Positions 1 to 64,000 of a stretch of 64,000 nt of DNA are shown here, piece by piece (the stretch's first letter is position 1; every line of letters begins with the position of its first letter). The stretch comes from Haloarcula taiwanensis. Lineage in GTDB: Archaea > Halobacteriota > Halobacteria > Halobacteriales > Haloarculaceae. Location: positions 372,001-436,000 of the forward strand of contig CP019154.1 of the NCBI GenBank assembly GCA_002844335.1, in the 5' to 3' direction. The position numbers were made by a program, and so were the translations under genes. The notes beneath the pieces were generated by a model. That model saw nothing but the letters and a program-made list of their open reading frames with translations. It did no database searches and was not told the DNA's origin.

Positions 1-1
1 G

Positions 2-1705
2 GGACCGGTCGTAACGGCTCGGGACCTCGACGCCCGGATGAACGACGTCGTTTACGTCGGCTCGGAAGGGCTGATGGGCGAGGTCATCGAGATCGAAGGA
101 AACATCACCACGATTCAGGTGTACGAGGAGACCTCCGGTGTCTCCCCCGGCGAACCCGTCGAAGGGACGGGCTCGCCCCTCTCCGTGGACCTCGGGCCGG
201 GCATGCTCGACGCCATCTACGACGGCGTCCAGCGCCCGCTCGACGTGCTCGAAGAGAAGATGGGGTCGGCGTTCCTCGACCGCGGCGTCGACGCGCCGGG
301 CATTGACCTGGAGAAGACCTGGGAGTTCACCCCCGAAGTCGAGGAAGGCGACGAGGTCGAAGCCGGCGATATCGTCGGCACTGTCCCTGAGACGCCCAGT
401 ATCGATCACAAAGTGATGGTCCCGCCCGACTCCGAGGGTGGCGAGGTCGTCGCCATCGAATCGGGCAACTTCACCGTCGAGGAGACGGTTGTCGAACTGG
501 ACAGCGGCGAGGAAATCCAGATGCACCAGGAGTGGCCGGTGCGCCAGCAGCGGCCGACCGTCGAGAAGGAGACCCCGACGGAGCCGCTCATCTCCGGCCA
601 GCGCGTGCTGGACGGCCTGTTCCCGATTGCGAAAGGCGGGACGGCCGCCATCCCCGGTCCCTTCGGCTCCGGGAAGACGGTCACCCAGCACCAGCTCGCC
701 AAGTGGGCCGACGCTGACATCGTCGTCTACGTCGGCTGTGGCGAGCGTGGCAACGAGATGACCGAGGTCATCGAGGACTTCCCGGAACTGGAAGACCCGA
801 CCACCGGCAACGCGCTGATGGACCGGACCTGCCTCATCGCCAACACGTCCAACATGCCCGTCGCGGCCCGTGAGTCCTGTGTGTACACGGGAATCACCAT
901 CGCGGAGTACTTCCGTGACATGGGCTACGACGTGGCGCTGATGGCCGACTCCACCTCCCGGTGGGCCGAGGCCATGCGCGAAATCTCTTCCCGGCTCGAG
1001 GAGATGCCCGGCGAGGAGGGGTACCCCGCGTACCTCTCCGCTCGCCTGAGCGAGTTCTACGAGCGTGCCGGGTACTTCGAGAACATCAACGGTACCGAGG
1101 GTTCGGTCTCGGTCATCGGGGCCGTCTCGCCGCCGGGCGGGGACTTCTCGGAGCCGGTCACCCAGAACACGCTGCGTATCGTCAAGACGTTCTGGGCGCT
1201 GGACGCCGACCTCGCCGAACGCCGGCACTTCCCGTCTATCAACTGGAACGAGTCGTACTCGCTGTATCGCGACCAGCTCGACCCGTGGTTCGAGGAGAAC
1301 GTCCGGGACGACTGGCCGGAGACGCGCCAGTGGGCCATCGACACGCTGGATGAGGAGGCCGAACTGCAGGAAATCGTCCAGCTTGTCGGGAAGGACGCGC
1401 TGCCGGAAGACCAGCAGCTGACGCTGGAAATCGCCCGCTACCTGCGCGAGGCGTGGCTCCAGCAGAACGCCTTCCACGACGTCGACACCTTCTGTGAGCC
1501 CGAGAAGACCTACCGCATCATGGACGCCGCCAAGACGTACAACGATGCGGCCTTCGAGGCGCTCGATGCCGGCGTTCCCGTCGAGGAAATCACCGACATC
1601 GACGCCGCGCCGCGGCTCAACCGTATCGGCGTGCAGGAGGACTACAACGAGTACATCGACGAACTCGAAGACGACATCGAGTCACAGCTCAGGGAGCTGT
1701 ACTAA
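2..1705 (+). CDS. atpA: A-type ATP synthase subunit A (5' partial)
   Basis: Catalytic subunit of the archaeal A1Ao ATP synthase, where ATP is made at the A/B interface on the cytoplasmic face of the membrane. The frame is open to the left edge ([12 protein letters not shown] precedes the first visible Met at 38), so roughly twenty N-terminal codons lie outside the window, judged against a family length near 585. The P-loop GPFGSGKT is at about residue 207 counted from that Met, inside the bulge-containing catalytic domain that separates A from B subunits. No intein interrupts the P-loop. atpB begins two bases after the stop, so the two are surely cotranscribed. Confidence 0.97.
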
Positions 1706-1707
1706 CA

Positions 1708-3120
1708 ATGAAAGAGTACCAGACAATCACGGAGATCAGCGGACCGCTGGTGTTCGTCGAGACCGACGAACCGGTCGGCTACGACGACATCGTCGAAATC
1801 GAGCTCAGCGACGGCGAGACCCGCCGTGGCCAGGTGCTCGAATCTGCGAGCGACTACGTCGCCATCCAGGTGTTCGAGGGGACCGAAGGTATCGACCGCG
1901 ACGCCTCGGTTCGCTTCCTCGGCGAGACGATGAAGATGCCCGTCACCGAGGACCTCCTCGGGCGGGTCATGGACGGGACCGGCCAGCCCATCGACGGCGG
2001 CCCGGAAATCGTTCCTGACGAGCGCCGCGACATCGTCGGCGAAGCCATCAACCCCTTCTCGCGGGAGTACCCCGAGGAGTTCATCCAGACGGGCGTCTCG
2101 GCCATCGACGGCATGAACACGCTCGTCCGCGGGCAGAAACTGCCGATCTTCTCCGCCTCCGGCCTGCCCCACAACGACCTCGCGCTCCAGATTGCGCGAC
2201 AGGCGACGGTGCCGGAAGAGGAAGACGGCGAAGACGACGAGGGTTCGGAGTTCGCAGTCATCTTCGGCGCGATGGGTATCACGGCCGAAGAGGCAAACGA
2301 GTTCATGGACGACTTCGAGCGCACCGGCGCGCTGGAACGCTCGGTCGTCTTCATGAACCTCGCGGACGACCCGGCCGTCGAGCGGACGATTACGCCGCGG
2401 CTGGCCCTGACGACCGCCGAGTACCTCGCCTTCGAGAAGGACTACCACGTCCTGGTCATCCTGACGGACATGACCAACTACTGCGAGGCGCTGCGCGAAA
2501 TCGGTGCCGCGCGTGAGGAGGTCCCGGGCCGCCGTGGCTACCCCGGATACATGTACACCGACCTGGCCCAGCTCTACGAGCGCGCCGGTCGAATCGAGGG
2601 CCGCGAGGGCTCCGTGACCCAGCTCCCGATTCTGACGATGCCCGGCGACGACGACACGCACCCGATTCCGGACCTGACCGGGTACATCACCGAAGGCCAG
2701 ATCTACATCGACCGCGACCTCAACAGCCAGGGCATCCAGCCGCCGATCAACGTCCTGCCGAGCCTGTCGCGGCTGATGGACGACGGTATCGGCGAGGGGC
2801 TGACCCGCGCCGATCACGCCGACGTGAAAGACCAGATATTCGCCGCGTACGCGGAGGGTGAGGACCTGCGCGACCTCGTGAACATCGTCGGTCGCGAGGC
2901 GCTGTCGGAACTGGACAACAAGTACTTGGACTTCGCCGACCGCTTCGAAGAGGAGTTCGTCGATCAGGGCACCGACACGGCCCGCAGTATCGACGAGACG
3001 CTCGAACTCGGCTGGGACCTGCTCTCGATGCTCCCGAAGGATGCGCTGAACCGCATCGACGAGGATCTCATCGAAGAGCACTACCGCGAGGACGAGACCG
3101 CAGAAGCCGTCGAAGCGTAA
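1708..3120 (+). CDS. atpB: A-type ATP synthase subunit B
   Basis: Non-catalytic nucleotide-binding subunit of the A1 head. At 470 residues it has the usual family length. It shows the family's [12 protein letters not shown] stretch (about residue 150) in place of a true Walker A, and the conserved [16 protein letters not shown] and [23 protein letters not shown] blocks read in two parts. It follows atpA by two bases. The cluster would normally continue into atpD, but here a bacteriorhodopsin gene starts 93 bases after the stop. Confidence 0.97.
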
Positions 3121-3158
3121 CGACGGCCCTACATCTCACGGCCGCCCGTCGTTTGTAC

Positions 3159-3168
3159 CTAATATTTT
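3159..3168 (+). promoter_or_regulatory. probable TATA element of the bacteriorhodopsin gene
   Basis: The AT stretch CTAATATTTT stands out in the GC-rich gap between atpB and the opsin gene. It is about 50 bases before the opsin ATG, which predicts a transcript start near 3190. It suggests the opsin is not only read through from atpB. Confidence 0.5.
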
Positions 3169-3213
3169 GGGTATGCCACTATTTGCCTTTGAGTGCCTAA
3201 TGTAAACTGCACT

Positions 3214-3966
3214 ATGCCAGCACCAGGGAGCGAAGGAATTTGGCTGTGGTTAGGTACAGCGGGCATGTTCCTCGGCATGCTATACTTCATCGCGCGTGGC
3301 TGGGGTGAAACCGACAGCCGGCGCCAGAAGTTCTACATCGCGACAATACTTATCACGGCAATCGCGTTCGTGAATTACCTCGCGATGGCACTTGGCTTCG
3401 GGCTGACAATCGTTGAGTTCGCCGGTGAGGAACATCCAATTTACTGGGCGCGGTACAGTGACTGGCTGTTTACCACGCCGTTGCTGTTGTACGACCTTGG
3501 ACTGCTTGCAGGGGCAGACCGTAACACTATCACGTCGCTCGTCAGCCTCGATGTGCTGATGATCGGGACCGGTCTGGTTGCGACGCTGAGCGCAGGCAGC
3601 GGCGTGCTGTCGGCCGGCGCGGAACGGCTGGTCTGGTGGGGCATCAGCACCGCCTTCCTGCTGGTCCTGCTGTACTTCCTGTTCAGCTCGCTGTCCGGCC
3701 GGGTCGCAGACCTGCCAAGCGACACGCGTAGCACGTTCAAGACGTTGCGCAACCTCGTCACCGTCGTCTGGCTGGTCTATCCGGTCTGGTGGCTCGTTGG
3801 TACCGAGGGAATCGGCCTCGTCGGTATCGGGATCGAGACAGCCGGCTTCATGGTCATCGACCTCGTCGCGAAGGTCGGCTTCGGTATCATCCTGCTCCGG
3901 AGCCACGGCGTGCTTGACGGCGCGGCCGAGGCGACCGGAACTGGCGCAACGCCTGCAGACGACTAA
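3214..3966 (+). CDS. bop: bacteriorhodopsin (cruxrhodopsin/HmBRI type)
   Basis: Light-driven outward proton pump with seven membrane helices and a retinal cofactor. With the ATG at 3214 the protein is 250 residues. Asp83 (RYSDW) matches the proton acceptor of bacteriorhodopsin, Asp94 (LLLYDLG) the proton donor, Asp216 the counter-ion, and Lys220 (DLVAKVGFG) the retinal Schiff-base lysine. This pattern means a proton pump, not a chloride pump or sensory rhodopsin. A GTG at 3193 is in frame but adds seven residues not expected in the family. It lies between atpB and atpD, with its own TATA-like element before it and a T6 run after it. No brp/blh retinal gene is nearby. Confidence 0.96.
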
Positions 3967-3988
3967 CCGCTGCCGTTCGTCGACCTCG

Positions 3989-3994
3989 TTTTTT
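3989..3994 (+). terminator. T-run after bop
   Basis: Six consecutive T 23 bases after the opsin stop codon, in a GC-rich setting. This is the form of many haloarchaeal terminators and would separate the opsin transcript from atpD. Confidence 0.5.
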
Positions 3995-4074
3995 CGGTGT
4001 CAGTCCGGAAGCGGCAGCGCTCGGACCGAAATAACTGGAAACCGTTAACTGCCTACGTCGAAAAGAGGCCCGTA

Positions 4075-4767
4075 ATGGCTAAGGACGTCAAACCCACGCG
4101 CAAGAATCTGATGCAGATCGAGGACCGCATCGAGCTGTCCGAGCGTGGGCACGACACGCTGGAGAAGAAGCGTGACGGCCTCATCATGGAGTTCATGGAC
4201 ATTCTGGATCAGGCGCAGGACGTCCGTGAAGATCTCGACGATTCCTACGAGCGGGCCCAGCGCGCGATCAATATGGCCCGGGCGATGGAGGGTGACGTGG
4301 CTGTCCGTGGGGCCGCTGCAGCGCTGAAAGAACACCCCGAACTGACGACCCAGTCGAAGAACATCATGGGCGTCGTCGTCCCGCAAATCGAGTCCAGCAA
4401 GGTTCGAAAGTCACTGGACGAACGCGGCTATGGCGTTATGGGGACCTCGGCCCGTATCGACGAGGCTGCCGAGGCATACGAGGAACTGCTCGAAAACATC
4501 ATTCTCGCCGCCGAAGTCGAGACGGCGATGAAGAAGATGCTCGAAGAGATCGAGACCACGAAACGCCGTGTCAATGCCCTCGAATTCAAGCTCCTGCCCG
4601 ACCTCTATGACAATCAAGAGTACATCGAGCAGAAACTCGAAGAGCAGGAGCGCGAAGAGATCTTCCGCATGAAAAAGATCAAAGCAAAGAAAGAAGAGGA
4701 AGAGGACACGCTCGCGGCCGAAGAGGCAGCGGAAGAAGAGCCCGAAGCGGTCACTGCTGACGACTGA
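4075..4767 (+). CDS. atpD: A-type ATP synthase subunit D
   Basis: Central-stalk subunit (NtpD/Vma8 family) that turns inside the A3B3 head. The start chosen is the ATG giving [12 protein letters not shown], the usual family N-terminus, for 230 residues; an upstream in-frame start at 3997 reads through untranslated DNA. The protein is mostly alpha-helical, with long coiled coils at both ends (about residues 10-75 and 135-205) and a very acidic lysine/glutamate-rich tail typical of salt-in organisms. It is split from atpB by bop. AT-rich DNA around 4028-4050 could hold a promoter of its own. Confidence 0.96.
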
Positions 4768-4793
4768 ACAGAGAGCCCGTCCTGACCGGTATC

Positions 4794-4798
4794 GTTTT
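4794..4798 (+). terminator. T-run after atpD
   Basis: T5 in the 50-base gap between atpD and the following zinc-binding gene. It may end the ATP synthase cluster transcript. Confidence 0.35.
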
Positions 4799-4817
4799 TG
4801 CGGTTTCCCGTCCGTGG

Positions 4818-5216
4818 ATGAGTATGTCCTGTCCCGACTGCGGTGGCGACCTCGTCTCGATTCCGGTTCCGGCTGATCTCCAGCAGTATCTCCCCGGCGA
4901 CGCACCGGGGGCCAGCGTCTGCCGGTCCTGTCTGGCACTGCACCCAGAGACGGAGCCGCCCGCTGATGTGCCCGACCTCACAAGACTCGACAGTGCAATC
5001 CCCACTGCCGATGGGGCAGCGATCCCGGTGGTGTTGCTCGTCGGTCTGCTCGACTCGCTTGCGATGCACCGCGAGGAGATCACCGCGCTGCTAGAGCGAA
5101 TCGAGCGCGAAGGCGTCGACCCGCTGCTGGTGCTGGATCGGCTTGCCGCAAGCTACGGGGAGGCGGCCCATGTCGACCTCGGCCGTCGCCGTCGGCAACT
5201 CGAACAGTTGCTATAA
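4818..5216 (+). CDS. small zinc-binding protein, DUF6276-like
   Basis: A 132-residue haloarchaeal protein of unknown role. The N-terminus holds CPDCGG and a second pair CRSC about 30 residues later, a four-cysteine zinc site. The rest is a hydrophobic-helical segment (about residues 65-85) and a basic C-terminal helix ending in RRRRQLEQLL. Two starts are possible, Met1 at 4818 and Met3 at 4824. It follows atpD on the same strand by 50 bases, and its 3' end faces prf1. The DUF6276 assignment is from recall of the family that follows atpD in haloarchaea. Confidence 0.75.
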   Translation: MSMSCPDCGGDLVSIPVPADLQQYLPGDAPGASVCRSCLALHPETEPPADVPDLTRLDSAIPTADGAAIPVVLLVGLLDSLAMHREEITALLERIEREGVDPLLVLDRLAASYGEAAHVDLGRRRRQLEQLL

Positions 5217-5241
5217 CAGAACTGACGGTGTGAACGACGCG

Positions 5242-6498
5242 TTAGACGCCTGTCGAGTAACGCAGCAAGCCGGCGACGCCGCCAAAAGCGGTCAGCAGCT
5301 GTTCGCCTTTTTCGAAGTCAGTCGAGATGAACACCGTCTCTGTGCCCCGCTGGTCGGCCAGTTCCATCAGGTGGTCGATGGCGTCTTCGCGCTCGCCGTC
5401 CTCGGCGTCGACGGTGGCTCCACAGCGGGTACACTCGTGGTCGTCGGTCGCCGCGTTGCTGTTGATGAGGTCGTACTCGTCGTGGCCGTTCTCGCAGGTG
5501 TAGGCGACCACGTCCTTCCGGAGGTCCTCGGAGATGAGCAGCTGTTCGACCGCACCCATGTTGAGGTTCTGGCGGGTCTGGTCGAAGCCGTAGGTGGCCT
5601 TGTCCCCGTTGTGGAGCTGCTTGAAGAAGTCCTCCATGAGCTCCTTGTCCCGGAGCATCTCGTGTTCGGCCAGCACCTCGTCGGCTGCGTCCACGAGGTC
5701 GTACAGGCCCGACTCGTCGGTGTAGGCAACGTCGAACTTCCCCAGCACCATGTCCTGTAGCTCGTGGTGGAGGTAGTCGCCGTCGAGGAACTCGTCTTTC
5801 GTCGGTGAGGGGCCACCGACGAGGATACCGTCCAGGTCGTGGCGGTCGGCGACGAACAGGTCGTTGGCCATCCCCGCGACCTCCTGATAGAAGTTGTCGA
5901 TGGCTTCCAGTCGGAGGCGGGCGAACCGCTGGGCGGACTGCCCACCTTTCCGCTGTTTGCCCGGAACCAGCGACGAGGCGGACTTGACGGGCTCGACGCG
6001 TTTGCCCTTCAGCCAGCCGACGTTAGCCTCGCGCCGGTCGAGCACGATGAGACCGAACAGCCCTTTGTCGGCCAGCATGTGTTCCAGTGGCTCGGTGAGA
6101 AACTCTGAGTCACAGTGATAGCGGAACGATTCGATAGGGTCTGGCGGGGATTCGAGGACCTTGGTCACCATGTCGGTCCGGCCGCCGCCGGTGTCGAACG
6201 CCCCCGAGAACAGCACTAGGCCGTTCTCCGGCGGCGTGTTGTCGTAGTATCGAAGCCGGTCTTTGATGGAAGTCAGCGCGTCTTGGACCGCGGTGCGGGT
6301 GTCCTTCGACTTGATGTTCGAGGCCTCGGAGTGCTCTTGGGTGACGTGGGCGACGACGTCGCTTATCTGCTTGTCCTCGGGGACGTAAATAGAGACCAGC
6401 TGGGTGCCCGAACCCTGGTACCCCTTGAGTTCCTCTATGACCTTCCGGAACTCGTATTTCTGCTTGTCAGATTGTTCCTGTTCCTGCTGCTCGCTCAT
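5242..6498 (-). CDS. prf1: peptide chain release factor aRF-1
   Basis: Class I release factor that reads all three stop codons and triggers peptidyl-tRNA hydrolysis on the archaeal ribosome. The stop-codon-reading NIKS motif is at residues 61-64 and the catalytic GGQ is at 185-187 (KQRKGGQSAQR). The C-terminal domain carries paired cysteines (CENGH and CTRCG) that probably bind zinc. At 418 residues it is of normal family length. It is convergent with the gene after atpD and divergent from the MinD-family gene, with a GC-rich 267-base gap upstream. Confidence 0.97.
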   Translation of the reverse strand: MSEQQEQEQSDKQKYEFRKVIEELKGYQGSGTQLVSIYVPEDKQISDVVAHVTQEHSEASNIKSKDTRTAVQDALTSIKDRLRYYDNTPPENGLVLFSGAFDTGGGRTDMVTKVLESPPDPIESFRYHCDSEFLTEPLEHMLADKGLFGLIVLDRREANVGWLKGKRVEPVKSASSLVPGKQRKGGQSAQRFARLRLEAIDNFYQEVAGMANDLFVADRHDLDGILVGGPSPTKDEFLDGDYLHHELQDMVLGKFDVAYTDESGLYDLVDAADEVLAEHEMLRDKELMEDFFKQLHNGDKATYGFDQTRQNLNMGAVEQLLISEDLRKDVVAYTCENGHDEYDLINSNAATDDHECTRCGATVDAEDGEREDAIDHLMELADQRGTETVFISTDFEKGEQLLTAFGGVAGLLRYSTGV

Positions 6499-6765
6499 TA
6501 CTCTCTGTTGGCCGAGGTGGCGTAAGAACCTGTTGACAGCGAGGGGCGCGAACGGAGTGAGCCGTCCTCGTGCCGGAACGGTGACCGGTGGGTGCCGTGG
6601 AGGAAGGGGCGAGGGGCACGCGAAGTGCGGTCCTCGGATACCCAGCGGGAGGAACGACCTGCGTGGCCGTGGAACTGACTAGTCTGTGCGGCGCCTCCCG
6701 GAGCGGTTCGACAATTGACAGTCGCATTTATATGACTGCCTGCATTGTACCCAAGCAATCAGACT
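6499..6765. other. divergent intergenic region prf1 / MinD-family gene
   Basis: 267 bases holding the promoters of two divergent genes. It contains the common haloarchaeal GC-rich pattern GCGAACGGAGTGAGCC and, close to the MinD-family gene, an AT-rich TATA element. I found no convincing gene or RNA in it. Confidence 0.6.
6726..6733 (+). promoter_or_regulatory. TATA box of the MinD-family gene
   Basis: ATTTATAT lies 33-40 bases before the chosen ATG at 6766, placing the transcript start about ten bases or fewer before the start codon. This supports ATG 6766 over the in-frame TTG at 6745. Confidence 0.6.
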
Positions 6766-7584
6766 ATGGCGGGGTACGTGTGTACGATTGCGGGCGGCAA
6801 GGGCGGCGTCGGGAAGACGACGACCGCGGTAAATCTCGGAGCTGTCCTTCAGGAGATGGACTACGATGTGGCTGTCGTCGACGCGGATCTGGGGATGGCG
6901 AACCTCGGCTCGATGCTCTCCGTGGAGCCGGAAAAGAGCCTCCACGAGATTCTGGCCGGCGAGGCTGCCGTGAGTGAGGCTCTGACCGATGCACCGGGTG
7001 GGCTCACGGTGATTCCGGGTGAACAGTCGCTCGAAGCGTTCGCGGACGCTGACCCCGCAAAGCTCCGGAAAGTCATCAAGACGCTCCGAAATGCCTACGA
7101 CGTGGTGCTGATCGACACTGGGGCCGGACTGAGCCACGAAGTTGCCGTGCCGCTCGGGTTGGCCGACGGAATCGTCCTCGTCACGACTCCCGACGACGTT
7201 GCGGTGGGTGATACGGTCAAAACGGCCCAGCTAGCGAACCGAATCGACGGGATCGTCCTCGGTGCGATCATCAACCGTGCGACCCGCCACACTGATGTCG
7301 CGTCCATCGCCGAGCAGATGGAGTTCCCGCTGCTCGCGGTCATCCCGGACGACCCGCAAGCGACGACCGAAGAACCGCTTGTGCTCAACGCCCCCGAAAG
7401 CACGGCTGCAGACGCCTACCAGCGGCTGACCGAGGCGCTTGAGGGTGTGTTCTTCCGGGGCGAGAGTCCCGAAGTAGATGTCGAGACCATACTTGATGAT
7501 GAGTGGTTCCTTGACGACACCGACGACCGCTCAGATGTCGACGACGACGAGGACTCGGGCGGCGTGTTTGGCCTGTTTAATTGA
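6766..7584 (+). CDS. MinD/ParA-family P-loop ATPase
   Basis: A 272-residue deviant-Walker-A ATPase. GGKGGVGKTT (residues 10-19) carries the second signature lysine, and VVDADLGMANLG supplies the switch region. Haloarchaea carry several MinD paralogues; in Haloferax one (MinD4) is known to act in polar placement of chemotaxis arrays and archaella, but which paralogue this is cannot be settled here. Residues after about 240 form a very acidic tail ending in the hydrophobic GVFGLFN. This could act as a short membrane or partner contact like the terminal helix of bacterial MinD; that is inference. The start was chosen on the TATA spacing. Confidence 0.88.
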   Translation: MAGYVCTIAGGKGGVGKTTTAVNLGAVLQEMDYDVAVVDADLGMANLGSMLSVEPEKSLHEILAGEAAVSEALTDAPGGLTVIPGEQSLEAFADADPAKLRKVIKTLRNAYDVVLIDTGAGLSHEVAVPLGLADGIVLVTTPDDVAVGDTVKTAQLANRIDGIVLGAIINRATRHTDVASIAEQMEFPLLAVIPDDPQATTEEPLVLNAPESTAADAYQRLTEALEGVFFRGESPEVDVETILDDEWFLDDTDDRSDVDDDEDSGGVFGLFN

Positions 7585-7639
7585 CGGTTCTGTACCGCTT
7601 GCTGTTCCGGTCGCAGCCCGCCGCTCCGACCGCATTTCA

Positions 7640-8335
7640 CTACGTTTGGGTTTCCGGAAGCGGCGGCCACAGCGTTGCGACCGTTTCCTGGATGAGCTGG
7701 GTCTGTGCTCGGCGCAGTCGTTCGGAGAGCGACGACGCAGAGATGTCCAGTTCCTGTGCCACGGCAGCCAGTGGTGCACGTCGCGGAATCTCGAAATACC
7801 CCATTTCGTATGCCGTCCGTAGCGCTTCGAGTTGGCGGTCAGTGAGCCCGTTACCGGGCGGCTTCGGCTCCGCATCCCGTGTCAGCCGCTCCAGTTCGAA
7901 GTCCGCGTTTCGCTGCCAGAACGAGGCGAACTCGGTGAACGCTGCTCGATCGGCGAACCAGCCCATTTGCACCCACCCATCTGCAGTCACGGTTATCTGC
8001 TCGATACTAGCGTCTGCTGTGGCGAGTGCTTCAAGCCCGTCCAGGTCGTCAATTTGGTCGCCGAGTTGCGCCTCGAAGCTCAGCGCCGGCACTGCCTGAT
8101 ACCGCTGGGTATCGCCTGCCGTCCCGATGCGCGTCCACTCCTGTACGTCGTAGGCGTCAGTGAGTGCCCGCTCGACAGCTTGCTCGGAGCTACCCGTCAC
8201 CGTGGCAAGAAACAGCGGACGACGGCCGTGGTTGTACTGGAGGGAAAGGGTAATCGACGCTTCGGGAACCGTCTCTGCAACCGACACGAGCGGCAACGCA
8301 TCGCAGTATATCTGAAACTCTGCAACGAGCCCCAT
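7640..8335 (-). CDS. Bat-type HTH_10 transcriptional regulator
   Basis: A 231-residue haloarchaeal regulator. The C-terminal 50 residues (LTDRQLEALRTAYEMGYFEIPR then LDISASSLSERLRRAQ, read in two parts) match the bacterio-opsin-activator HTH domain (HTH_10), with the typical GYFxxPR turn. The N-terminal 170 residues are a divergent sensor region without a GAF or PAS signature I can recognise. It shares a 143-base divergent region with the alpha/beta hydrolase and may regulate it or itself. The target is unknown; the bop gene 4 kb away is a possible but unproven one. Confidence 0.85.
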   Translation of the reverse strand: MGLVAEFQIYCDALPLVSVAETVPEASITLSLQYNHGRRPLFLATVTGSSEQAVERALTDAYDVQEWTRIGTAGDTQRYQAVPALSFEAQLGDQIDDLDGLEALATADASIEQITVTADGWVQMGWFADRAAFTEFASFWQRNADFELERLTRDAEPKPPGNGLTDRQLEALRTAYEMGYFEIPRRAPLAAVAQELDISASSLSERLRRAQTQLIQETVATLWPPLPETQT

Positions 8336-8413
8336 ACGCTAGCGTTTTTTGCGAGGGTGAAGCGACTGTCGGAACAGAGCGCCAGCGGGGCTGTGAGTCC
8401 TGACTTTGACACC

Positions 8414-8426
8414 CCGTTTTAAACGG
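8414..8426. promoter_or_regulatory. 13-base palindrome in a divergent promoter region
   Basis: CCGTTT and AAACGG flank a single T, giving 6-base inverted arms between the HTH_10 regulator and the hydrolase gene. Its core also resembles a TATA element. It could be an operator, or simply a symmetrical TATA box. Confidence 0.35.
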
Positions 8427-8478
8427 CCCAATCACTGAGAGAACGGCTTAGCCCGACCGCGCTCGACCGTACTATTGT

Positions 8479-9270
8479 ATGCAGCAAGCACAATCCACAG
8501 ACGAGATCGATGTCGAATTCGAGCGTTACGGCGACGGCCAGCCACTCATTCTCTTACACGGCGGGATGGCCCCCACCGAGTACTGGGAACCGGTCATACC
8601 GGCGTTCGAAGGCTACAGCGCTGTCGTCCCCCAGCGACCGGGGTTCGGGACCTGTCTCGACTCTCCCGCAGAAACGAGCGCCGACGAGGTACTGGCTCGC
8701 GAGGGCAGGTACGTCCGGGCACTTACCGATGCCGTCGACGGAGACCCAATCTTGTTCGGCCACTCCTACGGCGCGCTCACCGCTATCGAGGCCGCGGCGG
8801 CTCTGTCGGTCGAGGCAGTCATCGCGTACGAACCGGCAGTACTTCCCGCTGAGTACCGGGCCGATGCCGACCTCGCCGACCAGATGGCGTCGCTCATACG
8901 GGACGGGGCGCGCGAGGAGGCGGTGAAACGCTACATCGAACATGTCCTCCACCCCGACGGCATCGACGACCTCGACGCCTGGCTAGCGGACTGGCCGGTC
9001 TGGCCTGACTGTGTGGACCTTGCCGAGGAGGTCGTTCGGATGAACCGGTCCGTCGAACAGTACCAGCTCCCAGACCGCCTCAATGTCGACGCGCCCACTC
9101 TCGTTCTGGCCGGTACCGACGGGCCGGACTTCCTCCGACAGAGCGCTCGGTCCGTTCACGAGGCACTGCCACGGAGTCGATTCGTCGAGTTCGAGGGCGT
9201 CAGCCACAGCGGTCCCGCCGAGGCACCTGCACTGATCGCGGCGGAAGTCGACACGTTCCTGCAGAACTAG
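8479..9270 (+). CDS. alpha/beta-fold hydrolase
   Basis: A 263-residue alpha/beta hydrolase of unknown substrate. The oxyanion-hole HGG is near residue 28, the nucleophile elbow GHSYG puts the catalytic serine at residue 96, an acid lies in LAGTDGPDF (about residue 213), and the catalytic histidine is in GVSHSGPAE (about residue 243). No signal peptide is seen, so it is probably cytoplasmic. It stands alone between a divergent regulator and convergent argS. Esterase, haloperoxidase-like or lactonase activity are all possible. Confidence 0.88.
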   Translation: MQQAQSTDEIDVEFERYGDGQPLILLHGGMAPTEYWEPVIPAFEGYSAVVPQRPGFGTCLDSPAETSADEVLAREGRYVRALTDAVDGDPILFGHSYGALTAIEAAAALSVEAVIAYEPAVLPAEYRADADLADQMASLIRDGAREEAVKRYIEHVLHPDGIDDLDAWLADWPVWPDCVDLAEEVVRMNRSVEQYQLPDRLNVDAPTLVLAGTDGPDFLRQSARSVHEALPRSRFVEFEGVSHSGPAEAPALIAAEVDTFLQN

Positions 9271-9335
9271 GCCGACTCGACAGACGTTTCGCGGCAATCG
9301 CGTCCGTCACACCGGATCCCCGGCCCAGACCGCTC

Positions 9336-11075
9336 CTACATCGAGGTCGGTGCTTCGACGCCCAGTGCGTCAAGCGCGTTCGCAATCGCGGTTCGCGTCC
9401 CGTCGACGAGCGCCAGCCGCGCAGCGCGGGTCTCTGGGTCGGCGTCGAGGACCGGGCACTCCCGGTAGAAGGCGTTGAACGTCTCGGCGAGGTCGCGAGT
9501 GTAGGTCGCGACGGTGTGTGGCGTCAAGTCGTCTGCGGCCGCCTCGATGACAGCGGGGAACCGGGCCAGCTCGCGAAGCAGGTCCCGCTCTTCCGGGTCC
9601 GACAGCGGGTCGAGTGCGGGCTCGTCGGGGATGTCAGCCTCCACGTCCGAAAGAATGCCACAGCACCGTGCGTGGACGTACTGAACGTAGGGTGCGGACT
9701 GGGCCTCGAAGTCCAGCGCGCGGTCCCACTCGAAGGTGATGCCCTTCGTCGGCTGTTTCGAGACGATGTCGTAGCGCACCGCGCCGATGCCGACTTGGCG
9801 AGCGATGCGGTCGATGTCGTCCTCGTCGAGGTCGCCGCGGGTCCGGTCGTCGAGTCTGGCTTCGACCTCTTCGCGCGCGCGGTCGATAGCCTCATCCAGC
9901 AGGTCGTCGAGGTCGATACCGGTCCCCTCGCGCGTGCTCATGCCGCCTTCCGGGAGGTTCACCCAGGAGTAGAACACTTGCCGGAGCTGGTCGGTGTCGT
10001 TGTCGAGCAGCTCGAGCGCTGCCGAGAGCTGGTCGGCCTGCAGCTTGTGGTCTTCACCGAGCACTGTCACGGCGCGGTCGTAGGTGTCGAACTTCCACTC
10101 GTGGTGGGCTAGGTCGCGGGTCGTATACAGGGAGGTGCCGTCAGAACGCAGGAACACGAGGTTCTTCTCGAAGTCCGGCAGGTCTAGCTGCCATGCGTCC
10201 TCCTCGTAGACGGCGCAGTCGAGCGCTTTCAGGCGGTCGACCAGGTCGTCCGTATCGCCGTTTCGCATGAACCGCGTTTCCTTGACGAACTCGTCGAACT
10301 CTGCCGGGAGCCGACCGAGTGTGTTCTGCATCCCGCCTAACACAGTGTCGACGACCTCGGCGACCCGTTCGTACGTCTCCTCGTCGCCGTCTTCGAGACC
10401 CTGCAGAATTGACTGTATCTCGGTCTCTGCTTCCTCGACTTCTTCGGGGTCCCCCTCTTCGAGGACGGTGTTGCCCTTCCGATAGTACCGGACCATCTCG
10501 TACTCCGGAGAGTCGCGCTCGGGTTCGGGCAGGGCGTCCTCGTCGAATGTCTCGTAGGCCCAGGTGAACACCGCGATCTGTCGACCTGCGTCGTTGACGT
10601 AGTAGTGTCGGTCAACGTCGTAGCCGGCGTAATCGAGCACCCGGGCGACGGCGTCACCGATGATGGGGTTACGCGCTCGCCCGACGTGGACCGGGCCGGT
10701 CGGGTTTGCGGAGGTGTGTTCGACGACGACGCTAGTGTCGCGGTCGGGGAGCCGGCCGAACTCGCTCTCCGTGACCGACTGCAGGGTCTCGGCGAAGTAC
10801 GTCTCGCTCGGGAGAAAGTTGACGTATGGTCCCTGTGTCGTCACGTCGCTGACGTAGGTGAGGCTGTCGGCGTCGATTGCCTCGGCGATGTCGCCGGCGA
10901 CGTTCGGCGGCGCGGTACCGACCTCGCCGGCCAGCCGGAAGGCGACGCTCGACGCTAACACAGCGTCGACATCCTCCGGTGGCTCCTCGATACCGAGGTC
11001 TTCAGCCGGCAGGTCGAGGGTTGTGAGTGCGTCGGCGAGGGCGTCCTCGACCTCCGCACGGAGCTGCAGGAACAT
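9336..11075 (-). CDS. argS: arginyl-tRNA synthetase
   Basis: Class I synthetase that charges tRNA-Arg. The HIGH box appears as HVGR in [15 protein letters not shown] (about residue 130), with the Arg-tRNA N-terminal domain before it and the DALR anticodon domain at the C-terminus (ending near [12 protein letters not shown]). The KMSKS-equivalent is the degenerate MSTREG. At 579 residues it is normal for a haloarchaeal ArgS. It lies on the minus strand just downstream of the site-2 protease gene. Confidence 0.96.
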
Positions 11076-11208
11076 ACGCCCGGCTTTCGCGGCGGGGAGT
11101 AAATGGGTAACGAAACCCCGACCGTCACAGAGGCCCGGTCGACTCTACAGCCACAGTAACCGCCGCTAGTCTGGCAGCCGTCGAGCGAATCAGAGACGAC
11201 AGTCCGCC

Positions 11209-12975
11209 TCAGGTCAGGAGCCGCGGGCCAAACACCATTAACAGGAGGCCGCTGATCATCGACACCGTGATGGCAATCGAGACGGCCGTCGTCACCCGCC
11301 GCCCGTCCGAGACTGGCAGCCGCGAGACGAACGATTCAGTCGACGCCCGAAGAATATGACCCCCGTCGAGCGGGAACGTTGGGATGAGATTGAACTGGCC
11401 GATGACGAGGTTGATCCAGCCGGTCCAGAAGAGGACGTTTGCGAGCAGGAACACCGGCGTCGCCCCGAGCGCCCCGAGCGGGCCCTGAACGGTGTAGAAG
11501 TTCGTCGCGATTCCGGTGAAGCCGGCAAAGTTGTAGCCGAAGCCGCCAGCGACGCCGATGAACGGAAGCAAGAGCGTGCTGAATATCCGCTGTGCGAACG
11601 AGAACTCGGAGACCGATGTCGGTGTGTCAGGCGAGCCGCCGATGAATTCAAGAAATGCCGCCGCGGGGTAGGCGTCGATGCCGAAGTCACTGACCTGGAT
11701 GCCGCTGATACCCTGCTGGATGCCGACACCGATGATGCCGTTGTCGACCTGTTCGCTCTCGGCCATCGTTAGCTCGTAGGTTTCCCGCGAGTCGTCGACG
11801 TAGCCGGTGACTGTCACTTTGTCACCGGGCTCTCTCCCTTCAAGCGCCTGCATCAATGCGGCCCCGCTGTGCGTGCGCTCCCCGTTGACCGCGGTGATGA
11901 TCATCCCTTCGCCGCTTGGCGCTCCGTCCCCGGCGAGCGGGCCGTCTTCAGCGACCAGCACGTACGCGCCGAGCGGGGTCGTGACCGTCTCCCCGGACTC
12001 AGTTTCGAGCGTCGCGACGGGATGGGTTCGGGCCGCCTGCTCGAACTCACTGCGGGTCGCCACTGCGGTCCCGTTGACAGAGACAATTGTCTCACCAGTT
12101 CCGAGTGGCGCACTCTGAAGCGCCGCGGAGACGACAACGGAGCGTTCGACGGTGACGGGTTCGGCATCTTTTCGGGCCACTTCGACAGTCTGTGCATCGC
12201 TTTCGCTGAGCACCGATTCGAGTTCCTGCTGGTTTTCGACAGACTGGCCGTTGACCGCTGTGATAACGTCACCTGACTTGATGTCCGAATCAGCGGCGGG
12301 GGTTCCACTGATTGGGCTTCCGACCGGAACGCCATCGACGACAGAGATAGCACCGGCAACTGGTCCGAACAGCAGCAGGAGCGTGATGATAGCGAGCGCG
12401 AAGTTGTTGGTCACGCCGGCCGTGTACATCCGGGTTTGTGAGCCGCGGTCGGTACGGAGGAGTTCGTCTTCGTCGGGTTCGACGAACGCCCCGATCGGAA
12501 TAATCGCCAGCAGGGCAAGCCCCATCGACTCGATGCTGATGTCCTCGACCCGACAGAACAGTCCGTGGCCGCCCTCGTGGACGACGAGGCCGAGCAATAG
12601 CCCGAGCACGATTTCGGGTGCGACCGACAGCGGGAGGAAGTCGTTCACGCCGGGAATCGCCAGCGCGTTTCGTGGCTCGTTCAGTGCCGAGGGCTGTGGG
12701 TTGACGAGCGCCTGGTAGGCTCCGAGCGCAACGAGGAGAAACGAGCCGACCATCACGACGAGGCCGAACCCGACGCCGAGGTTCCCCCAGGCGCGCCAGA
12801 ACCGCTTTGGCCGCGCGAGCCAGTCGAGAACTGCCTTGCCCTTCTGCGTGTGGATCGTCGTAATCGGGCCGCTAAAACGGATATACTCGGGTACAACGCC
12901 GCGAGTCCGTAGCGCCATCGCGAGGAGGGTGTAGGCGACAAGGCCCGCGAGGACCCACGTCAACGTACTCACCAT
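11209..12975 (-). CDS. site-2 protease family protein with PDZ repeats
   Basis: Membrane metalloprotease of the M50 family (588 residues), which cleaves substrates within the membrane. The zinc motif is HEGGH in VVHEGGHGLF (about residue 133). The third ligand is in the PTFPLDGGH segment near the C-terminus (about residue 540). Between them lie two PDZ-like domains (AADSDIKSGDVITAVNG and GAPSGEGMIITAVNG mark their ligand loops) that gate such proteases. Several hydrophobic helices flank both motifs. The substrate is unknown. A second M50 protein without PDZ domains lies 5 kb away. Confidence 0.92.
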   Translation of the reverse strand: MVSTLTWVLAGLVAYTLLAMALRTRGVVPEYIRFSGPITTIHTQKGKAVLDWLARPKRFWRAWGNLGVGFGLVVMVGSFLLVALGAYQALVNPQPSALNEPRNALAIPGVNDFLPLSVAPEIVLGLLLGLVVHEGGHGLFCRVEDISIESMGLALLAIIPIGAFVEPDEDELLRTDRGSQTRMYTAGVTNNFALAIITLLLLFGPVAGAISVVDGVPVGSPISGTPAADSDIKSGDVITAVNGQSVENQQELESVLSESDAQTVEVARKDAEPVTVERSVVVSAALQSAPLGTGETIVSVNGTAVATRSEFEQAARTHPVATLETESGETVTTPLGAYVLVAEDGPLAGDGAPSGEGMIITAVNGERTHSGAALMQALEGREPGDKVTVTGYVDDSRETYELTMAESEQVDNGIIGVGIQQGISGIQVSDFGIDAYPAAAFLEFIGGSPDTPTSVSEFSFAQRIFSTLLLPFIGVAGGFGYNFAGFTGIATNFYTVQGPLGALGATPVFLLANVLFWTGWINLVIGQFNLIPTFPLDGGHILRASTESFVSRLPVSDGRRVTTAVSIAITVSMISGLLLMVFGPRLLT

Positions 12976-13078
12976 TTATCAGAAGATAGGTTTAGCCAAG
13001 CAAGAGGGTTTGGTTTGGGACACACTGCTGGCACAGAGCGGCTAACGGTGAAGTGACCTCGCCGCAAACGACCACACA

Positions 13079-13969
13079 ATGTACGACCACATTCTCATTG
13101 CTGTCGATGGGAGCGACGAATCCGTCGCCGCCGCACGGCGTGGCCTCGAACTGGCGATGGACTTTGACGCGACTGTCGAGGCGGTGTATGTCCTCAATCA
13201 ACGAGCGCGCAGGCTTACGCGAACGGACCCCGAGAGCGCCCGTCTCCGAGACCACGGCGAGTCGGTCCTCGCGGAAATCGAGTCACTCGCAGCCGATATC
13301 GGCCAGCCGGTCACGACAGAACTGCTGGCGGGAAAACCGAGCGTGCAGATAGACACGCGCGCTCGTGATACTGATGCCGGACTCATCGTTCTTGGCCGAC
13401 AGGGGATAACTGGCCTCGGGAAGCGACTCCTCGGTGGCGTCACTGAACAGGTCTTACACCGGTCCGCGGTGCCTGTCCTCGTCGTTTCAAACGGGCCACA
13501 GCCGGACGACTTCGATTACTCCCGGCTACTGCTGCCGACTGATGGCAGCGAGAACGCTAAGGCGGCGACGGAACACGCTGCGGAGGTTGCGGGCCGGTAC
13601 GACGCGACGGTACACGTGCTCAACGTCGTTGATATCCAGGCCGCCGGCGGCGCGTTCAACGCTGGCGGGCTGGATCAGACGTTCCTCGAACGACTCGACG
13701 AGAACGGACGTGACGCCGTTGCAGCAACCGCCGACGAAATCGGACAGTTCGCCCCAGATGTATCGGTTGCAACCGCGGTGGAACGAACGGACTCCCTCAA
13801 CGGCGTCGCCGACGGCATCCGCGAGTACGTCTCGGACCAAGATATCGACCTCGTCGTGATGGCATCACACGGCCGCTCGAACCTGAAACGCCAGTTGCTC
13901 GGTAGCGTCACATCGCGACTTGTCAGAACTACCGATGTCCCCGTACTTGTGACACCCCGTTCGACCTGA
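13079..13969 (+). CDS. tandem universal stress protein
   Basis: A 296-residue protein made of two Usp domains (about 1-140 and 150-296). Each ends in the nucleotide-binding glycine pattern: GRQGITGLGKRLLGG followed by VTEQVL, and SHGRSNLKRQLLGSVTSRL. Both domains look ATP-binding. Cytoplasmic; role in stress or energy sensing is inferred from the family. It is divergent from the site-2 protease gene and is followed by a strong hairpin. Confidence 0.93.
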   Translation: MYDHILIAVDGSDESVAAARRGLELAMDFDATVEAVYVLNQRARRLTRTDPESARLRDHGESVLAEIESLAADIGQPVTTELLAGKPSVQIDTRARDTDAGLIVLGRQGITGLGKRLLGGVTEQVLHRSAVPVLVVSNGPQPDDFDYSRLLLPTDGSENAKAATEHAAEVAGRYDATVHVLNVVDIQAAGGAFNAGGLDQTFLERLDENGRDAVAATADEIGQFAPDVSVATAVERTDSLNGVADGIREYVSDQDIDLVVMASHGRSNLKRQLLGSVTSRLVRTTDVPVLVTPRST

Positions 13970-13992
13970 GCAGGTGGACGAACCACCTGTTC
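13968..13992 (+). terminator. hairpin after the tandem Usp gene
   Basis: GAGCAGGTGG pairs with CCACCTGTTC around the loop ACGAA, ten pairs including one G-U. It overlaps the Usp stop codon and precedes the small zinc-finger gene. There is no T-run, so it may be an mRNA 3' stabiliser or attenuator and not a classical terminator. Confidence 0.45.
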
Positions 13993-14031
13993 TATGTATC
14001 GTGGGAACGTACCGCAAACCGGTGCCGGAAC

Positions 14032-14208
14032 ATGCCAGAAACATGTGGAATCTGTGGCGAGATGGTCCCTTTCGACGCGACCGTCCATGCACTGATTCAC
14101 ACGCATAGCGAGACCGGCGTCATCGACGCGTACGTCTGTGAGGACTGTTACGACGAACGGCTCGGACCGATGTTCGACCGACCAGATACGCAGCAACAGT
14201 CGTCCTGA
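14032..14208 (+). CDS. small zinc-finger protein, 58 residues
   Basis: A short open frame starting MPETCGICGEMVPFD and ending DRPDTQQQSS. Two CxxC pairs (CGIC at residues 5-8 and CEDC at 36-39) and two intervening histidines make a zinc-binding core. Haloarchaea encode many such tiny proteins, several of which are expressed and regulatory. It lies 62 bases after the tandem Usp gene on the same strand and is acidic, unlike random frames. Function is not known. Confidence 0.75.
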   Translation: MPETCGICGEMVPFDATVHALIHTHSETGVIDAYVCEDCYDERLGPMFDRPDTQQQSS

Positions 14209-14258
14209 ACGCGCCGTTTCGCTCTGGTGGCAGCTCGGTAAGACCTGCTTACTCAGGC

Positions 14259-15896
14259 TCACTCGTTCTGACGGAACCGTTCCACGACGAACTCTCGGTC
14301 CAGTTTCGCGATGAACGTCCCGAGCTGTGGGCCTTCGGTGTCGTCGAACAGCAGCCGGTAGCCGGCCGAGAAGAACTCACCGATGTCGATGTCGTTTCGC
14401 TTCGCCGTCTCGTAGATCTCCGACTGAATCGCTTCTCCGTCGTGGCCCTCTGCGATGAAATCGGCCAGTTCGTCCAGCGCGGCCGCCGTCTCGTCGTCGA
14501 ATGACACGTCGGGCATCTCGGCGCGCTTGAGTTCGTAGTTGAATTCGTTGTTCGTTAGGCTGGCCCACTCCTGGGCGCGTTCGACGCGGGCAAGCGCCTG
14601 CTCGACGGCCCACTCTGGCGCGTCGTCCGGGATGTGACCTTCCTTCCGGGCGATCTGCTCCCGGAGCGCCGGGTCATCCGTCATCCCGAGCACGGCCGCG
14701 AACGTGTAGGGGATCCGCACCCGCTGTTCCTGCGGTTCGTCTACGACCATCGGGTAGGCCTGCTCAGCGAGTTCCAGTTCGTCATCACTCCCGTCTGTCT
14801 CACCGAAGTAGCGCCGCTCAAACCGGTCGAACTCGTCGACGAGCTGGTCAACGTTCTCGACGGAGAAGTCCCGCTGCTTCCGCGGGTTTTTGACGAAGAA
14901 GTACTTGAACACCTCCGGTTCAAGAATGTCGAGCACTTCGTCGACAGTAATGACGTTGCCGGATGACGAGGAGAGCGGCTCGCCGTCGAGCGTGAACCAC
15001 TCGTACACCATCGGGACCGGCGGCTGGATGTCAAGTACGTTCTCGGCAACATCTTCGCCGGAGGGCCAGGACCCCTCGGCGTGGTCCTTGCCGAACGGCT
15101 CGAAGTCGACGCCCAGAATCTCCCACTGGGCGGGCCACTCGAACCGCCACGGGAGCTTGCCCTCCCGGAGCGAGGCCGTGCCTTCGTGGCCACAGCCCTC
15201 GATTGTCTGGTCGCCGGCCTCGACGTCTTCACAGACGTACTCGATTTCGCCCGCGTCTACGTCGACCGCGGTGACGCCCTCGGTGAGCTTCCCGCATTCG
15301 GCACACTGTGGCAGGAACGGGACGTAGTCGTCGCCGACCTTGTTCTGATACTCGGCGAGCACCTCGCGGGCGCGGCCCGCGCGTTCGAGCACGCGGCGCG
15401 TGACTGCTTCGAACTCGCCGTCGGCGTACAGCTCCGTGTTCGAGACGAACTCCACGTCGACGCCGACCAGTTCGGCGCTCTTTCGCAGGAGCGTCGTGAA
15501 GTGCGCGCCGTAGGAGTCACAGCAGCCGAGGGGGTCCGGGATGTCTGTGTAGGGCTTCCCGAGGTTCCGCCCGAGCGCGCCGGCGTCGACCTCCCCGAGG
15601 CCGACGACGTTCCAGTCGAGGTCGGCGAGCTGTCGGGGGACCGCACGCAGGCGGTCTTTGTCGTCGGCGGTGAACACCTGCTGGACCTCGTGGCCGCGGT
15701 CCCGCAGCGCCTCGGCGACGTAGTAGCCCCGCATAATCTCGTTGAAGTGGCCGATGTGGGGGACACCCGACGGCGAGACGCCGCCCTTGATGACGATTGG
15801 GTCGTCGGGGTCACGCGCCTCGATGGCGTCGGCGACAGAATCGGCCCAGAACGCACGGGAACCGCCCCGGCCAACCTCGTAGGGGTCTTCCGCCAT
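14259..15896 (-). CDS. lysS: lysyl-tRNA synthetase, class I
   Basis: Class I LysRS, the form found in most archaea and unrelated to bacterial class II LysRS. The HIGH box is in PSGVPHIGHFNE (about residue 46) and the KMSKS-like loop in LSSSSGNVIT (about residue 307). A cysteine-rich insert (CAECGK and a later CGH) near residues 195-235 probably binds zinc. 545 residues, normal length. It starts immediately after the pyrH stop codon (no gap), so both belong to one operon. Confidence 0.96.
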   Translation of the reverse strand: MAEDPYEVGRGGSRAFWADSVADAIEARDPDDPIVIKGGVSPSGVPHIGHFNEIMRGYYVAEALRDRGHEVQQVFTADDKDRLRAVPRQLADLDWNVVGLGEVDAGALGRNLGKPYTDIPDPLGCCDSYGAHFTTLLRKSAELVGVDVEFVSNTELYADGEFEAVTRRVLERAGRAREVLAEYQNKVGDDYVPFLPQCAECGKLTEGVTAVDVDAGEIEYVCEDVEAGDQTIEGCGHEGTASLREGKLPWRFEWPAQWEILGVDFEPFGKDHAEGSWPSGEDVAENVLDIQPPVPMVYEWFTLDGEPLSSSSGNVITVDEVLDILEPEVFKYFFVKNPRKQRDFSVENVDQLVDEFDRFERRYFGETDGSDDELELAEQAYPMVVDEPQEQRVRIPYTFAAVLGMTDDPALREQIARKEGHIPDDAPEWAVEQALARVERAQEWASLTNNEFNYELKRAEMPDVSFDDETAAALDELADFIAEGHDGEAIQSEIYETAKRNDIDIGEFFSAGYRLLFDDTEGPQLGTFIAKLDREFVVERFRQNE

Positions 15897-16583
15897 CTAT
15901 GCCTCCGGGAGGATCTCAGACCCTTCGAACTCGCCGTCTTCGACCGCGCGCACGACGCGGGCTGGGTCAGCGCCGTCGAGCACTATCGTCCGGATACCGG
16001 ACCGCTGGATGATTTTCGCGGCGAGCAGGTCGACCGGTGCGCTGCTACCGGCATCCATTTCGATGTCGGCGATCACATCGACGAGTTCGTCAGCGCCGAG
16101 TACGTCGAACCGCGTCGCGTCGCCGTCCTCGTTCGGGTCGGCGTCGTAAACGCCCGGAACAGACGTAGCATAGACGAGCAGGTCAGCGCCGACGTACTCC
16201 GCGAATGCGGCCGCCACGGCGTCGGTGGTCTGTGCGGCGACGATCCCCCCGAGAACAGGGATGTCCCCGCGACGGATGGCTTCTCGCCCCTCGTCGTAGC
16301 TCTCCGCGGGTGTCGGTGCCGCGCGGTCGTCCAGGGCGGCGATGAGCAGGCGGCCGTTCAGCCGCGTGACGGCGATGCCGAGCTGGTCGAGTTCGATCTC
16401 GTTGGCGCCAAGGTCGCGGGCGCTGCCGATGTAGTCACGTGCGGTCGGCCCGCCGCCGACGACGGTTCCGAGTGTATGCCCCTGTGCATCGAGCGACTGG
16501 ATGGCGTCGGCGTAGTCGGCGACCCGGTCCGCATCGAGGTCCGGGGCCAGTACGCTTCCGCCAATGGAAACGACGACTTTCAT
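15897..16583 (-). CDS. pyrH: UMP kinase
   Basis: Archaeal-type UMP kinase of the amino-acid kinase fold, making UDP for pyrimidine synthesis. From the ATG at 16583 the protein begins MKVVVSIGGSVLAP and has 228 residues; an upstream in-frame start adds eight residues with no family support. GGG in VVGGGPTARDY binds phosphate, and DADPNEDGDATRFD lies in the nucleotide region. It is first in an operon with lysS. Confidence 0.95.
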   Translation of the reverse strand: MKVVVSIGGSVLAPDLDADRVADYADAIQSLDAQGHTLGTVVGGGPTARDYIGSARDLGANEIELDQLGIAVTRLNGRLLIAALDDRAAPTPAESYDEGREAIRRGDIPVLGGIVAAQTTDAVAAAFAEYVGADLLVYATSVPGVYDADPNEDGDATRFDVLGADELVDVIADIEMDAGSSAPVDLLAAKIIQRSGIRTIVLDGADPARVVRAVEDGEFEGSEILPEA

Positions 16584-16928
16584 TAGCCCGCCGTAACCGC
16601 GATGCACTCTTAAGGGTTGTCAAGGCCACTGACTGCCGTCTCTATAGACGGCCCCTTCTGGCCCCCACAGCGACTGCTATCCGCCGCGTACCGGCGCGGA
16701 GCTCCGTATGACGTGTGCCCGACGTGCTGACGCACGTCTGACGGCTCTGGCGTTCTACCAGCGAAACATGCCGTTTGTTCGGGTCACAGAGGGTGATATC
16801 TCTCTTTTACAGACCGTTCAAACCGCCACGAAAGTAGCGCCCAGATATCGGCTAAGAATACTTCGTAAAATGTCTAAAGGAATTTGAAACGGTTATAAAA
16901 AATGCGTTTTAGCTCGATTTGTCCTGAA

Positions 16929-16944
16929 AGTGACCGAAGTGACC
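16929..16944 (+). repeat. tandem AGTGACC direct repeat upstream of a TATA box
   Basis: Two exact copies of AGTGACC with starts nine bases apart, 15 bases before the TATA box of the DUF7123-like gene. CCTGAA also recurs on both sides (16923 and 16943). The position fits an activator site. Confidence 0.4.
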
Positions 16945-16958
16945 TGAAGGTTCCTCCC

Positions 16959-16966
16959 TTTATATA
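16959..16966 (+). promoter_or_regulatory. TATA box of the DUF7123-like gene
   Basis: TTTATATA preceded by a purine-poor BRE-like stretch. The predicted transcript start is near 16989, which leaves a short leader. Confidence 0.7.
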
Positions 16967-16990
16967 CTCCCGGCGGGGTTACGGAGGAGT

Positions 16991-16997
16991 GAGGTGA
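16991..16997 (+). promoter_or_regulatory. Shine-Dalgarno site GAGGTGA
   Basis: GAGGTGA matches the 3' end of haloarchaeal 16S rRNA and sits five bases before ATG 17003. The alternative GTG start at 16994 lies inside this site, so ATG 17003 is preferred. Confidence 0.6.
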
Positions 16998-17002
16998 CAA
17001 AG

Positions 17003-17251
17003 ATGAGCGCTACCGCAACGCCCTCCGGCGAGGAAGAGCCCTCCAAAGAAGAGCGCCTGAAGTCGTTCCTCGCAGAGAAGGCAAGTGACGGCGAGATGTA
17101 TTTCAAAAGCAAGTTCATCGCCGACGAAGTCGGTCTCTCCCCGAAGGAGATCGGTGCCCTGATGGTCAAGCTCAAGGACAGCGCGTCCGAGATCAACGTC
17201 GAAAAGTGGTCGTACACGAGCGCGACCACCTGGCGTATCGAGCCGGCGTAG
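17003..17251 (+). CDS. small winged-helix-like protein, DUF7123-like
   Basis: An 82-residue protein common in haloarchaea and of unknown role. The core (KSKFIADEVGLSPKEIGALM, about residues 34-53) reads as a helix-turn-helix, followed by a basic-aromatic beta hairpin (VEKWSYTSATTWRIE), so a winged-helix nucleic-acid-binding fold is likely. The strong promoter and SD suggest high expression. The family name is from recall. Confidence 0.85.
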   Translation: MSATATPSGEEEPSKEERLKSFLAEKASDGEMYFKSKFIADEVGLSPKEIGALMVKLKDSASEINVEKWSYTSATTWRIEPA

Positions 17252-17345
17252 GCGACTGGTCCCCGTGTACAGTTTTCGGACTCGTACCTGCTAACTGTGT
17301 GATCGTTCGCGGAGTATTTGTGCCCGCATCGTTTACGAGTAGTCG

Positions 17346-18587
17346 ATGAGTGGCTCTGCCGATGACCCGCCGTCGCCCGACCGACTGGCCGGTGTGTTCT
17401 CGGTCTCGTCAGTGCGGCGGGGAGACGGCACCGTTCAGTATATTGGCGACCCGCTAGTGTCACCAGCCGCCGTCACTGAGCAGCTCAGGCCGGTGTTCCG
17501 ACAGCAGGGCTACGACGTTCGGCTTGAAGAACTCGGCCCCGAATCGGCTGTGACGGCTGCCACGACGAGCAATGGTGGCACTGCTGTCGTCAGCCCCGGA
17601 GGCGATGACCCCACCGGCTCCGGTGGGCCGCTGGGCGCGCGCCGGAACCAGTACGCGTTGATCGCGGAACCCATCGACAGCGATTCCGGCGTCCCGTGGC
17701 TCAACATCGGGCTTCTGCTGGCGACCATCGCCTCGACGCTGTACGTCGGCGCGAGTGCCTGGTACTACATCCCGGTCGCTGAGACCCCATTTCGCATCTT
17801 CGAGGCCTGGCCGTTCGTCGTGGCGATGCTTGGCGTGCTCGGCATCCACGAACTGGGCCACTACGCCGCGGCCCGCTACCACGGCGTCGACGTGACGCTC
17901 CCGTATTTCATCCCGTTCCCGTCGTATCTCGGCACGATGGGGGCGGTCATCAACATCCGCGGCCGCATCCCCGACCGCACGGCGCTGTTCGACATCGGCG
18001 TCGCCGGGCCGCTGGCTGGCCTTGTCGCGACAACAGTCGTCACGGTCATCGGCCTCTCGATAGATCCGATTACGGTCCCGGAACGCGTGGCAAACAGCGA
18101 CACCGGCGTCATCATCACATTCAATTACCCGCTCCTGTTTCAGGCGCTGGAAGCGCTGGTGAACGCGCTGGGGCTCGGGACCGAGGTCGGCCCCGGCGAG
18201 TCGGTCCATCCGATCGTGTTCGCCGGCTGGGCCGGGATGTTCTTTACCTTCCTGAATCTCCTCCCCGTCGGGCAACTCGACGGCGGCCACATCGTGCGGT
18301 CCATCGTCGGACAGCGCCAGGAGACTGTCGCCGCCGCAGTGCCCGGTGCACTGTTTGCACTCGCCGGCTACCTGTATTTCACCCGCGACCCGCCGCCGGT
18401 CGGCTTCGGCGTCTGGGGTCTGTGGGTGTTCTGGGGCCTGTTCGCTACCGGACTCGCGTATGCGGGTCCCGCCAGACCGACCGTGGACACGACGCTGGAC
18501 CGACGGCGGACGCTGCTGGGGCTGTTTACGTTCCTGCTTGGGCTGGCCTGTTTCACGCCGGTTCCGTTCGAGATCAGCGCGATCTGA
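17346..18587 (+). CDS. site-2 protease family protein without PDZ domain
   Basis: A 413-residue M50 membrane metalloprotease. The zinc motif is HELGH in GIHELGHYAAARYHG (about residue 167); the aspartate ligand is in LPVGQLDGGH (about residue 310). About seven hydrophobic segments surround them. An N-terminal soluble domain of about 110 residues precedes the first helix and may hold substrate. No PDZ domain is visible, unlike the other M50 protein in this window. Convergent with thiL. Confidence 0.92.
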   Translation: MSGSADDPPSPDRLAGVFSVSSVRRGDGTVQYIGDPLVSPAAVTEQLRPVFRQQGYDVRLEELGPESAVTAATTSNGGTAVVSPGGDDPTGSGGPLGARRNQYALIAEPIDSDSGVPWLNIGLLLATIASTLYVGASAWYYIPVAETPFRIFEAWPFVVAMLGVLGIHELGHYAAARYHGVDVTLPYFIPFPSYLGTMGAVINIRGRIPDRTALFDIGVAGPLAGLVATTVVTVIGLSIDPITVPERVANSDTGVIITFNYPLLFQALEALVNALGLGTEVGPGESVHPIVFAGWAGMFFTFLNLLPVGQLDGGHIVRSIVGQRQETVAAAVPGALFALAGYLYFTRDPPPVGFGVWGLWVFWGLFATGLAYAGPARPTVDTTLDRRRTLLGLFTFLLGLACFTPVPFEISAI

Positions 18588-18617
18588 CCGGTCGCTCGCG
18601 TCGCTGACGGCACGCTC

Positions 18618-19484
18618 TCAGTGTGAATACCCTTGATCTGGAAGCGGCTCGCCGTCGAGCGTGACGCCGCGCTCGGTGGCCGTACCGATCCGGTGAAGCG
18701 GGCACGGCACGGCCTGTTTGGCCTCGGGAACATCTGACTCGGGCAGCGTACACACCAGCTCGAAGTCCTCGCCGAAGAACACACCGAACTCCCTGCGCTC
18801 CTGTTCAGTTTCCGCGAGCGTGCCGGCCTGTGCGTCTATCGGCAGTGGCTCCTCGATAGCGAAGCCACAGCCGCTGGCCTCGGCTAACTGGTGGAGCGAG
18901 CGGGCCAGCCCGTCGCTCGAATCCATCATCGCCGTGGCGTGCGGTCGGAGCGCGACGCCAGCGCGTACGCGCGGCTCGAACCGGAAGAGGTCGTTCGCCC
19001 GGCCAGCCTCGCCCCGGTCGAACAGTTCGAGGGCGGCGGCTGAGCGACCGAGCGTGCCAGTGACACAGACCGCGTCGCCCGGCGTCGCGCCCGAGCGCCG
19101 GACTGGGGCAGCCGCGGAGCCGATGGCTGTCGTCGCGACGGTAAACTCGTCGTGGCTGTCCAGGTCGCCACCGACGTACTCTGCGCCGACCGCGTGACAC
19201 ACGTCCTGTGCGCCGTCGATGAACGCGCCGAGTTCGTCCCCCTCGAACGTCGGCGCGCCGTACGCGGCCACCGCGGCGGTCGCGTCGGCCCCCATGGCGG
19301 CCACGTCCGACAGCGAGGCCGCGACGGCTCGCCAGCCAGCCGTGTAGCGGGTCGTCCCCGCCGGGAAGTCCGTCCGCTCGTGGAGCATGTCGGTCGTGAT
19401 GACCTGGTCGTCCACGACGGCGCAGTCGTCGCCCGCGTCGGGAAGCCGGTCGGCGAGGTCGGCGAGTGCAGCCCGCTCGTCCAT
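18618..19484 (-). CDS. thiL: thiamine-monophosphate kinase
   Basis: Phosphorylates thiamine monophosphate to thiamine diphosphate, the last step of the pathway. From the ATG at 19484 (MDERAALADLADRLP) it has 288 residues; 32 upstream in-frame residues lack family character. AIRS/PurM-fold landmarks are DDCAVVDDQVITTDML (about residues 18-33) and MMDSSDGLARSL near residue 195. Divergent from the flippase-like gene. Confidence 0.94.
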   Translation of the reverse strand: MDERAALADLADRLPDAGDDCAVVDDQVITTDMLHERTDFPAGTTRYTAGWRAVAASLSDVAAMGADATAAVAAYGAPTFEGDELGAFIDGAQDVCHAVGAEYVGGDLDSHDEFTVATTAIGSAAAPVRRSGATPGDAVCVTGTLGRSAAALELFDRGEAGRANDLFRFEPRVRAGVALRPHATAMMDSSDGLARSLHQLAEASGCGFAIEEPLPIDAQAGTLAETEQERREFGVFFGEDFELVCTLPESDVPEAKQAVPCPLHRIGTATERGVTLDGEPLPDQGYSH

Positions 19485-19570
19485 ACCCCGTCGTCGAGTT
19501 CCCGGGGCAAAACCCCCGTGGATATCCCTCGGCGAGACAGGGTCGGTGGGTTGAAATCGGAGACTGCCAA

Positions 19571-19590
19571 TCCCATCCACATGGATGGGA
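19571..19590. promoter_or_regulatory. 8-base inverted repeat over a start codon
   Basis: TCCCATCC and GGATGGGA flank ACAT. The start codon of the flippase-like gene (19581) is in the second arm, so in RNA the hairpin would mask initiation. As DNA it could be an operator for either divergent gene. Confidence 0.45.
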
Positions 19591-20615
19591 ACCGGATGGC
19601 GACTGTCGTCGGGTTCGCGGCAGCGCTCGCCGTCCTCGCGGGGCTGGTGTGGCTTGTCGGCATCGACGAGACGGTGGACGCGCTCGCGACAGCGGACCCG
19701 GCGGCGCTGCTCGCCGTCGCAGGCATCGCCATACTGTGGCTCGTCTCGTGGGGGTTAGCGCTGTGGACGGTCCTGCAGGCGCTGGGTGCATCGATGGCAC
19801 CACACACTGCCGTGCTTGTGTTCGTCGCCGCCGTGTTCTCGAACAACGTCACGCCCTTTGGCCAGGCCGGCGGCGAGCCGCTGAGCGCGCTGTTGATTTC
19901 GACGGCCGCCGACTCCGAGTACGAGACCGGGCTGGCGGCTATCGCCACTGTCGATACGGTCCACTTCCTGCCGTCGGTCGGGTACGCCATCGTCGGCTTC
20001 ACGTTCGTCGCCGCCGGTGCGGTCCAGTTGACCCGTAACCTGGCGTTTGCCGCCGGTGCTGTCGCGGTACTCGCGGTCGGCATCCCCATCGCCGCCGTTC
20101 TGGGCTGGCGACACCGGGACCGCATTCAGGCGGCGGTCGTTCGCGGTGTCGCACCCGCCTTCGCCGCGCTGTCGAGCGTCGTGCCCCGATGGTCACCGCC
20201 GTCCGCCGAAAACATCGAGGCGCGAATCGAGGGGTTCTTTTCGGCCATCGAGCGCATTGCGACCGACCGCCGGACGGTCCTCCAGACCTTCGGGCTCTCG
20301 GCGTTTGGCTGGGTCTGCCTGTCGGCGTCGCTGTGGACGTCACTGTACGCCGTTGGGGTATCGGTCCCAGTCGAAGTTGTCCTGCTTGTCGTCCCCGTCG
20401 GCAGCATCGCCAGCGTCGTCCCGCTCCCCGGTGGGTCCGGCGCTATCGAGACGGTGCTCGTGACGCTGCTCGTCTCGACGGCCCCGGTTTCGGCCGCACT
20501 CGCTACCTCTGCAGTACTGATCCACCGCGTCGGAAGCTACCTGTTGCCGACAATTATCGGCGGCGGCGTCGCCGCTGCACTCAGCGTAGACCAGGCGACT
20601 TCGCTTGAGGAGTGA
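19581..20615 (+). CDS. flippase-like membrane protein, UPF0104/LPG synthase TM family
   Basis: A 344-residue integral membrane protein with about eight hydrophobic segments. The internal block VPLPGGSGAIETVLVTLL (about residue 278) and the NNVTPFGQAGGEPLSA block (about residue 88) are typical of the lysylphosphatidylglycerol-synthase transmembrane family. In haloarchaea such proteins often act near lipid or glycan transfer, but no substrate can be named here. The reading frame extends upstream to 19152 inside thiL antisense; ATG 19581 is chosen because hydrophobic sequence begins there. Confidence 0.85.
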   Translation: MDGNRMATVVGFAAALAVLAGLVWLVGIDETVDALATADPAALLAVAGIAILWLVSWGLALWTVLQALGASMAPHTAVLVFVAAVFSNNVTPFGQAGGEPLSALLISTAADSEYETGLAAIATVDTVHFLPSVGYAIVGFTFVAAGAVQLTRNLAFAAGAVAVLAVGIPIAAVLGWRHRDRIQAAVVRGVAPAFAALSSVVPRWSPPSAENIEARIEGFFSAIERIATDRRTVLQTFGLSAFGWVCLSASLWTSLYAVGVSVPVEVVLLVVPVGSIASVVPLPGGSGAIETVLVTLLVSTAPVSAALATSAVLIHRVGSYLLPTIIGGGVAAALSVDQATSLEE

Positions 20616-20692
20616 TTGCCGCGGTTCGTGGTATGAGCATCGCTGTCCTACGGGCGAGTGAACGGTTCACGCCCGCCGACTGCGAACGACGC

Positions 20693-20700
20693 GTTTAAAT
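20693..20700 (+). promoter_or_regulatory. TATA box of rps19e
   Basis: GTTTAAAT 25-32 bases before the ATG at 20725, the spacing of a leaderless haloarchaeal mRNA. Confidence 0.65.
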
Positions 20701-20724
20701 GACGGCGACGGAAAGCATTCTGCA

Positions 20725-21186
20725 ATGGCTACACTCTACGACGTTCCCCCCGAGGAACTCATCGAGGCACTCACGGAGACGCTCGCAGACGAAGACGACA
20801 TCGAAGCGCCGGACTGGGCCGAATACACGAAGACTGGCGTCGACCGCGAACTCCCACCCGAGCAGGAGGACTTCTGGGCCCGACGCGCAGCTAGCCTCCT
20901 CCGGAAAGTTGCCGTCGACGGCCCTGTGGGCGTCAACGCCCTCCGCTCCGAGTACGGCACCTCGAAGCAGGGGACGACCCGCTACCGCGTCCGCCCCCAC
21001 CAGAAGACCAAGGGCTCGGGCAACATCATCCGGACGGCGCTCCAGCAGCTCGAAGACGCCGGCTACGTCGAGACCAGCGAGAACGACGGCCGCCGCGTCA
21101 CCGGCGAGGGTCGCAGCCTCCTTGACGACACCGCAGGCGACCTCCTGACCGAACTCGACCGTCCGGAACTCGAACGCTACGCGTAA
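20725..21186 (+). CDS. rps19e: 30S ribosomal protein S19e
   Basis: Archaeal/eukaryal small-subunit protein needed for late 18S/16S maturation. It begins MATLYDVPPEELI and has 153 residues, with the conserved DWAEYTKTGVDRELPP and WARRAASLLRKV blocks. It starts a plus-strand group with the PDCD5 homologue and a PP-loop protein, a pairing common in archaea. Confidence 0.97.
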   Translation: MATLYDVPPEELIEALTETLADEDDIEAPDWAEYTKTGVDRELPPEQEDFWARRAASLLRKVAVDGPVGVNALRSEYGTSKQGTTRYRVRPHQKTKGSGNIIRTALQQLEDAGYVETSENDGRRVTGEGRSLLDDTAGDLLTELDRPELERYA

Positions 21187-21273
21187 CTGACGTCCTTCTG
21201 GCTATTTTGCACCTGTCCCGTAGTCCCTGCTCCGAAATCGTTTTCCGACCGACCCCAGTATTTTTACACAACT

Positions 21274-21618
21274 ATGAGTGGCGACCCCAGCGAGGAAGAA
21301 CTCGAAGAGCTCCGGAAAAAGAAGATGGAGCAGCTCAAGGAACAGCAGGGCGGCGAGAGCGAGGGGCAGGAGGCCGCACAACAGCAGGCCGAAGCCCAGA
21401 AGCAGGCGGTTCTCAAGCAGAACCTCACGGACGGCGCTCGCAAACGGCTCAACACGGTCAAGATGTCCAAGCCGCAGGTCGGCGAACAGATAGAACAGCA
21501 GGTCGTCGCGCTGGCCCGCAGCGGCCGTGTGCAGGGGCAGATAGACGAAGACCAGATGAAGGAACTCCTCTCGGAGCTGACGCCCGACTCCAAGAGCTTC
21601 GACATCAAGCGCCGGTAG
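21274..21618 (+). CDS. PDCD5/TFAR19-family DNA-binding protein
   Basis: A 114-residue three-helix-bundle protein homologous to eukaryal PDCD5. The N-terminal half is a charged coiled helix ([16 protein letters not shown]) with a glutamine-rich stretch, and the core has the family block [17 protein letters not shown] (about residue 50). Archaeal members bind DNA in vitro; the cellular role is open. The next gene starts directly after its stop codon. Confidence 0.93.
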
Positions 21619-22236
21619 ATGCGCTGTGCCCTGTTGTACAGCGGCGGCAAGGACTCGACGCTGGCGGCGCTCTTGCTCGACCCTTTTTACGACGTGACGC
21701 TCGTCAGCGGTTCGTTCGGCATCTGCGACACCGACCCCGCTCGGGAGAGCGCGTCGGCCGCCGGCTTCGATCACGTGACCGTCGAACTGGACTTGGACGT
21801 GGCTCACGACGCTGCCGAGCGGATCCACGACGACGGCTACCCGCGAAATGGTATCCAGCAGGTCCACGAACACGCCGTCGAAACCGTCGCCAGCGGTGAC
21901 TGGCTCACCGATGCTGATGGTATCGACACAGTTGCTGCCGTGGCTGACGGCACCCGCCGCGACGACCGGGTGCCGACGGTGGACCGCCCGCTCGCCCAGA
22001 GCGTCGAGGACCGCTTCGACGTGGACTACCTTGCGCCGCTTGCGGGCATCGGCCGCGGCGCTATCGACGCGATGGCCGCAGACAAGCTCATCGTCGAGAG
22101 CGGCCCCAGCGCGGAGGTTCCGAAGGCAGACTACGAAGTCGAACTCCGCGCACTCCTGCGGGAGCGCTACGGCGAGGGTGCCGTGGCCGACGTGTTCCCC
22201 GAGCACACGCAGTCGCGCGTCAAGGGTCTGCGGTAG
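21619..22236 (+). CDS. PP-loop ATP-pyrophosphatase-family protein
   Basis: A 205-residue protein with the PP-loop SGGKDST at residues 8-14, which binds ATP and adenylates a substrate in the tRNA thiolation, diphthamide and QueC families. The sequence is short and lacks a recognisable tRNA-binding or zinc domain, so the substrate is unknown. It is translationally adjacent to the PDCD5 homologue (zero spacing), and with S19e upstream a role in RNA or translation is plausible but inferred. Confidence 0.82.
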   Translation: MRCALLYSGGKDSTLAALLLDPFYDVTLVSGSFGICDTDPARESASAAGFDHVTVELDLDVAHDAAERIHDDGYPRNGIQQVHEHAVETVASGDWLTDADGIDTVAAVADGTRRDDRVPTVDRPLAQSVEDRFDVDYLAPLAGIGRGAIDAMAADKLIVESGPSAEVPKADYEVELRALLRERYGEGAVADVFPEHTQSRVKGLR

Positions 22237-22264
22237 CCGTTGGCCCCTCTAGGTACCCGCCCGG

Positions 22265-22930
22265 TCAGGCGATATCTCGCGTGGTATCCACGCTGATGCG
22301 GTCTGTGAGGTCGAGACAGATCGGCTCGGTGAGCGCTCGTCCCCCGCGGAACTTCGGAATATAGAGCCTGTTTTCGATGGCGTCGTCGCGTCGCTTCGTT
22401 TCGAGATCGAGCACGATGTCGCTCGTGTACTCCGTCCGGTGGCGCTGAGACGGCGTCCTGCCGTGTTTGAGCGCGTACAGGACTGCGATGCTACCGGTCT
22501 GTGTGAGTCTGGCCTGCAGCGTTTCGAGGAAGGCCCGATACTCCCCCGTATCGGCGCGTTCGAGTGGCTCAACCGGATCGATGACGAGAAGCGCTCCGTC
22601 GGTGAGCTCCTCGGCGTGCGCAAGCGCATCACTGACCGGGGCCTCCCGGTCTAATTGACTGACCGCGAGGTCGTCGTAGGTTTCTCTCCGCGACCGCAGC
22701 GCTGACGTGACCGTCGTAGGTGCCTGTTCGCCGGAGAGATACACCGTCTCCTGTCGGGCGACGAACTCGGAGAGAAACAGCTCCGCCTGGCTCGCCGGCT
22801 CAGCGAGCAGCGTGACGAGGCTTCCAGTCGGAATGCCGCCGTTGAGCTTTCGGTCCAGCGCCCGGACACCCATCTCGAATCGCTGTGTCACTGTCTCACC
22901 CCGCGCCGCGTCCATCGAGCCGCTGCCCAT
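22265..22930 (-). CDS. RAD55/KaiC-like ATPase homologue with degenerate P-loop
   Basis: A 221-residue RecA-fold protein of the haloarchaeal RAD55 group. It starts like KaiC domains (GVRALDRKLNGGIPTGSLVTLL), but where the Walker A should be it has AEPASQAE, with no GKT/GKS. Walker B-like GALLVIDPV is present near residue 118. ATP binding is therefore doubtful. Such proteins are often signal partners in haloarchaea. The start could be Met1 (22930) or Met6 (22915). Confidence 0.8.
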   Translation of the reverse strand: MGSGSMDAARGETVTQRFEMGVRALDRKLNGGIPTGSLVTLLAEPASQAELFLSEFVARQETVYLSGEQAPTTVTSALRSRRETYDDLAVSQLDREAPVSDALAHAEELTDGALLVIDPVEPLERADTGEYRAFLETLQARLTQTGSIAVLYALKHGRTPSQRHRTEYTSDIVLDLETKRRDDAIENRLYIPKFRGGRALTEPICLDLTDRISVDTTRDIA

Positions 22931-23174
22931 CCCATACGATATCTCTCGGTGGAGGCGACCTTTGTTGTCGCCTCTCTAATACGGGCCGTGTCTCACCTAG
23001 TCTGTCTCTACCTCTCTTACCGCCAGCGTGCACTGGCTACGCCGCCTGTGATAGAGAGGGGGCTGGCAAACGCAGTAATGGGCACACCGTAGCGAGTCGC
23101 TACCCGTCCCTCATCTGTGGTTCTGGTCAGCGTGAACGAACAGGTTCAAGCGCGCCCTCGCTGTAGGCGCGGGT
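22931..23174. other. gap between RAD55-like gene and hisS
   Basis: 244 bases with the divergent starts of both genes. I see no frame with coding character and no tRNA-like arms. Confidence 0.5.
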
Positions 23175-24482
23175 ATGTACGACTCCGTCAAGGGCTTTCG
23201 CGATTTCTACCCCGAGGAGATGCAGGCTCGGCGCTGGGCCATGGACACGCTGGAAGACGTCGCACGGCGGTACGGCTTCCGGGAGATCGCTACGCCGGCG
23301 CTGGAACCGACAGAGATGTACGTCGACAAGAGCGGCGAGGAGATTGTCGAGGAGCTGTACAGCTTCGAGGACAAGGGCGGACGCGAGGTAGCTCTGACGC
23401 CGGAGCTGACGCCGACCGTCGCGCGGATGTTCGTCGCCAAGCAACAGGAGCTGTCCAAGCCAATCAAGTGGGTGTCGACGCGACCGTTCTGGCGCTACGA
23501 GGAGCCCCAGCAGGGCCGGTTCCGGGAGTTCTACCAGACCAACGTCGACATCTTCGGGTCGTCGGAGCCGACGGCCGACGCCGAAATTCTGGCCGTCGCC
23601 GTGGACATGCTCACCGACCTCGGGCTCACGGGAGAGGACTTCGAGATTCGCGTCTCCCACCGGGACATCCTCTCGGGCGTGCTGGAATCGTTCGGGGCCG
23701 ATGTGGACGTGCCCGAAGCGATTCGCGCGGTCGACAAGCGGGCGAAAGTCGACCACGACGAGTACCTCGACGCGCTCGTTGAGGCGGGACTCAACTACGG
23801 CCAGGCCGACAAGTTCGACGAGATGCTCCAGATTGACGCCGAGGAAATCGAAACGCTCGCGGACCTCACCGGCTCCGAGGATGTCCGCGCGGCGACTGAC
23901 AACCTCCAGGCAGTGCTCGATGCGGCCGAGGACTTCGGCGTCCGTGAGTACCTCACCGTCTCGCTGACGACCGCGCGCGGGCTGGATTACTACACCGGTA
24001 TCGTCTTCGAGTGCTTCGACTCGACGGGCGAAGTGTCACGCTCAGTGTTCGGCGGTGGCCGCTACGACGACCTCATCGAGGGCTTCGGCGGCCAGCCGAC
24101 GCCGGCCGTCGGGTTCGCGCCCGGCCACGCCACGCTCCAACTCCTCTGCCAGCGGGCCGGCGTCTGGCCAGCCGAGGAGCTATCGACGGACTACTACGTC
24201 CTGCAGGTCGGCGACACGCGTCCGACCGCAGCCCGCATCGCCCGTGACCTGCGCGAGCAGGGCCACGTCGTCGAGAGCGACGTTGCCGACCGCTCGTTCG
24301 GTGCGCAGATGGGTTACGCCGACGGCATTAACGCCGAGACGGTCGTCATCGTCGGCGAGCAGGACCTCGAAAACGACGAGGTGACGCTCAAGGAGATGGA
24401 CGACGGCGAGCAGGTCAGCGTCCCGCTCTCCGAGTTCCCGGGCGACCACGACCGGCCGACGTTCGATGACTTCGCGGAGTAA
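23175..24482 (+). CDS. hisS: histidyl-tRNA synthetase
   Basis: Class II synthetase for tRNA-His, 435 residues. Motif 2 is in STRPFWRYEEPQQGRFREF (about residue 97-115). The histidine-A box is ARGLDYYTGIVFE (about residue 270) and motif 3 is in VFGGGRYDDL. The C-terminal anticodon-binding domain starts near residue 335. The 244-base region before it holds no gene I can support. Confidence 0.97.
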   Translation: MYDSVKGFRDFYPEEMQARRWAMDTLEDVARRYGFREIATPALEPTEMYVDKSGEEIVEELYSFEDKGGREVALTPELTPTVARMFVAKQQELSKPIKWVSTRPFWRYEEPQQGRFREFYQTNVDIFGSSEPTADAEILAVAVDMLTDLGLTGEDFEIRVSHRDILSGVLESFGADVDVPEAIRAVDKRAKVDHDEYLDALVEAGLNYGQADKFDEMLQIDAEEIETLADLTGSEDVRAATDNLQAVLDAAEDFGVREYLTVSLTTARGLDYYTGIVFECFDSTGEVSRSVFGGGRYDDLIEGFGGQPTPAVGFAPGHATLQLLCQRAGVWPAEELSTDYYVLQVGDTRPTAARIARDLREQGHVVESDVADRSFGAQMGYADGINAETVVIVGEQDLENDEVTLKEMDDGEQVSVPLSEFPGDHDRPTFDDFAE

Positions 24483-24543
24483 CGCGGCCAAGCGGCAGGC
24501 AAACGACAGTAGCTTTTTGCGACCGCCGTGTTGATTGTGCGAC

Positions 24544-24966
24544 ATGCAGCTCCCCTCCATCGCCCTTCCGAGGTGGAAGCTTGTCGCGACCATCGTAATC
24601 GTTTCGACGGGCATCAGCATGCTCGCAGCCGTTGTCGGACTCGGCAACATACTTGCACCGGCCTCGATTATCCTCGGCTGGTTTATTCTGGCTCCGCTCG
24701 TCGGCCTTCTGGGATCGAAACTACCGATGGTTGAGCCGCCAGAGGGTGAGCCAGAGACGGACGATGGCGACACGACCATCCCCTCGGAATCAGCGGTGGA
24801 CCCGGTTGACCAGCTCCGGGAGCGGTACGCTCGCGGCGAACTAACCGACAGCGAGTTCGAGCGACGGCTCGACCGGCTGCTGGAAACCGAACCTCTCTCA
24901 GCGAACAGCGGAACCGAAAACAAGGCCCGTGAAACTGACAGGGAAGTATCCCTCGAAACCGAGTGA
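24544..24966 (+). CDS. membrane protein with SHOCT domain
   Basis: A 140-residue protein with two transmembrane helices (about residues 11-35 and 40-58), an acidic linker and a SHOCT motif (DQLRERYARGELTDSEFERRLDRLLE, residues about 86-111, given here in outline). SHOCT modules are small C-terminal oligomerisation elements. Function unknown. ATG 24544 is preferred over an in-frame TTG three codons upstream. Confidence 0.85.
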   Translation: MQLPSIALPRWKLVATIVIVSTGISMLAAVVGLGNILAPASIILGWFILAPLVGLLGSKLPMVEPPEGEPETDDGDTTIPSESAVDPVDQLRERYARGELTDSEFERRLDRLLETEPLSANSGTENKARETDREVSLETE

Positions 24967-25029
24967 CGGCATCAGGGTCTACTGCCACGTACCACTATCC
25001 CTGCGTGTGGCTGTCCGTGAGTGGTCCAG

Positions 25030-25536
25030 TCAGAGCGCCCGTTCCATCTCCATCTCCACGCGTTCTTTGGCAATCGTCTCGAAGCCGACCGACTCGTACA
25101 GCGCCCGGGCGACGTGGTTCGTGTTCGAGACGGAGAGCCAGACGCGGTCGAGCCCGTTCTCCTGTCCGTAGCCAAGGAGGACACGGATGAGCCGCGAGCC
25201 GATGCCAGCGTGCTGGTAGTCCGGATGGACGAAAATCGCCAGTTCCGAGGTGTCCTGATACGGGACGAGGACAGCGTGGCCGACGGCGCGACCCTCGTGC
25301 CAGACAACGACGTTCAGGCCGTCTCCGACAAGGTTCGGTAGCCAGTCGCGGATGTCCGCTTCCGTCCGGGGTGGGACGCCCTGTGACCGGGAGTCGGGCC
25401 CGAAGTCAACATACATCTCCACCAGCGGGTCGATGGCGCCGTCATAGGCCTCGATTGTCACCGTCCGCCCGTCGTGGTCGGTGAACGTTTCGGGCGGGCG
25501 GGGGAAGTCGTGATCCGCCGCAGCGGCGTTGGACAT
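25030..25536 (-). CDS. GNAT-family N-acetyltransferase
   Basis: A 168-residue acyltransferase. The acetyl-CoA-binding motif A is in FVHPDYQHAGIGSRLI (about residues 108-123), and the C-terminal ARALYESVGFE block is typical of GNAT enzymes. The substrate cannot be told. The start is set at the ATG giving MSNAAAADHDFP; upstream frame is in the truA promoter region. Divergent from truA. Confidence 0.9.
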   Translation of the reverse strand: MSNAAAADHDFPRPPETFTDHDGRTVTIEAYDGAIDPLVEMYVDFGPDSRSQGVPPRTEADIRDWLPNLVGDGLNVVVWHEGRAVGHAVLVPYQDTSELAIFVHPDYQHAGIGSRLIRVLLGYGQENGLDRVWLSVSNTNHVARALYESVGFETIAKERVEMEMERAL

Positions 25537-25631
25537 ACCCCATGCTTCGTTCTCAGCATGCCTAAGTTCGTCTATCCTTCCCAGCGACTGAGATTCGGGT
25601 GAGACAAGTGGCTCGCAGTCGACAAATCGGT

Positions 25632-26459
25632 ATGCGCGCCTATCGCGTGGCCTACGACGGTCGACCGTATCACGGGTTTCAACGCCAGCCCGATGTCGAC
25701 ACCGTCGAGGGTCGACTGCGCTCGGCGCTCGTTCGCCTCGGTGTCTGTGAGCGCGGCGGAGAGCTACCCGAACGGTACGCGGCCGCCGGCCGGACTGATG
25801 CTGGCGTCTCTGCGCGGGCACAGACCGTCGCCTTCGACGCCCCGTCGTGGCTCTCGCCGGCGGCGTTCAACGGCGAACTCCCGGACGACATTCGCGTGTG
25901 GGCAAGCGCTGACGTTCGCGACGACTTTCACGCGACCCACGACCCCGCTGAGCGCAGCTACACCTACTACCTGTACGCACCGACGGACGCCGACCGGCCC
26001 GGACACGACCCAGTCGACGACCAGCGGTGGGCCCACGCTGTCGATGCGCTCGCCGGGACACACGACTTTCACAACCTCACGTCCGACGACACCGGCACTG
26101 AGCGGACCGTGGACATCGACTGGCACCGGGACGGCCGGTTCCTCATCGTCCGCTTTACCGCCGGTGGGTTCTGCCGCCAGCTGGTCCGTCGCCTCGTCTC
26201 GCTCGCGGCGGCTGTCGCGGACGGCTCGGCCCCGCTGTCGAAGGTCGACCGCATCCTCTCGCCCGACCCCGTCGACGGCCCCGACGGCGTCCCGCCGTCC
26301 CCGCCCGAACCGCTCGTACTTTCGGACGTGTGCTACCCGGAGGTGACGTTCACCCGGGACGAGGACGCTGCCGCGGACGCACGAGCGGTCTTCGCGCGTC
26401 GGCGCGCGACCGCTCGAACAACTGCACGAGTCGCCGACCACATCACTGACGGACTGTAG
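25632..26459 (+). CDS. truA: tRNA pseudouridine synthase A
   Basis: Makes pseudouridine at tRNA positions 38-40. From ATG 25632 it begins MRAYRVAYDGRPYHGFQRQ, the family start, and has 275 residues. The catalytic aspartate lies in AAAGRTDAGVSA (about residue 56). The C-terminal half has HDFHNLTSDD and the GGFCRQLVRRLV block near residue 178. Upstream GTG 25599 is possible but adds eleven atypical residues. Confidence 0.95.
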   Translation: MRAYRVAYDGRPYHGFQRQPDVDTVEGRLRSALVRLGVCERGGELPERYAAAGRTDAGVSARAQTVAFDAPSWLSPAAFNGELPDDIRVWASADVRDDFHATHDPAERSYTYYLYAPTDADRPGHDPVDDQRWAHAVDALAGTHDFHNLTSDDTGTERTVDIDWHRDGRFLIVRFTAGGFCRQLVRRLVSLAAAVADGSAPLSKVDRILSPDPVDGPDGVPPSPPEPLVLSDVCYPEVTFTRDEDAAADARAVFARRRATARTTARVADHITDGL

Positions 26460-26511
26460 CTCCCCGCCGCTGAAACGAAGGCTTACTTCGACCCCGCTCC
26501 AAGGGCGGGCT

Positions 26512-28302
26512 ATGAGTTCGGTACCCGCACGGAGCGACATCGACGAGGCGTACAAGTGGGACCTCGAATCCCTCTACGCCAGCGACGAGGACTGGGAAGC
26601 CGCCTACGAAGAAGCGGAGGAACTAATCGAAGATCTGTCGGCCTACGAGGGGCGGGCCACCGAGGACGCCGCCACCCTGCTGAAGACCCTGGAAACCTAC
26701 GAGGAACTGATGCGGACGGTGTCGAACGTCGCCGCCTACGCCCGGATGCGCAAGGACGAGGACACGACGGACGACACCTACCAGGCCCTGACCGCCCGCT
26801 CGCAGTCGCTGTCTTCGGAGGCCAGTTCTGCGGCCTCGTTCCTCGACCCGGAACTGCAGGACTTGGACTACGACGACATCGAGGCGATGATCGACGCGGA
26901 GCCGGCGCTGGAACCCTACGAGCACTACTTCGACGACGTGCTCCGGATGAAAGACCACACCCGCTCGGCCGAGGTCGAGAACCTGCTCGCGGAACTGGGC
27001 GAGGTCACCGGCGCGCCCGGCGAGGTGTACAACATGCTCGCCAACGCCGACATGGAGTTCCCGACCGTCGAAGACCCGGACGGCGACCAGCAGCCGATCA
27101 CGCTCAACAACTTCACGACGCTGCAGAAACACCCCGACCGCGAGTTCCGCCAGCGTGTCTACGAGGCATTCTACGACGAGTGGGAGACCGTCCGCAATGC
27201 CGTCGGCACGGCCTACAAGAACGCCGTCAAGACCGACGTGAAGATGGCCAACGCCCGCAACTACGACACCGCCCGCGAGGCCGCGCTGGACGGCCCGAAC
27301 GTCCCTGTCGAGGTGTACGACACGCTTGTCGACACCGTCCACGATAATCTCGATACGCTCCACCGCCACGCCGACCTCAAGCGAGAGTCTATCGGTGCGG
27401 ATGAGCTTCGGATGTGGGACCTCTACGTCCCGCTCGTCCAAGAAGAATCGCCTGAAATCGAGTACGAACAGGCCTGTGAGTACGTCACCGAGGCCGTCGC
27501 GCCGCTGGGCGATGAGTACCAGTCGCGGCTGGCCGAAGGACTGGACTCGCGGTGGGTCGACGTCTACGAGACCGAGCACAAGCAGTCCGGCGCGTACTCC
27601 GGGGGCACCTACGACTCCCAGCCGTTCATCCTGATGAACTATCAGGACGACGTGGAGTCGATGTACACGCTGGCCCACGAACTCGGTCACTCGATGCATT
27701 CGGAGTACACCAGCGAGGAGCAGCCCTTCGTCTACTCCGGCTACGAGATCTTCGTCGCCGAGGTTGCCTCGACGGTCAACGAGACACTGCTGACCCACCA
27801 TCTGCTGGACACCGTTGCGGACGAACGCCTGCGTCGCCACATCCTCAACGAGTATCTCGAACGGTTCCGCTCCACTCTCTATCGGCAGACGATGTTCGCC
27901 GAGTTCGAGCACCGAACCCACGAGATGTCCGAGGCCGGCGAGCCGCTGACGCCTGACCGACTGGACGACCTCTACCGGGAGCTGAAAGGCGACTACTATG
28001 AGCCCGCGGCGCTCGACGACCGCATCGCCCGCGAGTGGATGCGTATCCCACACTTCTACCGGGCGTTCTACGTCTACCAGTACGCGACGGGCATCTCGGC
28101 GGCCGTCGCGCTTGTCGACGGGATCCTCGATGAAGGCGAACCCGCTGCCCAGCGGTACATCGACTTCCTCCGGAGCGGCTCGCGGCAGTACCCGCTGGAA
28201 CTGCTTCGCGATGCTGGCGTCGACATGGCCAGTCCCGACCCGGTCGAGTCCGCGCTCTCGACGTACAGCGACTATCTCGACGAGTTCGCCGAGCTGTTGT
28301 AG
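26512..28302 (+). CDS. pepF: oligoendopeptidase F, M3 family
   Basis: Cytoplasmic zinc metallopeptidase (596 residues) that cuts short peptides. The HExxH zinc site is in TLAHELGHSMHSEY (about residue 388), with the downstream glutamate ligand in the YEIFVAEVASTVNE segment. The N-terminal 380 residues are helical and shield the active site in this family. It lies upstream of the proteasome-activating nucleotidase on the same strand, a reasonable neighbour for trimming proteasome products. Confidence 0.95.
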   Translation: MSSVPARSDIDEAYKWDLESLYASDEDWEAAYEEAEELIEDLSAYEGRATEDAATLLKTLETYEELMRTVSNVAAYARMRKDEDTTDDTYQALTARSQSLSSEASSAASFLDPELQDLDYDDIEAMIDAEPALEPYEHYFDDVLRMKDHTRSAEVENLLAELGEVTGAPGEVYNMLANADMEFPTVEDPDGDQQPITLNNFTTLQKHPDREFRQRVYEAFYDEWETVRNAVGTAYKNAVKTDVKMANARNYDTAREAALDGPNVPVEVYDTLVDTVHDNLDTLHRHADLKRESIGADELRMWDLYVPLVQEESPEIEYEQACEYVTEAVAPLGDEYQSRLAEGLDSRWVDVYETEHKQSGAYSGGTYDSQPFILMNYQDDVESMYTLAHELGHSMHSEYTSEEQPFVYSGYEIFVAEVASTVNETLLTHHLLDTVADERLRRHILNEYLERFRSTLYRQTMFAEFEHRTHEMSEAGEPLTPDRLDDLYRELKGDYYEPAALDDRIAREWMRIPHFYRAFYVYQYATGISAAVALVDGILDEGEPAAQRYIDFLRSGSRQYPLELLRDAGVDMASPDPVESALSTYSDYLDEFAELL

Positions 28303-28453
28303 GGCGACCAGCGGCGACTCGCTGCCTGCCCGCCTGTTCGAGCCACCAGTCTCACTGACCGCTACAGCCCCGCCTCGACACGGATAACTGTTTCACCCCC
28401 CCCTGTGACCCGAAGGCACTTTGTGTCTCAACCGTATAGTACCGACCATCCAA

Positions 28454-29674
28454 ATGTCGCGCAGTCCCTCGCTTCCGGAACGACCACGGTTGGAACTTGA
28501 TCCCGATATGACGCCCGACGAGCGTCTGGAGGCACTCCGGGAACATTTCAAAGAAATAGTACAGGTCAACGAACAGCTGACTGAACAGCTTGACGCCGCC
28601 CGTGACCGGCAGCACGACCTCACGGACGAGGTCGACCAGCTGGAACGGGAAAACGAGACGCTCAAGACCTCCTCGCTGTACATCGCGACAGCCGAGGAGC
28701 TGACCGACGACGGCGTCGTCGTCAAACAGCACGGCAACAATCAGGAAGTGCTGACGGAAGTCTCGCCGTCTATCCGCGACGGGCTGGAGGCCGGCGACCG
28801 CGTCGCCATCAACGACTCCTTCGGCGTCAAGCAGATTCTCGACCCCGAGACCGACGCCCGTGCGCAGGCGATGCAGGTCGATGGCTCCCCCGACGTGAGC
28901 TACTCGGACATCGGCGGCCTCGAAGAGCAGATCCGCGAGGTCCGGGAAGCCGTCGAGGAGCCGCTGGTCAACGCCGACCAGTTCCGCGAGGTCGGCATCG
29001 AGCCGCCGAGTGGCGTCCTGCTGCACGGCCCGCCCGGCACCGGGAAGACGATGCTGGCGAAGGCTGTCGCCAACGAGACCGACGCGACGTTCATCAAGAT
29101 GGCCGGCTCCGAACTGGTCCGGAAGTTCATCGGCGAGGGAGCGCGACTGGTCCGGGACCTGTTCGAACTCGCCGCCGAGCGCGAACCGGCTATCATCTTC
29201 ATCGACGAGATAGACGCTATCGCGGCCAAGCGAACGGAGTCGAAGACCTCCGGCGACGCCGAGGTCCAGCGGACGATGATGCAACTGCTTTCGGAGATGG
29301 ACGGCTTCGACGAGCGCGGCGAAATCCGCATCATCGCCGCGACGAACCGCTTTGACATGCTCGACCGCGCCATCCTCCGCCCCGGCCGCTTCGACCGCCT
29401 CATCGAGGTCCCCAACCCCGACCGCGAGGGCCGCGAGCGCATCCTCGAAATCCACACCGAGGAGATGAACCTCGACGACGACGTGGACCTGGGCGCGTTT
29501 GCCACCGAGACCGACGGGCTCTCCGGCGCGGAACTGGCCTCGCTGGCGACCGAGGCCGGGATGTTCGCTATCCGCGACGGCCGGACCACCGTCCAGCAGT
29601 CCGACCTCCACGACGCCCTAGAGAAAATCGAAGCCGACGACGACGCAAGCAGCGTGCCGGTCGCGTTCGCCTAA
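28454..29674 (+). CDS. panB: proteasome-activating nucleotidase (PanB/Pan2 type)
   Basis: Hexameric AAA+ ATPase that unfolds substrates for the 20S proteasome. From ATG 28454 it has 406 residues. A coiled coil covers about residues 20-65, an OB domain follows, and then the AAA module: Walker A GPPGTGKT (about residue 192), Walker B IIFIDEID, sensor AATNR, arginine fingers in RPGRFDR. The protein ends in VAFA, without the C-terminal HbYX motif (hydrophobic-Tyr-any) that docks many activators. A GTG at 28421 in frame would add eleven residues. Haloarchaea usually have two Pan paralogues; the B assignment is from recall. Confidence 0.93.
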   Translation: MSRSPSLPERPRLELDPDMTPDERLEALREHFKEIVQVNEQLTEQLDAARDRQHDLTDEVDQLERENETLKTSSLYIATAEELTDDGVVVKQHGNNQEVLTEVSPSIRDGLEAGDRVAINDSFGVKQILDPETDARAQAMQVDGSPDVSYSDIGGLEEQIREVREAVEEPLVNADQFREVGIEPPSGVLLHGPPGTGKTMLAKAVANETDATFIKMAGSELVRKFIGEGARLVRDLFELAAEREPAIIFIDEIDAIAAKRTESKTSGDAEVQRTMMQLLSEMDGFDERGEIRIIAATNRFDMLDRAILRPGRFDRLIEVPNPDREGRERILEIHTEEMNLDDDVDLGAFATETDGLSGAELASLATEAGMFAIRDGRTTVQQSDLHDALEKIEADDDASSVPVAFA

Positions 29675-29679
29675 CCACC

Positions 29680-29709
29680 TTTTTCAGCGTCGGGTCGCCT
29701 TTGGCGACC
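29680..29709 (+). terminator. T-run and hairpin after panB
   Basis: T5 at 29680-29684 directly follows the panB stop codon. A perfect hairpin GGTCGCC/GGCGACC with loop TTT follows at 29693-29709. Either could end the panB transcript. Confidence 0.5.
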
Positions 29710-29922
29710 ACTCCTTGAAAAACGTGGGCGAAAAAGGCCGGTCGCTCGCTCCGCTCGCAGCCGGGGAAACCGGGGCCGTTGGCCGCGGTATGCCAACCGG
29801 GCGATGCTATCTCTCTTACTCTGTAGCAGTTTCGCCCTCTCGCTGGACCTGCTTGCGCTGCTCGTGCTCCCACTCCACCAGCCCTTGCTCCCACGCGATT
29901 TAAGCCACCCCGCCCGGTATCG
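29710..29922. other. gap between panB and the propeller lipoprotein gene
   Basis: It holds the common GCTCGCTCCGCTCGC-type pattern near 29743 and a minus-strand open stretch at 29816-29899 that reads like a C-terminal protein fragment (WEQGLVEWEHEQRKQ), but it is closed upstream by a stop and lacks a good start. No complete gene seen. Confidence 0.5.
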
Positions 29923-31143
29923 GTGTCCGTGACAGAGCGCGCACGGACGCGACGGGCGTTTCTGGGGACGCTCGCGGCGACGATGGCCGGGTCGATTGCG
30001 GGGTGCCAGTCACAGTTCAATCCGCTCGCGTCGACGGCTCTAGACGAACGCGCCGCCACGCAGTTCCGGCAGGGACTCCTGAACCAGGGGTATCAGGACG
30101 CGTCGATTCCGGACGCTGTCGAGCGGGCCTGGGAACTGCCGGCCAATCGCGGGGACCACACCGCGGCAAAGGGAAGTCCCGCGCCGGCACCGACCGGCGA
30201 CCTGATTCTGGCAGACGACACCGGCCGCGTGCGGGCCATTGCACCGGACGGTGAAGTCCAGTGGTCGACGACGATTACGCAGGCAACGCGCGGGAGCCAC
30301 GGCACGCCCGCCATCGCCAACGACACCGTCTACATCGGGGCCTACGACGGCGCGCTGTCGGCGCTGGACCTCGAAACCGGAAAGCGGCGCTGGCGGACGG
30401 AACTGGGCGACGCTATCGGTGCGAGTCCGACCTACTACAACGGATCGCTGTACGTCGCCGTCGAACACGCCGCCCCGAGCGGCAGCGTTGTCGCTGTCAA
30501 CGCTGCGACCGGTGATGTGCAGTGGCGAGACAGTCGGCCGACCGACCACCCCCACTCGACGGTAGCGCTGGACCGCGAACACGCCCGCCTGTTGTTTGGA
30601 TCGAACGACGGCTATTGTTACGCCTGGTCGTTTCCGGCCCTCGAACGGGTCTGGCGGTACAACACTGGCGGCGATGTGAAAGCCCCTATCGCGGTCGCTG
30701 ACGGGACCGCTATCGTACCATCGTGGGCCGAGACCGTCACCGCCATCGACGTGACCGACGGCTCGGAACTGTGGACCTTCGAGGCCGACGCCGACGTGAT
30801 GTGTGCGCCGGCGGTCGACGACGGCACCGTCTACGTCGGCAGTCACGACGATCGGGTGTACGCAATCGACCTCGACAGCGGCGAGGAGCAGTGGCGCTAC
30901 GACACCGGCGGCTGGATTATCGGGAGCACCGTCGCCACCCGGAACCACGTGCTCGTCGGGTCCTACGACGGCCGACTGTACGCACTGGAGCAGGACTCGG
31001 GTGCAGTGGCCTGGACCACGGACAACCGCGGCCACGTGACGAGTGCGCCGCTGGTGACCGCTGATGGCATCTACTACGCGGAGCGTGCCGTCGAGGGCGA
31101 CCCGGACCGGCCGGGGATGTGTTACCGCCTCGTCCCGACGTAG
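29923..31143 (+). CDS. PQQ-like beta-propeller lipoprotein
   Basis: A 406-residue exported protein. The N-terminus has a twin-arginine signal (TRRAFLGTLAA) ending in a lipobox (GSIAGC), so it is likely Tat-exported and lipid-anchored outside the membrane. The rest is seven or so WD/PQQ-type propeller repeats (VYIGAYDGALSALDLETG, VYVGSHDDRVYAIDLDSG and others). No PQQ-dependent dehydrogenase catalytic residues are evident; a scaffold or BamB-like role is as likely. GTG 29923 or GTG 29929 is the start, with a TATA element (GATTTAA) near 29897-29903. Confidence 0.88.
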   Translation: MSVTERARTRRAFLGTLAATMAGSIAGCQSQFNPLASTALDERAATQFRQGLLNQGYQDASIPDAVERAWELPANRGDHTAAKGSPAPAPTGDLILADDTGRVRAIAPDGEVQWSTTITQATRGSHGTPAIANDTVYIGAYDGALSALDLETGKRRWRTELGDAIGASPTYYNGSLYVAVEHAAPSGSVVAVNAATGDVQWRDSRPTDHPHSTVALDREHARLLFGSNDGYCYAWSFPALERVWRYNTGGDVKAPIAVADGTAIVPSWAETVTAIDVTDGSELWTFEADADVMCAPAVDDGTVYVGSHDDRVYAIDLDSGEEQWRYDTGGWIIGSTVATRNHVLVGSYDGRLYALEQDSGAVAWTTDNRGHVTSAPLVTADGIYYAERAVEGDPDRPGMCYRLVPT

Positions 31144-31185
31144 CGAAGCGAAACCCCTTACCCCGCGGACCGTCGACAGTCGGCT

Positions 31186-31656
31186 ATGAGCACCATCCGG
31201 GTCGTGTGGGGGACTGCGACCGGCCCGACCGCGCTGGCCGCGTACGACGCGGCACTCGCCGAGGCGGGCGTCCACAATTACAACCTCATCTCGCTCTCTT
31301 CTGTCATTCCTGCTGAGCCAGCTATCGAGGTGACTGGGACAGCACCGGACCTGGGGCCGCCCGGCGAGGCGCTAGAGGTCGTCCAGTCCTCGGCGACCGC
31401 GTCGCCGGGCGAGCGCGGGGCGGCGGGCGTCGGCTGGGCCCGGAGCGAGGACGGCCCGGGCATCTTCTACGAGGTCGACGGGACCAGCGAGGACGCAGTC
31501 CGGATGGAAATCCGCGAGGGGCTGGCCGCCGGTCGGGACCTCCGTGACTGGGAGTTCGTCGAGGAAAACGTGTACGTCGAGTCGGCGTCCGACGACGCCG
31601 AGTACGCCAGTGCCGTCGTGCTCGCCACCTACGGCGAGAGCCACCCGGTCGTGTGA
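31186..31656 (+). CDS. pdaD: pyruvoyl-dependent arginine decarboxylase
   Basis: Makes agmatine from arginine. In archaea agmatine feeds polyamines and also agmatidine at the wobble base of tRNA-Ile. The 156-residue proenzyme cuts itself between Ser38 and Ser39 (LISLSSVIP), and Ser39 becomes the pyruvoyl group. The conserved ERGAAGVGWA block is near residue 75. No agmatinase or agmatidine synthetase gene is next to it. Confidence 0.94.
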   Translation: MSTIRVVWGTATGPTALAAYDAALAEAGVHNYNLISLSSVIPAEPAIEVTGTAPDLGPPGEALEVVQSSATASPGERGAAGVGWARSEDGPGIFYEVDGTSEDAVRMEIREGLAAGRDLRDWEFVEENVYVESASDDAEYASAVVLATYGESHPVV

Positions 31657-31737
31657 GCCGCCCGCGACCGGACCCGGACAGCCCTGTGCCGGACCCTGGG
31701 TTTTTAGTCTTCCCCCGCATAGAGACAGAGAACGTTC

Positions 31738-32091
31738 ATGTACGGCAATACGTCGTTTGGTGGGGAAACGGAAGAAGTAACGCTGACCGCGGAACAGCGC
31801 GAGGAACTCCGACGGGACCTCTCGAGCGTCGCCGCCCGGACCCGCGAACTCCTGCCCGGCGAGTTCGTCGTCGGTTCGGAAATCAGCAACAGCACGACGG
31901 GGCCGCGGGCCACAATTGCGGTCCAGCCCCCGGTCGGATCGGTCGTCAGCGCCGACTACACGCCCGAGGACCCAGAGAGCGCGAGCATCTCCGACGCCGA
32001 GCGCGACGACCTGGCCCAGGGTATCGCCGCCTCCGCCGCACTGCAGGTAAAGCAAGTGATGGGCGACGACACGTCGCCGACGGCACAGTAG
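31738..32091 (+). CDS. conserved haloarchaeal protein, DUF5811-like
   Basis: A 117-residue acidic protein beginning MYGNTSFGGETEEV, with an alpha-beta pattern in the middle (LPGEFVVGSEISNS) and an acidic C-terminus. No catalytic motif or membrane segment. The family name is from recall and its role is unknown. Same strand as pdaD, 81 bases after it. Confidence 0.82.
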   Translation: MYGNTSFGGETEEVTLTAEQREELRRDLSSVAARTRELLPGEFVVGSEISNSTTGPRATIAVQPPVGSVVSADYTPEDPESASISDAERDDLAQGIAASAALQVKQVMGDDTSPTAQ

Positions 32092-32130
32092 CGCCGCTTC
32101 AGTTCTCTTCGACGCGCCGCGAGCAGACCG

Positions 32131-32325
32131 TCAGGCGCGACCGCCGCTGGCGACTGGCGGATTGTAAAACAGCGCATAGCCGATGGAGCCGGTCGCCGGG
32201 AGACTGCCGGCACTCAGCGCCGTCACGAAGCTGATCGAGGTGACGACTGCGCCGAGCGACGCCAGCAGCATCGAGAGGGCGATGCTGGCAAGCACGAGGT
32301 CGGGCATCGACGGGGACCCAGGCAT
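32131..32325 (-). CDS. small two-helix membrane protein
   Basis: A 64-residue protein with a first transmembrane helix at about residues 10-32 and a second hydrophobic stretch at about 35-52. Function unknown. The ATG at 32325 is preferred over 32307 because a strong AT-rich promoter (32352-32362) predicts a transcript start near 32330, that is a leaderless mRNA. A 20-base inverted repeat covers that predicted start. Confidence 0.72.
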   Translation of the reverse strand: MPGSPSMPDLVLASIALSMLLASLGAVVTSISFVTALSAGSLPATGSIGYALFYNPPVASGGRA

Positions 32326-32326
32326 T

Positions 32327-32346
32327 CGTGTCTGTACAGAGACACG
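32327..32346. promoter_or_regulatory. inverted repeat on the predicted transcript start
   Basis: CGTGTCT and AGACACG flank GTACAG; the centre TCTGTACAGA is itself a perfect palindrome. It spans about -16 to +3 of the small membrane protein promoter, the classic place for a repressor operator. Confidence 0.5.
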
Positions 32347-32351
32347 CCTCC

Positions 32352-32362
32352 TAATTAAATAT
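32352..32362 (-). promoter_or_regulatory. TATA region of the small membrane protein gene
   Basis: On the minus strand AATATTTAATT lies about 27-37 bases before the ATG at 32325. It is the most AT-rich stretch between this gene and infB. Confidence 0.6.
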
Positions 32363-32394
32363 TATTACTCGCGCAAAAGCGCACTGAGTATCGT

Positions 32395-34200
32395 CTACTT
32401 CCCCCAGAAGGGGTCGCGGTTCCGGTGTTTCTCCAGATACATCGACAGCGCCTCGCGCTCGTCGACAGAGATGTCTTCCTTGAGTTCCTGTTCGAGAATC
32501 TTCGCGTGCTTCTCCGGGATTTCGACCCAGAGGTCGTCGCCTTCCTCTATCTGGCGGCCGACGGTCGGCCCCTGAATCGAGACGGCCATGCGCTCGCCGG
32601 CGCGGGCCGAGTCGACGTCTTCGCCCTCGTCTTGAATCGTCTTGAGGGTCCCGACGCGGTTCGGCTCGCCGTCGTCCCACCTGACGACGTTGACGTTCCG
32701 GCGGAGTTCACCCGAGAGGATCTCGACGCCGACGACAGCGGGGTCGGACTGGCGGAAGGTGTGGTCCTGCAGAATCCGGAACTTCGCGGGACGGGTGATG
32801 TTGTCCAGAATCTGCTCTTGTTGGGCCTCCTCGATGGCAGTAACGTGGTCGTCGTAGGACTCGACGAGCTGGTAGATGACGTCGTCCTCGAACAGTTCCA
32901 CGTCCTCCTGTTCGGCGAGGTCCCGCGCGTCGTCAAGCACCTCGACGCTGAACGCCAGAATCGCCTGGTTCGTCGGTTCGCCGGCTGTCTCGGCGACTCG
33001 CACGTCCCGCGGTGCGACCGCGCCGACCTCGGCCCGCATGACCGGGATTTCCTCCTCTTCGAGCGTACTGGAGAGGGCCTCCAGCGAGCCCAGCGTGTCG
33101 GCCTTGATAACGACGCCCTCCTCCTGTGTTGTCACCTCAATCTCGGCGAGTTCCTGCTCCACCTCGGCGATGACCTCGCTGCGGTCGCGGTCGCGGATGA
33201 CGCGGATCGGCGCGCCGGCCATCGCGTCGTCGAGGTCCGGTGCGGCGATCTTGACGCCGTCGGCGGCCGCGACCTGCTCGACCTGTTCGAACTCCTGTTC
33301 GGTCCGGATTTCTTCGAGCGGTCGCGGACGGAGCAGGGCGCGTACGTCGGTGACGATTGGCCCCTGCAGTCCGCCGACGACGATGGTGTCGTCGTTGCGG
33401 ATGGTCCCGTCGTAGATGATGGCGTCGAGCGTCGTTCCAAAGCCCTGGGTGTCTTTCACTTCGAGGACAGTCCCGACACCGGGGCCGGTAGTGTCGATTT
33501 CCATCTCCTCTTTCATGTACCGCTGGGACAGCCCCATCATCACCGTCAGCAGGTCGGGGATGCCCTCGCTGGTTTCAGCCGACACCGGCACGACGCCGAT
33601 GTTGGCCTGAAAGTTCTGGACGCGCCAGTACATGTCTGCGGAGAAGCCGTTGTCCGAGAGTTCGCCGATGATCTCGTACAGTTTCTCGTTTAAGTCGGAC
33701 TGGACGCGGTCGGACTGGGCGTCCATCGTCTGCTGGACCGGCTTGCCCTCGTTGGGGTTCCAGCCGGGGACGGTGTCGATCTTGTTCGCGGCGACGATGA
33801 ACGGCGTCTGGGTTCGCTTGAGGATGTCAATGGCCTCCAGCGTCTGTGGCTGGAAGCCGTCGTTGACGTCCACGACGAGGATGGCGATGTCGGCGAGTGC
33901 GCCACCACGGGAGCGAAGCGTCGAGAAGGAGTGGTGGCCCGGCGTGTCGATGAACAGCAGGCCGGGCAGGTCGAAGTCCGTCGGGTCGACCAGATCGCCG
34001 GCGATTTCGGAAATCACGTTCAGCGGGACGGCGGTCGCGCCGATGTGCTGTGTGATCGCGCCCGATTCGCCGGCGGTGACGGCCGACCCCCGGATTTTGT
34101 CGAGCAGGCTCGTTTTCCCGTGGTCGACGTGGCCCAGAACGGCGACGATGGGCGTCCGCAGGGTGTCGTCGGTGGCTGTGGTGGGGTCCGTGTCAGACAT
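32395..34200 (-). CDS. infB: translation initiation factor IF-2 (aIF5B)
   Basis: GTPase that joins the ribosomal subunits at initiation, 601 residues. G1 is GHVDHGKTSLLDK (about residue 21), G3 DTPGHHSF (about residue 85), G4 NKID (about residue 140). Domains II-IV follow, ending in a helical C-terminus. No intein is present, though haloarchaeal infB can carry one. It is a monocistronic minus-strand gene. Confidence 0.97.
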   Translation of the reverse strand: MSDTDPTTATDDTLRTPIVAVLGHVDHGKTSLLDKIRGSAVTAGESGAITQHIGATAVPLNVISEIAGDLVDPTDFDLPGLLFIDTPGHHSFSTLRSRGGALADIAILVVDVNDGFQPQTLEAIDILKRTQTPFIVAANKIDTVPGWNPNEGKPVQQTMDAQSDRVQSDLNEKLYEIIGELSDNGFSADMYWRVQNFQANIGVVPVSAETSEGIPDLLTVMMGLSQRYMKEEMEIDTTGPGVGTVLEVKDTQGFGTTLDAIIYDGTIRNDDTIVVGGLQGPIVTDVRALLRPRPLEEIRTEQEFEQVEQVAAADGVKIAAPDLDDAMAGAPIRVIRDRDRSEVIAEVEQELAEIEVTTQEEGVVIKADTLGSLEALSSTLEEEEIPVMRAEVGAVAPRDVRVAETAGEPTNQAILAFSVEVLDDARDLAEQEDVELFEDDVIYQLVESYDDHVTAIEEAQQEQILDNITRPAKFRILQDHTFRQSDPAVVGVEILSGELRRNVNVVRWDDGEPNRVGTLKTIQDEGEDVDSARAGERMAVSIQGPTVGRQIEEGDDLWVEIPEKHAKILEQELKEDISVDEREALSMYLEKHRNRDPFWGK

Positions 34201-34294
34201 AGATGGCTCCAGAAGTTGTCAGAACCGAGTCGTCGGTGGCAGTTAAGTTCGTCGTCATCAAACGCGCGCGACCGAACGTCGGGCTAAGCGGGCG

Positions 34295-34828
34295 TCACTC
34301 GGTTATAGTGAACGACCCCGTCATGCCGATGCTCTGGTGTGGGACACAGTGGTACTCGTACTCGCCAGGAACCGCGAAGGTGTAGGCGTACTCGTAGCCC
34401 GAACTGTACGTCTTTCCGTCGTCTCCGGGCGTCCCGGACCAGTCGCTCTCTTCCGGCGTCGCGGTCGGTTTGACGTTGTGGCCGCTGCCCTCCCACACCC
34501 ACAGCACGGTGCTTCCGACTGGGACCTCGAAGGACACGGGCTCGAAGACAAAATCGCCCGGCGCGACGGCGACTTCTTGATCGGCGTCTATCGGCGTTTC
34601 CGTCGGTGTGGCTGTCGGTGTCTCGGTCTGTGTTTCGGTTGGAGTGGCGGTCTCCGTTGGTGTCGTAACCGAATCGGCCGATGTCGTCGCAGTACGGGTC
34701 GGTACTTGCGTAGCGGTGGCTGTCTCTGTCGGGGACGGCTCACCGCTGTCGCCACCACTGCAGCCCGCGATAGTCCCGGTGACGACGGCTGTGACCGCGC
34801 CGAGAAACTGACGCCTGCTCTGGTCCAT
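34295..34828 (-). CDS. halocyanin-like blue copper lipoprotein
   Basis: A 177-residue exported electron carrier. The Tat signal SRRQFLG and lipobox TIAGC show export and lipid anchoring. A Thr/Pro/Glu-rich linker of about 50 residues (TPTETATPTETQTETP and similar) follows, probably glycosylated. The plastocyanin domain has the four copper ligands in order: His in GSGHNV, Cys in YEYHC, His in VPHQS, and Met in IGMTG. It may carry electrons between membrane complexes. Confidence 0.93.
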   Translation of the reverse strand: MDQSRRQFLGAVTAVVTGTIAGCSGGDSGEPSPTETATATQVPTRTATTSADSVTTPTETATPTETQTETPTATPTETPIDADQEVAVAPGDFVFEPVSFEVPVGSTVLWVWEGSGHNVKPTATPEESDWSGTPGDDGKTYSSGYEYAYTFAVPGEYEYHCVPHQSIGMTGSFTITE

Positions 34829-34989
34829 GCGTACTTGTGTGGGTGCCTGTCGCTTAGGGCTGCTGCCTGCTGTGACTGTTGTGACCTCCGTTTCCGCCGG
34901 TGTTTCTCAGTGACTCCGTCAGCCGCCGACGCGTCAGCCCTCGGCAACCGTTCCGGTACCCTGCTCTCCCCTCGGACATCCCCGTGGCG

Positions 34990-34998
34990 TTTATGTAA
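34990..34998 (+). promoter_or_regulatory. TATA box of the PRC-barrel/nob1 pair
   Basis: TTTATGTAA lies 22-30 bases before the ATG at 35020, predicting a leaderless transcript for both genes. Confidence 0.6.
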
Positions 34999-35019
34999 CC
35001 TCGTTCGGAACATGGGGAT

Positions 35020-35259
35020 ATGGCCGCGATACTTGCGGAAAACCTGTCGGGCAAAGACGTGATGGGGACTGACGGCGCGGAAATCGGCAGTCTCTACAAC
35101 ATCACGATGGACTTCTCCTCGGGCGCGCTACACAACCTCGTCATCGACCCCGCGGAGTCGCTCCGCAACACGAATTTCGAGTACAGTGACCAGGGCCGCC
35201 TGCTTGTCCCGGTTGAGCGGGTCAAGGCGGTGAAAGACCACATGATTGTCAAACGGTAG
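35020..35259 (+). CDS. PRC-barrel domain protein
   Basis: A 79-residue single PRC-barrel domain (SGKDVMGTDGAEIGSLYNI then LLVPVERVKAVKDHMIV). The archaeal family includes small stand-alone barrels thought to bind RNA-processing proteins; the related RimM barrel works in 16S maturation. It abuts nob1 with no gap, which supports a role in ribosome assembly or as a CdpB-like division factor; both are inference. Confidence 0.9.
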   Translation: MAAILAENLSGKDVMGTDGAEIGSLYNITMDFSSGALHNLVIDPAESLRNTNFEYSDQGRLLVPVERVKAVKDHMIVKR

Positions 35260-35718
35260 ATGTACGTTCTCGATTCCTCGGCATTTATCAACGAGTACCA
35301 CACCGACGAGCAGATAGCGACGATTCCGCTCGTCAGAGAGGAACTGGAAGACGAGGCTGCCTATCGCTTCGACGCCCTCGAAGGCTCGGGGATGCACCTT
35401 CACATTCCCGAGGACAACACCGTCGAGCGCATCGAGCGCGCCGCCGGTGAAACCGGTGATCTGGCGGAGCTCTCGGAGACCGATATCCGACTGATTGCGG
35501 CCGCGTTCGAACTCGACAGCCGACTCGTCACCGACGATTACGCGATGCAAAACGTCGCGGAGAAACTCGACGTGGCAGTCGAAGTCATCGCCCGTGAAGG
35601 GATCTCCGAACAGCGGGAATGGCTGTTCCAGTGTGCCGGCTGCGGCCGTGAGTTCGACGAGAATCGCGACCGCTGTCCCATCTGCGGTAGCTCGCTATCG
35701 CGGAAGAACCCGGCTTAG
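35260..35718 (+). CDS. nob1: rRNA endonuclease Nob1
   Basis: PIN-domain nuclease that makes the 3' end of 16S rRNA in archaea. Metal-binding Asp5 (VLDSSAF) starts the PIN fold; later acidic residues are in LSETDIRL and LVTDDYAM. A C-terminal zinc ribbon has CAGC and CPIC pairs (about residues 126-143). 152 residues, the usual length. Its stop codon overlaps that of a small convergent gene by three bases. Confidence 0.94.
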   Translation: MYVLDSSAFINEYHTDEQIATIPLVREELEDEAAYRFDALEGSGMHLHIPEDNTVERIERAAGETGDLAELSETDIRLIAAAFELDSRLVTDDYAMQNVAEKLDVAVEVIAREGISEQREWLFQCAGCGREFDENRDRCPICGSSLSRKNPA

Positions 35719-35861
35719 ACGGTCTGTTCGTCTCGGGCTTCGAGTCCGAGCGCAACCAACTGTGAAAGGACTTCCTCCTCTGTGATGCTGTAGCGTCGCG
35801 CAAGCGTTTCGATAATCCGCGCTTGGTCGTCATCACAGACGACGGTGAACCGCCGAGCCAT
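35715..35861 (-). CDS. CopG-like small protein, 48 residues
   Basis: A short frame beginning MARRFTVVCDDDQARIIE and ending LEARDEQTV. The pattern of a beta strand, then helix (RIIETLARRY), a turn and a second helix (TEEEVLSQLVALGL) is that of ribbon-helix-helix CopG/Arc domains. It is acidic and codon use looks coding. It converges on nob1 with overlapping stop codons. RHH proteins usually bind DNA as dimers; target not known. Confidence 0.7.
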   Translation of the reverse strand: MARRFTVVCDDDQARIIETLARRYSITEEEVLSQLVALGLEARDEQTV

Positions 35862-35917
35862 GCCATCGCCTACAACGGTATGTCGCATAAACACCCGTCA
35901 GACAGCAGTCAGACGGC

Positions 35918-37060
35918 TCAGATTGCCGGATTTCCTGTAATCTCGATGTACAATGTGAGGAACTGGATAGCGTTGAACGCCCCGTGAATAAAGACGGGCA
36001 CGAGCAGGTTCTCGGTCTTGAGGTAGCTCAGGCCCAGCAGTGTCGACAGGACGAACACCAGCAGCAACGAGAGGACGGTCTGTGTCGGCGTCCCAGTACT
36101 GTACTGTCCGAAGTGAACGACGCCGAACACAGCACTGGTGAGTATAATCGCCTGTAGGTCGCCGAAATCGTCGTAGAGGTACTTCTGGATGAGGTTTCGG
36201 TAAATAAACTCCTCACTTGGCGCGATGGTGAGAAACGCCAGCGGGACCATCACGAGCAGGAACGACGGGTCTTCGCGGGCCAGCTCTTCGACGCTGCTCC
36301 GAGCGGCTTCCAGCCCGAGCGCCTGAATGAGGTAACTGAAGCCAAACAGCGCGAGCATAAGGACGACGACGCCGCCGACGCTGTAGCCGATGTCGTGGAG
36401 ACCGGGGCGACGGAGGTCAAGGTCGGCCCAGGTTCGGTCCAGCCGGCTGGCAACGGCCGCCCCGAAACCAACGAAGCCGACGCCGATGCCGATAGTGAGC
36501 GTGATGTACGTGGGTCCGGTGACCGTCCCGCCTTTTAGTGCTGCGGCGCTGACCAGCCCTCCCGCCGCGGCCCCGAGAACGACGAACTGGGCGAACACTG
36601 TGCCCACGAGGAAGCCGGCCAGTCCGATTCCCGTTGCGACCGAGAGCGCTCTGGCGACCGTGTACAGCCGGTCGTTCGGCACGCCGGTCGACAGCGCCCA
36701 GCCCAGTGCGACTGTGAGGCTGCCGGCCAGCACCGAAAAATAGACCGCGAGTCCGACAGTCGCCTCGACGCCAGTACGGAATTCTGGCCCGAAGAACGCG
36801 ATGAGCGTCGCGAGGGTTGCGACGATGCTTGCGCCTGTCGCGCCCAGACCGGCCTGTCTGCGGCCGAGTGCGCCGTGGCGGACAAGTGAGAAGACGAGGG
36901 CGGCGACGACGAAGCCGGCGGCGGCGACCTGTCGGGCGGTAACTGGGCCGATAGCCGTCGCTGGTGTCATCCAGCCGACCACGCCGGTTTCTGTGGCGAC
37001 GAGTACGACGAGACCGAGGCCAGCAGCGAGCACACCCCAGTTCGCGGCAGTGTCGTCCAT
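35918..37060 (-). CDS. CPBP-family intramembrane glutamic endopeptidase
   Basis: A 380-residue protein with about ten hydrophobic segments. The C-terminal Abi/CAAX-protease-like domain has EEFIYR (EExxxR, about residue 288), FGVVHFGQ (FxxxH) and HGAFNA, the expected three catalytic motifs. The ATG at 37060 begins the first membrane helix region. Substrate unknown; the family cuts prenylated or other membrane-bound peptides. Confidence 0.9.
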   Translation of the reverse strand: MDDTAANWGVLAAGLGLVVLVATETGVVGWMTPATAIGPVTARQVAAAGFVVAALVFSLVRHGALGRRQAGLGATGASIVATLATLIAFFGPEFRTGVEATVGLAVYFSVLAGSLTVALGWALSTGVPNDRLYTVARALSVATGIGLAGFLVGTVFAQFVVLGAAAGGLVSAAALKGGTVTGPTYITLTIGIGVGFVGFGAAVASRLDRTWADLDLRRPGLHDIGYSVGGVVVLMLALFGFSYLIQALGLEAARSSVEELAREDPSFLLVMVPLAFLTIAPSEEFIYRNLIQKYLYDDFGDLQAIILTSAVFGVVHFGQYSTGTPTQTVLSLLLVFVLSTLLGLSYLKTENLLVPVFIHGAFNAIQFLTLYIEITGNPAI

Positions 37061-37083
37061 TACCGGCAGTCCGTTGCGCCGGC

Positions 37084-38394
37084 CTAAAGGGACTCCGTTT
37101 CGCCGATCCGCAGGCGTTCGCGCTCGTCGATGACCGCCGTCTCGTCCGTCGTCTCGCCGCGGATGAGCGCCCGCGTGGCGTTTTTGCCCCACTCGACGGC
37201 CGGCTGGGTGAACGTCTCCACGTCCGCGAGTTCGCCGACGAGGACGCAGGCCGCCTCCATCGCGTACAGCAGCTCCCCGACGCTCTCGGCGTCGAGGCGG
37301 TCGATCTCTACTTCCAGCGCCGGCCGGTCAGCCGCCGGCAGACTCGCCACCGTCGCCTCGTACTCGGCGTCGATGAGGCCGCCGAGGTCGGTTCCAGCGA
37401 GATACGACAGGTTCTCGTGGTCCGGGTCGGGAATCGCCACGTCGGCGCGCTCGCGCGGTCGGACGAACGTGACGACCTTGTCGCGGTGGCCGGCGCGGTA
37501 CAGCTGGAGCTGGGAGTGCTGGTCGGTCGCGCCAAGCGCCCGTGCCGGCGTCTGGCCCCGCCCGTCCTTGCCGAGACTCTCAGCCCAGAGCTGTGCGAAC
37601 CACTCGCCGAAGGACTCCAGCCGTTCGGCGTAGGGCATAACAGCGTTGACTATCGCACCTTCTTCTTCGAGTGCGTAAGCCATCGCGCCGTAGGCGTATG
37701 CCGGCGAGTCATACAACGACGGCGCGAGATCGTCAGCCGCCTTTTGACCGCCGGAAAGCAGCCCCTCGATGTCGATACCGAGGATGGCTGGCGGGACGAG
37801 CCCGACCGCCGAGAGCGCGCTGAAGCGGCCCGGAACGCCCTTGGGAACCGGCAGCGTCGGCAGGTCGTGTTGCTCGGCCAGCGACCGTAGCGGGCCGGAC
37901 TCACCCGTCGTGACGACGATTCGGTCGGTCCAGTCGACACCGTGGTCCTCGTAGGCCTCGCGGACAACGAGGAAGTTCGCCAGCGTCTCCGCCGTCGTCC
38001 CCGACCGTGAAACGACGTTGATCGCGGTGTCGGCAAGCGAAAGTCCGTCAAGCGTCCGCCGAACGTGCTCCGGGTCGACGTTGTCCAGCACGACGTGGCT
38101 GTCCGGGTCCTCGGCTAGCGCCTCCGTGATTGTTTTCGCCCCTAGCGCTGAGCCACCGATGCCGACAGTGATGACAGAGTCGGCGTCGGCGACCGGTGCG
38201 ACGGCATCGCGGATGGCCTCGGCGTCGGTCGCTTCGGGGAGGTTCAGCGACGCGTAGCCGAACTCGTCGTCGGTTCGCCCCTGCTCGATTCGCTCGTGGG
38301 CCGCGGCCACCCGCTCGTCCAGCTCCTCTAGCGTCGCTCGCTCGACGCCCGGGTCGGCGGCATTGGCAAGCGCGGCTCCGATATCGACATGCAT
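37084..38394 (-). CDS. pgi: glucose-6-phosphate isomerase
   Basis: Interconverts glucose 6-phosphate and fructose 6-phosphate. It is the classical PGI fold, not the cupin type of some archaea. The conserved IGGSALGAKTI (about residue 100) and VVSRSGTTAETLANF (about residue 145) blocks bind phosphate. 436 residues from ATG 38394; 40 upstream in-frame residues are not coding-like. Fructose 6-phosphate is the substrate of glmS in this window. Confidence 0.94.
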   Translation of the reverse strand: MHVDIGAALANAADPGVERATLEELDERVAAAHERIEQGRTDDEFGYASLNLPEATDAEAIRDAVAPVADADSVITVGIGGSALGAKTITEALAEDPDSHVVLDNVDPEHVRRTLDGLSLADTAINVVSRSGTTAETLANFLVVREAYEDHGVDWTDRIVVTTGESGPLRSLAEQHDLPTLPVPKGVPGRFSALSAVGLVPPAILGIDIEGLLSGGQKAADDLAPSLYDSPAYAYGAMAYALEEEGAIVNAVMPYAERLESFGEWFAQLWAESLGKDGRGQTPARALGATDQHSQLQLYRAGHRDKVVTFVRPRERADVAIPDPDHENLSYLAGTDLGGLIDAEYEATVASLPAADRPALEVEIDRLDAESVGELLYAMEAACVLVGELADVETFTQPAVEWGKNATRALIRGETTDETAVIDERERLRIGETESL

Positions 38395-38520
38395 ACTGTG
38401 GATGTCGACGGGCGGGTACAAACAACTCCCGGACAGTATGGCAGGCAGCTGACGCGGGTCCACAGTCACCGCCTGTCGGACAACACCGCGCTTAACCACG
38501 CGCTCGCCTAACAAACAGAT

Positions 38521-39063
38521 ATGACAGATGCGACGGCAGAGCAGTCCGTCACAGCCGACGACGACCGGCCCGAACCGTACAACGGGCTCCCCGGGGCGTT
38601 CCCGTACGCGTTCCGTGCCAGCGACTCGCTGCTGTTCAAAGCGTACGTTCCGGTCGCACTGTTACTGTCCGTGGCGATTACGCTCGTGTTCTCCTTTGGA
38701 CTGATAACGCAACTCGCCGAAACCGGGAGCGTCCGCGGCGGGACGTTCACTTTCTCCCGGAGCTTTTTCCTGTTCGTTGGACTGTTGCTCGTCGCGCCGC
38801 TGCTGGCTCCGGTGCTCTCTGTCGCGCGCCGCCACCGACGAACGGAGTCATCGGTCGCCTACGACCGCGCACTCGCCGTTTCGGCGTTCCTGTTCATCGG
38901 GTCGATATACCTCGCGCTGTTGACCTCGGCTCCGGCGGCGCTTCGCGAGCCGACACAGAGTGCTGTCGTCGGCTTCTTCTACTCGCTGCCGCCGACTGCC
39001 GGCATCGTCCCGCCGCTGCTTGCGACGCTGGTACTCTATCTGACTCATCGGCTGTTGAAGTAG
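38521..39063 (+). CDS. uncharacterised membrane protein, four helices
   Basis: A 180-residue protein with a cytoplasmic N-terminal tail of about 40 residues and hydrophobic segments near residues 41-64, 80-101, 116-140 and 155-178. No motif that I recognise. Divergent from pgi. Confidence 0.8.
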   Translation: MTDATAEQSVTADDDRPEPYNGLPGAFPYAFRASDSLLFKAYVPVALLLSVAITLVFSFGLITQLAETGSVRGGTFTFSRSFFLFVGLLLVAPLLAPVLSVARRHRRTESSVAYDRALAVSAFLFIGSIYLALLTSAPAALREPTQSAVVGFFYSLPPTAGIVPPLLATLVLYLTHRLLK

Positions 39064-39159
39064 TGCTGTAGGCCTACAGTCGCCCGCTCCTCCCGAGATG
39101 ACACGACAGTCCGTCCCCGGGTCGAAACGGGCAAGAACGCCCGTCACGAATCTGAATCT

Positions 39160-39627
39160 ATGACAGCAATCGAAGGGACATTTCTTGTCACAAACGCTGA
39201 CGACGCGTCGGCGACGCTTCGGAACGTCGCAAACTCGCAAGTACTGACACTGTCGGACAATCCCGGCGTTGAGACCGGCGAGGTAGTAGAGGGGACAGTC
39301 GAACCGGAGCCGCCGATGGAAGTCACGTACACCCTTACCGAAGTCGAAGAGCGGCGAACAATTCCTGTGGAGACGGTCGACCTCGCGCCCACGGCGCAGA
39401 CGACCGAAATCGCGGCCGAACAGGCCCCCGGCGAGCTAACCACGGTCGAGCGCGCCGGAGAGGGTGAGGTACACGTTCTGACGGTCCCGGACGACGAGAC
39501 AGCCGAGGCTGCGGCAGATGTCGTCGAGGACGAAGCCACCCTCTCACGAGCGGCCAGACTCGGCGTCGACCGCGTCGAAATCCGAACGACTGACGGCGTT
39601 GTCAGCGTGCGCTACCTCCCGGACTGA
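39160..39627 (+). CDS. conserved haloarchaeal protein, DUF5812-like
   Basis: A 155-residue very acidic soluble protein beginning MTAIEGTFLVTNADD. The N-terminal half is beta-rich and the rest is alpha-beta (EGEVHVLTVPDDETAEAA), with no catalytic pattern. The family name is from recall. Function unknown. Confidence 0.82.
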   Translation: MTAIEGTFLVTNADDASATLRNVANSQVLTLSDNPGVETGEVVEGTVEPEPPMEVTYTLTEVEERRTIPVETVDLAPTAQTTEIAAEQAPGELTTVERAGEGEVHVLTVPDDETAEAAADVVEDEATLSRAARLGVDRVEIRTTDGVVSVRYLPD

Positions 39628-39653
39628 CGCGTTCTCTCACCCGCTCGCACTCC

Positions 39654-39968
39654 TTATTCGGTCGGTCCGGCAGCGCTCTGGACTTCCCAGCCGCCGGCAA
39701 CACCACACGCCTCGCGCTCGGTGTACACGAACTCGGTGTCTTCGGTCACCGCTGTGCCGCCGTCGACGGATTCGACCCGAAGCGGGAAGTCTAGCGTGTC
39801 GCCACAGCAGCCGACGCCGACGAACTCCGTCCACACGTCGCCCGGTTCGGCGCTGTCGTGTGTCTTCCGAAGGTACGCACGGAACGGCGACCCGTCGATC
39901 TTGTCGCGACCCCACCCGCTGAGGTCTGCTGGATACGAGAGTTTGACCCTGATGGCGCGCTCTGACAT
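39654..39968 (-). CDS. uncharacterised haloarchaeal protein, 104 residues
   Basis: A soluble acidic protein that I do not recognise. It has an adjacent cysteine pair in GVGCCGDTLDFP (about residue 53) and a lone cysteine in REACGVAGG, which could bind a metal. Convergent with the DUF5812-like gene (26 bases between stops) and divergent from secF. Confidence 0.78.
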   Translation of the reverse strand: MSERAIRVKLSYPADLSGWGRDKIDGSPFRAYLRKTHDSAEPGDVWTEFVGVGCCGDTLDFPLRVESVDGGTAVTEDTEFVYTEREACGVAGGWEVQSAAGPTE

Positions 39969-40069
39969 ACCGGATATACGTGACAGACTGTCATAGATGT
40001 ACGGCCATGTCGGATGTCAGCGGCAGTGATTGAGAAGGCTTATTCGCGCCCGTCTCACATCGTTCGGTC

Positions 40070-40933
40070 ATGTTCGAGTTCGAGGTCCCGGAAGTCGATT
40101 ACACCCAGTACTCGAACCGCCAACTGGTGGCGGTTCCGCTGGTGGTGCTCGGTCTGGCACTTGCGGTGCTCGGTGGCTGGTATCTGGTCACCGGTGCGCC
40201 GGTCTCTCCGAGCATCGACTTCACGGGCGGTTCGGAACTCACCGTCGAGTCGTCTCTCTCACAGGCGGAACTCAGGGACAATACGTTCGACGAGCCCGTG
40301 GTTTCTGTCCAACAGGTTGAGGGTGAGAACCGCTACATTATCACGTTCGATTCGTCGAATCTGGAGCCTATCGAGGAAACCGCGCGGTCGAGCGACCAGA
40401 TGGAGTTCCTCGGTAGCGGAACAACCTCGCCGATATTCGGTCAGGAGAACCAGCGGCTCGCGGTCGTCGGCATCGGTGTCGCTTTCCTCGGAATGAGTCT
40501 GCTCGTTTTTGCGATGTTCCGGTCGATCGTGCCGAGCATTGCGGTTGTCCTGTCGGCGTTTTCCGACCTTGTCATCCCGCTCGCGGTGATGAACCTGCTG
40601 GGAATCAAGCTTTCTCTGGGAACTGTCGCCGCGCTACTGATGCTCATCGGTTACAGCGTCGACTCAGATATCCTGTTGAACAACCACGTCCTCCGGCGGT
40701 CCGGCGGGTTCTACGAGTCGACATACCGCGCGATGCGGACCGGTGTGACGATGACACTGACGTCGATGGCGGCGATGGCGGTGATGGCGATTTCGGCGAC
40801 GCTATTCGGTATCGAACTGATGGCCTCTATCGGGTTCGTTCTCGTCGTGGGACTGGCTGCTGACCTGATGAACACCTACATGCTCAACGTCACGTTGCTT
40901 CGCTGGTACAAGTACGAGGGGGTCAAACGATGA
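40070..40933 (+). CDS. secF: protein translocase subunit SecF
   Basis: Membrane partner of SecD that helps proteins leave the SecYEG channel using the ion gradient. 287 residues, six helices, with the first external domain (IDFTGGSELTV, about residue 46) and the internal LGTVAALLMLIGYSVDSDILLN block, read in two parts, that carries conserved acidic residues. Archaeal order secF-secD. Its stop overlaps the secD start by four bases (ATGA). Confidence 0.95.
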   Translation: MFEFEVPEVDYTQYSNRQLVAVPLVVLGLALAVLGGWYLVTGAPVSPSIDFTGGSELTVESSLSQAELRDNTFDEPVVSVQQVEGENRYIITFDSSNLEPIEETARSSDQMEFLGSGTTSPIFGQENQRLAVVGIGVAFLGMSLLVFAMFRSIVPSIAVVLSAFSDLVIPLAVMNLLGIKLSLGTVAALLMLIGYSVDSDILLNNHVLRRSGGFYESTYRAMRTGVTMTLTSMAAMAVMAISATLFGIELMASIGFVLVVGLAADLMNTYMLNVTLLRWYKYEGVKR

Positions 40934-42483
40934 GCACACTCAAGGAAAACTGGCGCGTCGTTGCGCTGGTCACGCTGTTGCTACTCAGCGCCATTGCGCT
41001 GTTCGTCCCCGGCGTTCCGCCAGGGACCTCGGATACTGAAGGGGCCGGGGCCGCCGACCAATCGACGAACCTCCAGTACGGCATCCAGTTGAGTGGCGGC
41101 ACACGCATCCAGGCACCAATCGTCGGTACCACTGCGGAAGGTGTGGATGTTGCGCCCGCGGATGAGACGGCCCTCGAACAGTCCGTCTCGAACCGACTTG
41201 GCGTCGATTCAATCGACGTACGCGCCTCGAATCGGACTGAAACCGTCGAAGTGTTTGCGAGGAACGTCAGCGAGTCGGACGTCCAGTCCGCGCTCGAAGC
41301 CGAGGGGTACGAACCAAGCGAGGTCCGGTCCGGCGTGACCCGGGAGACCCGCGAAAATATGGTATCGGTCATCAACGACAAACTGCGGGAATCAGCCCTG
41401 ACCGGTGGTTCTGTCCAGCAGGTAAGTTCTCCTGGCGGTCGGAGTTTCATTAGCGTCACGGCCCCGGACAGGGGGCGTGAGGAACTCATCGGCCTGCTCG
41501 AAGAACGGGGTGTCGTCCGCGTGTACGCCGTTCACGATAACACTGAGAATGGATCCTACGTCCGCGAAGAGGTTCTTTCGCAGGAGGATCTGCGGGCCGG
41601 ATCAGCGCAGCGAAGCGAAACGCAGGGAACGCACGTCCCGGTGACGGTCAAACAGAGCGCCGCCGAGCGTTACGCGAACGACATGGTCGAGGCCGGCTTC
41701 GGTAGCGGGTCGACCTGCCGTCGCTCGGATTACGACCACGATAACCTCCAGAACTCGCAGGCAGACTGTCTGGTGACGACGCTGAACGGCGAACCGGTGT
41801 TCGTCGGCGGCGTCGACCCGGGACTTGGCCAGTCCTACCAGAACGGTGAGTTCGTCAACAACCCGCAGTTCATCATGCGGACCAGCAATATGTCCGAGGC
41901 GACCGAGCTGGAACTCGCGCTGAAGGCCGGCCGGCTGCCGGCTCCGCTCAACTTCGACAACGCCGAAAGCCAGACGCTCTCGTCTGCGCTCGCTCAGGAG
42001 TTCCAGCAGCGCTCCCTCCTGACGGGCATTCTCGCCGTCATCGCGGTGAGTCTGGTAGTGTATCTCCGGTACGGGCGTCCCGAGGTCGCCCTGCCGATGA
42101 TCGTCACGGCGCTGTCGGAGGTGTTCATCCTCCTCGGGTTCGTCGCCTTCGTCCAGTATCCGCTGAACCTCTCGCATCTGGCCGGGTTCATCGCGGTCAT
42201 CGGCACGGGGGTGGACGACCTCATTATCATCGCCGACGAGATACTTCAACAGGGGAAAGTCGAGACCGGACGCGTGTTCCAGAGTCGCTTCCGCAAGGCG
42301 TTCTGGGTCATCGGCGCGGCCGCAGCGACGACCATCGTCGCCATGAGTCCGCTGATGGTCCTCTCTCTGGGCGACCTCTCCGGGTTCGCCATCATCACAA
42401 TCGTCGGCGTGCTGGTCGGGGTTCTGGTGACACGGCCGGCCTACGGTGATATCCTTCGGAGTCTCGTGCTGGACGAGGACTGA
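40930..42483 (+). CDS. secD: protein translocase subunit SecD
   Basis: 517 residues, six helices, with a large external domain (about residues 40-360) and the conserved GTGVDDLIIIADE block near residue 425. It is translationally coupled to secF. The gene is followed by a T6 run and then by a separate folded RNA. Confidence 0.95.
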   Translation: MSTLKENWRVVALVTLLLLSAIALFVPGVPPGTSDTEGAGAADQSTNLQYGIQLSGGTRIQAPIVGTTAEGVDVAPADETALEQSVSNRLGVDSIDVRASNRTETVEVFARNVSESDVQSALEAEGYEPSEVRSGVTRETRENMVSVINDKLRESALTGGSVQQVSSPGGRSFISVTAPDRGREELIGLLEERGVVRVYAVHDNTENGSYVREEVLSQEDLRAGSAQRSETQGTHVPVTVKQSAAERYANDMVEAGFGSGSTCRRSDYDHDNLQNSQADCLVTTLNGEPVFVGGVDPGLGQSYQNGEFVNNPQFIMRTSNMSEATELELALKAGRLPAPLNFDNAESQTLSSALAQEFQQRSLLTGILAVIAVSLVVYLRYGRPEVALPMIVTALSEVFILLGFVAFVQYPLNLSHLAGFIAVIGTGVDDLIIIADEILQQGKVETGRVFQSRFRKAFWVIGAAAATTIVAMSPLMVLSLGDLSGFAIITIVGVLVGVLVTRPAYGDILRSLVLDED

Positions 42484-42497
42484 CCGCCCGCGGCCCG

Positions 42498-42503
42498 TTT
42501 TTT
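42498..42503 (+). terminator. T-run after secD
   Basis: T6 15 bases after the secD stop, preceded by the GC-rich CGCCCGCGGCCCG. It should end the secFD transcript and makes the following RNA an independent unit. Confidence 0.6.
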
Positions 42504-42555
42504 CCCGTCTCCAGTAGTCCAGTGCCGACTATTTTCATGTGAGAAGGTACCAAAT

Positions 42556-42575
42556 TCTTTTAGATTGACTTATTA
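42556..42575 (+). promoter_or_regulatory. AT-rich promoter of the folded RNA
   Basis: TCTTTTAGAT and TTATTAT lie just before the folded RNA and are the only AT-rich block in this gap. Depending on which is used, the transcript would begin near 42587 or 42600. Confidence 0.5.
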
Positions 42576-42586
42576 TCCAGCAGGTC

Positions 42587-42963
42587 CAAGCTACACATCC
42601 CGCCAGATGCGGGGAGCCATCGGACGACGGGTCTCAGACTGTCCACACAGGACGGAACAGGACGCGTTGGGGGCAACAACCGAGCGGTCCGTCAAACGAC
42701 TCCGAGGTGAACGCTCCGAAGGAGAACCGAAACAGCCCACCGCCGGCCCGGCCGGCCGGACCGGTGCGAAGGCCAACTACCGGATGTCACGTAAGTGGCG
42801 TTCGGGAATCCAGCACATCGACAAAACCCGGTGCGAGCCCGGGTAAAGCCCGAGAGGGCGAGGCCGGTGCAAGTCCGGCTACAGTCGGACACGTGCTGGA
42901 AGGGCCGTACGGGCTGTGGAAAACAGCTCCCGTCCGACTCCAAGCCGCGTCTGCGGGGATTTT
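42587..42963 (+). ncRNA. strongly folded probable non-coding RNA
   Basis: About 375 bases between convergent secD and rnhB with no supportable reading frame. Hairpins seen by eye: 42599-42613 (CCCGC/GCGGG), 42641-42653 (GTCC/GGAC), 42666-42677 (GTTG/CAAC), 42714-42724 (CTCC/GGAG with loop GAA), 42826-42844 (ACCCGG/CCGGGT, loop TGCGAGC), 42848-42859 (GCCC/GGGC, GNRA-type loop GAGA), 42863-42879 (GCCGG/CCGGC, loop TGCAAGT), 42945-42956 (CCGC/GCGG) followed by TTTT. A 7-base helix, 42884-42890 with 42932-42938, encloses a further stem (GCTGT/ACAGC). The two 7-base loops fit the T-loop pattern. It lacks the signature sequences of RNase P and SRP RNA. Family unknown to me; a degenerate group II intron or novel riboregulator is possible. 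Confidence 0.6.
42945..42963 (+). terminator. hairpin and T4 at the end of the folded RNA
   Basis: CCGC/GCGG with loop GTCT, then GGATTTT. It lies a few bases before the rnhB stop on the other strand and fits the 3' end of the RNA. Confidence 0.45.
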
Positions 42964-42969
42964 CGGTAT

Positions 42970-43605
42970 TCAGAACTCGCCCAGCGACGCCTGTTCCGCC
43001 GCGGCCAGCACGTCGTCACACGTCGACCACGACCGACGAGCACACGCCGGTAGCTCGCCGTGGCGCTCGACGTAGTCCGCCAGGAACGCTCGCGTCGTCG
43101 GGTCGCTGGGGTAGCCCGACCCCACGTCGCCGTACTCACCGGCCAGGTCCGCGACGTGTGTGTCACGGGCCACCTTCGCAATAATCGAGGCCGCGCCGAC
43201 CACCGGGTCCGTCTCGTCGGCCCCGTGTTCTGCCCGCACGGTTACGTCGGCGTCGACCGCCTCCGCGACCCGGTGGCCGAACCGCACCGCGTCGGTGTCA
43301 CCGGCGTCGACCATGCCCGACAGGTCGTCTCGGGCCACTTCTGAGAGTGCCGCTGCCTGCCCCTCAACAGTCAGCGTGTTCATGTCCGTCCCGTCGGCGT
43401 CGATGCGTTCGACCGGAATCTCGGCGACGCCGACAGCGTCTGCCAACTCGCGGATTTCCTCGGCTAACCGTTCGCGTCGCTCCGGTCTGATGTCTTTCGA
43501 GTCACCAACACCATCGGGTAGGACTGCTGGGTCGGCCCTGACAGCAGCGGCGAACATCGACCCCAGAACCGGCCCTTTGCCGGCCTCGTCGACGCCAAAT
43601 TGCAT
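42970..43605 (-). CDS. rnhB: ribonuclease HII
   Basis: Removes RNA from RNA/DNA hybrids. From ATG 43605 (MQFGVDEAGKGPVLG) it has 211 residues. The catalytic Asp and Glu are in the DEAGKG motif at residues 6-11. Later acidic residues are in AEHGADETDP and the conserved ASIIAKVARD. A GTG at 43614 adds three residues and is less likely. Confidence 0.95.
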   Translation of the reverse strand: MQFGVDEAGKGPVLGSMFAAAVRADPAVLPDGVGDSKDIRPERRERLAEEIRELADAVGVAEIPVERIDADGTDMNTLTVEGQAAALSEVARDDLSGMVDAGDTDAVRFGHRVAEAVDADVTVRAEHGADETDPVVGAASIIAKVARDTHVADLAGEYGDVGSGYPSDPTTRAFLADYVERHGELPACARRSWSTCDDVLAAAEQASLGEF

Positions 43606-43645
43606 GGCTGGCACGTCGATGCCGGTGTAAAAACAGGTTCCGGTC

Positions 43646-44803
43646 CTAGTTGTTGGGGCCGCGTCCCTTCCCGCCCGGTGGGTTCCGGAGAAACGGTTCG
43701 AAGTCGACGTTGCCGACGACGTCGCTCCGGTCGTCGTCGTCCGCGTCTTGGTTGAAATCGGCTTCTTCTGGCCCCTCGGGACTACCCCAGTAGTTGTTCT
43801 TCGCGTCGACCTGTGGGTCGCTCGACGGGTCGCGATTCCCGTTGTCAGTCCCGTTCCGGTTGTTCAGCCCGACCGCGACCAGCAACTGGTTCGCCCGGAC
43901 GGTCAGGCCACCGCCGTCGCCGTCGACTTTGATTGCTTCCGGGAGAATCGTCTCCGCGCTCGTGACGTCCTCGATGATGTTGTGGGCGAGAGTCGTCTCG
44001 CTCGTCGCGGGCGACGCGATGTTGATACCCTGTGCGAACGTGAAGCCGAAGTCCACGTCGTCGGACGGGTCGGAGTCGGTATCGTCCGCGGCTACGAGGT
44101 CCCGTATCTCGTTGTTGTTGATGTCGACGCCGTCGGTCTCGTGCTGGACGACGATGCCGAGCGGCGCGATGTCGCTCTCGATGTCCCGAATCGTGTTGTT
44201 GTTGACCGTCGTGTCGCTCACAGTGCCGGGGCCGCTGTTGTCGGCGTCGAAGAGCACCCCGTTGACCGTCGGGAACCCCGAATCGTCCGTCGTTTCCTGG
44301 TCGAGGTTCTGAATCGTGTTGTTCACGATCTCGATGCCCGAGTGGTCGCCCTGGCCGACGACGACGCCGGTCACGCCGAGGCGACCGGTCGGACCGACGT
44401 CTTCGATTGTGTTGTTGCTGATAGCCGCGTCGTCACGTCCGCGCTCGACTTTCACGCCGAGCAATCCACCCGGATTCGTGACGGTGAACCCGTCGAGCGT
44501 GACGCCGTCCGACTCGATGCCCACCGCCGCGCCGATCCCGCCGTCGCCCTCGATTGTCGGACTCGCGCTCGCCTCGATTGTGACCTCGGCGTCGACGGTG
44601 ACGGGGTCGTACACCGCCGAGTCGACGACTGTCAGCGTCTCGCCGTCGCTCGCGGCGTCGATGGCCGACTGGAGCGCGTCGCCGCCCCCGGACACCGTCG
44701 TCGCCGCGCTCGCTGTGCCCACTGTCAATCCCAGCACGCCGGCCGCGACTGTCCCGTGGCGTAACACCGCTCGTCGTGAAAACGTGGTCTGCTTTCGTGT
44801 CAT
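43646..44803 (-). CDS. exported right-handed beta-helix protein
   Basis: A 385-residue Tat-exported protein (SRRAVLRHG, cleaved near GTASAATT). The body has repeated parallel beta-helix coils with NNTI/NNEI steps (ISNNTIEDVG, IVNNTIQNLD, VNNNTIRDIE, INNNEIRDL). The C-terminus holds the NNYWGSPEGP signature common in PbH1 proteins of haloarchaea, then an acidic aspartate run. It probably binds or cuts polysaccharide at the cell surface; no catalytic set can be named. Confidence 0.88.
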   Translation of the reverse strand: MTRKQTTFSRRAVLRHGTVAAGVLGLTVGTASAATTVSGGGDALQSAIDAASDGETLTVVDSAVYDPVTVDAEVTIEASASPTIEGDGGIGAAVGIESDGVTLDGFTVTNPGGLLGVKVERGRDDAAISNNTIEDVGPTGRLGVTGVVVGQGDHSGIEIVNNTIQNLDQETTDDSGFPTVNGVLFDADNSGPGTVSDTTVNNNTIRDIESDIAPLGIVVQHETDGVDINNNEIRDLVAADDTDSDPSDDVDFGFTFAQGINIASPATSETTLAHNIIEDVTSAETILPEAIKVDGDGGGLTVRANQLLVAVGLNNRNGTDNGNRDPSSDPQVDAKNNYWGSPEGPEEADFNQDADDDDRSDVVGNVDFEPFLRNPPGGKGRGPNN

Positions 44804-44929
44804 GGTGTCTCCCGCAGCACCGTTGATATATCCGGGGCCGAATAAAATAGAGCGACAGTTCACGACCGTTTCGTCTATAGTGACCTCCTACTGTGACGCC
44901 GGTACGACGGCGCTGCCAGTAGCAGGCTG

Positions 44930-46207
44930 CTACTCCTTGAGGTACTCGGCTTTCGCGAACGGCTCGTCCTCGCCCTGTACGTCGATTACGTCGAGGGCGG
45001 TCACCACGGCGTCGGTGTCGAGCAGGCCGGCCAGGCTCGGCTCCGTGCGGCCCTCGTCGCTGGAGACGAGTTCCTTCACGTACAGGCCGCCCTCGCCGTG
45101 GATGCGGAGTTCGGCGTGGCGCTCGTCGGTCAGTTCGCCCTCGGCGTCGTACACCGTCCGCGTCCGGGTGATGTCGGCCCGGCGGTGGGTGACCCGCTGG
45201 GGTGTCTCCTGCTCAATCGTGGTGCCGTCCAGTTCGGCAAGCGCGTCCCGCAGAGCGTCGGCGTCGACCGGCTCCCCGAACTCCACGTCCATCCGGTAGG
45301 TCTTCGAGGCGTCCAGTTCCTTGACGCGCTCGACCATCTCGTGGGTCGCCAGGTGGAGGTCCGTCACCTCGACTTTCCCGTCGGCGAAGGCGTTGATGTC
45401 GGCTTCGAGGTCGTCGGTGTCCACGTCGCGTTTTCGGGGCTCCATCACCTCGATGACGAACGGGCGGCCGGAGTCGAGCATCAGCGCGTCGACGTCTTCC
45501 CGACCGGCACCGTGGAACACGGCTTCCTCGCCATCCATCGCCTCGCGGACGACAGGGGCGGACAACTGTTCGACGCTCTCGTCGTAGCGATACCCGCTAC
45601 CGCCACAGCCGTCGCAAGGCTCGCCCTGCCACAGCCCGGTCCCGTTGCAGTCGTTGCAGGGCCACTTCGTCTGTGGAATGTCGCGTTCGAGCTTGCGGTA
45701 GCGGCCGTAGACAAACGCCGAGTTGACGTGTGTCTCCACTTCGTCCGTTGCGAGGTCGAGTGTGAGCTGGACCGCTGGGCGGCCAAACTCCACCTCCGCG
45801 CCGGTCAGGTCACCGATTCGTTTGCCGACCTCGCGGTTGAGTTCGGTCTTCAGCGCTTCGCCGGCGTCGGGGTCGAGGCCCACGTCCTCTCGGAGCAGTT
45901 CGTCGTTCTCTTCGAGCAGCGGCGGCACCTTCGTCCCGACCTGATAGGTGTCGAACTCGTAGCCGCGGACGGCGCTTGCGGCCTGCTCGGCCCACCAGTC
46001 GAAGCGGTCGCACTCGCCTTCACAGACCCAGCAGTCCTCGCCTTCCTCGAAGGGGTCGTCGTCCGCGAGCGCGACCGTCACCCGCAGGGCGTGGCCTCGC
46101 TCGGCGTTAGCCAGCCCGAAGCTCCGGTCGGCGAAGAGCCGGCCGAGACAGGAATCACATAGCGGCCCGGTCGCAAGCGCCGCACGGGCGTCCTCAAGTA
46201 TGCTCAT
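44930..46207 (-). CDS. pus10: tRNA pseudouridine synthase Pus10
   Basis: Makes pseudouridine 54 and 55 in archaeal tRNA. From ATG 46207 it has 425 residues. The N-terminal THUMP-containing accessory domain has a four-cysteine zinc site: CDSC (about residue 17) and CWVCEG (about residue 60). The catalytic domain follows; its aspartate is probably in the AGREDVDALML stretch near residue 238. A CNDCNGTGLWQGEPCDGCGG knuckle (about residues 183-202) resembles DnaJ-type zinc binding. Confidence 0.92.
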   Translation of the reverse strand: MSILEDARAALATGPLCDSCLGRLFADRSFGLANAERGHALRVTVALADDDPFEEGEDCWVCEGECDRFDWWAEQAASAVRGYEFDTYQVGTKVPPLLEENDELLREDVGLDPDAGEALKTELNREVGKRIGDLTGAEVEFGRPAVQLTLDLATDEVETHVNSAFVYGRYRKLERDIPQTKWPCNDCNGTGLWQGEPCDGCGGSGYRYDESVEQLSAPVVREAMDGEEAVFHGAGREDVDALMLDSGRPFVIEVMEPRKRDVDTDDLEADINAFADGKVEVTDLHLATHEMVERVKELDASKTYRMDVEFGEPVDADALRDALAELDGTTIEQETPQRVTHRRADITRTRTVYDAEGELTDERHAELRIHGEGGLYVKELVSSDEGRTEPSLAGLLDTDAVVTALDVIDVQGEDEPFAKAEYLKE

Positions 46208-46290
46208 TGCCTGAGCCGACGCGTCGCCATCGTAACTGCGTTTCGACCTCTCCGTCGCTGGGTCAGTGGGCGCTGTGACTGTGCTTGCAC

Positions 46291-47406
46291 TCACTCGCCG
46301 GTCATGCCGCCGTCGTCTGTGGCTTTGCTCTTCGACTGCGCCTGATCGAATAGCTCGCCCGGAATCTCTTCGGCTGAGATGGAGATAGACCGCTGGGGGA
46401 ACGGGATTTCGACGCCCTCGGCCTGGAACCCCTTGTATATCGCGCTGTTGAGTTCGTGTGTCGCCCTGGCCGTCAGGGCCGGGTTGCCGACCCAGCACAG
46501 CAGTTCGAAGTTTAACGCGGAGTCCCCGAACTCCCGGAACCGGACTCGCGGGTTCGGTCGGTCCTGTACGAGGGCCTCGGCTTCGGCTAATTCTAGGAGG
46601 ATTCCTTCGACCCGGTCGATGTCCGTCCCGTAGGCGACGCCGACGGGGACGCGAATCCGGCGCTTGCGCCGCGGCGTCGACTCGTTGACGATGGCGGCGT
46701 TGTTGAGCTTCGAGTTCGGGACAGTGACGAGGATGTCGTCGCGGGTGCGGATGACCGTCGAACGGACGGAGATATCCTCGACGCGGCCGCGTTCACCACT
46801 TTCGAGGACAACGAAGTCGCCGACTGCGTACGTTCCATCGAGATACAGCGACAGCGAGCCAAAGAAGTTCGCCAGCGTATCCCGGGCCGCCAGGCCGACG
46901 ATGATACCCATAATCCCCGCCGAGGCCAATAGCGGTGTGACGTCGATGTCCCAGAGGACCAGCAAGAGCAGGATGCCCCCGCCGGAGACGACCGCGCTCC
47001 AGATGTTCTGGAGGATGGGGACCATCTGGCGGTCGATATACGCCGAGTCCGTCGCGATGGCGGACGCCTGGCGGCCGATGCGCAGCAGCGTCACCATCCA
47101 GACGATGACGACCAGCGAGAGTGTGCCGGCTCCCAGTGAGACAGCGACGGCCGGGCGTACGTCGTAAATCTGTGCCCCGGCGTACGCGCCACCGAGACCG
47201 ACCGTGACGTACATCGCAGTGTGAATTCCACGGAAGACGATGTCGTCGACATCGCCCTCGATGCGGGGCGTGACCTGTCTGAGCAGTCGGTCGCCGACCA
47301 CGCGAATGCTCAGCGCGAGGACGACCCCGCCGCCGACGAGTAGCAGAAACCCCTGCCAGGCCGGCAGCCCCGACAGCAGGTCCACCGCACCGCTTCCCAG
47401 TTGCAT
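46291..47406 (-). CDS. mechanosensitive channel, MscS family
   Basis: A 371-residue channel that opens under membrane tension during osmotic downshock. Four hydrophobic helices precede the pore helix region (ASAGIMGIIVGLAARDTLAN, about residues 160-180). The beta domain follows (GDFVVLESGERGRVEDISVRST, given in outline, about 203-225), and then a C-terminal vestibule. Divergent from uppP. Confidence 0.92.
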   Translation of the reverse strand: MQLGSGAVDLLSGLPAWQGFLLLVGGGVVLALSIRVVGDRLLRQVTPRIEGDVDDIVFRGIHTAMYVTVGLGGAYAGAQIYDVRPAVAVSLGAGTLSLVVIVWMVTLLRIGRQASAIATDSAYIDRQMVPILQNIWSAVVSGGGILLLLVLWDIDVTPLLASAGIMGIIVGLAARDTLANFFGSLSLYLDGTYAVGDFVVLESGERGRVEDISVRSTVIRTRDDILVTVPNSKLNNAAIVNESTPRRKRRIRVPVGVAYGTDIDRVEGILLELAEAEALVQDRPNPRVRFREFGDSALNFELLCWVGNPALTARATHELNSAIYKGFQAEGVEIPFPQRSISISAEEIPGELFDQAQSKSKATDDGGMTGE

Positions 47407-47495
47407 ACCTCCGATTGGACATCGGAGCTATATATACTGCCACGTCGACGCCCTGAACCGAACGGCCTTTGTCCCGCGGCGTCCGCTCCGTGGGT

Positions 47496-48308
47496 ATGAA
47501 CCCGATTCTCGTCGCTATTCTGCTGGGTCTGCTGCAAGGGGTGCTTGAGTGGATTCCGGTCTCCAGCGAGGGCGGCGTCGCACTCGCCTCGACGGTGGTC
47601 ACGGGCGTCTCGCCCGCCGCTTCGACCCGCCTCGCGCTCTTTCTCCACGCCGGGACGGCGGTTGCGGCCGCGGCCTACTACCGCACTGAGGTCCGAACCA
47701 TCCTCCGTTCGATTCGACGGCTCTCCCGTCGCCCGTTCGCCGACGAGACGGCCGACCTCTCGTTTCTCGTCGTCGCCACGGCGGCGACCGCCGTCACCGG
47801 CCTCCCGGCGTATCTGGTGCTCGACGCGGCTGTCTCAAATCTTGAAGGCGGGCTCTTTCTGGCGCTGGTCGGCGGCCTGCTCGTGCTGACGGGCCTGCTC
47901 CAGCGGTTCGCCGTCGCGCTGTCGCTCGGCGAGCGGGCGGTTCCCGACTGGGTCGACGCCGTCCTCGTCGGGGTCTTGCAGGGGCTGGCTATCCTCCCCG
48001 GCGTCTCCCGGTCGGGGACGACGGTGAGCGCGCTGTTGCTCCGGGGCCACGAGGGCGAGTCGTCGCTTCGCCTCTCGTTCCTGCTGTCGATTCCGGCCGC
48101 GCTCGGCGCGAACGCGCTGGTGCTGGTCGACGACGGCATCCCTGCAATCGACCCGCTGCCGGCTGTCGTCGCCCTGGCCGTCAGCGCTGTCGTCGGCTAT
48201 CTCACCGTCGACGCGCTAGTCCGACTGGTGCGGCAGGTCCCGTTCTGGGCAGTCTGTACGGTGTTTGGTGGTCTTGGCGTCGTCGGCGGCCTGCTCGTCG
48301 CGCTGTGA
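47496..48308 (+). CDS. uppP: undecaprenyl-diphosphatase homologue
   Basis: BacA/UppP family membrane phosphatase, 270 residues from ATG 47496, about eight helices. The active-site motifs are EWIPVSSEG (about residue 17) and PGVSRSGTT (about residue 165). Archaea have no peptidoglycan, so it is expected to recycle dolichyl or related polyprenyl diphosphate used in protein N-glycosylation. That link is inference. Confidence 0.92.
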   Translation: MNPILVAILLGLLQGVLEWIPVSSEGGVALASTVVTGVSPAASTRLALFLHAGTAVAAAAYYRTEVRTILRSIRRLSRRPFADETADLSFLVVATAATAVTGLPAYLVLDAAVSNLEGGLFLALVGGLLVLTGLLQRFAVALSLGERAVPDWVDAVLVGVLQGLAILPGVSRSGTTVSALLLRGHEGESSLRLSFLLSIPAALGANALVLVDDGIPAIDPLPAVVALAVSAVVGYLTVDALVRLVRQVPFWAVCTVFGGLGVVGGLLVAL

Positions 48309-48363
48309 GAGCGGTGCTGGAACTTATTTACCCTTCGGCGTCAAATCTCTAATATCAGCGGGC

Positions 48364-49230
48364 ATGAGTGGTGACGAACGCAAGCTAGTCGACACGTCGG
48401 GGGACTTCCAGTACGTCGTCCGTGACGGCGACCCGGTCTCGGACCCGCAGTGGCGCTCCTGTCGACTCATCGTCACCAACAAGCGGCTCATTCTGGCGAC
48501 GAACGGCTCGAAACAGCCGATTCCCCACGCCAACATCTCCCTCCCGTCGAACCCAGACGATCTGGTTCCTGACGGTGGGACCGGCGGCGCGACCGCACTG
48601 GAGGTCGGCAACAACGTTCTGCTGGTCGATACGCCGAATCTACCCGACTTCGAGACGGAGTACGTCCGCGCGACTTTACAGGGCGAGGTCATCCTCGCGC
48701 GACAGCAAGCGGTCGTCGGCGGCGTGGTTCAGGAGGACGCCGAGTGGAGCAAGGCGCGGTTTCAACTGGACGACGACATCATCCGACTTCAGTTCCCCGG
48801 CGGCAAGAGCATGTCATTCGAAATCGAGGACGTCGGTACCATCGAAATCGGGACCAGCACGGTGATGGGTCAGGAGCGGGAGGTCATCGAAGTCGAACAC
48901 ACTGACGACCAGGACCGCAGCGTCGAAACCCACATGTCGGGGATGGACCACCATACGCGGGCGCTGAAGACACTCTTTACCCGCGTTATCGAGGATCGCG
49001 AGGACGATTACGAACTCTCGGAGATGGAGAGTCAGGTGCTGATGGCGCTGTATTCCGGCGTATCACCGTTTGAGATGTCTGATTTCGTCGGGACGACACC
49101 TGACGAGGTCGAAGAAATCTATCAGAAACTACTCGATATCGGTGCAGTTGACGAGGTCCGGGTTCGGACCGAGGTCGCGTTGAACGCGCAGGGGCGAAAT
49201 ATGGCGAGTGAAGCGATGAGTGAGAAGTAG
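48364..49230 (+). CDS. CheF-family chemotaxis protein, copy 1
   Basis: A 288-residue protein of the archaea-specific CheF family (formerly DUF439), known in Halobacterium to link CheY, CheD and CheC2 to the archaellum. The N-terminal two thirds is beta-rich (CRLIVTNKRLILATNG). The C-terminal 80 residues form a winged helix (LSEMESQVLMALYSGVSPFE, then EVEEIYQKLLDIGAVDEVRV). ATG 48364 follows an A/T-rich stretch with AACTTATTTACCC at about 48320. No che or arl genes are nearby. A paralogue lies at 58756. Confidence 0.85.
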   Translation: MSGDERKLVDTSGDFQYVVRDGDPVSDPQWRSCRLIVTNKRLILATNGSKQPIPHANISLPSNPDDLVPDGGTGGATALEVGNNVLLVDTPNLPDFETEYVRATLQGEVILARQQAVVGGVVQEDAEWSKARFQLDDDIIRLQFPGGKSMSFEIEDVGTIEIGTSTVMGQEREVIEVEHTDDQDRSVETHMSGMDHHTRALKTLFTRVIEDREDDYELSEMESQVLMALYSGVSPFEMSDFVGTTPDEVEEIYQKLLDIGAVDEVRVRTEVALNAQGRNMASEAMSEK

Positions 49231-49253
49231 TGTGGCGCTACGCGCCACAAAAC
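49231..49253 (+). terminator. hairpin after CheF copy 1
   Basis: TGTGGCG and CGCCACA flank CTACG directly after the CheF stop codon, followed by AAAA. It is stable in either strand; the T-run is on the minus strand, so its direction is uncertain. Confidence 0.4.
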
Positions 49254-49419
49254 GACTGCTCTCGAATACCACTCGTGCGCGAACCAGTCCCGAGCCGAGC
49301 GGTAGGGCAGCACCGACGAACGACACACTCAGTATGACCCGGAACGGCGGTTCGTCTGCGGCGATTGCTGTAGCACCGACCGCTCAGACGGCCTCGCGGC
49401 TGCTCCTGTCTTGCCGCCG

Positions 49420-49671
49420 TTACTCGGGCAGGTACTCGACATCCTCAGCTTCCGTCACCGATACTCCGTCGGGGAGCTCTGATTCCGGGACTGGCGTCAG
49501 AGTGAGGATGTCACCTGCCTCGGTCTGTACCCATTCCTGTCCTGTCGCTTGACTCCAATCGTGCGGTTCCCAGTACCCCGATTCGAAGCGCATCCAGATG
49601 TCGAGACCACTGTAGTACTCTCCTGTTGAACTTTCGTATATCATTGCTGACTCCACAGCGACTGCTGCCAT
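49420..49671 (-). CDS. small uncharacterised acidic protein, 83 residues
   Basis: A soluble acidic frame rich in aromatic residues (MIYESSTGEYYSGLDIW, GYWEPHDWSQATGQEW) and ending EDVEYLPE. Not recognised. Its composition is protein-like and differs from shadow frames, but there is no clear promoter. The start could be 49671 or the internal ATG at 49644. Confidence 0.5.
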   Translation of the reverse strand: MAAVAVESAMIYESSTGEYYSGLDIWMRFESGYWEPHDWSQATGQEWVQTEAGDILTLTPVPESELPDGVSVTEAEDVEYLPE

Positions 49672-49857
49672 CGAAAAGGTCAATGCACCTACATGGTATT
49701 ATTACTACCGGCAGGGCCGAAATTCGCCAGGCTTGAGCATAGAAGGGTGCCTGGATAGTACGGGTGTCGCGGCGACTCGGTCGCCGTCTGTGTGGTTCTC
49801 AGGTGGTCCTGCGAAACGGCTGGGGGACCCATCGCCATCGCGCAAACAGAGGGCGAC

Positions 49858-50073
49858 TTACTGCTGTTCCATCGCCATCTCAAGCGACCAGAAGAAGCCG
49901 TAGTACGCGACCACGCCGGCGGCAAGCGTCAGGTAGTACGCCCACTGAGGTACCGACAATAGGTCGAAGATGACGCTCACGGCGGTCACCCAGGCGATAG
50001 CGAACACGAGGTCGACGAACATCCCCCGCTTGTGGTCGTGTACGTGGTCGCGAAGGGTGTCGACGACGCTCAT
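49858..50073 (-). CDS. small membrane protein, 71 residues
   Basis: Two hydrophobic helices (about residues 17-38 and 44-66) follow a charged N-terminus (DTLRDHVHDHKRG). Last gene of the acetate-module run, 52 bases after the Usp gene. Function unknown. Confidence 0.75.
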   Translation of the reverse strand: MSVVDTLRDHVHDHKRGMFVDLVFAIAWVTAVSVIFDLLSVPQWAYYLTLAAGVVAYYGFFWSLEMAMEQQ

Positions 50074-50125
50074 CGGCGACCTCGCGTCGTCCGTGGCGGT
50101 CGGTGTCGGCTCTGTCCCATGCTAG

Positions 50126-50599
50126 TCACGCCTCGATGTCCGTGTCACCGTGCACGTCGACGACCAGTATCGGCAGCCGCGTTCGGCGCAGTACCTTCTC
50201 CGTGACGCTACCGAGAATGACACGCTTGAGGCCAGAGCGACCGTGTGACCCCATCACGACGAGGTCGATGTCGTTGTCCTCGACGAACTTCCGGATGGCG
50301 CGGGCTGGCTCGCCGGCGGTAACGTGTTCTTTGACTTCGATGCCGTGTTCGGCGGCCCGGTCGCGGACGTAGCCGGTGGCTTCGTCTGCGTCGGCTTTCA
50401 CCTCGGTCATCTCGTCGAGGTACCCCTGTCGGATACGGTCGACCTGCTCTGTCCCCAGCGAGTAGCTGGTCGCGTCGACGTCGACGACGTACAGCGCATG
50501 GACTGTCGCGCCGTACTTCGAGGCGATGTCGACTGCTTGGTCGACCGCGTTTTCCGCGGTTTCGCTGCCGTCCGTCGGAACGAGGATGTTGTCGTACAT
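50126..50599 (-). CDS. universal stress protein
   Basis: A 157-residue single Usp domain starting MYDNILVPTDGSETA. The nucleotide-binding pattern is GSHGRSGLKRVILGSVTEKV (about residues 122-141). It starts four bases after the symporter stop, so it is in the same operon. Usp proteins often adjoin acetate symporters in haloarchaea. Confidence 0.93.
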   Translation of the reverse strand: MYDNILVPTDGSETAENAVDQAVDIASKYGATVHALYVVDVDATSYSLGTEQVDRIRQGYLDEMTEVKADADEATGYVRDRAAEHGIEVKEHVTAGEPARAIRKFVEDNDIDLVVMGSHGRSGLKRVILGSVTEKVLRRTRLPILVVDVHGDTDIEA

Positions 50600-50603
50600 T
50601 GGT

Positions 50604-52274
50604 TTAGTCGTCTGCGGGGGTGCCGCCGCCGGTGTTGTCGCCGACGACGTCTGCGGCAGTCTCCTGCTGTCCCATTGGTTCGGGGCTGTGACACTGTCGC
50701 ACCATCTTCTTCGTCTCCAGTGGCGGTTCGGGCGTCGCAAGCGAGACGGCGATAGTGACGATGAACACGAGCGGCGTCCCGATCAGCGCAGCGCCGATGG
50801 GTGGGACGTACTGGGCGTATATCGGAACGAGTGCCCCACCTTCGCCGGCAATCGCTTCGAGCGCGCCGATGTAGCTCGGCAGGACGCTGTTGATGATCGA
50901 GGTAATCCAGATGAGCAGGCCGAGCACCATCCCGGCCAGTGCACCCTGTCGGTTCGTGTTCTCCCACCAGAGGCCGAGGAAGAACATCGGGAACAGCACG
51001 GTGCCCGCGAGTGAAAACGCGTAGGCGACCAGTTCGCCGATGAGCGCCGGTGGGTTGAACGCGGTCACCGTCACCAGCGCGCCCATGCCGATGATCGTTC
51101 CGCGACCGATGAGCACCTGCTGGCGCTGGGTCGCGTCAGGGTTGATCAGTTCGGTGTAGATGTCGTGTGCGACCGCAGAGGAGGCTGTGATGAACAGCCC
51201 GGCGGTCGTCGCAATGGCGGCGGCCATCGCACCGGCCGCGACGAGGCCGACGAACCACGTCGGGAGGTCGGCGAACTGCGCGGCGAGGACGACGATCACG
51301 TCACCCTCAGCGCCAGACATCCCGCCTTCAGCAGCGTATGCGCTCGCGCCCGTCGTCGTCTGGAACAGGTCGACGCCGAAGGCTGCCATCGCGGGCGACG
51401 CCCAGTAGAGCAGGAGGATGAAGAACAGCCCCCACACACAGGACCAGCGGGCGACGCGCTCGCTCCTGACCGTGTAGAACCGGACGAGGACGTGCGGGAG
51501 GCCACAGGTCCCAACAATGAGCGAGAACGCTGTCGCGATCCAGAGGTAGAACGGCTGGTTCACGAACGGTGCGGAGAACTCGCGACCGAGGTCGGCAATC
51601 AGCGCGCCGTACTCTATCTGCGGGAGTATCGTCGAGTACCCCTGCGAGAAGCCGACGACGTACACGCCGGCAAGGAACGCGACGATGAGGATGGTGTACT
51701 GGACGGCCATGTTCTTCGTCGCGCCTAGCATTCCCGAGAGCGCGAGGTAGCCGACGGTAATGGTCATCATCACGACGATCATCGGGATGATGTCAAGGCC
51801 GAAGACGTACTGACCGACCAGCCCCATGCCGCGGGCCTGACCAACGGAGTAGACGTACGCGATGAGTAGCGTAGTGAACGCGGCTAGCGCGCGGGCGGTT
51901 GGCGAATTGAACCGGTCGCCGACGAAGTCCGGCGCGGTGTACTTCCCGAACCGGCGCATCTGTGCCGCCAGGAATATGAGCAGGACGAAGTATCCGGTCG
52001 TCCAGCCGACGATGAACGCCAGCCCGTAGAAGCCAGAGAGCGCAACTAGTCCGGCGAGTCCCAGATACGAGGCGGCGGACATCCAGTTCGCACCGATGGC
52101 CATCCCGTTCTCGATGTTGCCGATGCCGCGGCCCGCGACCCACATTCCCTCCGTGTCGGCCACTTTGAACACGTAGCCGATGACGAGGAACGAGGCCATC
52201 ATCAGGAAGACGATGATCGCCGGGACGAGCTTGAACGAGATGTCGAGCGCTTCGGCCTGTAGCGGGACCGTCAC
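50604..52274 (-). CDS. sodium:solute symporter (ActP-like)
   Basis: A 556-residue, about 13-helix transporter of the SSS family, in the branch that carries acetate and other monocarboxylates. The block GMAIGANWMSAASYLGLAG (about residues 57-75) is the conserved second helix. It overlaps the upstream DUF4212 gene by four bases and lies downstream of acetyl-CoA synthetase, so acetate is the likely substrate. Confidence 0.92.
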   Translation of the reverse strand: MTVPLQAEALDISFKLVPAIIVFLMMASFLVIGYVFKVADTEGMWVAGRGIGNIENGMAIGANWMSAASYLGLAGLVALSGFYGLAFIVGWTTGYFVLLIFLAAQMRRFGKYTAPDFVGDRFNSPTARALAAFTTLLIAYVYSVGQARGMGLVGQYVFGLDIIPMIVVMMTITVGYLALSGMLGATKNMAVQYTILIVAFLAGVYVVGFSQGYSTILPQIEYGALIADLGREFSAPFVNQPFYLWIATAFSLIVGTCGLPHVLVRFYTVRSERVARWSCVWGLFFILLLYWASPAMAAFGVDLFQTTTGASAYAAEGGMSGAEGDVIVVLAAQFADLPTWFVGLVAAGAMAAAIATTAGLFITASSAVAHDIYTELINPDATQRQQVLIGRGTIIGMGALVTVTAFNPPALIGELVAYAFSLAGTVLFPMFFLGLWWENTNRQGALAGMVLGLLIWITSIINSVLPSYIGALEAIAGEGGALVPIYAQYVPPIGAALIGTPLVFIVTIAVSLATPEPPLETKKMVRQCHSPEPMGQQETAADVVGDNTGGGTPADD

Positions 52275-52705
52275 TGTTCGACACCTCCGTCAGTGGCCGC
52301 TGCCTCGCCGGTCTCCGGAGCCGTACTCTCGACGGCATCGGGGTCGATGCCGTACTTCTGGTCGAGCCGGTCCCGGTAACGGGTGTAGACCGTCGCCAGG
52401 ATCAGCGCGCCCGTGGGCGCACCGAACGAGACGAGGAAGTAGTGCAGCGGGAAGCCGAACAGGGGCGTCTGCACGGTCATCATCTCCGGCGCAAGTGCGG
52501 TCAGCGTCACCGGCCCGAACACGACCAACGCCCAGAGCACGAAACTGCTCCAGATGATCTTCAGATGGTCGCGCATAAACGGTGTGCTTGGCCGTAACAG
52601 GTTCACCTCCCTGTCGAGGTAGTCGATGTCCTCATGGGCGGGCTCTGTACCACCGTCCGGTTGGATAATTGACTCTTCTCGGTCCGCAGGCGTGTCTCTT
52701 GACAT
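52271..52705 (-). CDS. DUF4212 small subunit of the symporter
   Basis: A 144-residue protein with two transmembrane helices (about residues 52-72 and 82-107) and acidic ends. DUF4212 proteins precede SSS transporters as a small subunit. The family block FGFPLHYFLVSFGAPTGALI is present. Four-base overlap with the symporter means translational coupling. Confidence 0.9.
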   Translation of the reverse strand: MSRDTPADREESIIQPDGGTEPAHEDIDYLDREVNLLRPSTPFMRDHLKIIWSSFVLWALVVFGPVTLTALAPEMMTVQTPLFGFPLHYFLVSFGAPTGALILATVYTRYRDRLDQKYGIDPDAVESTAPETGEAAATDGGVEQ

Positions 52706-52750
52706 GGGTTTGAAATGGTGAGAATTCGTGGTGCTGTTCGCCGCTACGGC

Positions 52751-54745
52751 TCAGTCACCCTGGACTTTGGTTTCGATATCACTGACAACGTCAGGGTTTC
52801 GCAGCGTACTCGTATCGCCCAGTTCCTCGCCGTTCGCGATGTCTTCGAGCAGGCGGCGCATGATCTTCCCGGAGCGGGTCTTCGGCAACTCGGGCGTGAA
52901 GATGACTGCTTCCGGCCGAGCTATCGGCCCGATAGCGTCTTCGACACCGTCGATAATCGCACTGCGGAGTTCGTCGGTCTCTTCGTAGCCGTCCTCGGTG
53001 ATGACATAGGCGTACACCGCTTCGCCCTTGATATCGTGGTCGCCGCCGACGACGGCGGCCTCGGCGACGCCTTCGACGCCGACGATGGCACTCTCGATTT
53101 CCATCGTCCCGAGCCGGTGACCGGAGACGTTGATGACGTCGTCGACCCGTCCCAGTACGGTGATGTAGCCGTCCTCGTCGATTTTCGCGCCGTCTTCGGG
53201 GAAGTACACCCAGTCGTCGGAGTCGTCGCTGTCGGTGTCAGAGTACTCCGCCCAGTACTCGCTGATGAACCGTTCGTCGTTCTTGTACAGCGTCCGGAGC
53301 ATCCCGGGCCACGGCTTGTTAACTGTCAGGTAGCCGGCGCGGCCGGGTTCGACTTCGTCACCCTCAGTGTCGACGATGCGCACGTCGTTGCCCGGTAGCG
53401 GCGGGCCGGCTGACCCGGGTTTCATGTCCTTGATGCCGGGGAGTGTCGTTATCATCATGCCGCCGGTTTCAGTCTGCCACCAGGTGTCGACGACGGGACA
53501 CTCCTCGCCCCCGATGTGCTTGTAGTACCACTTCCAGGCGCGGGGGTTGATCGGCTCGCCGACCGTCCCCAGCAGGCGCAGGCTGGAGAGGTCGTGTTTC
53601 TCGGGGTACTCCTTACCCCACTTCATGAACGCGCGGATCGCCGTCGGTGCGGTGTACAGCTGGTCGGCCTCGTACTCCTCGACGATCTCCCAGAGGCGGT
53701 CCTTGTCGGGGTAGTCCGGCGTCCCCTCGTACATCATCGTCGTGGTCCCGAGCGCGAGCGGGCCGTAGACGATGTAGGAGTGGCCGGTAATCCAGCCGAT
53801 GTCGGCCGAGCAGAAGTACGTGTCTTCGGGTTTGATATCGAGCACCGCCTGCGAGGTCCAGGCCGCCCAGGCGAGGTAGCCGCCGGTGGAGTGTTTGACG
53901 CCTTTCGGCTTCCCGGTCGTCCCGGAGGTGTACATGAGAAAGAGCATGTCCTCGGCGTCGCGGTCGACCGGCTCGACAGTCGCGCCCTCGTTGTCGGCGA
54001 TGACGTCTTCGAAGGCGACCTGGTTGTCCGCGTAGTCGTGATCGAACTCGTCGCCGTCCATCAGGCGCTCGGCGACGATGGCGCGTTCGACCTCGTGGTC
54101 GACGCCACTCAGGCCCTCGTTGGCCTTGTCGAGGTGATCGAGCGGGTCGCCGCGGCGGTAGTAGCCGTCGCAGGTAACAAGATACTCAGAATCAGCGGAG
54201 TTCATCCGCGTCGCAAGCGCGTCCGCAGAGAAGCCGGCGAATACGACGGAGTGGGGCGCGCCGATGCGGGCACAGGCCAGCATGGCGATGGGGAGCTGCG
54301 GAATCATCGGCATGTACATCGTCACGACGTCGTCTTCGCCGACACCCATCTCACGCAGACCGGCCGCGAACTCGTTGACCTTCTGATGGAGTTCCTCGTA
54401 TGTGTAGGTGATATTGTCTTCTTCGACCGGCTCACCGACCCACTCGATAGCGGCCTCGTCGCCGCGCTCCTCAAGATGGCGGTCGAGGCAGTTGGCCGAG
54501 GCGTTTAGCGTCCCGTCCGTGAACCACTCGTAGAACGGCGGGTTCGAATCGTCGAGTACCTGATCGTACTCCTCCTCCCAGTCGAGAAGGTCGGCGGCAC
54601 CCTCCCAGCACTCCGGCCAGTTCTCTTCGAACTCGTCGTAGATACCCTCGTCCGTGACGTTCGCCTGCTCGACGAACGACTCCGGGGGCTCGAAAACCTC
54701 CTGCTCTTCGAGCCGTGCTTCGAGTTGGACATCTTCATCTGACAT
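52751..54745 (-). CDS. acs: acetyl-CoA synthetase, copy 1
   Basis: AMP-forming acetate activation. 664 residues. The adenylation signature YTSGTTGKPKGVKHS is near residue 274; the A10 lysine block PKTRSGKIMRRLL near residue 630 carries the catalytic and acetylatable lysine. Both are intact. 45 bases before the DUF4212 gene, in one operon with it. Confidence 0.96.
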   Translation of the reverse strand: MSDEDVQLEARLEEQEVFEPPESFVEQANVTDEGIYDEFEENWPECWEGAADLLDWEEEYDQVLDDSNPPFYEWFTDGTLNASANCLDRHLEERGDEAAIEWVGEPVEEDNITYTYEELHQKVNEFAAGLREMGVGEDDVVTMYMPMIPQLPIAMLACARIGAPHSVVFAGFSADALATRMNSADSEYLVTCDGYYRRGDPLDHLDKANEGLSGVDHEVERAIVAERLMDGDEFDHDYADNQVAFEDVIADNEGATVEPVDRDAEDMLFLMYTSGTTGKPKGVKHSTGGYLAWAAWTSQAVLDIKPEDTYFCSADIGWITGHSYIVYGPLALGTTTMMYEGTPDYPDKDRLWEIVEEYEADQLYTAPTAIRAFMKWGKEYPEKHDLSSLRLLGTVGEPINPRAWKWYYKHIGGEECPVVDTWWQTETGGMMITTLPGIKDMKPGSAGPPLPGNDVRIVDTEGDEVEPGRAGYLTVNKPWPGMLRTLYKNDERFISEYWAEYSDTDSDDSDDWVYFPEDGAKIDEDGYITVLGRVDDVINVSGHRLGTMEIESAIVGVEGVAEAAVVGGDHDIKGEAVYAYVITEDGYEETDELRSAIIDGVEDAIGPIARPEAVIFTPELPKTRSGKIMRRLLEDIANGEELGDTSTLRNPDVVSDIETKVQGD

Positions 54746-54773
54746 GGTCTATCATCGATATTTCACAGCGGCC

Positions 54774-54780
54774 ATATAAA
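54774..54780 (-). promoter_or_regulatory. TATA box of acs copy 1
   Basis: TTTATAT on the minus strand, about 30-35 bases before the ATG at 54745, after a C-rich BRE-like stretch. It gives the symporter operon a promoter separate from the regulator gene. Confidence 0.65.
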
Positions 54781-54815
54781 CGGGGGGTCTAACTACGATA
54801 ACATGAAACAGGGTT

Positions 54816-56507
54816 TCAGTTGTCGGCCGGCTGTCGCGGCTCGGTCGGCCGCTCGTCGAAAAACGCGGTCAGAACCTTCTGCTGGGCCTTTCTGAGGTGA
54901 TTGTGCAGCGTCGGCGACGAGATATCCAGCGAGTCCGCTAGCTCCTCGGCAGTTGAGCCGCGGGGCCACTCGAAATAGCCGCTGTGGTAGGCCGCCTGCA
55001 GGACGGTCTCTTGCCGGTCTGACAGAGTGTCGGTCAGCCGGTCGCGGAATCCGGTGTCCGTCTCCGCCGGCCGTTCCGTCTCTCGCTTCGCTGCCAACGA
55101 TGTCTCTGGATAGGCGTCGGTGACAGCGTTGACTGTTGGTCTGATATCGGCCTCGCTGGGAAGCTCGACTGCGATGGTCGCGACCCCGCCGGTGGCTGTC
55201 ACAGAGCGAACCCGGCCACCGCTTTCGACGAGCTGGAGTGCTGGCGTGTCGGTGACCACGACTTCCAGTAGTACGCCGTCGCTGTGCTCTTCGAGGAGTC
55301 TGGCGTCGGCCACGCCGTCGTCCTCGTCCGCATATGAGAGGATCGCGTCGGCCGAGGCGCCTTCGACCATCAGGTAGTACAGCAGCGACTGGCCCGCAAC
55401 GGGAACGACCCCGGACAGTTCGACCGTACACTGTAATGCCCCGGATACCCCGGCGGTAAAGGTCCGCTCGTCCGCACAGTGGAACTCTAACTCGGTCACC
55501 GTGTCAGCAAGCAGGAGGCGTTTGCGCTCGGCGGCGATCTGTGCGTGCCCGACCTGCACACCGAGCGCGGACAGTACGGCACGTTCGGTATCAGTTAGAC
55601 CCCCATCCGCTGCGACTCCGACGACACCGGAGATGGTGTCTTCCCTGACGAGTGGCACCAGCGCGACCGATCCACTGTCGTCGTCGACGAGACGAACCTC
55701 ACCCACGTCGAGCAGACCAGTGACTGACTCGATGTGGGTGTCGATCTGCTGCTCGACAGCCGTTTCCGAGATTTCTGCCGTCGTGTGCGGTGTCAGTCCG
55801 TCACCGGTCCGTTCGGCGAGCCAGGCGAACTCGAAGCCCGCTCCTTCTGTCAGGTGGTCACAGACTGTTGTCGCAATTCCCTCACCGGTCGCGGCGACCG
55901 CAAGCGCCTCGCTGACCGCCGTAACCCAGTCGACCGGTCGCTGTGGCCCGCTCGGAGCCGCCCGCTCGCCGGACTCACCCACGGCTGCGACGATGGTTTC
56001 GCGGTCCGGTTCGTCAAGCAAGGGGTCCAGTCGGTCGAGTCGGTCCCAGCCGCCGAGCGCACAGACGACGTCCGGCGCGACGCCGTCGTCCAGCAAGCTC
56101 GCCGCGAACCGCCACCGGAGGTCACGCGAGGAAACGTCTTTCAGGTGCGGTGTCGTCTCGGCGGCTCGGTCGGCTACTTCGCTGACGAGCATCTGGAGCC
56201 GACGTGCGGAGACGGAAAACAGTGGCTCGTCGTCGGCCGCTCCAGCCGCGTTTGCGTATTTTCGCATATCGTGTTCGACTGAGTCTGGAAGATAGGTCTC
56301 GCGGACCACCTCACCGCTTTCCCGAACAGCAAGCAGGCGATGCCCATCGAATTCGGTGATGTCGGCTAGCCGTACAGCGGTCATCTCTGCCGGGCGGAGC
56401 CCGATCTCTGCGCCGAGTCGGAGCACGAGGTCGGACCGGTGTGTCTCGGCCGCGCGTCGAAGCTGTTCGTACCCCCGCTCGCCGATGGGATCAGTTGCGC
56501 CGTCCAT
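54816..56507 (-). CDS. Bat-type regulator with N-terminal dead recombinase domain
   Basis: A 563-residue cytoplasmic regulator. Residues 1-165 follow the tyrosine-recombinase fold: GLRPAEM keeps the first catalytic Arg (38); SSRDLRWRF keeps the second Arg (131) but has Arg at the usual His; LGGW supplies the His/Trp position; and no Tyr follows in the next 20 residues, so cleavage is ruled out. Residues about 195-335 are GAF-like and about 340-495 match the BAT association domain. The last 55 (LSDRQETVLQAAYHSGYFEWPRG, given in outline) are the HTH_10 domain with the GYFxxPR turn. It sits between two acs genes, its likely targets. Confidence 0.87.
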   Translation of the reverse strand: MDGATDPIGERGYEQLRRAAETHRSDLVLRLGAEIGLRPAEMTAVRLADITEFDGHRLLAVRESGEVVRETYLPDSVEHDMRKYANAAGAADDEPLFSVSARRLQMLVSEVADRAAETTPHLKDVSSRDLRWRFAASLLDDGVAPDVVCALGGWDRLDRLDPLLDEPDRETIVAAVGESGERAAPSGPQRPVDWVTAVSEALAVAATGEGIATTVCDHLTEGAGFEFAWLAERTGDGLTPHTTAEISETAVEQQIDTHIESVTGLLDVGEVRLVDDDSGSVALVPLVREDTISGVVGVAADGGLTDTERAVLSALGVQVGHAQIAAERKRLLLADTVTELEFHCADERTFTAGVSGALQCTVELSGVVPVAGQSLLYYLMVEGASADAILSYADEDDGVADARLLEEHSDGVLLEVVVTDTPALQLVESGGRVRSVTATGGVATIAVELPSEADIRPTVNAVTDAYPETSLAAKRETERPAETDTGFRDRLTDTLSDRQETVLQAAYHSGYFEWPRGSTAEELADSLDISSPTLHNHLRKAQQKVLTAFFDERPTEPRQPADN

Positions 56508-56532
56508 CTATTTCGGAAAGTCGAAGAATATC

Positions 56533-56540
56533 GAAATAAG
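56533..56540 (-). promoter_or_regulatory. TATA element of the regulator gene
   Basis: CTTATTTC on the minus strand, 26-33 bases before the ATG at 56507. The gap 56508-56646 is otherwise AT-rich, with AATATCGAA at 56527 and again at 56624. Confidence 0.5.
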
Positions 56541-56646
56541 CATTACGACCAAGGCGCGGCTGTCTGCGAGAAGAGCGAAGCGAAGGGGCTGTGAACGACG
56601 ACGCTGGTACGAGAATTTTCGCAAATATCGAAGAAGACGAAACAGC

Positions 56647-58590
56647 TTATTTCTGTCTCGTCGTCGACTGGATTTCACCGAGGATTTCGGGGTTACGCAG
56701 CGCGCTGGTATCGCCCAGTTCCTCATCGTTCGCCACTGCGGTCAGCAGGCGGCGCATAACCTTACCCGAGCGCGTCTTCGGCAGGTCGGGCGTGAACACG
56801 ATTTCTTTGGGGCGGGCGATACCGCCGATAGCATTGACGATAGCGTCTTCGATGGCTGCCCGGAGTTCACTCTCGGCGTAACCGTTCTCCGGGGAAGCGA
56901 ACGCGTACACTGCCGTTCCGGTCGTCTCGTCGTCGGCACCAACGACGGCGGCTTCTGCGACGCCCGTGACGCCGGCGACCGTCGACTCAAGTTCCTTGGT
57001 GCTGAACCGCCGGCCAGCGACGTTAATCGCGTCGTCAATCCGGCCGAGGAACGTGATGTAGCCGTCATCGTCGACCGAGACGCTGTCTTCGGGGTAGTAC
57101 CGCCACTCCTCGACGCTGTCTGGGACACTGCCCCAGCCCGTCCCATCGAGCAGCGCGCGCGGCATTCCGGGCCAGGGGCGCGTCACGACGAGCTCGCCGG
57201 CCGAATGAGGCTCGGCCGCCGCACCTGAACGGTCGACGACGGATGCTTCGATTCCCGGCAGCGGCCGTCCCGCGGCTCCGGGTTTCATCTCGTCGACGCC
57301 GGGCAGCGTCGATACGAGTATCGCGCCAGTCTCGGTCTGCCACCAGGTGTCGACGATGGGGCACTCGCCGCCGCCGATGTGTTCGCGGTACCACTCCCAG
57401 GCGCTCGCGTCCATCGGTTCACCGACGGTACCCAGCAGCCGCAGGCTGGAGAGGTCGTGCTTGGCGGGGTACTCTTCGCCCCACTTCATGAACGCTCGAA
57501 CAGCCGTCGGTGCGGTGTAGAACACGTCGACGGCGTACTTTTCGATAAGTTCCCACAGCTGATCTTTTTTCGGGTGGTCCGCTGTGCCGTTGTACAGTAC
57601 CGTCGTCGTCCCGAGTGCGAGCGGCCCGTAAACGATGTAGGAGTGACCGGTGATCCAGCCGATGTCGGCCGAACACCAGTAGGTGTCCTCTGGCTTTATA
57701 TCAAGCACTGACTGGGCGGTCCAGGCGACGTGTGCGAGATATCCGCCGGTCGTGTGCGTGACGGCTTTCGGCTGGCCGGTCGTCCCCGACGTGTAGATAC
57801 GAAAGAGCGGATCGTCCGCCGCCCGCGAGACGGGTTCGATTTCGGCCCCCTCGTGTGCTGCCAGCAGGTCGTGATAGTCGTCGTAGTCCGCGCCCAGGTG
57901 CACGTCACGGCCCAGTCGGTCAAGCACCACGACCGACACGTCGTGGTCGACGGCGATGCGCGCGTTATCGGCCTTGTTCTTTTGTGCGACGGCGCTACCG
58001 CGGCGGTAGTAGCCGTCGCAGGTGATGAGGTACTCCGACTCGGCCCGCTCCATCCGCGTCGCAAGCGCGTCCGCAGAGAAACCGGCGAAGACGACGTTGT
58101 GTGGCACACCAAGGCGTGCACAGGCCAGCATCGCGACCGGGAGTTCGGGCACCATCGGCAGGTACAGCGTCACCACGTCGTCCGGGCTGACACCGTGTTC
58201 GCGTAGCGCTGCGGCGAAGGCGTTGACTTCTCGGTACAGTTCGAGGTATGTGTAGGTGCGGGACTCGCCAAGGTGGCCCTCCCAGACCAGCGCGAGCTGG
58301 TTCTTCCGCTCGGGTAGATGCCGGTCGAGGCAATTGTAGGCGGCGTTTAATCGGCCACCGGGGAACCATTCGAACGGTGGGCCGTCCGTTCCATGGAGTA
58401 CTGTCTCGAACGGCTCCTCCCAGTCGAGCAACTCAGCGGCCTCGCGCCAGCAATCGGGCCACTCCCGCTCGAAGCGGTCGTAGACAACTGAGTCTGTCAC
58501 GTTCGCCTGTTCGACGAACCAGTCCGGTGGTTCGACTGTCTCTCGCCCCGGCTGGGACTGACCCCGATCCGGTTCGTCACCCCGTGTCAT
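56647..58590 (-). CDS. acs: acetyl-CoA synthetase, copy 2
   Basis: A second AMP-forming acetyl-CoA or short-chain acyl-CoA synthetase, 647 residues from ATG 58590. YTSGTTGQPKAVTHT and PKTRSGKVMRRLL are intact. It is close in length and order of motifs to copy 1 but clearly diverged, so it is probably an old paralogue with a related substrate (acetate or propionate). First gene of the minus-strand run. Confidence 0.94.
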   Translation of the reverse strand: MTRGDEPDRGQSQPGRETVEPPDWFVEQANVTDSVVYDRFEREWPDCWREAAELLDWEEPFETVLHGTDGPPFEWFPGGRLNAAYNCLDRHLPERKNQLALVWEGHLGESRTYTYLELYREVNAFAAALREHGVSPDDVVTLYLPMVPELPVAMLACARLGVPHNVVFAGFSADALATRMERAESEYLITCDGYYRRGSAVAQKNKADNARIAVDHDVSVVVLDRLGRDVHLGADYDDYHDLLAAHEGAEIEPVSRAADDPLFRIYTSGTTGQPKAVTHTTGGYLAHVAWTAQSVLDIKPEDTYWCSADIGWITGHSYIVYGPLALGTTTVLYNGTADHPKKDQLWELIEKYAVDVFYTAPTAVRAFMKWGEEYPAKHDLSSLRLLGTVGEPMDASAWEWYREHIGGGECPIVDTWWQTETGAILVSTLPGVDEMKPGAAGRPLPGIEASVVDRSGAAAEPHSAGELVVTRPWPGMPRALLDGTGWGSVPDSVEEWRYYPEDSVSVDDDGYITFLGRIDDAINVAGRRFSTKELESTVAGVTGVAEAAVVGADDETTGTAVYAFASPENGYAESELRAAIEDAIVNAIGGIARPKEIVFTPDLPKTRSGKVMRRLLTAVANDEELGDTSALRNPEILGEIQSTTRQK

Positions 58591-58614
58591 CAGTTGACAG
58601 TATACCGCCGCACG

Positions 58615-58625
58615 CAAAAAATATC
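58615..58625 (-). promoter_or_regulatory. TATA region of acs copy 2
   Basis: GGATATTTTTT on the minus strand, 25-35 bases before ATG 58590, for a leaderless transcript. A 14-base palindrome lies immediately upstream of it. Confidence 0.65.
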
Positions 58626-58631
58626 CTATCT

Positions 58632-58645
58632 AATTGTGCACAATT
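58632..58645. promoter_or_regulatory. perfect 14-base palindrome upstream of acs copy 2
   Basis: AATTGTGCACAATT lies about 40-55 bases before the predicted transcript start of acs copy 2, where haloarchaeal activators bind. The CheF copy 2 gene is divergent and starts 110 bases further on, so the site could serve both. Confidence 0.55.
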
Positions 58646-58755
58646 CCGCTATGAGCGACTCGCCAGTGCAGTTGGCCGTTCTCAGTTTCGACACTGGCGA
58701 CGGAAGTTATATTGAGTCCTGCGGACAACGGAGGTACGAGAGGCCGGTACGGGGC

Positions 58756-59616
58756 ATGAGCGACACCGAAAAGAAGATCGCCGATACAAAAGGACAGTTC
58801 CTTCAGGCGGTCTCACAGGGCCAGCGCCTCACCGACGCCGAGTGGCGAAACTGTCGCATCGTCCTCACCACCGAGCGAGTCGCCCTGCTGGGCGACGACA
58901 AGCGACAGATTTCACTGACCGATATCGACCGTATCGCCGACCGGTTCGACGTGAACCAGCAGAGCGCCGGCGTCTCCGATTACGTCGCGCTCTACGTCGG
59001 CGAGGATGTCATCCTCGTGTCGGCATCGGACCACGAGGCGTTCGAAACTGACTTCTACCGGGCGAGTCTCGACGGCGCAATCGTGCTGGTCCAGCACCCC
59101 GCGCTCAAAGGCGGCGTCGTCCAGTCCGCCGAGTGGACGAAAGGCCGGCTGAAAGTCGGCGACGAGGCGCTAAAGCTCGCGATGGCCGATGGGCAGGCCG
59201 TCGTCGTCGACCGCGCCGATATCGGTGATCTCGCTGTCGAAGAGAAGCAGGTCAGCGGCGAGGAGCGGACAGTCATTCAGGTCGAGCACAGCGAGGACGA
59301 CATCAGCGTCGAAACACACCTCGCGGGTGAGGAGTTCCACGCCACTGTCCTCCGGACGATGCTCGAAGAAAGCGCCGAACAGAACCAGGCTGATCTGGAC
59401 CTGAGCTCGACGGAGAAACGGGTAATCATGGCACTTCACTCCGGCGTATCGCCGTTTGACATCCCCAACTTCGTCGGTATCGATGTCGACAAGACCGAGG
59501 AGATTTTCGACCGGCTGATTGAACTCGACGTAATAAGCGTGCTCCGGGAACGGACCGAAGTGAATCTGACGACGAAGGGGCGTCGCGTCGCCGGCGAGCG
59601 GATGGGCGAGCAGTAG
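58756..59616 (+). CDS. CheF-family chemotaxis protein, copy 2
   Basis: A 286-residue CheF homologue starting MSDTEKKIADTKGQFLQ. It matches copy 1 in the N-terminal beta region (CRIVLTTERVALLGDD) and the C-terminal winged helix (EKRVIMALHSGVSPFDIPNF). It keeps DVNQQSAGVSDYVALYVG, given in outline, which is closer to canonical CheF than copy 1. Divergent from acs copy 2. No che genes nearby. Confidence 0.86.
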   Translation: MSDTEKKIADTKGQFLQAVSQGQRLTDAEWRNCRIVLTTERVALLGDDKRQISLTDIDRIADRFDVNQQSAGVSDYVALYVGEDVILVSASDHEAFETDFYRASLDGAIVLVQHPALKGGVVQSAEWTKGRLKVGDEALKLAMADGQAVVVDRADIGDLAVEEKQVSGEERTVIQVEHSEDDISVETHLAGEEFHATVLRTMLEESAEQNQADLDLSSTEKRVIMALHSGVSPFDIPNFVGIDVDKTEEIFDRLIELDVISVLRERTEVNLTTKGRRVAGERMGEQ

Positions 59617-59737
59617 TCCGCAGCTCTGGACTGAGTTGATACCGCTAGATGTCACAGCCGCCTGATACGTTTGATTTTCCCACCGCAATCTGGACATGCG
59701 TGGCAAGTAGACACCGACGAATCTCGGTAAGGCCGCC

Positions 59738-59745
59738 ATATTGAA
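59738..59745 (+). promoter_or_regulatory. TATA element of the glmU/glmS operon
   Basis: ATATTGAA lies 25-32 bases before the ATG at 59770, fitting a leaderless operon transcript. Confidence 0.55.
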
Positions 59746-59769
59746 GCCCCTCCTCCGTCTGCAACAGGT

Positions 59770-60960
59770 ATGCACATCGATACGGCTGTGGTCCTCGCTG
59801 CGGGTGAGGGAACTCGCCTCCGGCCGTTGACGCGAAACCGGCCAAAACCAATGCTGCCGGCCGCAAACCGGCCGATTCTCGAACACGTCTTCGACGCGCT
59901 GGTCGAGGCGGGCATCGAGAAACTGGTTGTCGTCGTCGGCTACAAGCGCGACCGCGTTCAGGACCACTTCGGTCCGACGTACCGTGGCGTTCCGATTTCC
60001 TACGTGAGCCAGACAAAACAGTTGGGTAGCGGGCACGCACTCCTCCAGGCACGAAGCGTTGTCGACGGCCCGGTTCTGGTGATGAACGGTGACCGTCTCG
60101 TCGACGCGGCCACTATCGAGGCGGTAGACTCCTCCTATGCAGAGACTGCGCACACGAGCATCGCTGTGGTTGAACGGCAGGACACCAGTCGGTACGGTGC
60201 TGTCGAGGTACAGGACGGTGACATCGTCGACATCGTCGAAAAGCCACAGCACGACGAGTTCAGGCTCATCAACGGCGGCGTGTACGCCTTCGACGGTGAT
60301 ATTTTCGAAGCGATCGACGAAACGACGCGCCACGCCGGCGAACTGGCACTGACCGACACAATCGAACTCCTGCTGGGATCTGACCGTGTCCGCGCGGTCG
60401 AGGTCGACGGGATGTGGGTCGACGCGACATACCCATGGGACCTGTTGACCGTTGCCCGCGAGGTGCTGGCGCGGGGGCGGGTCGTCGAATCGGCCCGCGA
60501 CGAGCAGGTCTGGGTCGACAACTCCGCACGTGTCCACGACGAGGCGACTCTCCAGTCGCCGGCCGTCATCGGCCCGGACTGTGAGATCGGTCCGGACGCT
60601 GTCATCGGTCCGAATGTCGCACTCGGACGCAACGTCACTATCGGGGCCAACAGCGTCATCCAGCACACTGTCCTCGACGCAGACACGCGTGTCGACCCGA
60701 GCTCGACTCTCGTCGATACTGTCACCGGTCAGGACGTGAATCTCGGCGTCAACACAGTTGTCCCCGGCGGCCCGGCTGACGTTCAGGTCGGTACAGCGGT
60801 GTTCGAGGACCAGCGACTGGGCGCTGTTATCGCCGACCGTGCCGTCGCACTCGGTGACGTGAGTTTCGTCCCCGGGTCGCTTGTGGGCCCCAACGCTCGG
60901 CTCGCCACCGGCGTCACAGTCGACGGAACTGTCCGCGAAGACGCGGAGGTGGTCCGCTGA
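59770..60960 (+). CDS. bifunctional sugar-1-phosphate nucleotidylyltransferase (GlmU-like)
   Basis: A 396-residue enzyme. The N-terminal nucleotidyltransferase domain has AAGEGTRLRPLTRNRPKPML (residues about 10-29) and VMNGDRLVDA near residue 105. The C-terminal left-handed beta helix has hexapeptide repeats (VIGPDCEIGPDAVIGPNVAL). This layout is that of archaeal GlmU-type enzymes that acetylate glucosamine 1-phosphate and make UDP-GlcNAc. Coupling to glmS (TGATG overlap) supports this over a dTDP-glucose role. Confidence 0.9.
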   Translation: MHIDTAVVLAAGEGTRLRPLTRNRPKPMLPAANRPILEHVFDALVEAGIEKLVVVVGYKRDRVQDHFGPTYRGVPISYVSQTKQLGSGHALLQARSVVDGPVLVMNGDRLVDAATIEAVDSSYAETAHTSIAVVERQDTSRYGAVEVQDGDIVDIVEKPQHDEFRLINGGVYAFDGDIFEAIDETTRHAGELALTDTIELLLGSDRVRAVEVDGMWVDATYPWDLLTVAREVLARGRVVESARDEQVWVDNSARVHDEATLQSPAVIGPDCEIGPDAVIGPNVALGRNVTIGANSVIQHTVLDADTRVDPSSTLVDTVTGQDVNLGVNTVVPGGPADVQVGTAVFEDQRLGAVIADRAVALGDVSFVPGSLVGPNARLATGVTVDGTVREDAEVVR

Positions 60961-62750
60961 TGTGCGGGATCATCGGCTGTGTCGGCCGCGGCGACGAGAC
61001 GCTCGACACGCTCGTTCACGGTCTCTCGAAACTGGAGTATCGTGGGTATGACTCTGCTGGCGTCGCGCTGGCGAACGATCACATCGACCTCTGCAAACAC
61101 TCCGGTAAAATCGCCGACCTCCGCGAAGCGTTGTCCGATCGGACGCTCTCGGGGTCGGTCGGCATCGGCCACACCCGCTGGAGTACGCACGGGCCGCCGA
61201 CCGACGAAAACGCCCACCCACACCAGGACTGCACCGGCGATGTCGCAGTCGTCCACAACGGGATCATCGAGAACTACCAGTCGCTGCGGGACGAACTCGT
61301 CAGCGCCGGCCACACCTTCACATCCGACACCGATACCGAGGTCGTCCCACATCTGATCGAGGACGCGCTGGAGACGGGAGCCAACCCCGAAGACGCCGTC
61401 AGAGAGACAGTCGACCGACTCGAAGGCAGTTATGCCGTCGCCGTCGTCATCGCCGGCTGTGATTCAGTGTTCGCCGCGCGGAACGACTCGCCGCTCGTCC
61501 TGGGTATCGGCGAAGACGCGACCTACTTAGCGAGTGACGTGCCCGCCTTCCGGGATTTCACCGACAAGGTCGTCTACCTCGCCGACGGGGAGTTCGCCCG
61601 ACTCAACGGTGCCGGCTGGACCGTCACCGACACCGACGGCAATATCATCGAGAAAGACATCGATACCGTCCAGTGGGACCCCGAGGAGACCGGCAAGAGC
61701 GGCTACGACCACTTCATGCTCAAAGAGATCCACGAGCAACCGCGCGCGCTTCGGCAGTGTCTGCGGGGTCGGGTCGACGAACTTGCCGGCACGGTCGACA
61801 TCGGCGATCTCGGCGACCTCTCTCCGACCGGCGTCCAGTTCGTCGCTTGTGGCACCTCTTATCACGCCGCTCTGCACGGCGCACAGTTGTTCCGCGAAGC
61901 GGGCATTCCTGCCCAGGCATTCCTCGCTAGCGAATACGCGACTGCGACCCCACCTATCGGCGACGCGCTCGTCGTCGGCGTCACCCAGAGCGGGGAAACC
62001 GCCGATACCCTTTCAGCGCTTCGGGCGGCCCGCCGTCGCGGCGCGCGCACGCTGGCCGTGACCAACGTCGTCGGATCTACTGCGGCCCGCGAGTGCGATC
62101 ATGCGCTGTACATCCGAGCCGGCCCGGAAATCGGCGTCGCCGCCACCAAGACCTTCGCCTCCCAGCTAGCCGCGCTGAACCTGCTTGCCCTCGGCACGTC
62201 GACGACCGGCGACGCCCGGCAGGTCATCAGCGCGCTCCGCGACCTCCCCGGTCACGTTCAGGAGGTCCTCGACGAATCTGCCGCCCAGGAGGTCGCTGAG
62301 TTGTATCAGGACGCCAGCGCGTACTTCTTCATCGGCCGCGGGTACCAGAATCCCGTCGCGCTTGAAGGCGCACTGAAAATGAAAGAGATCACCTACAAGC
62401 ACGCTGAGGGCTTCGCTGCGGGTGAGCTAAAACACGGCCCGCTGGCGCTGGTGACCGAGAACACGCCAGTGTTCGCTATCGTGACCGGCGACGACGAGCG
62501 CGCCCGCAAGACCATCGGAAATGTCAAAGAGGTCGAGGCCCGCGACGCACCGGTCGTCGCGATCACCGATGGACAGAGCGACGTTGAACGATACGCCGAC
62601 CACGTGCTCCACATTCCGGAGACCCACCCGCGGGCCGCTGCCGTGCTGGCGAACACGCACTTGCAGCTAGTGTCGTATCACACAGCCGCGCTGCTGGGGC
62701 GGAATATCGACAAGCCGCGCAACCTGGCAAAAAGCGTGACGGTCGAGTGA
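60960..62750 (+). CDS. glmS: glutamine-fructose-6-phosphate aminotransferase
   Basis: Makes glucosamine 6-phosphate from fructose 6-phosphate and glutamine. The glutaminase domain begins MCGIIGCVG, with catalytic Cys2 exposed when Met is removed. Two SIS domains (about residues 285-430 and 450-590) bind the sugar, with CGTSYHAA and TQSGETADT as markers. 596 residues. Its ATG shares one base with the preceding TGA, so the two are translationally coupled. Confidence 0.96.
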   Translation: MCGIIGCVGRGDETLDTLVHGLSKLEYRGYDSAGVALANDHIDLCKHSGKIADLREALSDRTLSGSVGIGHTRWSTHGPPTDENAHPHQDCTGDVAVVHNGIIENYQSLRDELVSAGHTFTSDTDTEVVPHLIEDALETGANPEDAVRETVDRLEGSYAVAVVIAGCDSVFAARNDSPLVLGIGEDATYLASDVPAFRDFTDKVVYLADGEFARLNGAGWTVTDTDGNIIEKDIDTVQWDPEETGKSGYDHFMLKEIHEQPRALRQCLRGRVDELAGTVDIGDLGDLSPTGVQFVACGTSYHAALHGAQLFREAGIPAQAFLASEYATATPPIGDALVVGVTQSGETADTLSALRAARRRGARTLAVTNVVGSTAARECDHALYIRAGPEIGVAATKTFASQLAALNLLALGTSTTGDARQVISALRDLPGHVQEVLDESAAQEVAELYQDASAYFFIGRGYQNPVALEGALKMKEITYKHAEGFAAGELKHGPLALVTENTPVFAIVTGDDERARKTIGNVKEVEARDAPVVAITDGQSDVERYADHVLHIPETHPRAAAVLANTHLQLVSYHTAALLGRNIDKPRNLAKSVTVE

Positions 62751-62764
62751 GAGGGCGTAGCTGG

Positions 62765-63157
62765 CTACTCGCGCTGGTCGCTGTTTGCTGGTGGTTCCGG
62801 CGGTTCCAGGAACTTTGCCGCCAGCTTGGCTGTTTTTGAACCAGAAAGGACGTTTTCGATAGCCCGTGCTACTACGGCGAGACGAGACATTTCCCAGAAG
62901 CGTGTGACTTGAGGTGTGGCAGCATCGAGAACAGCGAGTACTGGACCGACGCTGTGCGTTTTACGTAGATCAATGACGATACTCATCGACTCCGGTTCTG
63001 TCGTGAGCCAGCGATAGAGTCTGGATGCTCTCGTTCTCTCGAGGAGCAGAGTCCAGGCTCTGCCGAGCGTCGAGTGCTCGAAACTTCGTATAAAATCATC
63101 GGAAACTGACTTGAGCGTTGAGTTCTCGACAGCCGACTGGAGCCGCTGTTTCACCAT
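62765..63157 (-). CDS. uncharacterised protein, 130 residues
   Basis: A basic-to-neutral, mostly helical soluble protein that I do not recognise. Tryptophan and arginine are common (LGRAWTLLLERTRASRLYRWL), and the C-terminus is proline-rich (LEPPEPPANSDQRE). It lies 19 bases after the DUF4330-like gene in the same direction, so they are cotranscribed; a membrane-proximal or glycan-related role is possible only by association. Convergent with glmS. Confidence 0.75.
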   Translation of the reverse strand: MVKQRLQSAVENSTLKSVSDDFIRSFEHSTLGRAWTLLLERTRASRLYRWLTTEPESMSIVIDLRKTHSVGPVLAVLDAATPQVTRFWEMSRLAVVARAIENVLSGSKTAKLAAKFLEPPEPPANSDQRE

Positions 63158-63176
63158 TGTGACGTCGCTGTGCTTC

Positions 63177-64000
63177 TCATTGATGGCCTGAGACCACGGT
63201 CGCTTTGACTGTCATGGTGTCTAGATCCAGTGTCACGACGCGCCCCTGCTGGAGTGTTTGGCCTTTGAATGTGACGCCGGTATCCGTCTCTCGAACAGAG
63301 AGGTTTGCGGTGACGGTGACGTCTTGATTTATCGGATGTGTCCGCTCGTATATTTCTCCGTTCTGTCCCCTAGTAATAATTGTCGCATTCTGGCGCTGGA
63401 CAGCCGAAATCTGCGCGATTGTTTCACCACCGAATGACTCTGTCATCCCTGGAGAGATGCTGTTAGCGAGTAACGGTGACACGTTAGAAAGCTGTAACTT
63501 GACCTCGCGCGTGGCGGGCTGGCCGCGTTGCGTTGTCGCACCGACTCGCGTGATTTTCCCCTTAACAAGGCCCGCTTCTGTCGGGAGTGAGAGGCTTACT
63601 CCCGGCCGGATTGTCGTCTCGCCGAACACCTGCTGTTCGCTGTAGGTCACGCTCTGGAGTGTTAATCCGAGGAAGACGGTCTTTGTATCAGGATTGTCGG
63701 TCCCGTATGCCGTTACCGAGTCGATGGTAGCTACTTCTCGTCCTTGCACACGGATCGGTTGCCCGGCGCTGAGACGACTGGCGTCGGTTTCTGACAGATC
63801 CGCTCTGACTACTACCTCTGTCTCAGTCGTGGTCAGTTCGGAGCCACCACCAACGTCACGAATCGTCCCTGTTGTGGAGTACGTCTCAGTCAGGATCTTG
63901 AGCTGTCGGCCGTGTCGTGGCGGTGCGCCGCTGTACTGGATTGTCTCTCCCGAAGCCGGTGCCGACAATTCGGCTCGAACTACCGCCCGTGTCGATCCAT
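63177..64000 (-). CDS. DUF4330-like protein (5' partial)
   Basis: The frame is open to the right edge of the window (GSTRAVVRAEL before the first in-frame start at 63968), so the N-terminus is missing. The visible 270 or so residues are beta-rich with repeated VVVRADLSETDAS, VRETDTGVTFKGQ-type strands, a fold seen in haloarchaeal DUF4330 proteins, which carry an N-terminal membrane helix in the part not seen here. These lie near polysaccharide or surface-glycan gene clusters. Name is from recall; role unknown. Confidence 0.78.
   Translation of the reverse strand, partial: GSTRAVVRAELSAPASGETIQYSGAPPRHGRQLKILTETYSTTGTIRDVGGGSELTTTETEVVVRADLSETDASRLSAGQPIRVQGREVATIDSVTAYGTDNPDTKTVFLGLTLQSVTYSEQQVFGETTIRPGVSLSLPTEAGLVKGKITRVGATTQRGQPATREVKLQLSNVSPLLANSISPGMTESFGGETIAQISAVQRQNATIITRGQNGEIYERTHPINQDVTVTANLSVRETDTGVTFKGQTLQQGRVVTLDLDTMTVKATVVSGHQ

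Follow-up and report, generated by a model that had tools for sequence, protein, structure and literature searches.

What occupies the 486 bases that separate the end of secD (position 42483) from the end of rnhB (minus strand, position 42970) in the window, the whole 64,000-nucleotide stretch of DNA analysed here? A first-pass annotation had read positions 42587–42963 as an independently transcribed, structured RNA, new or poorly described in haloarchaea. The plus strand of this interval folds with −181.4 kcal/mol (z = −5.25), a value that none of 100 dinucleotide shuffles equals, whereas z is only −2.8 for the minus strand. Together with strong covariation in homologues, this bears out the structured RNA, which is present as a single copy in the genome. 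A run of six Ts does lie 3′ of secD, at 42498–42503, as had been noted. The position between convergent secD and rnhB is true for the window's genus, but other genera have different neighbours, and we therefore do not regard this context as a conserved feature. No conserved reading frame is apparent, and homologues are separated by indels (no formal test). Downstream of rnhB, an open reading frame at 43646–44863 carries a twin-arginine-like signal and repeats suggesting a secreted parallel β-helix protein, as judged by eye only.

The RNA is built around a closing helix, P1, that joins both ends and encloses P2, inside which lie the P3 hairpin, the P4/P5 stem-loop and the nested helices P6, P7 and P10 with hairpins P8 and P9, as well as P11. 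The parts of the gene, in window coordinates, are as follows.

42562–42576, plus strand: predicted promoter, TATA-box region (TTATTAT at 42570–42576); across 50 homologous loci, AT content peaks at 80–86% between −45 and −42 relative to the GGAC anchor.
42595–42963, plus strand: structured RNA of ~370 nt; fold z-score, match to covariance model R1 at 42665–42809 (151.8 bits) and covariation.
42597–42616, plus strand: P1 5′ strand, closing helix, with GGAG at 42613–42616; P1a/P1b paired in 96–99.5% of cells, with 30 and 17 both-side changes.
42620–42626, plus strand: P2 5′ strand, UCGGACG; 98% paired, both-side changes in 5/7 pairs.
42627–42666, plus strand: P3 hairpin, of species-variable length (alignment).
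42668–42719, plus strand: P4/P5a/P5b stem-loop domain with conserved loop GUNANA; covariation and slid-partner control.
42721–42724, plus strand: P6 5′ strand, GGAG, partner CUCC at 42927–42930; 96% paired, 10 both-side changes versus 0.6 in shuffles.
42732–42738, plus strand: P7 5′ strand, partner at 42911–42917; 94% paired, 65 both-side changes versus 17.8 in shuffles.
42741–42766, plus strand: P8 hairpin; 152 both-side changes versus 51.6.
42771–42774, plus strand: P10 5′ strand, GGCC, partner GGCC at 42903–42906; 17 both-side changes versus 4.8, for example GACC/GGUC.
42781–42804, plus strand: P9 hairpin; 110 both-side changes versus 27.4.
42810–42899, plus strand: P11 and variable domain, ranging from a GNRA-type tip to more than 200 nt in other species (alignment, domain lengths).
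42826–42844, plus strand: T-loop hairpin 1, ACCCGG UGCGAGC CCGGGU (motif count in homologues).
42862–42880, plus strand: T-loop hairpin 2, GGCCGG UGCAAGU CCGGCU (motif count in homologues).
42918–42926, plus strand: conserved unpaired joiner GGAAAACAG; near-invariant GGAAAAC in homologues and recognisable in a second class.
42931–42937, plus strand: P2 3′ strand, CGUCCGA (covariation).
42938–42959, plus strand: P1 3′ strand; covariation as for the 5′ strand.
42960–42963, plus strand: terminal U-run, likely terminator (sequence).

Helices were evaluated in 62 homologues, or in 50 where the helix requires the 5′ end. The long-range helices covary, with P1a paired in 96%, P1b in 99.5%, P2 in 98%, P6 in 96%, P7 in 94% and P10 in 91.5%, and P1, P2, P6, P7 and P10 all lie outside the model used for alignment. 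Among the best supported is P2, the seven-base-pair long-range helix already recognised in the first pass, with 25 both-side changes versus 5.5 in shuffles. The local helices P5a, P5b, P8 and P9 are paired in 84–94% and P4 in 82%, all exceeding every shuffle; these scores lean on an alignment fitted to the same helices. In a MAFFT alignment of 24 sequences that was not fitted to structure, shifting each partner by a single base lowers pairing from 88% to below 48%. Absence of the helices from close relatives would have refuted the RNA; instead, homologues exist and their helices covary.

The AT peak holds a fixed upstream distance in the 50 homologous loci, and from this the start is predicted to lie at the P1 base. 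Since the U-run directly follows P1 in the window, the predicted transcription unit comprises the folded RNA only. The AT-rich promoter described earlier is thereby upheld as a prediction supported by comparison of loci, whereas transcription itself remains inferred, there being no transcript data. The 3′ hairpin with TTTT that the RNA was said to own is correct as to the TTTT, but these bases follow the closing helix P1 and not a separate hairpin.

Does the RNA belong to a known family? With Rfam 15 at gathering thresholds, no match was obtained anywhere in the window, and the relaxed matches of three family members are weak or at chance level, so a known family, which would also have overturned the claim of novelty, is not indicated. 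The RNA was said to lack the signatures of RNase P and SRP RNA, and this is correct. No RNase P model matches at E ≤ 10 in the window or at E ≤ 5 in two homologues, and the true RF00373 copy is at C1:240711; likewise there is no RF01857 match here, and a 209-bit copy of SRP (7S) RNA is found elsewhere, at C1:1840892. A group II intron was rejected in the absence of an Intron_gpII match at E ≤ 10 in the window; the GGCCGUACGG...GGAAAAC element, which by eye looks like domain V, pairs instead in the covarying long-range helices P10, P7, P6 and P2. Archaeal C/D box guide RNAs carry RUGAUGA and CUGA boxes and measure ~60 nt. Direct reading of 42587–42963 finds no TGATGA, and the conserved fold spans ~370 nt. 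The best relaxed match, to the Twister-sister ribozyme (RF02681; E = 0.048, 22 versus 34 bits gathering), falls below threshold and rests largely on one GGUGCAAGUCC hairpin (GGUGCAAGYCC, a T-loop hairpin); the likeness is confined to the variable domain and is absent from the conserved core. Comparative evidence therefore supports an undescribed family without an Rfam counterpart. Searches of the open literature yielded no other description, with subscription papers outside the scope, and an earlier name, for example a numbered H. volcanii sRNA, is not excluded.

A DNA search recovered relatives in 39/116 genomes of the window's family. R1, a covariance model built on the 145-nt core, whose seed includes the window sequence itself, matches 108 of 391 Halobacteria genomes in 41/86 genera, or ~107 once a false positive is removed (G395, E = 8e-4, which sits in an apparent coiled-coil coding sequence). 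A scan of the phylum (393 genomes) gave five matches outside Halobacteria. Three of these have E < 1e-6, fall in one small class, suspected to be Methanonatronarchaeia, and come from genomes that all encode the protein HARP considered below; the other two are marginal, at chance level (E near 0.01 or 0.002), and their genomes lack HARP. In this second class the RNA occurs in 3/3 genomes examined, with the core AACCGCAGCAACCCA...AAGGCCAAGUAAC kept in 2/3 and a close variant in the third, and with GAAAA in the 3′ joiner in 3/3. A genome-wide scan with a degenerate 19-mer pattern lacked specificity, most of its matches being in unrelated bacteria. Phages gave no match to the RNA, and viral contigs gave none to the exact conserved 20-mer or to HARP. 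Among 72,556 plasmids, BLAST found a single match to the window RNA, on a Halorussus caseinilyticus plasmid ~360 bp from a gene annotated 'RNA ligase partner protein'. On these searches virus or plasmid cargo was rejected; the sole plasmid match adjoins HARP.

What, then, does the RNA travel with? The gene repeatedly found beside it is PF08745 (PIN_5)/TIGR03875, 'RNA ligase partner', the family called HARP, a protein-only RNase P homologue. HARP has true matches in 161 of the 391 Halobacteria genomes (162 over the cut-off). Of these genomes, 101 have both the RNA and HARP, 7 only the RNA, 60 only HARP and 223 neither, so that HARP is present in 101/108 RNA-positive versus 60/283 RNA-negative genomes (Fisher p ~1e-41; the 108 include the false match G395). 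Because the genomes are related, this p-value overstates the significance. The seven exceptions with RNA only comprise the false match, four genomes that are 82–89% complete and two genuine cases. The latter, G002 and G160, are near-complete and have good RNA matches (L281:8028-8157 and L280:8038-8168) without HARP; whether they reflect a recent loss of HARP or another function of the RNA is undecided. Within the window's genus, the RNA is found in 10/17 HARP-positive and 0/7 HARP-negative genomes (p = 0.019). HARP has been reported in 9/20 Haloarcula (PMC12153264), in a study with 573 archaeal HARP instances.

The RNA adjoins HARP in at least seven genera of four families (g15, g30, g33, g54, g65, g73 and g8), in both divergent and convergent arrangements. 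In most genomes, that of the window included, hundreds of kb separate the two, or they lie on different contigs; in the window genome, HARP lies side by side with the RNA ligase Rnl3 at C1:2613538-2615375, 2.2 Mb from the RNA. Only 5 of the 72,556 plasmids encode HARP. The RNA adjoins it on two Halorussus plasmids, an RNA ligase adjoins it on the Natrinema and Halocatena plasmids, where no RNA was found, and neither is beside it on the Salinigranum plasmid. Co-occurrence with HARP and physical proximity in part of the genomes, the criteria used for the HARP–Rnl3 module, are both met. Co-retention and adjacency are supported by these comparisons, and we are confident, with little room for doubt, that the RNA is linked to HARP.

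The ligase offers a second candidate partner. A search with TIGR01209 in the same 391 genomes found Rnl3 in 121, none of them without HARP. The RNA is present in 39/40 HARP genomes without Rnl3 versus 62/121 with it (p ~1e-8), and the sole HARP genome that lacks both, G410, is 85% complete. Moreover, the RNA stands beside HARP mainly where Rnl3 is absent (g15, g30, g33, g54, g65 and g73; g8 is outside the set tested for Rnl3), and in g36 it lies 3′ of the ligase in a HARP–ligase pair. These counts and this placement indicate that the RNA follows HARP and not the ligase; Rnl3 as the primary partner is ruled out by the 39 RNA-positive HARP genomes that lack it. HARP without either companion is practically never seen. 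As HARP genomes without Rnl3 nearly always keep the RNA, the two look like alternative or cooperating ways to make HARP useful or safe, their interchangeability being inferred.

Around 59 genomes with HARP and Rnl3 have no detectable RNA (for example G005, G026 and G099), so HARP is not strictly dependent on it. Low search sensitivity does not explain why 60 HARP-positive genomes lack the RNA: when 39 of them were searched again with a wider model (R2) and laxer filters, nearly all remained negative. The best match of this second search (G200, E = 7e-10) is doubtful, since on visual inspection the conserved core elements are missing.

The connection with a ligase raises the possibility that the RNA is a processing substrate, its 5′ end trimmed by HARP and its P1-held ends joined by Rnl3 where present, yielding a circular or matured RNA with another job. 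In favour of this, the endonuclease HARP is associated with a ligase that circularises RNA, P1 joins both ends of the RNA, and the HARP–Rnl3 pair has been suggested to mature small RNAs at the 5′ end before they are circularised (PMC12153264). However, transcription beginning where the predicted promoter suggests, at the P1 base, would leave little or no leader to trim, the 39 genomes with RNA and HARP but no Rnl3 show that ligation cannot be general, and half of the HARP–Rnl3 genomes lack the RNA. We consider a substrate role unlikely, though still worth entertaining.

We incline instead, with limited assurance, to the reading that this is a ~370-nt noncoding RNA acting in trans as HARP's RNA partner, and the variable domain suggests how it might do so. 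Long forms of P11 carry hairpins of one kind, GG-UGNRANN-CC, whose stems vary between species yet pair. They match the T-loop of tRNA in U54, purine 57, A58 and the 7-nt loop, and they are strongly enriched, with 51 in 62 sequences versus 0.2 expected from dinucleotide shuffles. The first-pass annotation had noted neither these hairpins, nor the spread of the RNA, nor its link to HARP. Short forms of the RNA lack them, which rules out T-loops as a universal HARP-binding element and means that the conserved core must contribute to binding on its own. The P5b loop (GUNANA, 42690–42697) keeps a U and an A at the five-base spacing seen in a T-loop and might be a further such element, found also in short forms.

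Repetition extends to larger units. In two genomes of genus g89, six head-to-tail P7-P8-P10-P9-P11 modules, 113–128 nt apart, lie inside one P1-closed RNA (L188:8240-9270 and L189:7860-8900), which fits an oligomeric partner. Elsewhere, in one genome, the complete RNA occurs twice in tandem, at a spacing of 444 bp (L183:8003-8768). Second copies with the 5′ part degenerate or missing are seen at L187:7990-8205 and L220:8059-8311, the former flanked by sequence that we take to resemble an IS200/IS605-type end.

HARP grips the T-loop, or elbow, of tRNA. T-loop arrays and up to six repeats of one module are what would be expected of a multivalent ligand, and on this basis we propose that the RNA binds HARP oligomers. 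The central P7–P11 module would be the basic binding unit, the T-loop hairpins of long forms would mimic the tRNA elbow, and the bound RNA may sequester, license or redirect the HARP nuclease. In the absence of binding or phenotype data, binding, multivalency and any effect on activity are inferred, and we see such a mechanism of binding and regulation as evenly poised between right and wrong. A bolder version is that the RNA forms a ribonucleoprotein with this 'RNA-free' RNase P, mimics several tRNA elbows, organises HARP oligomers and can replace Rnl3, so that archaeal HARP would be RNA-dependent; this remains tentative, and on present evidence we would not expect it to hold in full.

The same linkage would also fit a guide or specificity cofactor, an RNA with which a HARP ribonucleoprotein cuts or handles RNAs other than pre-tRNA. 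Such a role would suit archaeal HARPs, which are not the housekeeping RNase P (PMC10941002), and conserved unpaired joiners such as GGAAAAC would stay accessible. Yet no variable guide segment is seen, the conserved unpaired bases being nearly constant between genera, and no target was found (without a systematic search), which makes a guide improbable. An independent function, with the RNA merely travelling with HARP or both responding to a shared lifestyle such as high salt, could draw on the distance between the two in most genomes, the two RNA-positive genomes without HARP and the RNA's presence in only 10/17 HARP-positive genomes of the window's genus. It is very hard to sustain, however: the main comparison comprises haloarchaea only, yet the RNA tracks HARP even within one genus, and chance does not come close to explaining an adjacency that recurs in several genera, in both orientations and on two plasmids.

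A partnership with HARP would bear on an unsettled enzyme. HARP is a second kind of RNA-free RNase P that coexists with the normal RNase P in archaea, where its function is described as unclear (PMC10941002, PMC12153264); Haloferax volcanii HARP knockouts grow normally (PMC12153264). A large conserved RNA retained with HARP provides a concrete molecule, a candidate partner, inhibitor or substrate, and hence a strong lead to HARP's job. In addition, Rfam lacks this structured RNA family, which is represented in two archaeal classes. If a HARP genome without Rnl3 can be relied on to carry the RNA, as in 39/40 cases here, further hosts can be predicted. One is Haloferax volcanii, in which HARP was found and Rnl3 was not, and for which the HARP knockout exists.

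Among known systems, the RNA antitoxins of type III toxin–antitoxin pairs are also structured, sometimes tandemly repeated and linked to a ribonuclease. The RNA described here is much larger, has a more elaborate fold and usually lies far from HARP; the type III criterion that RNA and toxin genes mostly be neighbours is thus not fulfilled, and HARP is not known to be toxic. Archaeal RNase P RNA (RF00373) is similar in size, in its closing helix P1, in its long-range helices and in its tie to tRNA 5′ processing, but the present RNA does not match RF00373 and its partner is a protein-only enzyme. The remaining comparison is with the HARP–Rnl3 module. An RNA partner of HARP is mentioned neither in the main text of PMC12153264 nor in the available part of the protein-only RNase P review PMC10941002. 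As published (Seshadri and Gopalan 2025, PMC12153264), the module consists of two proteins only; the RNA shares its patchy distribution and can occupy the ligase's usual place beside HARP.
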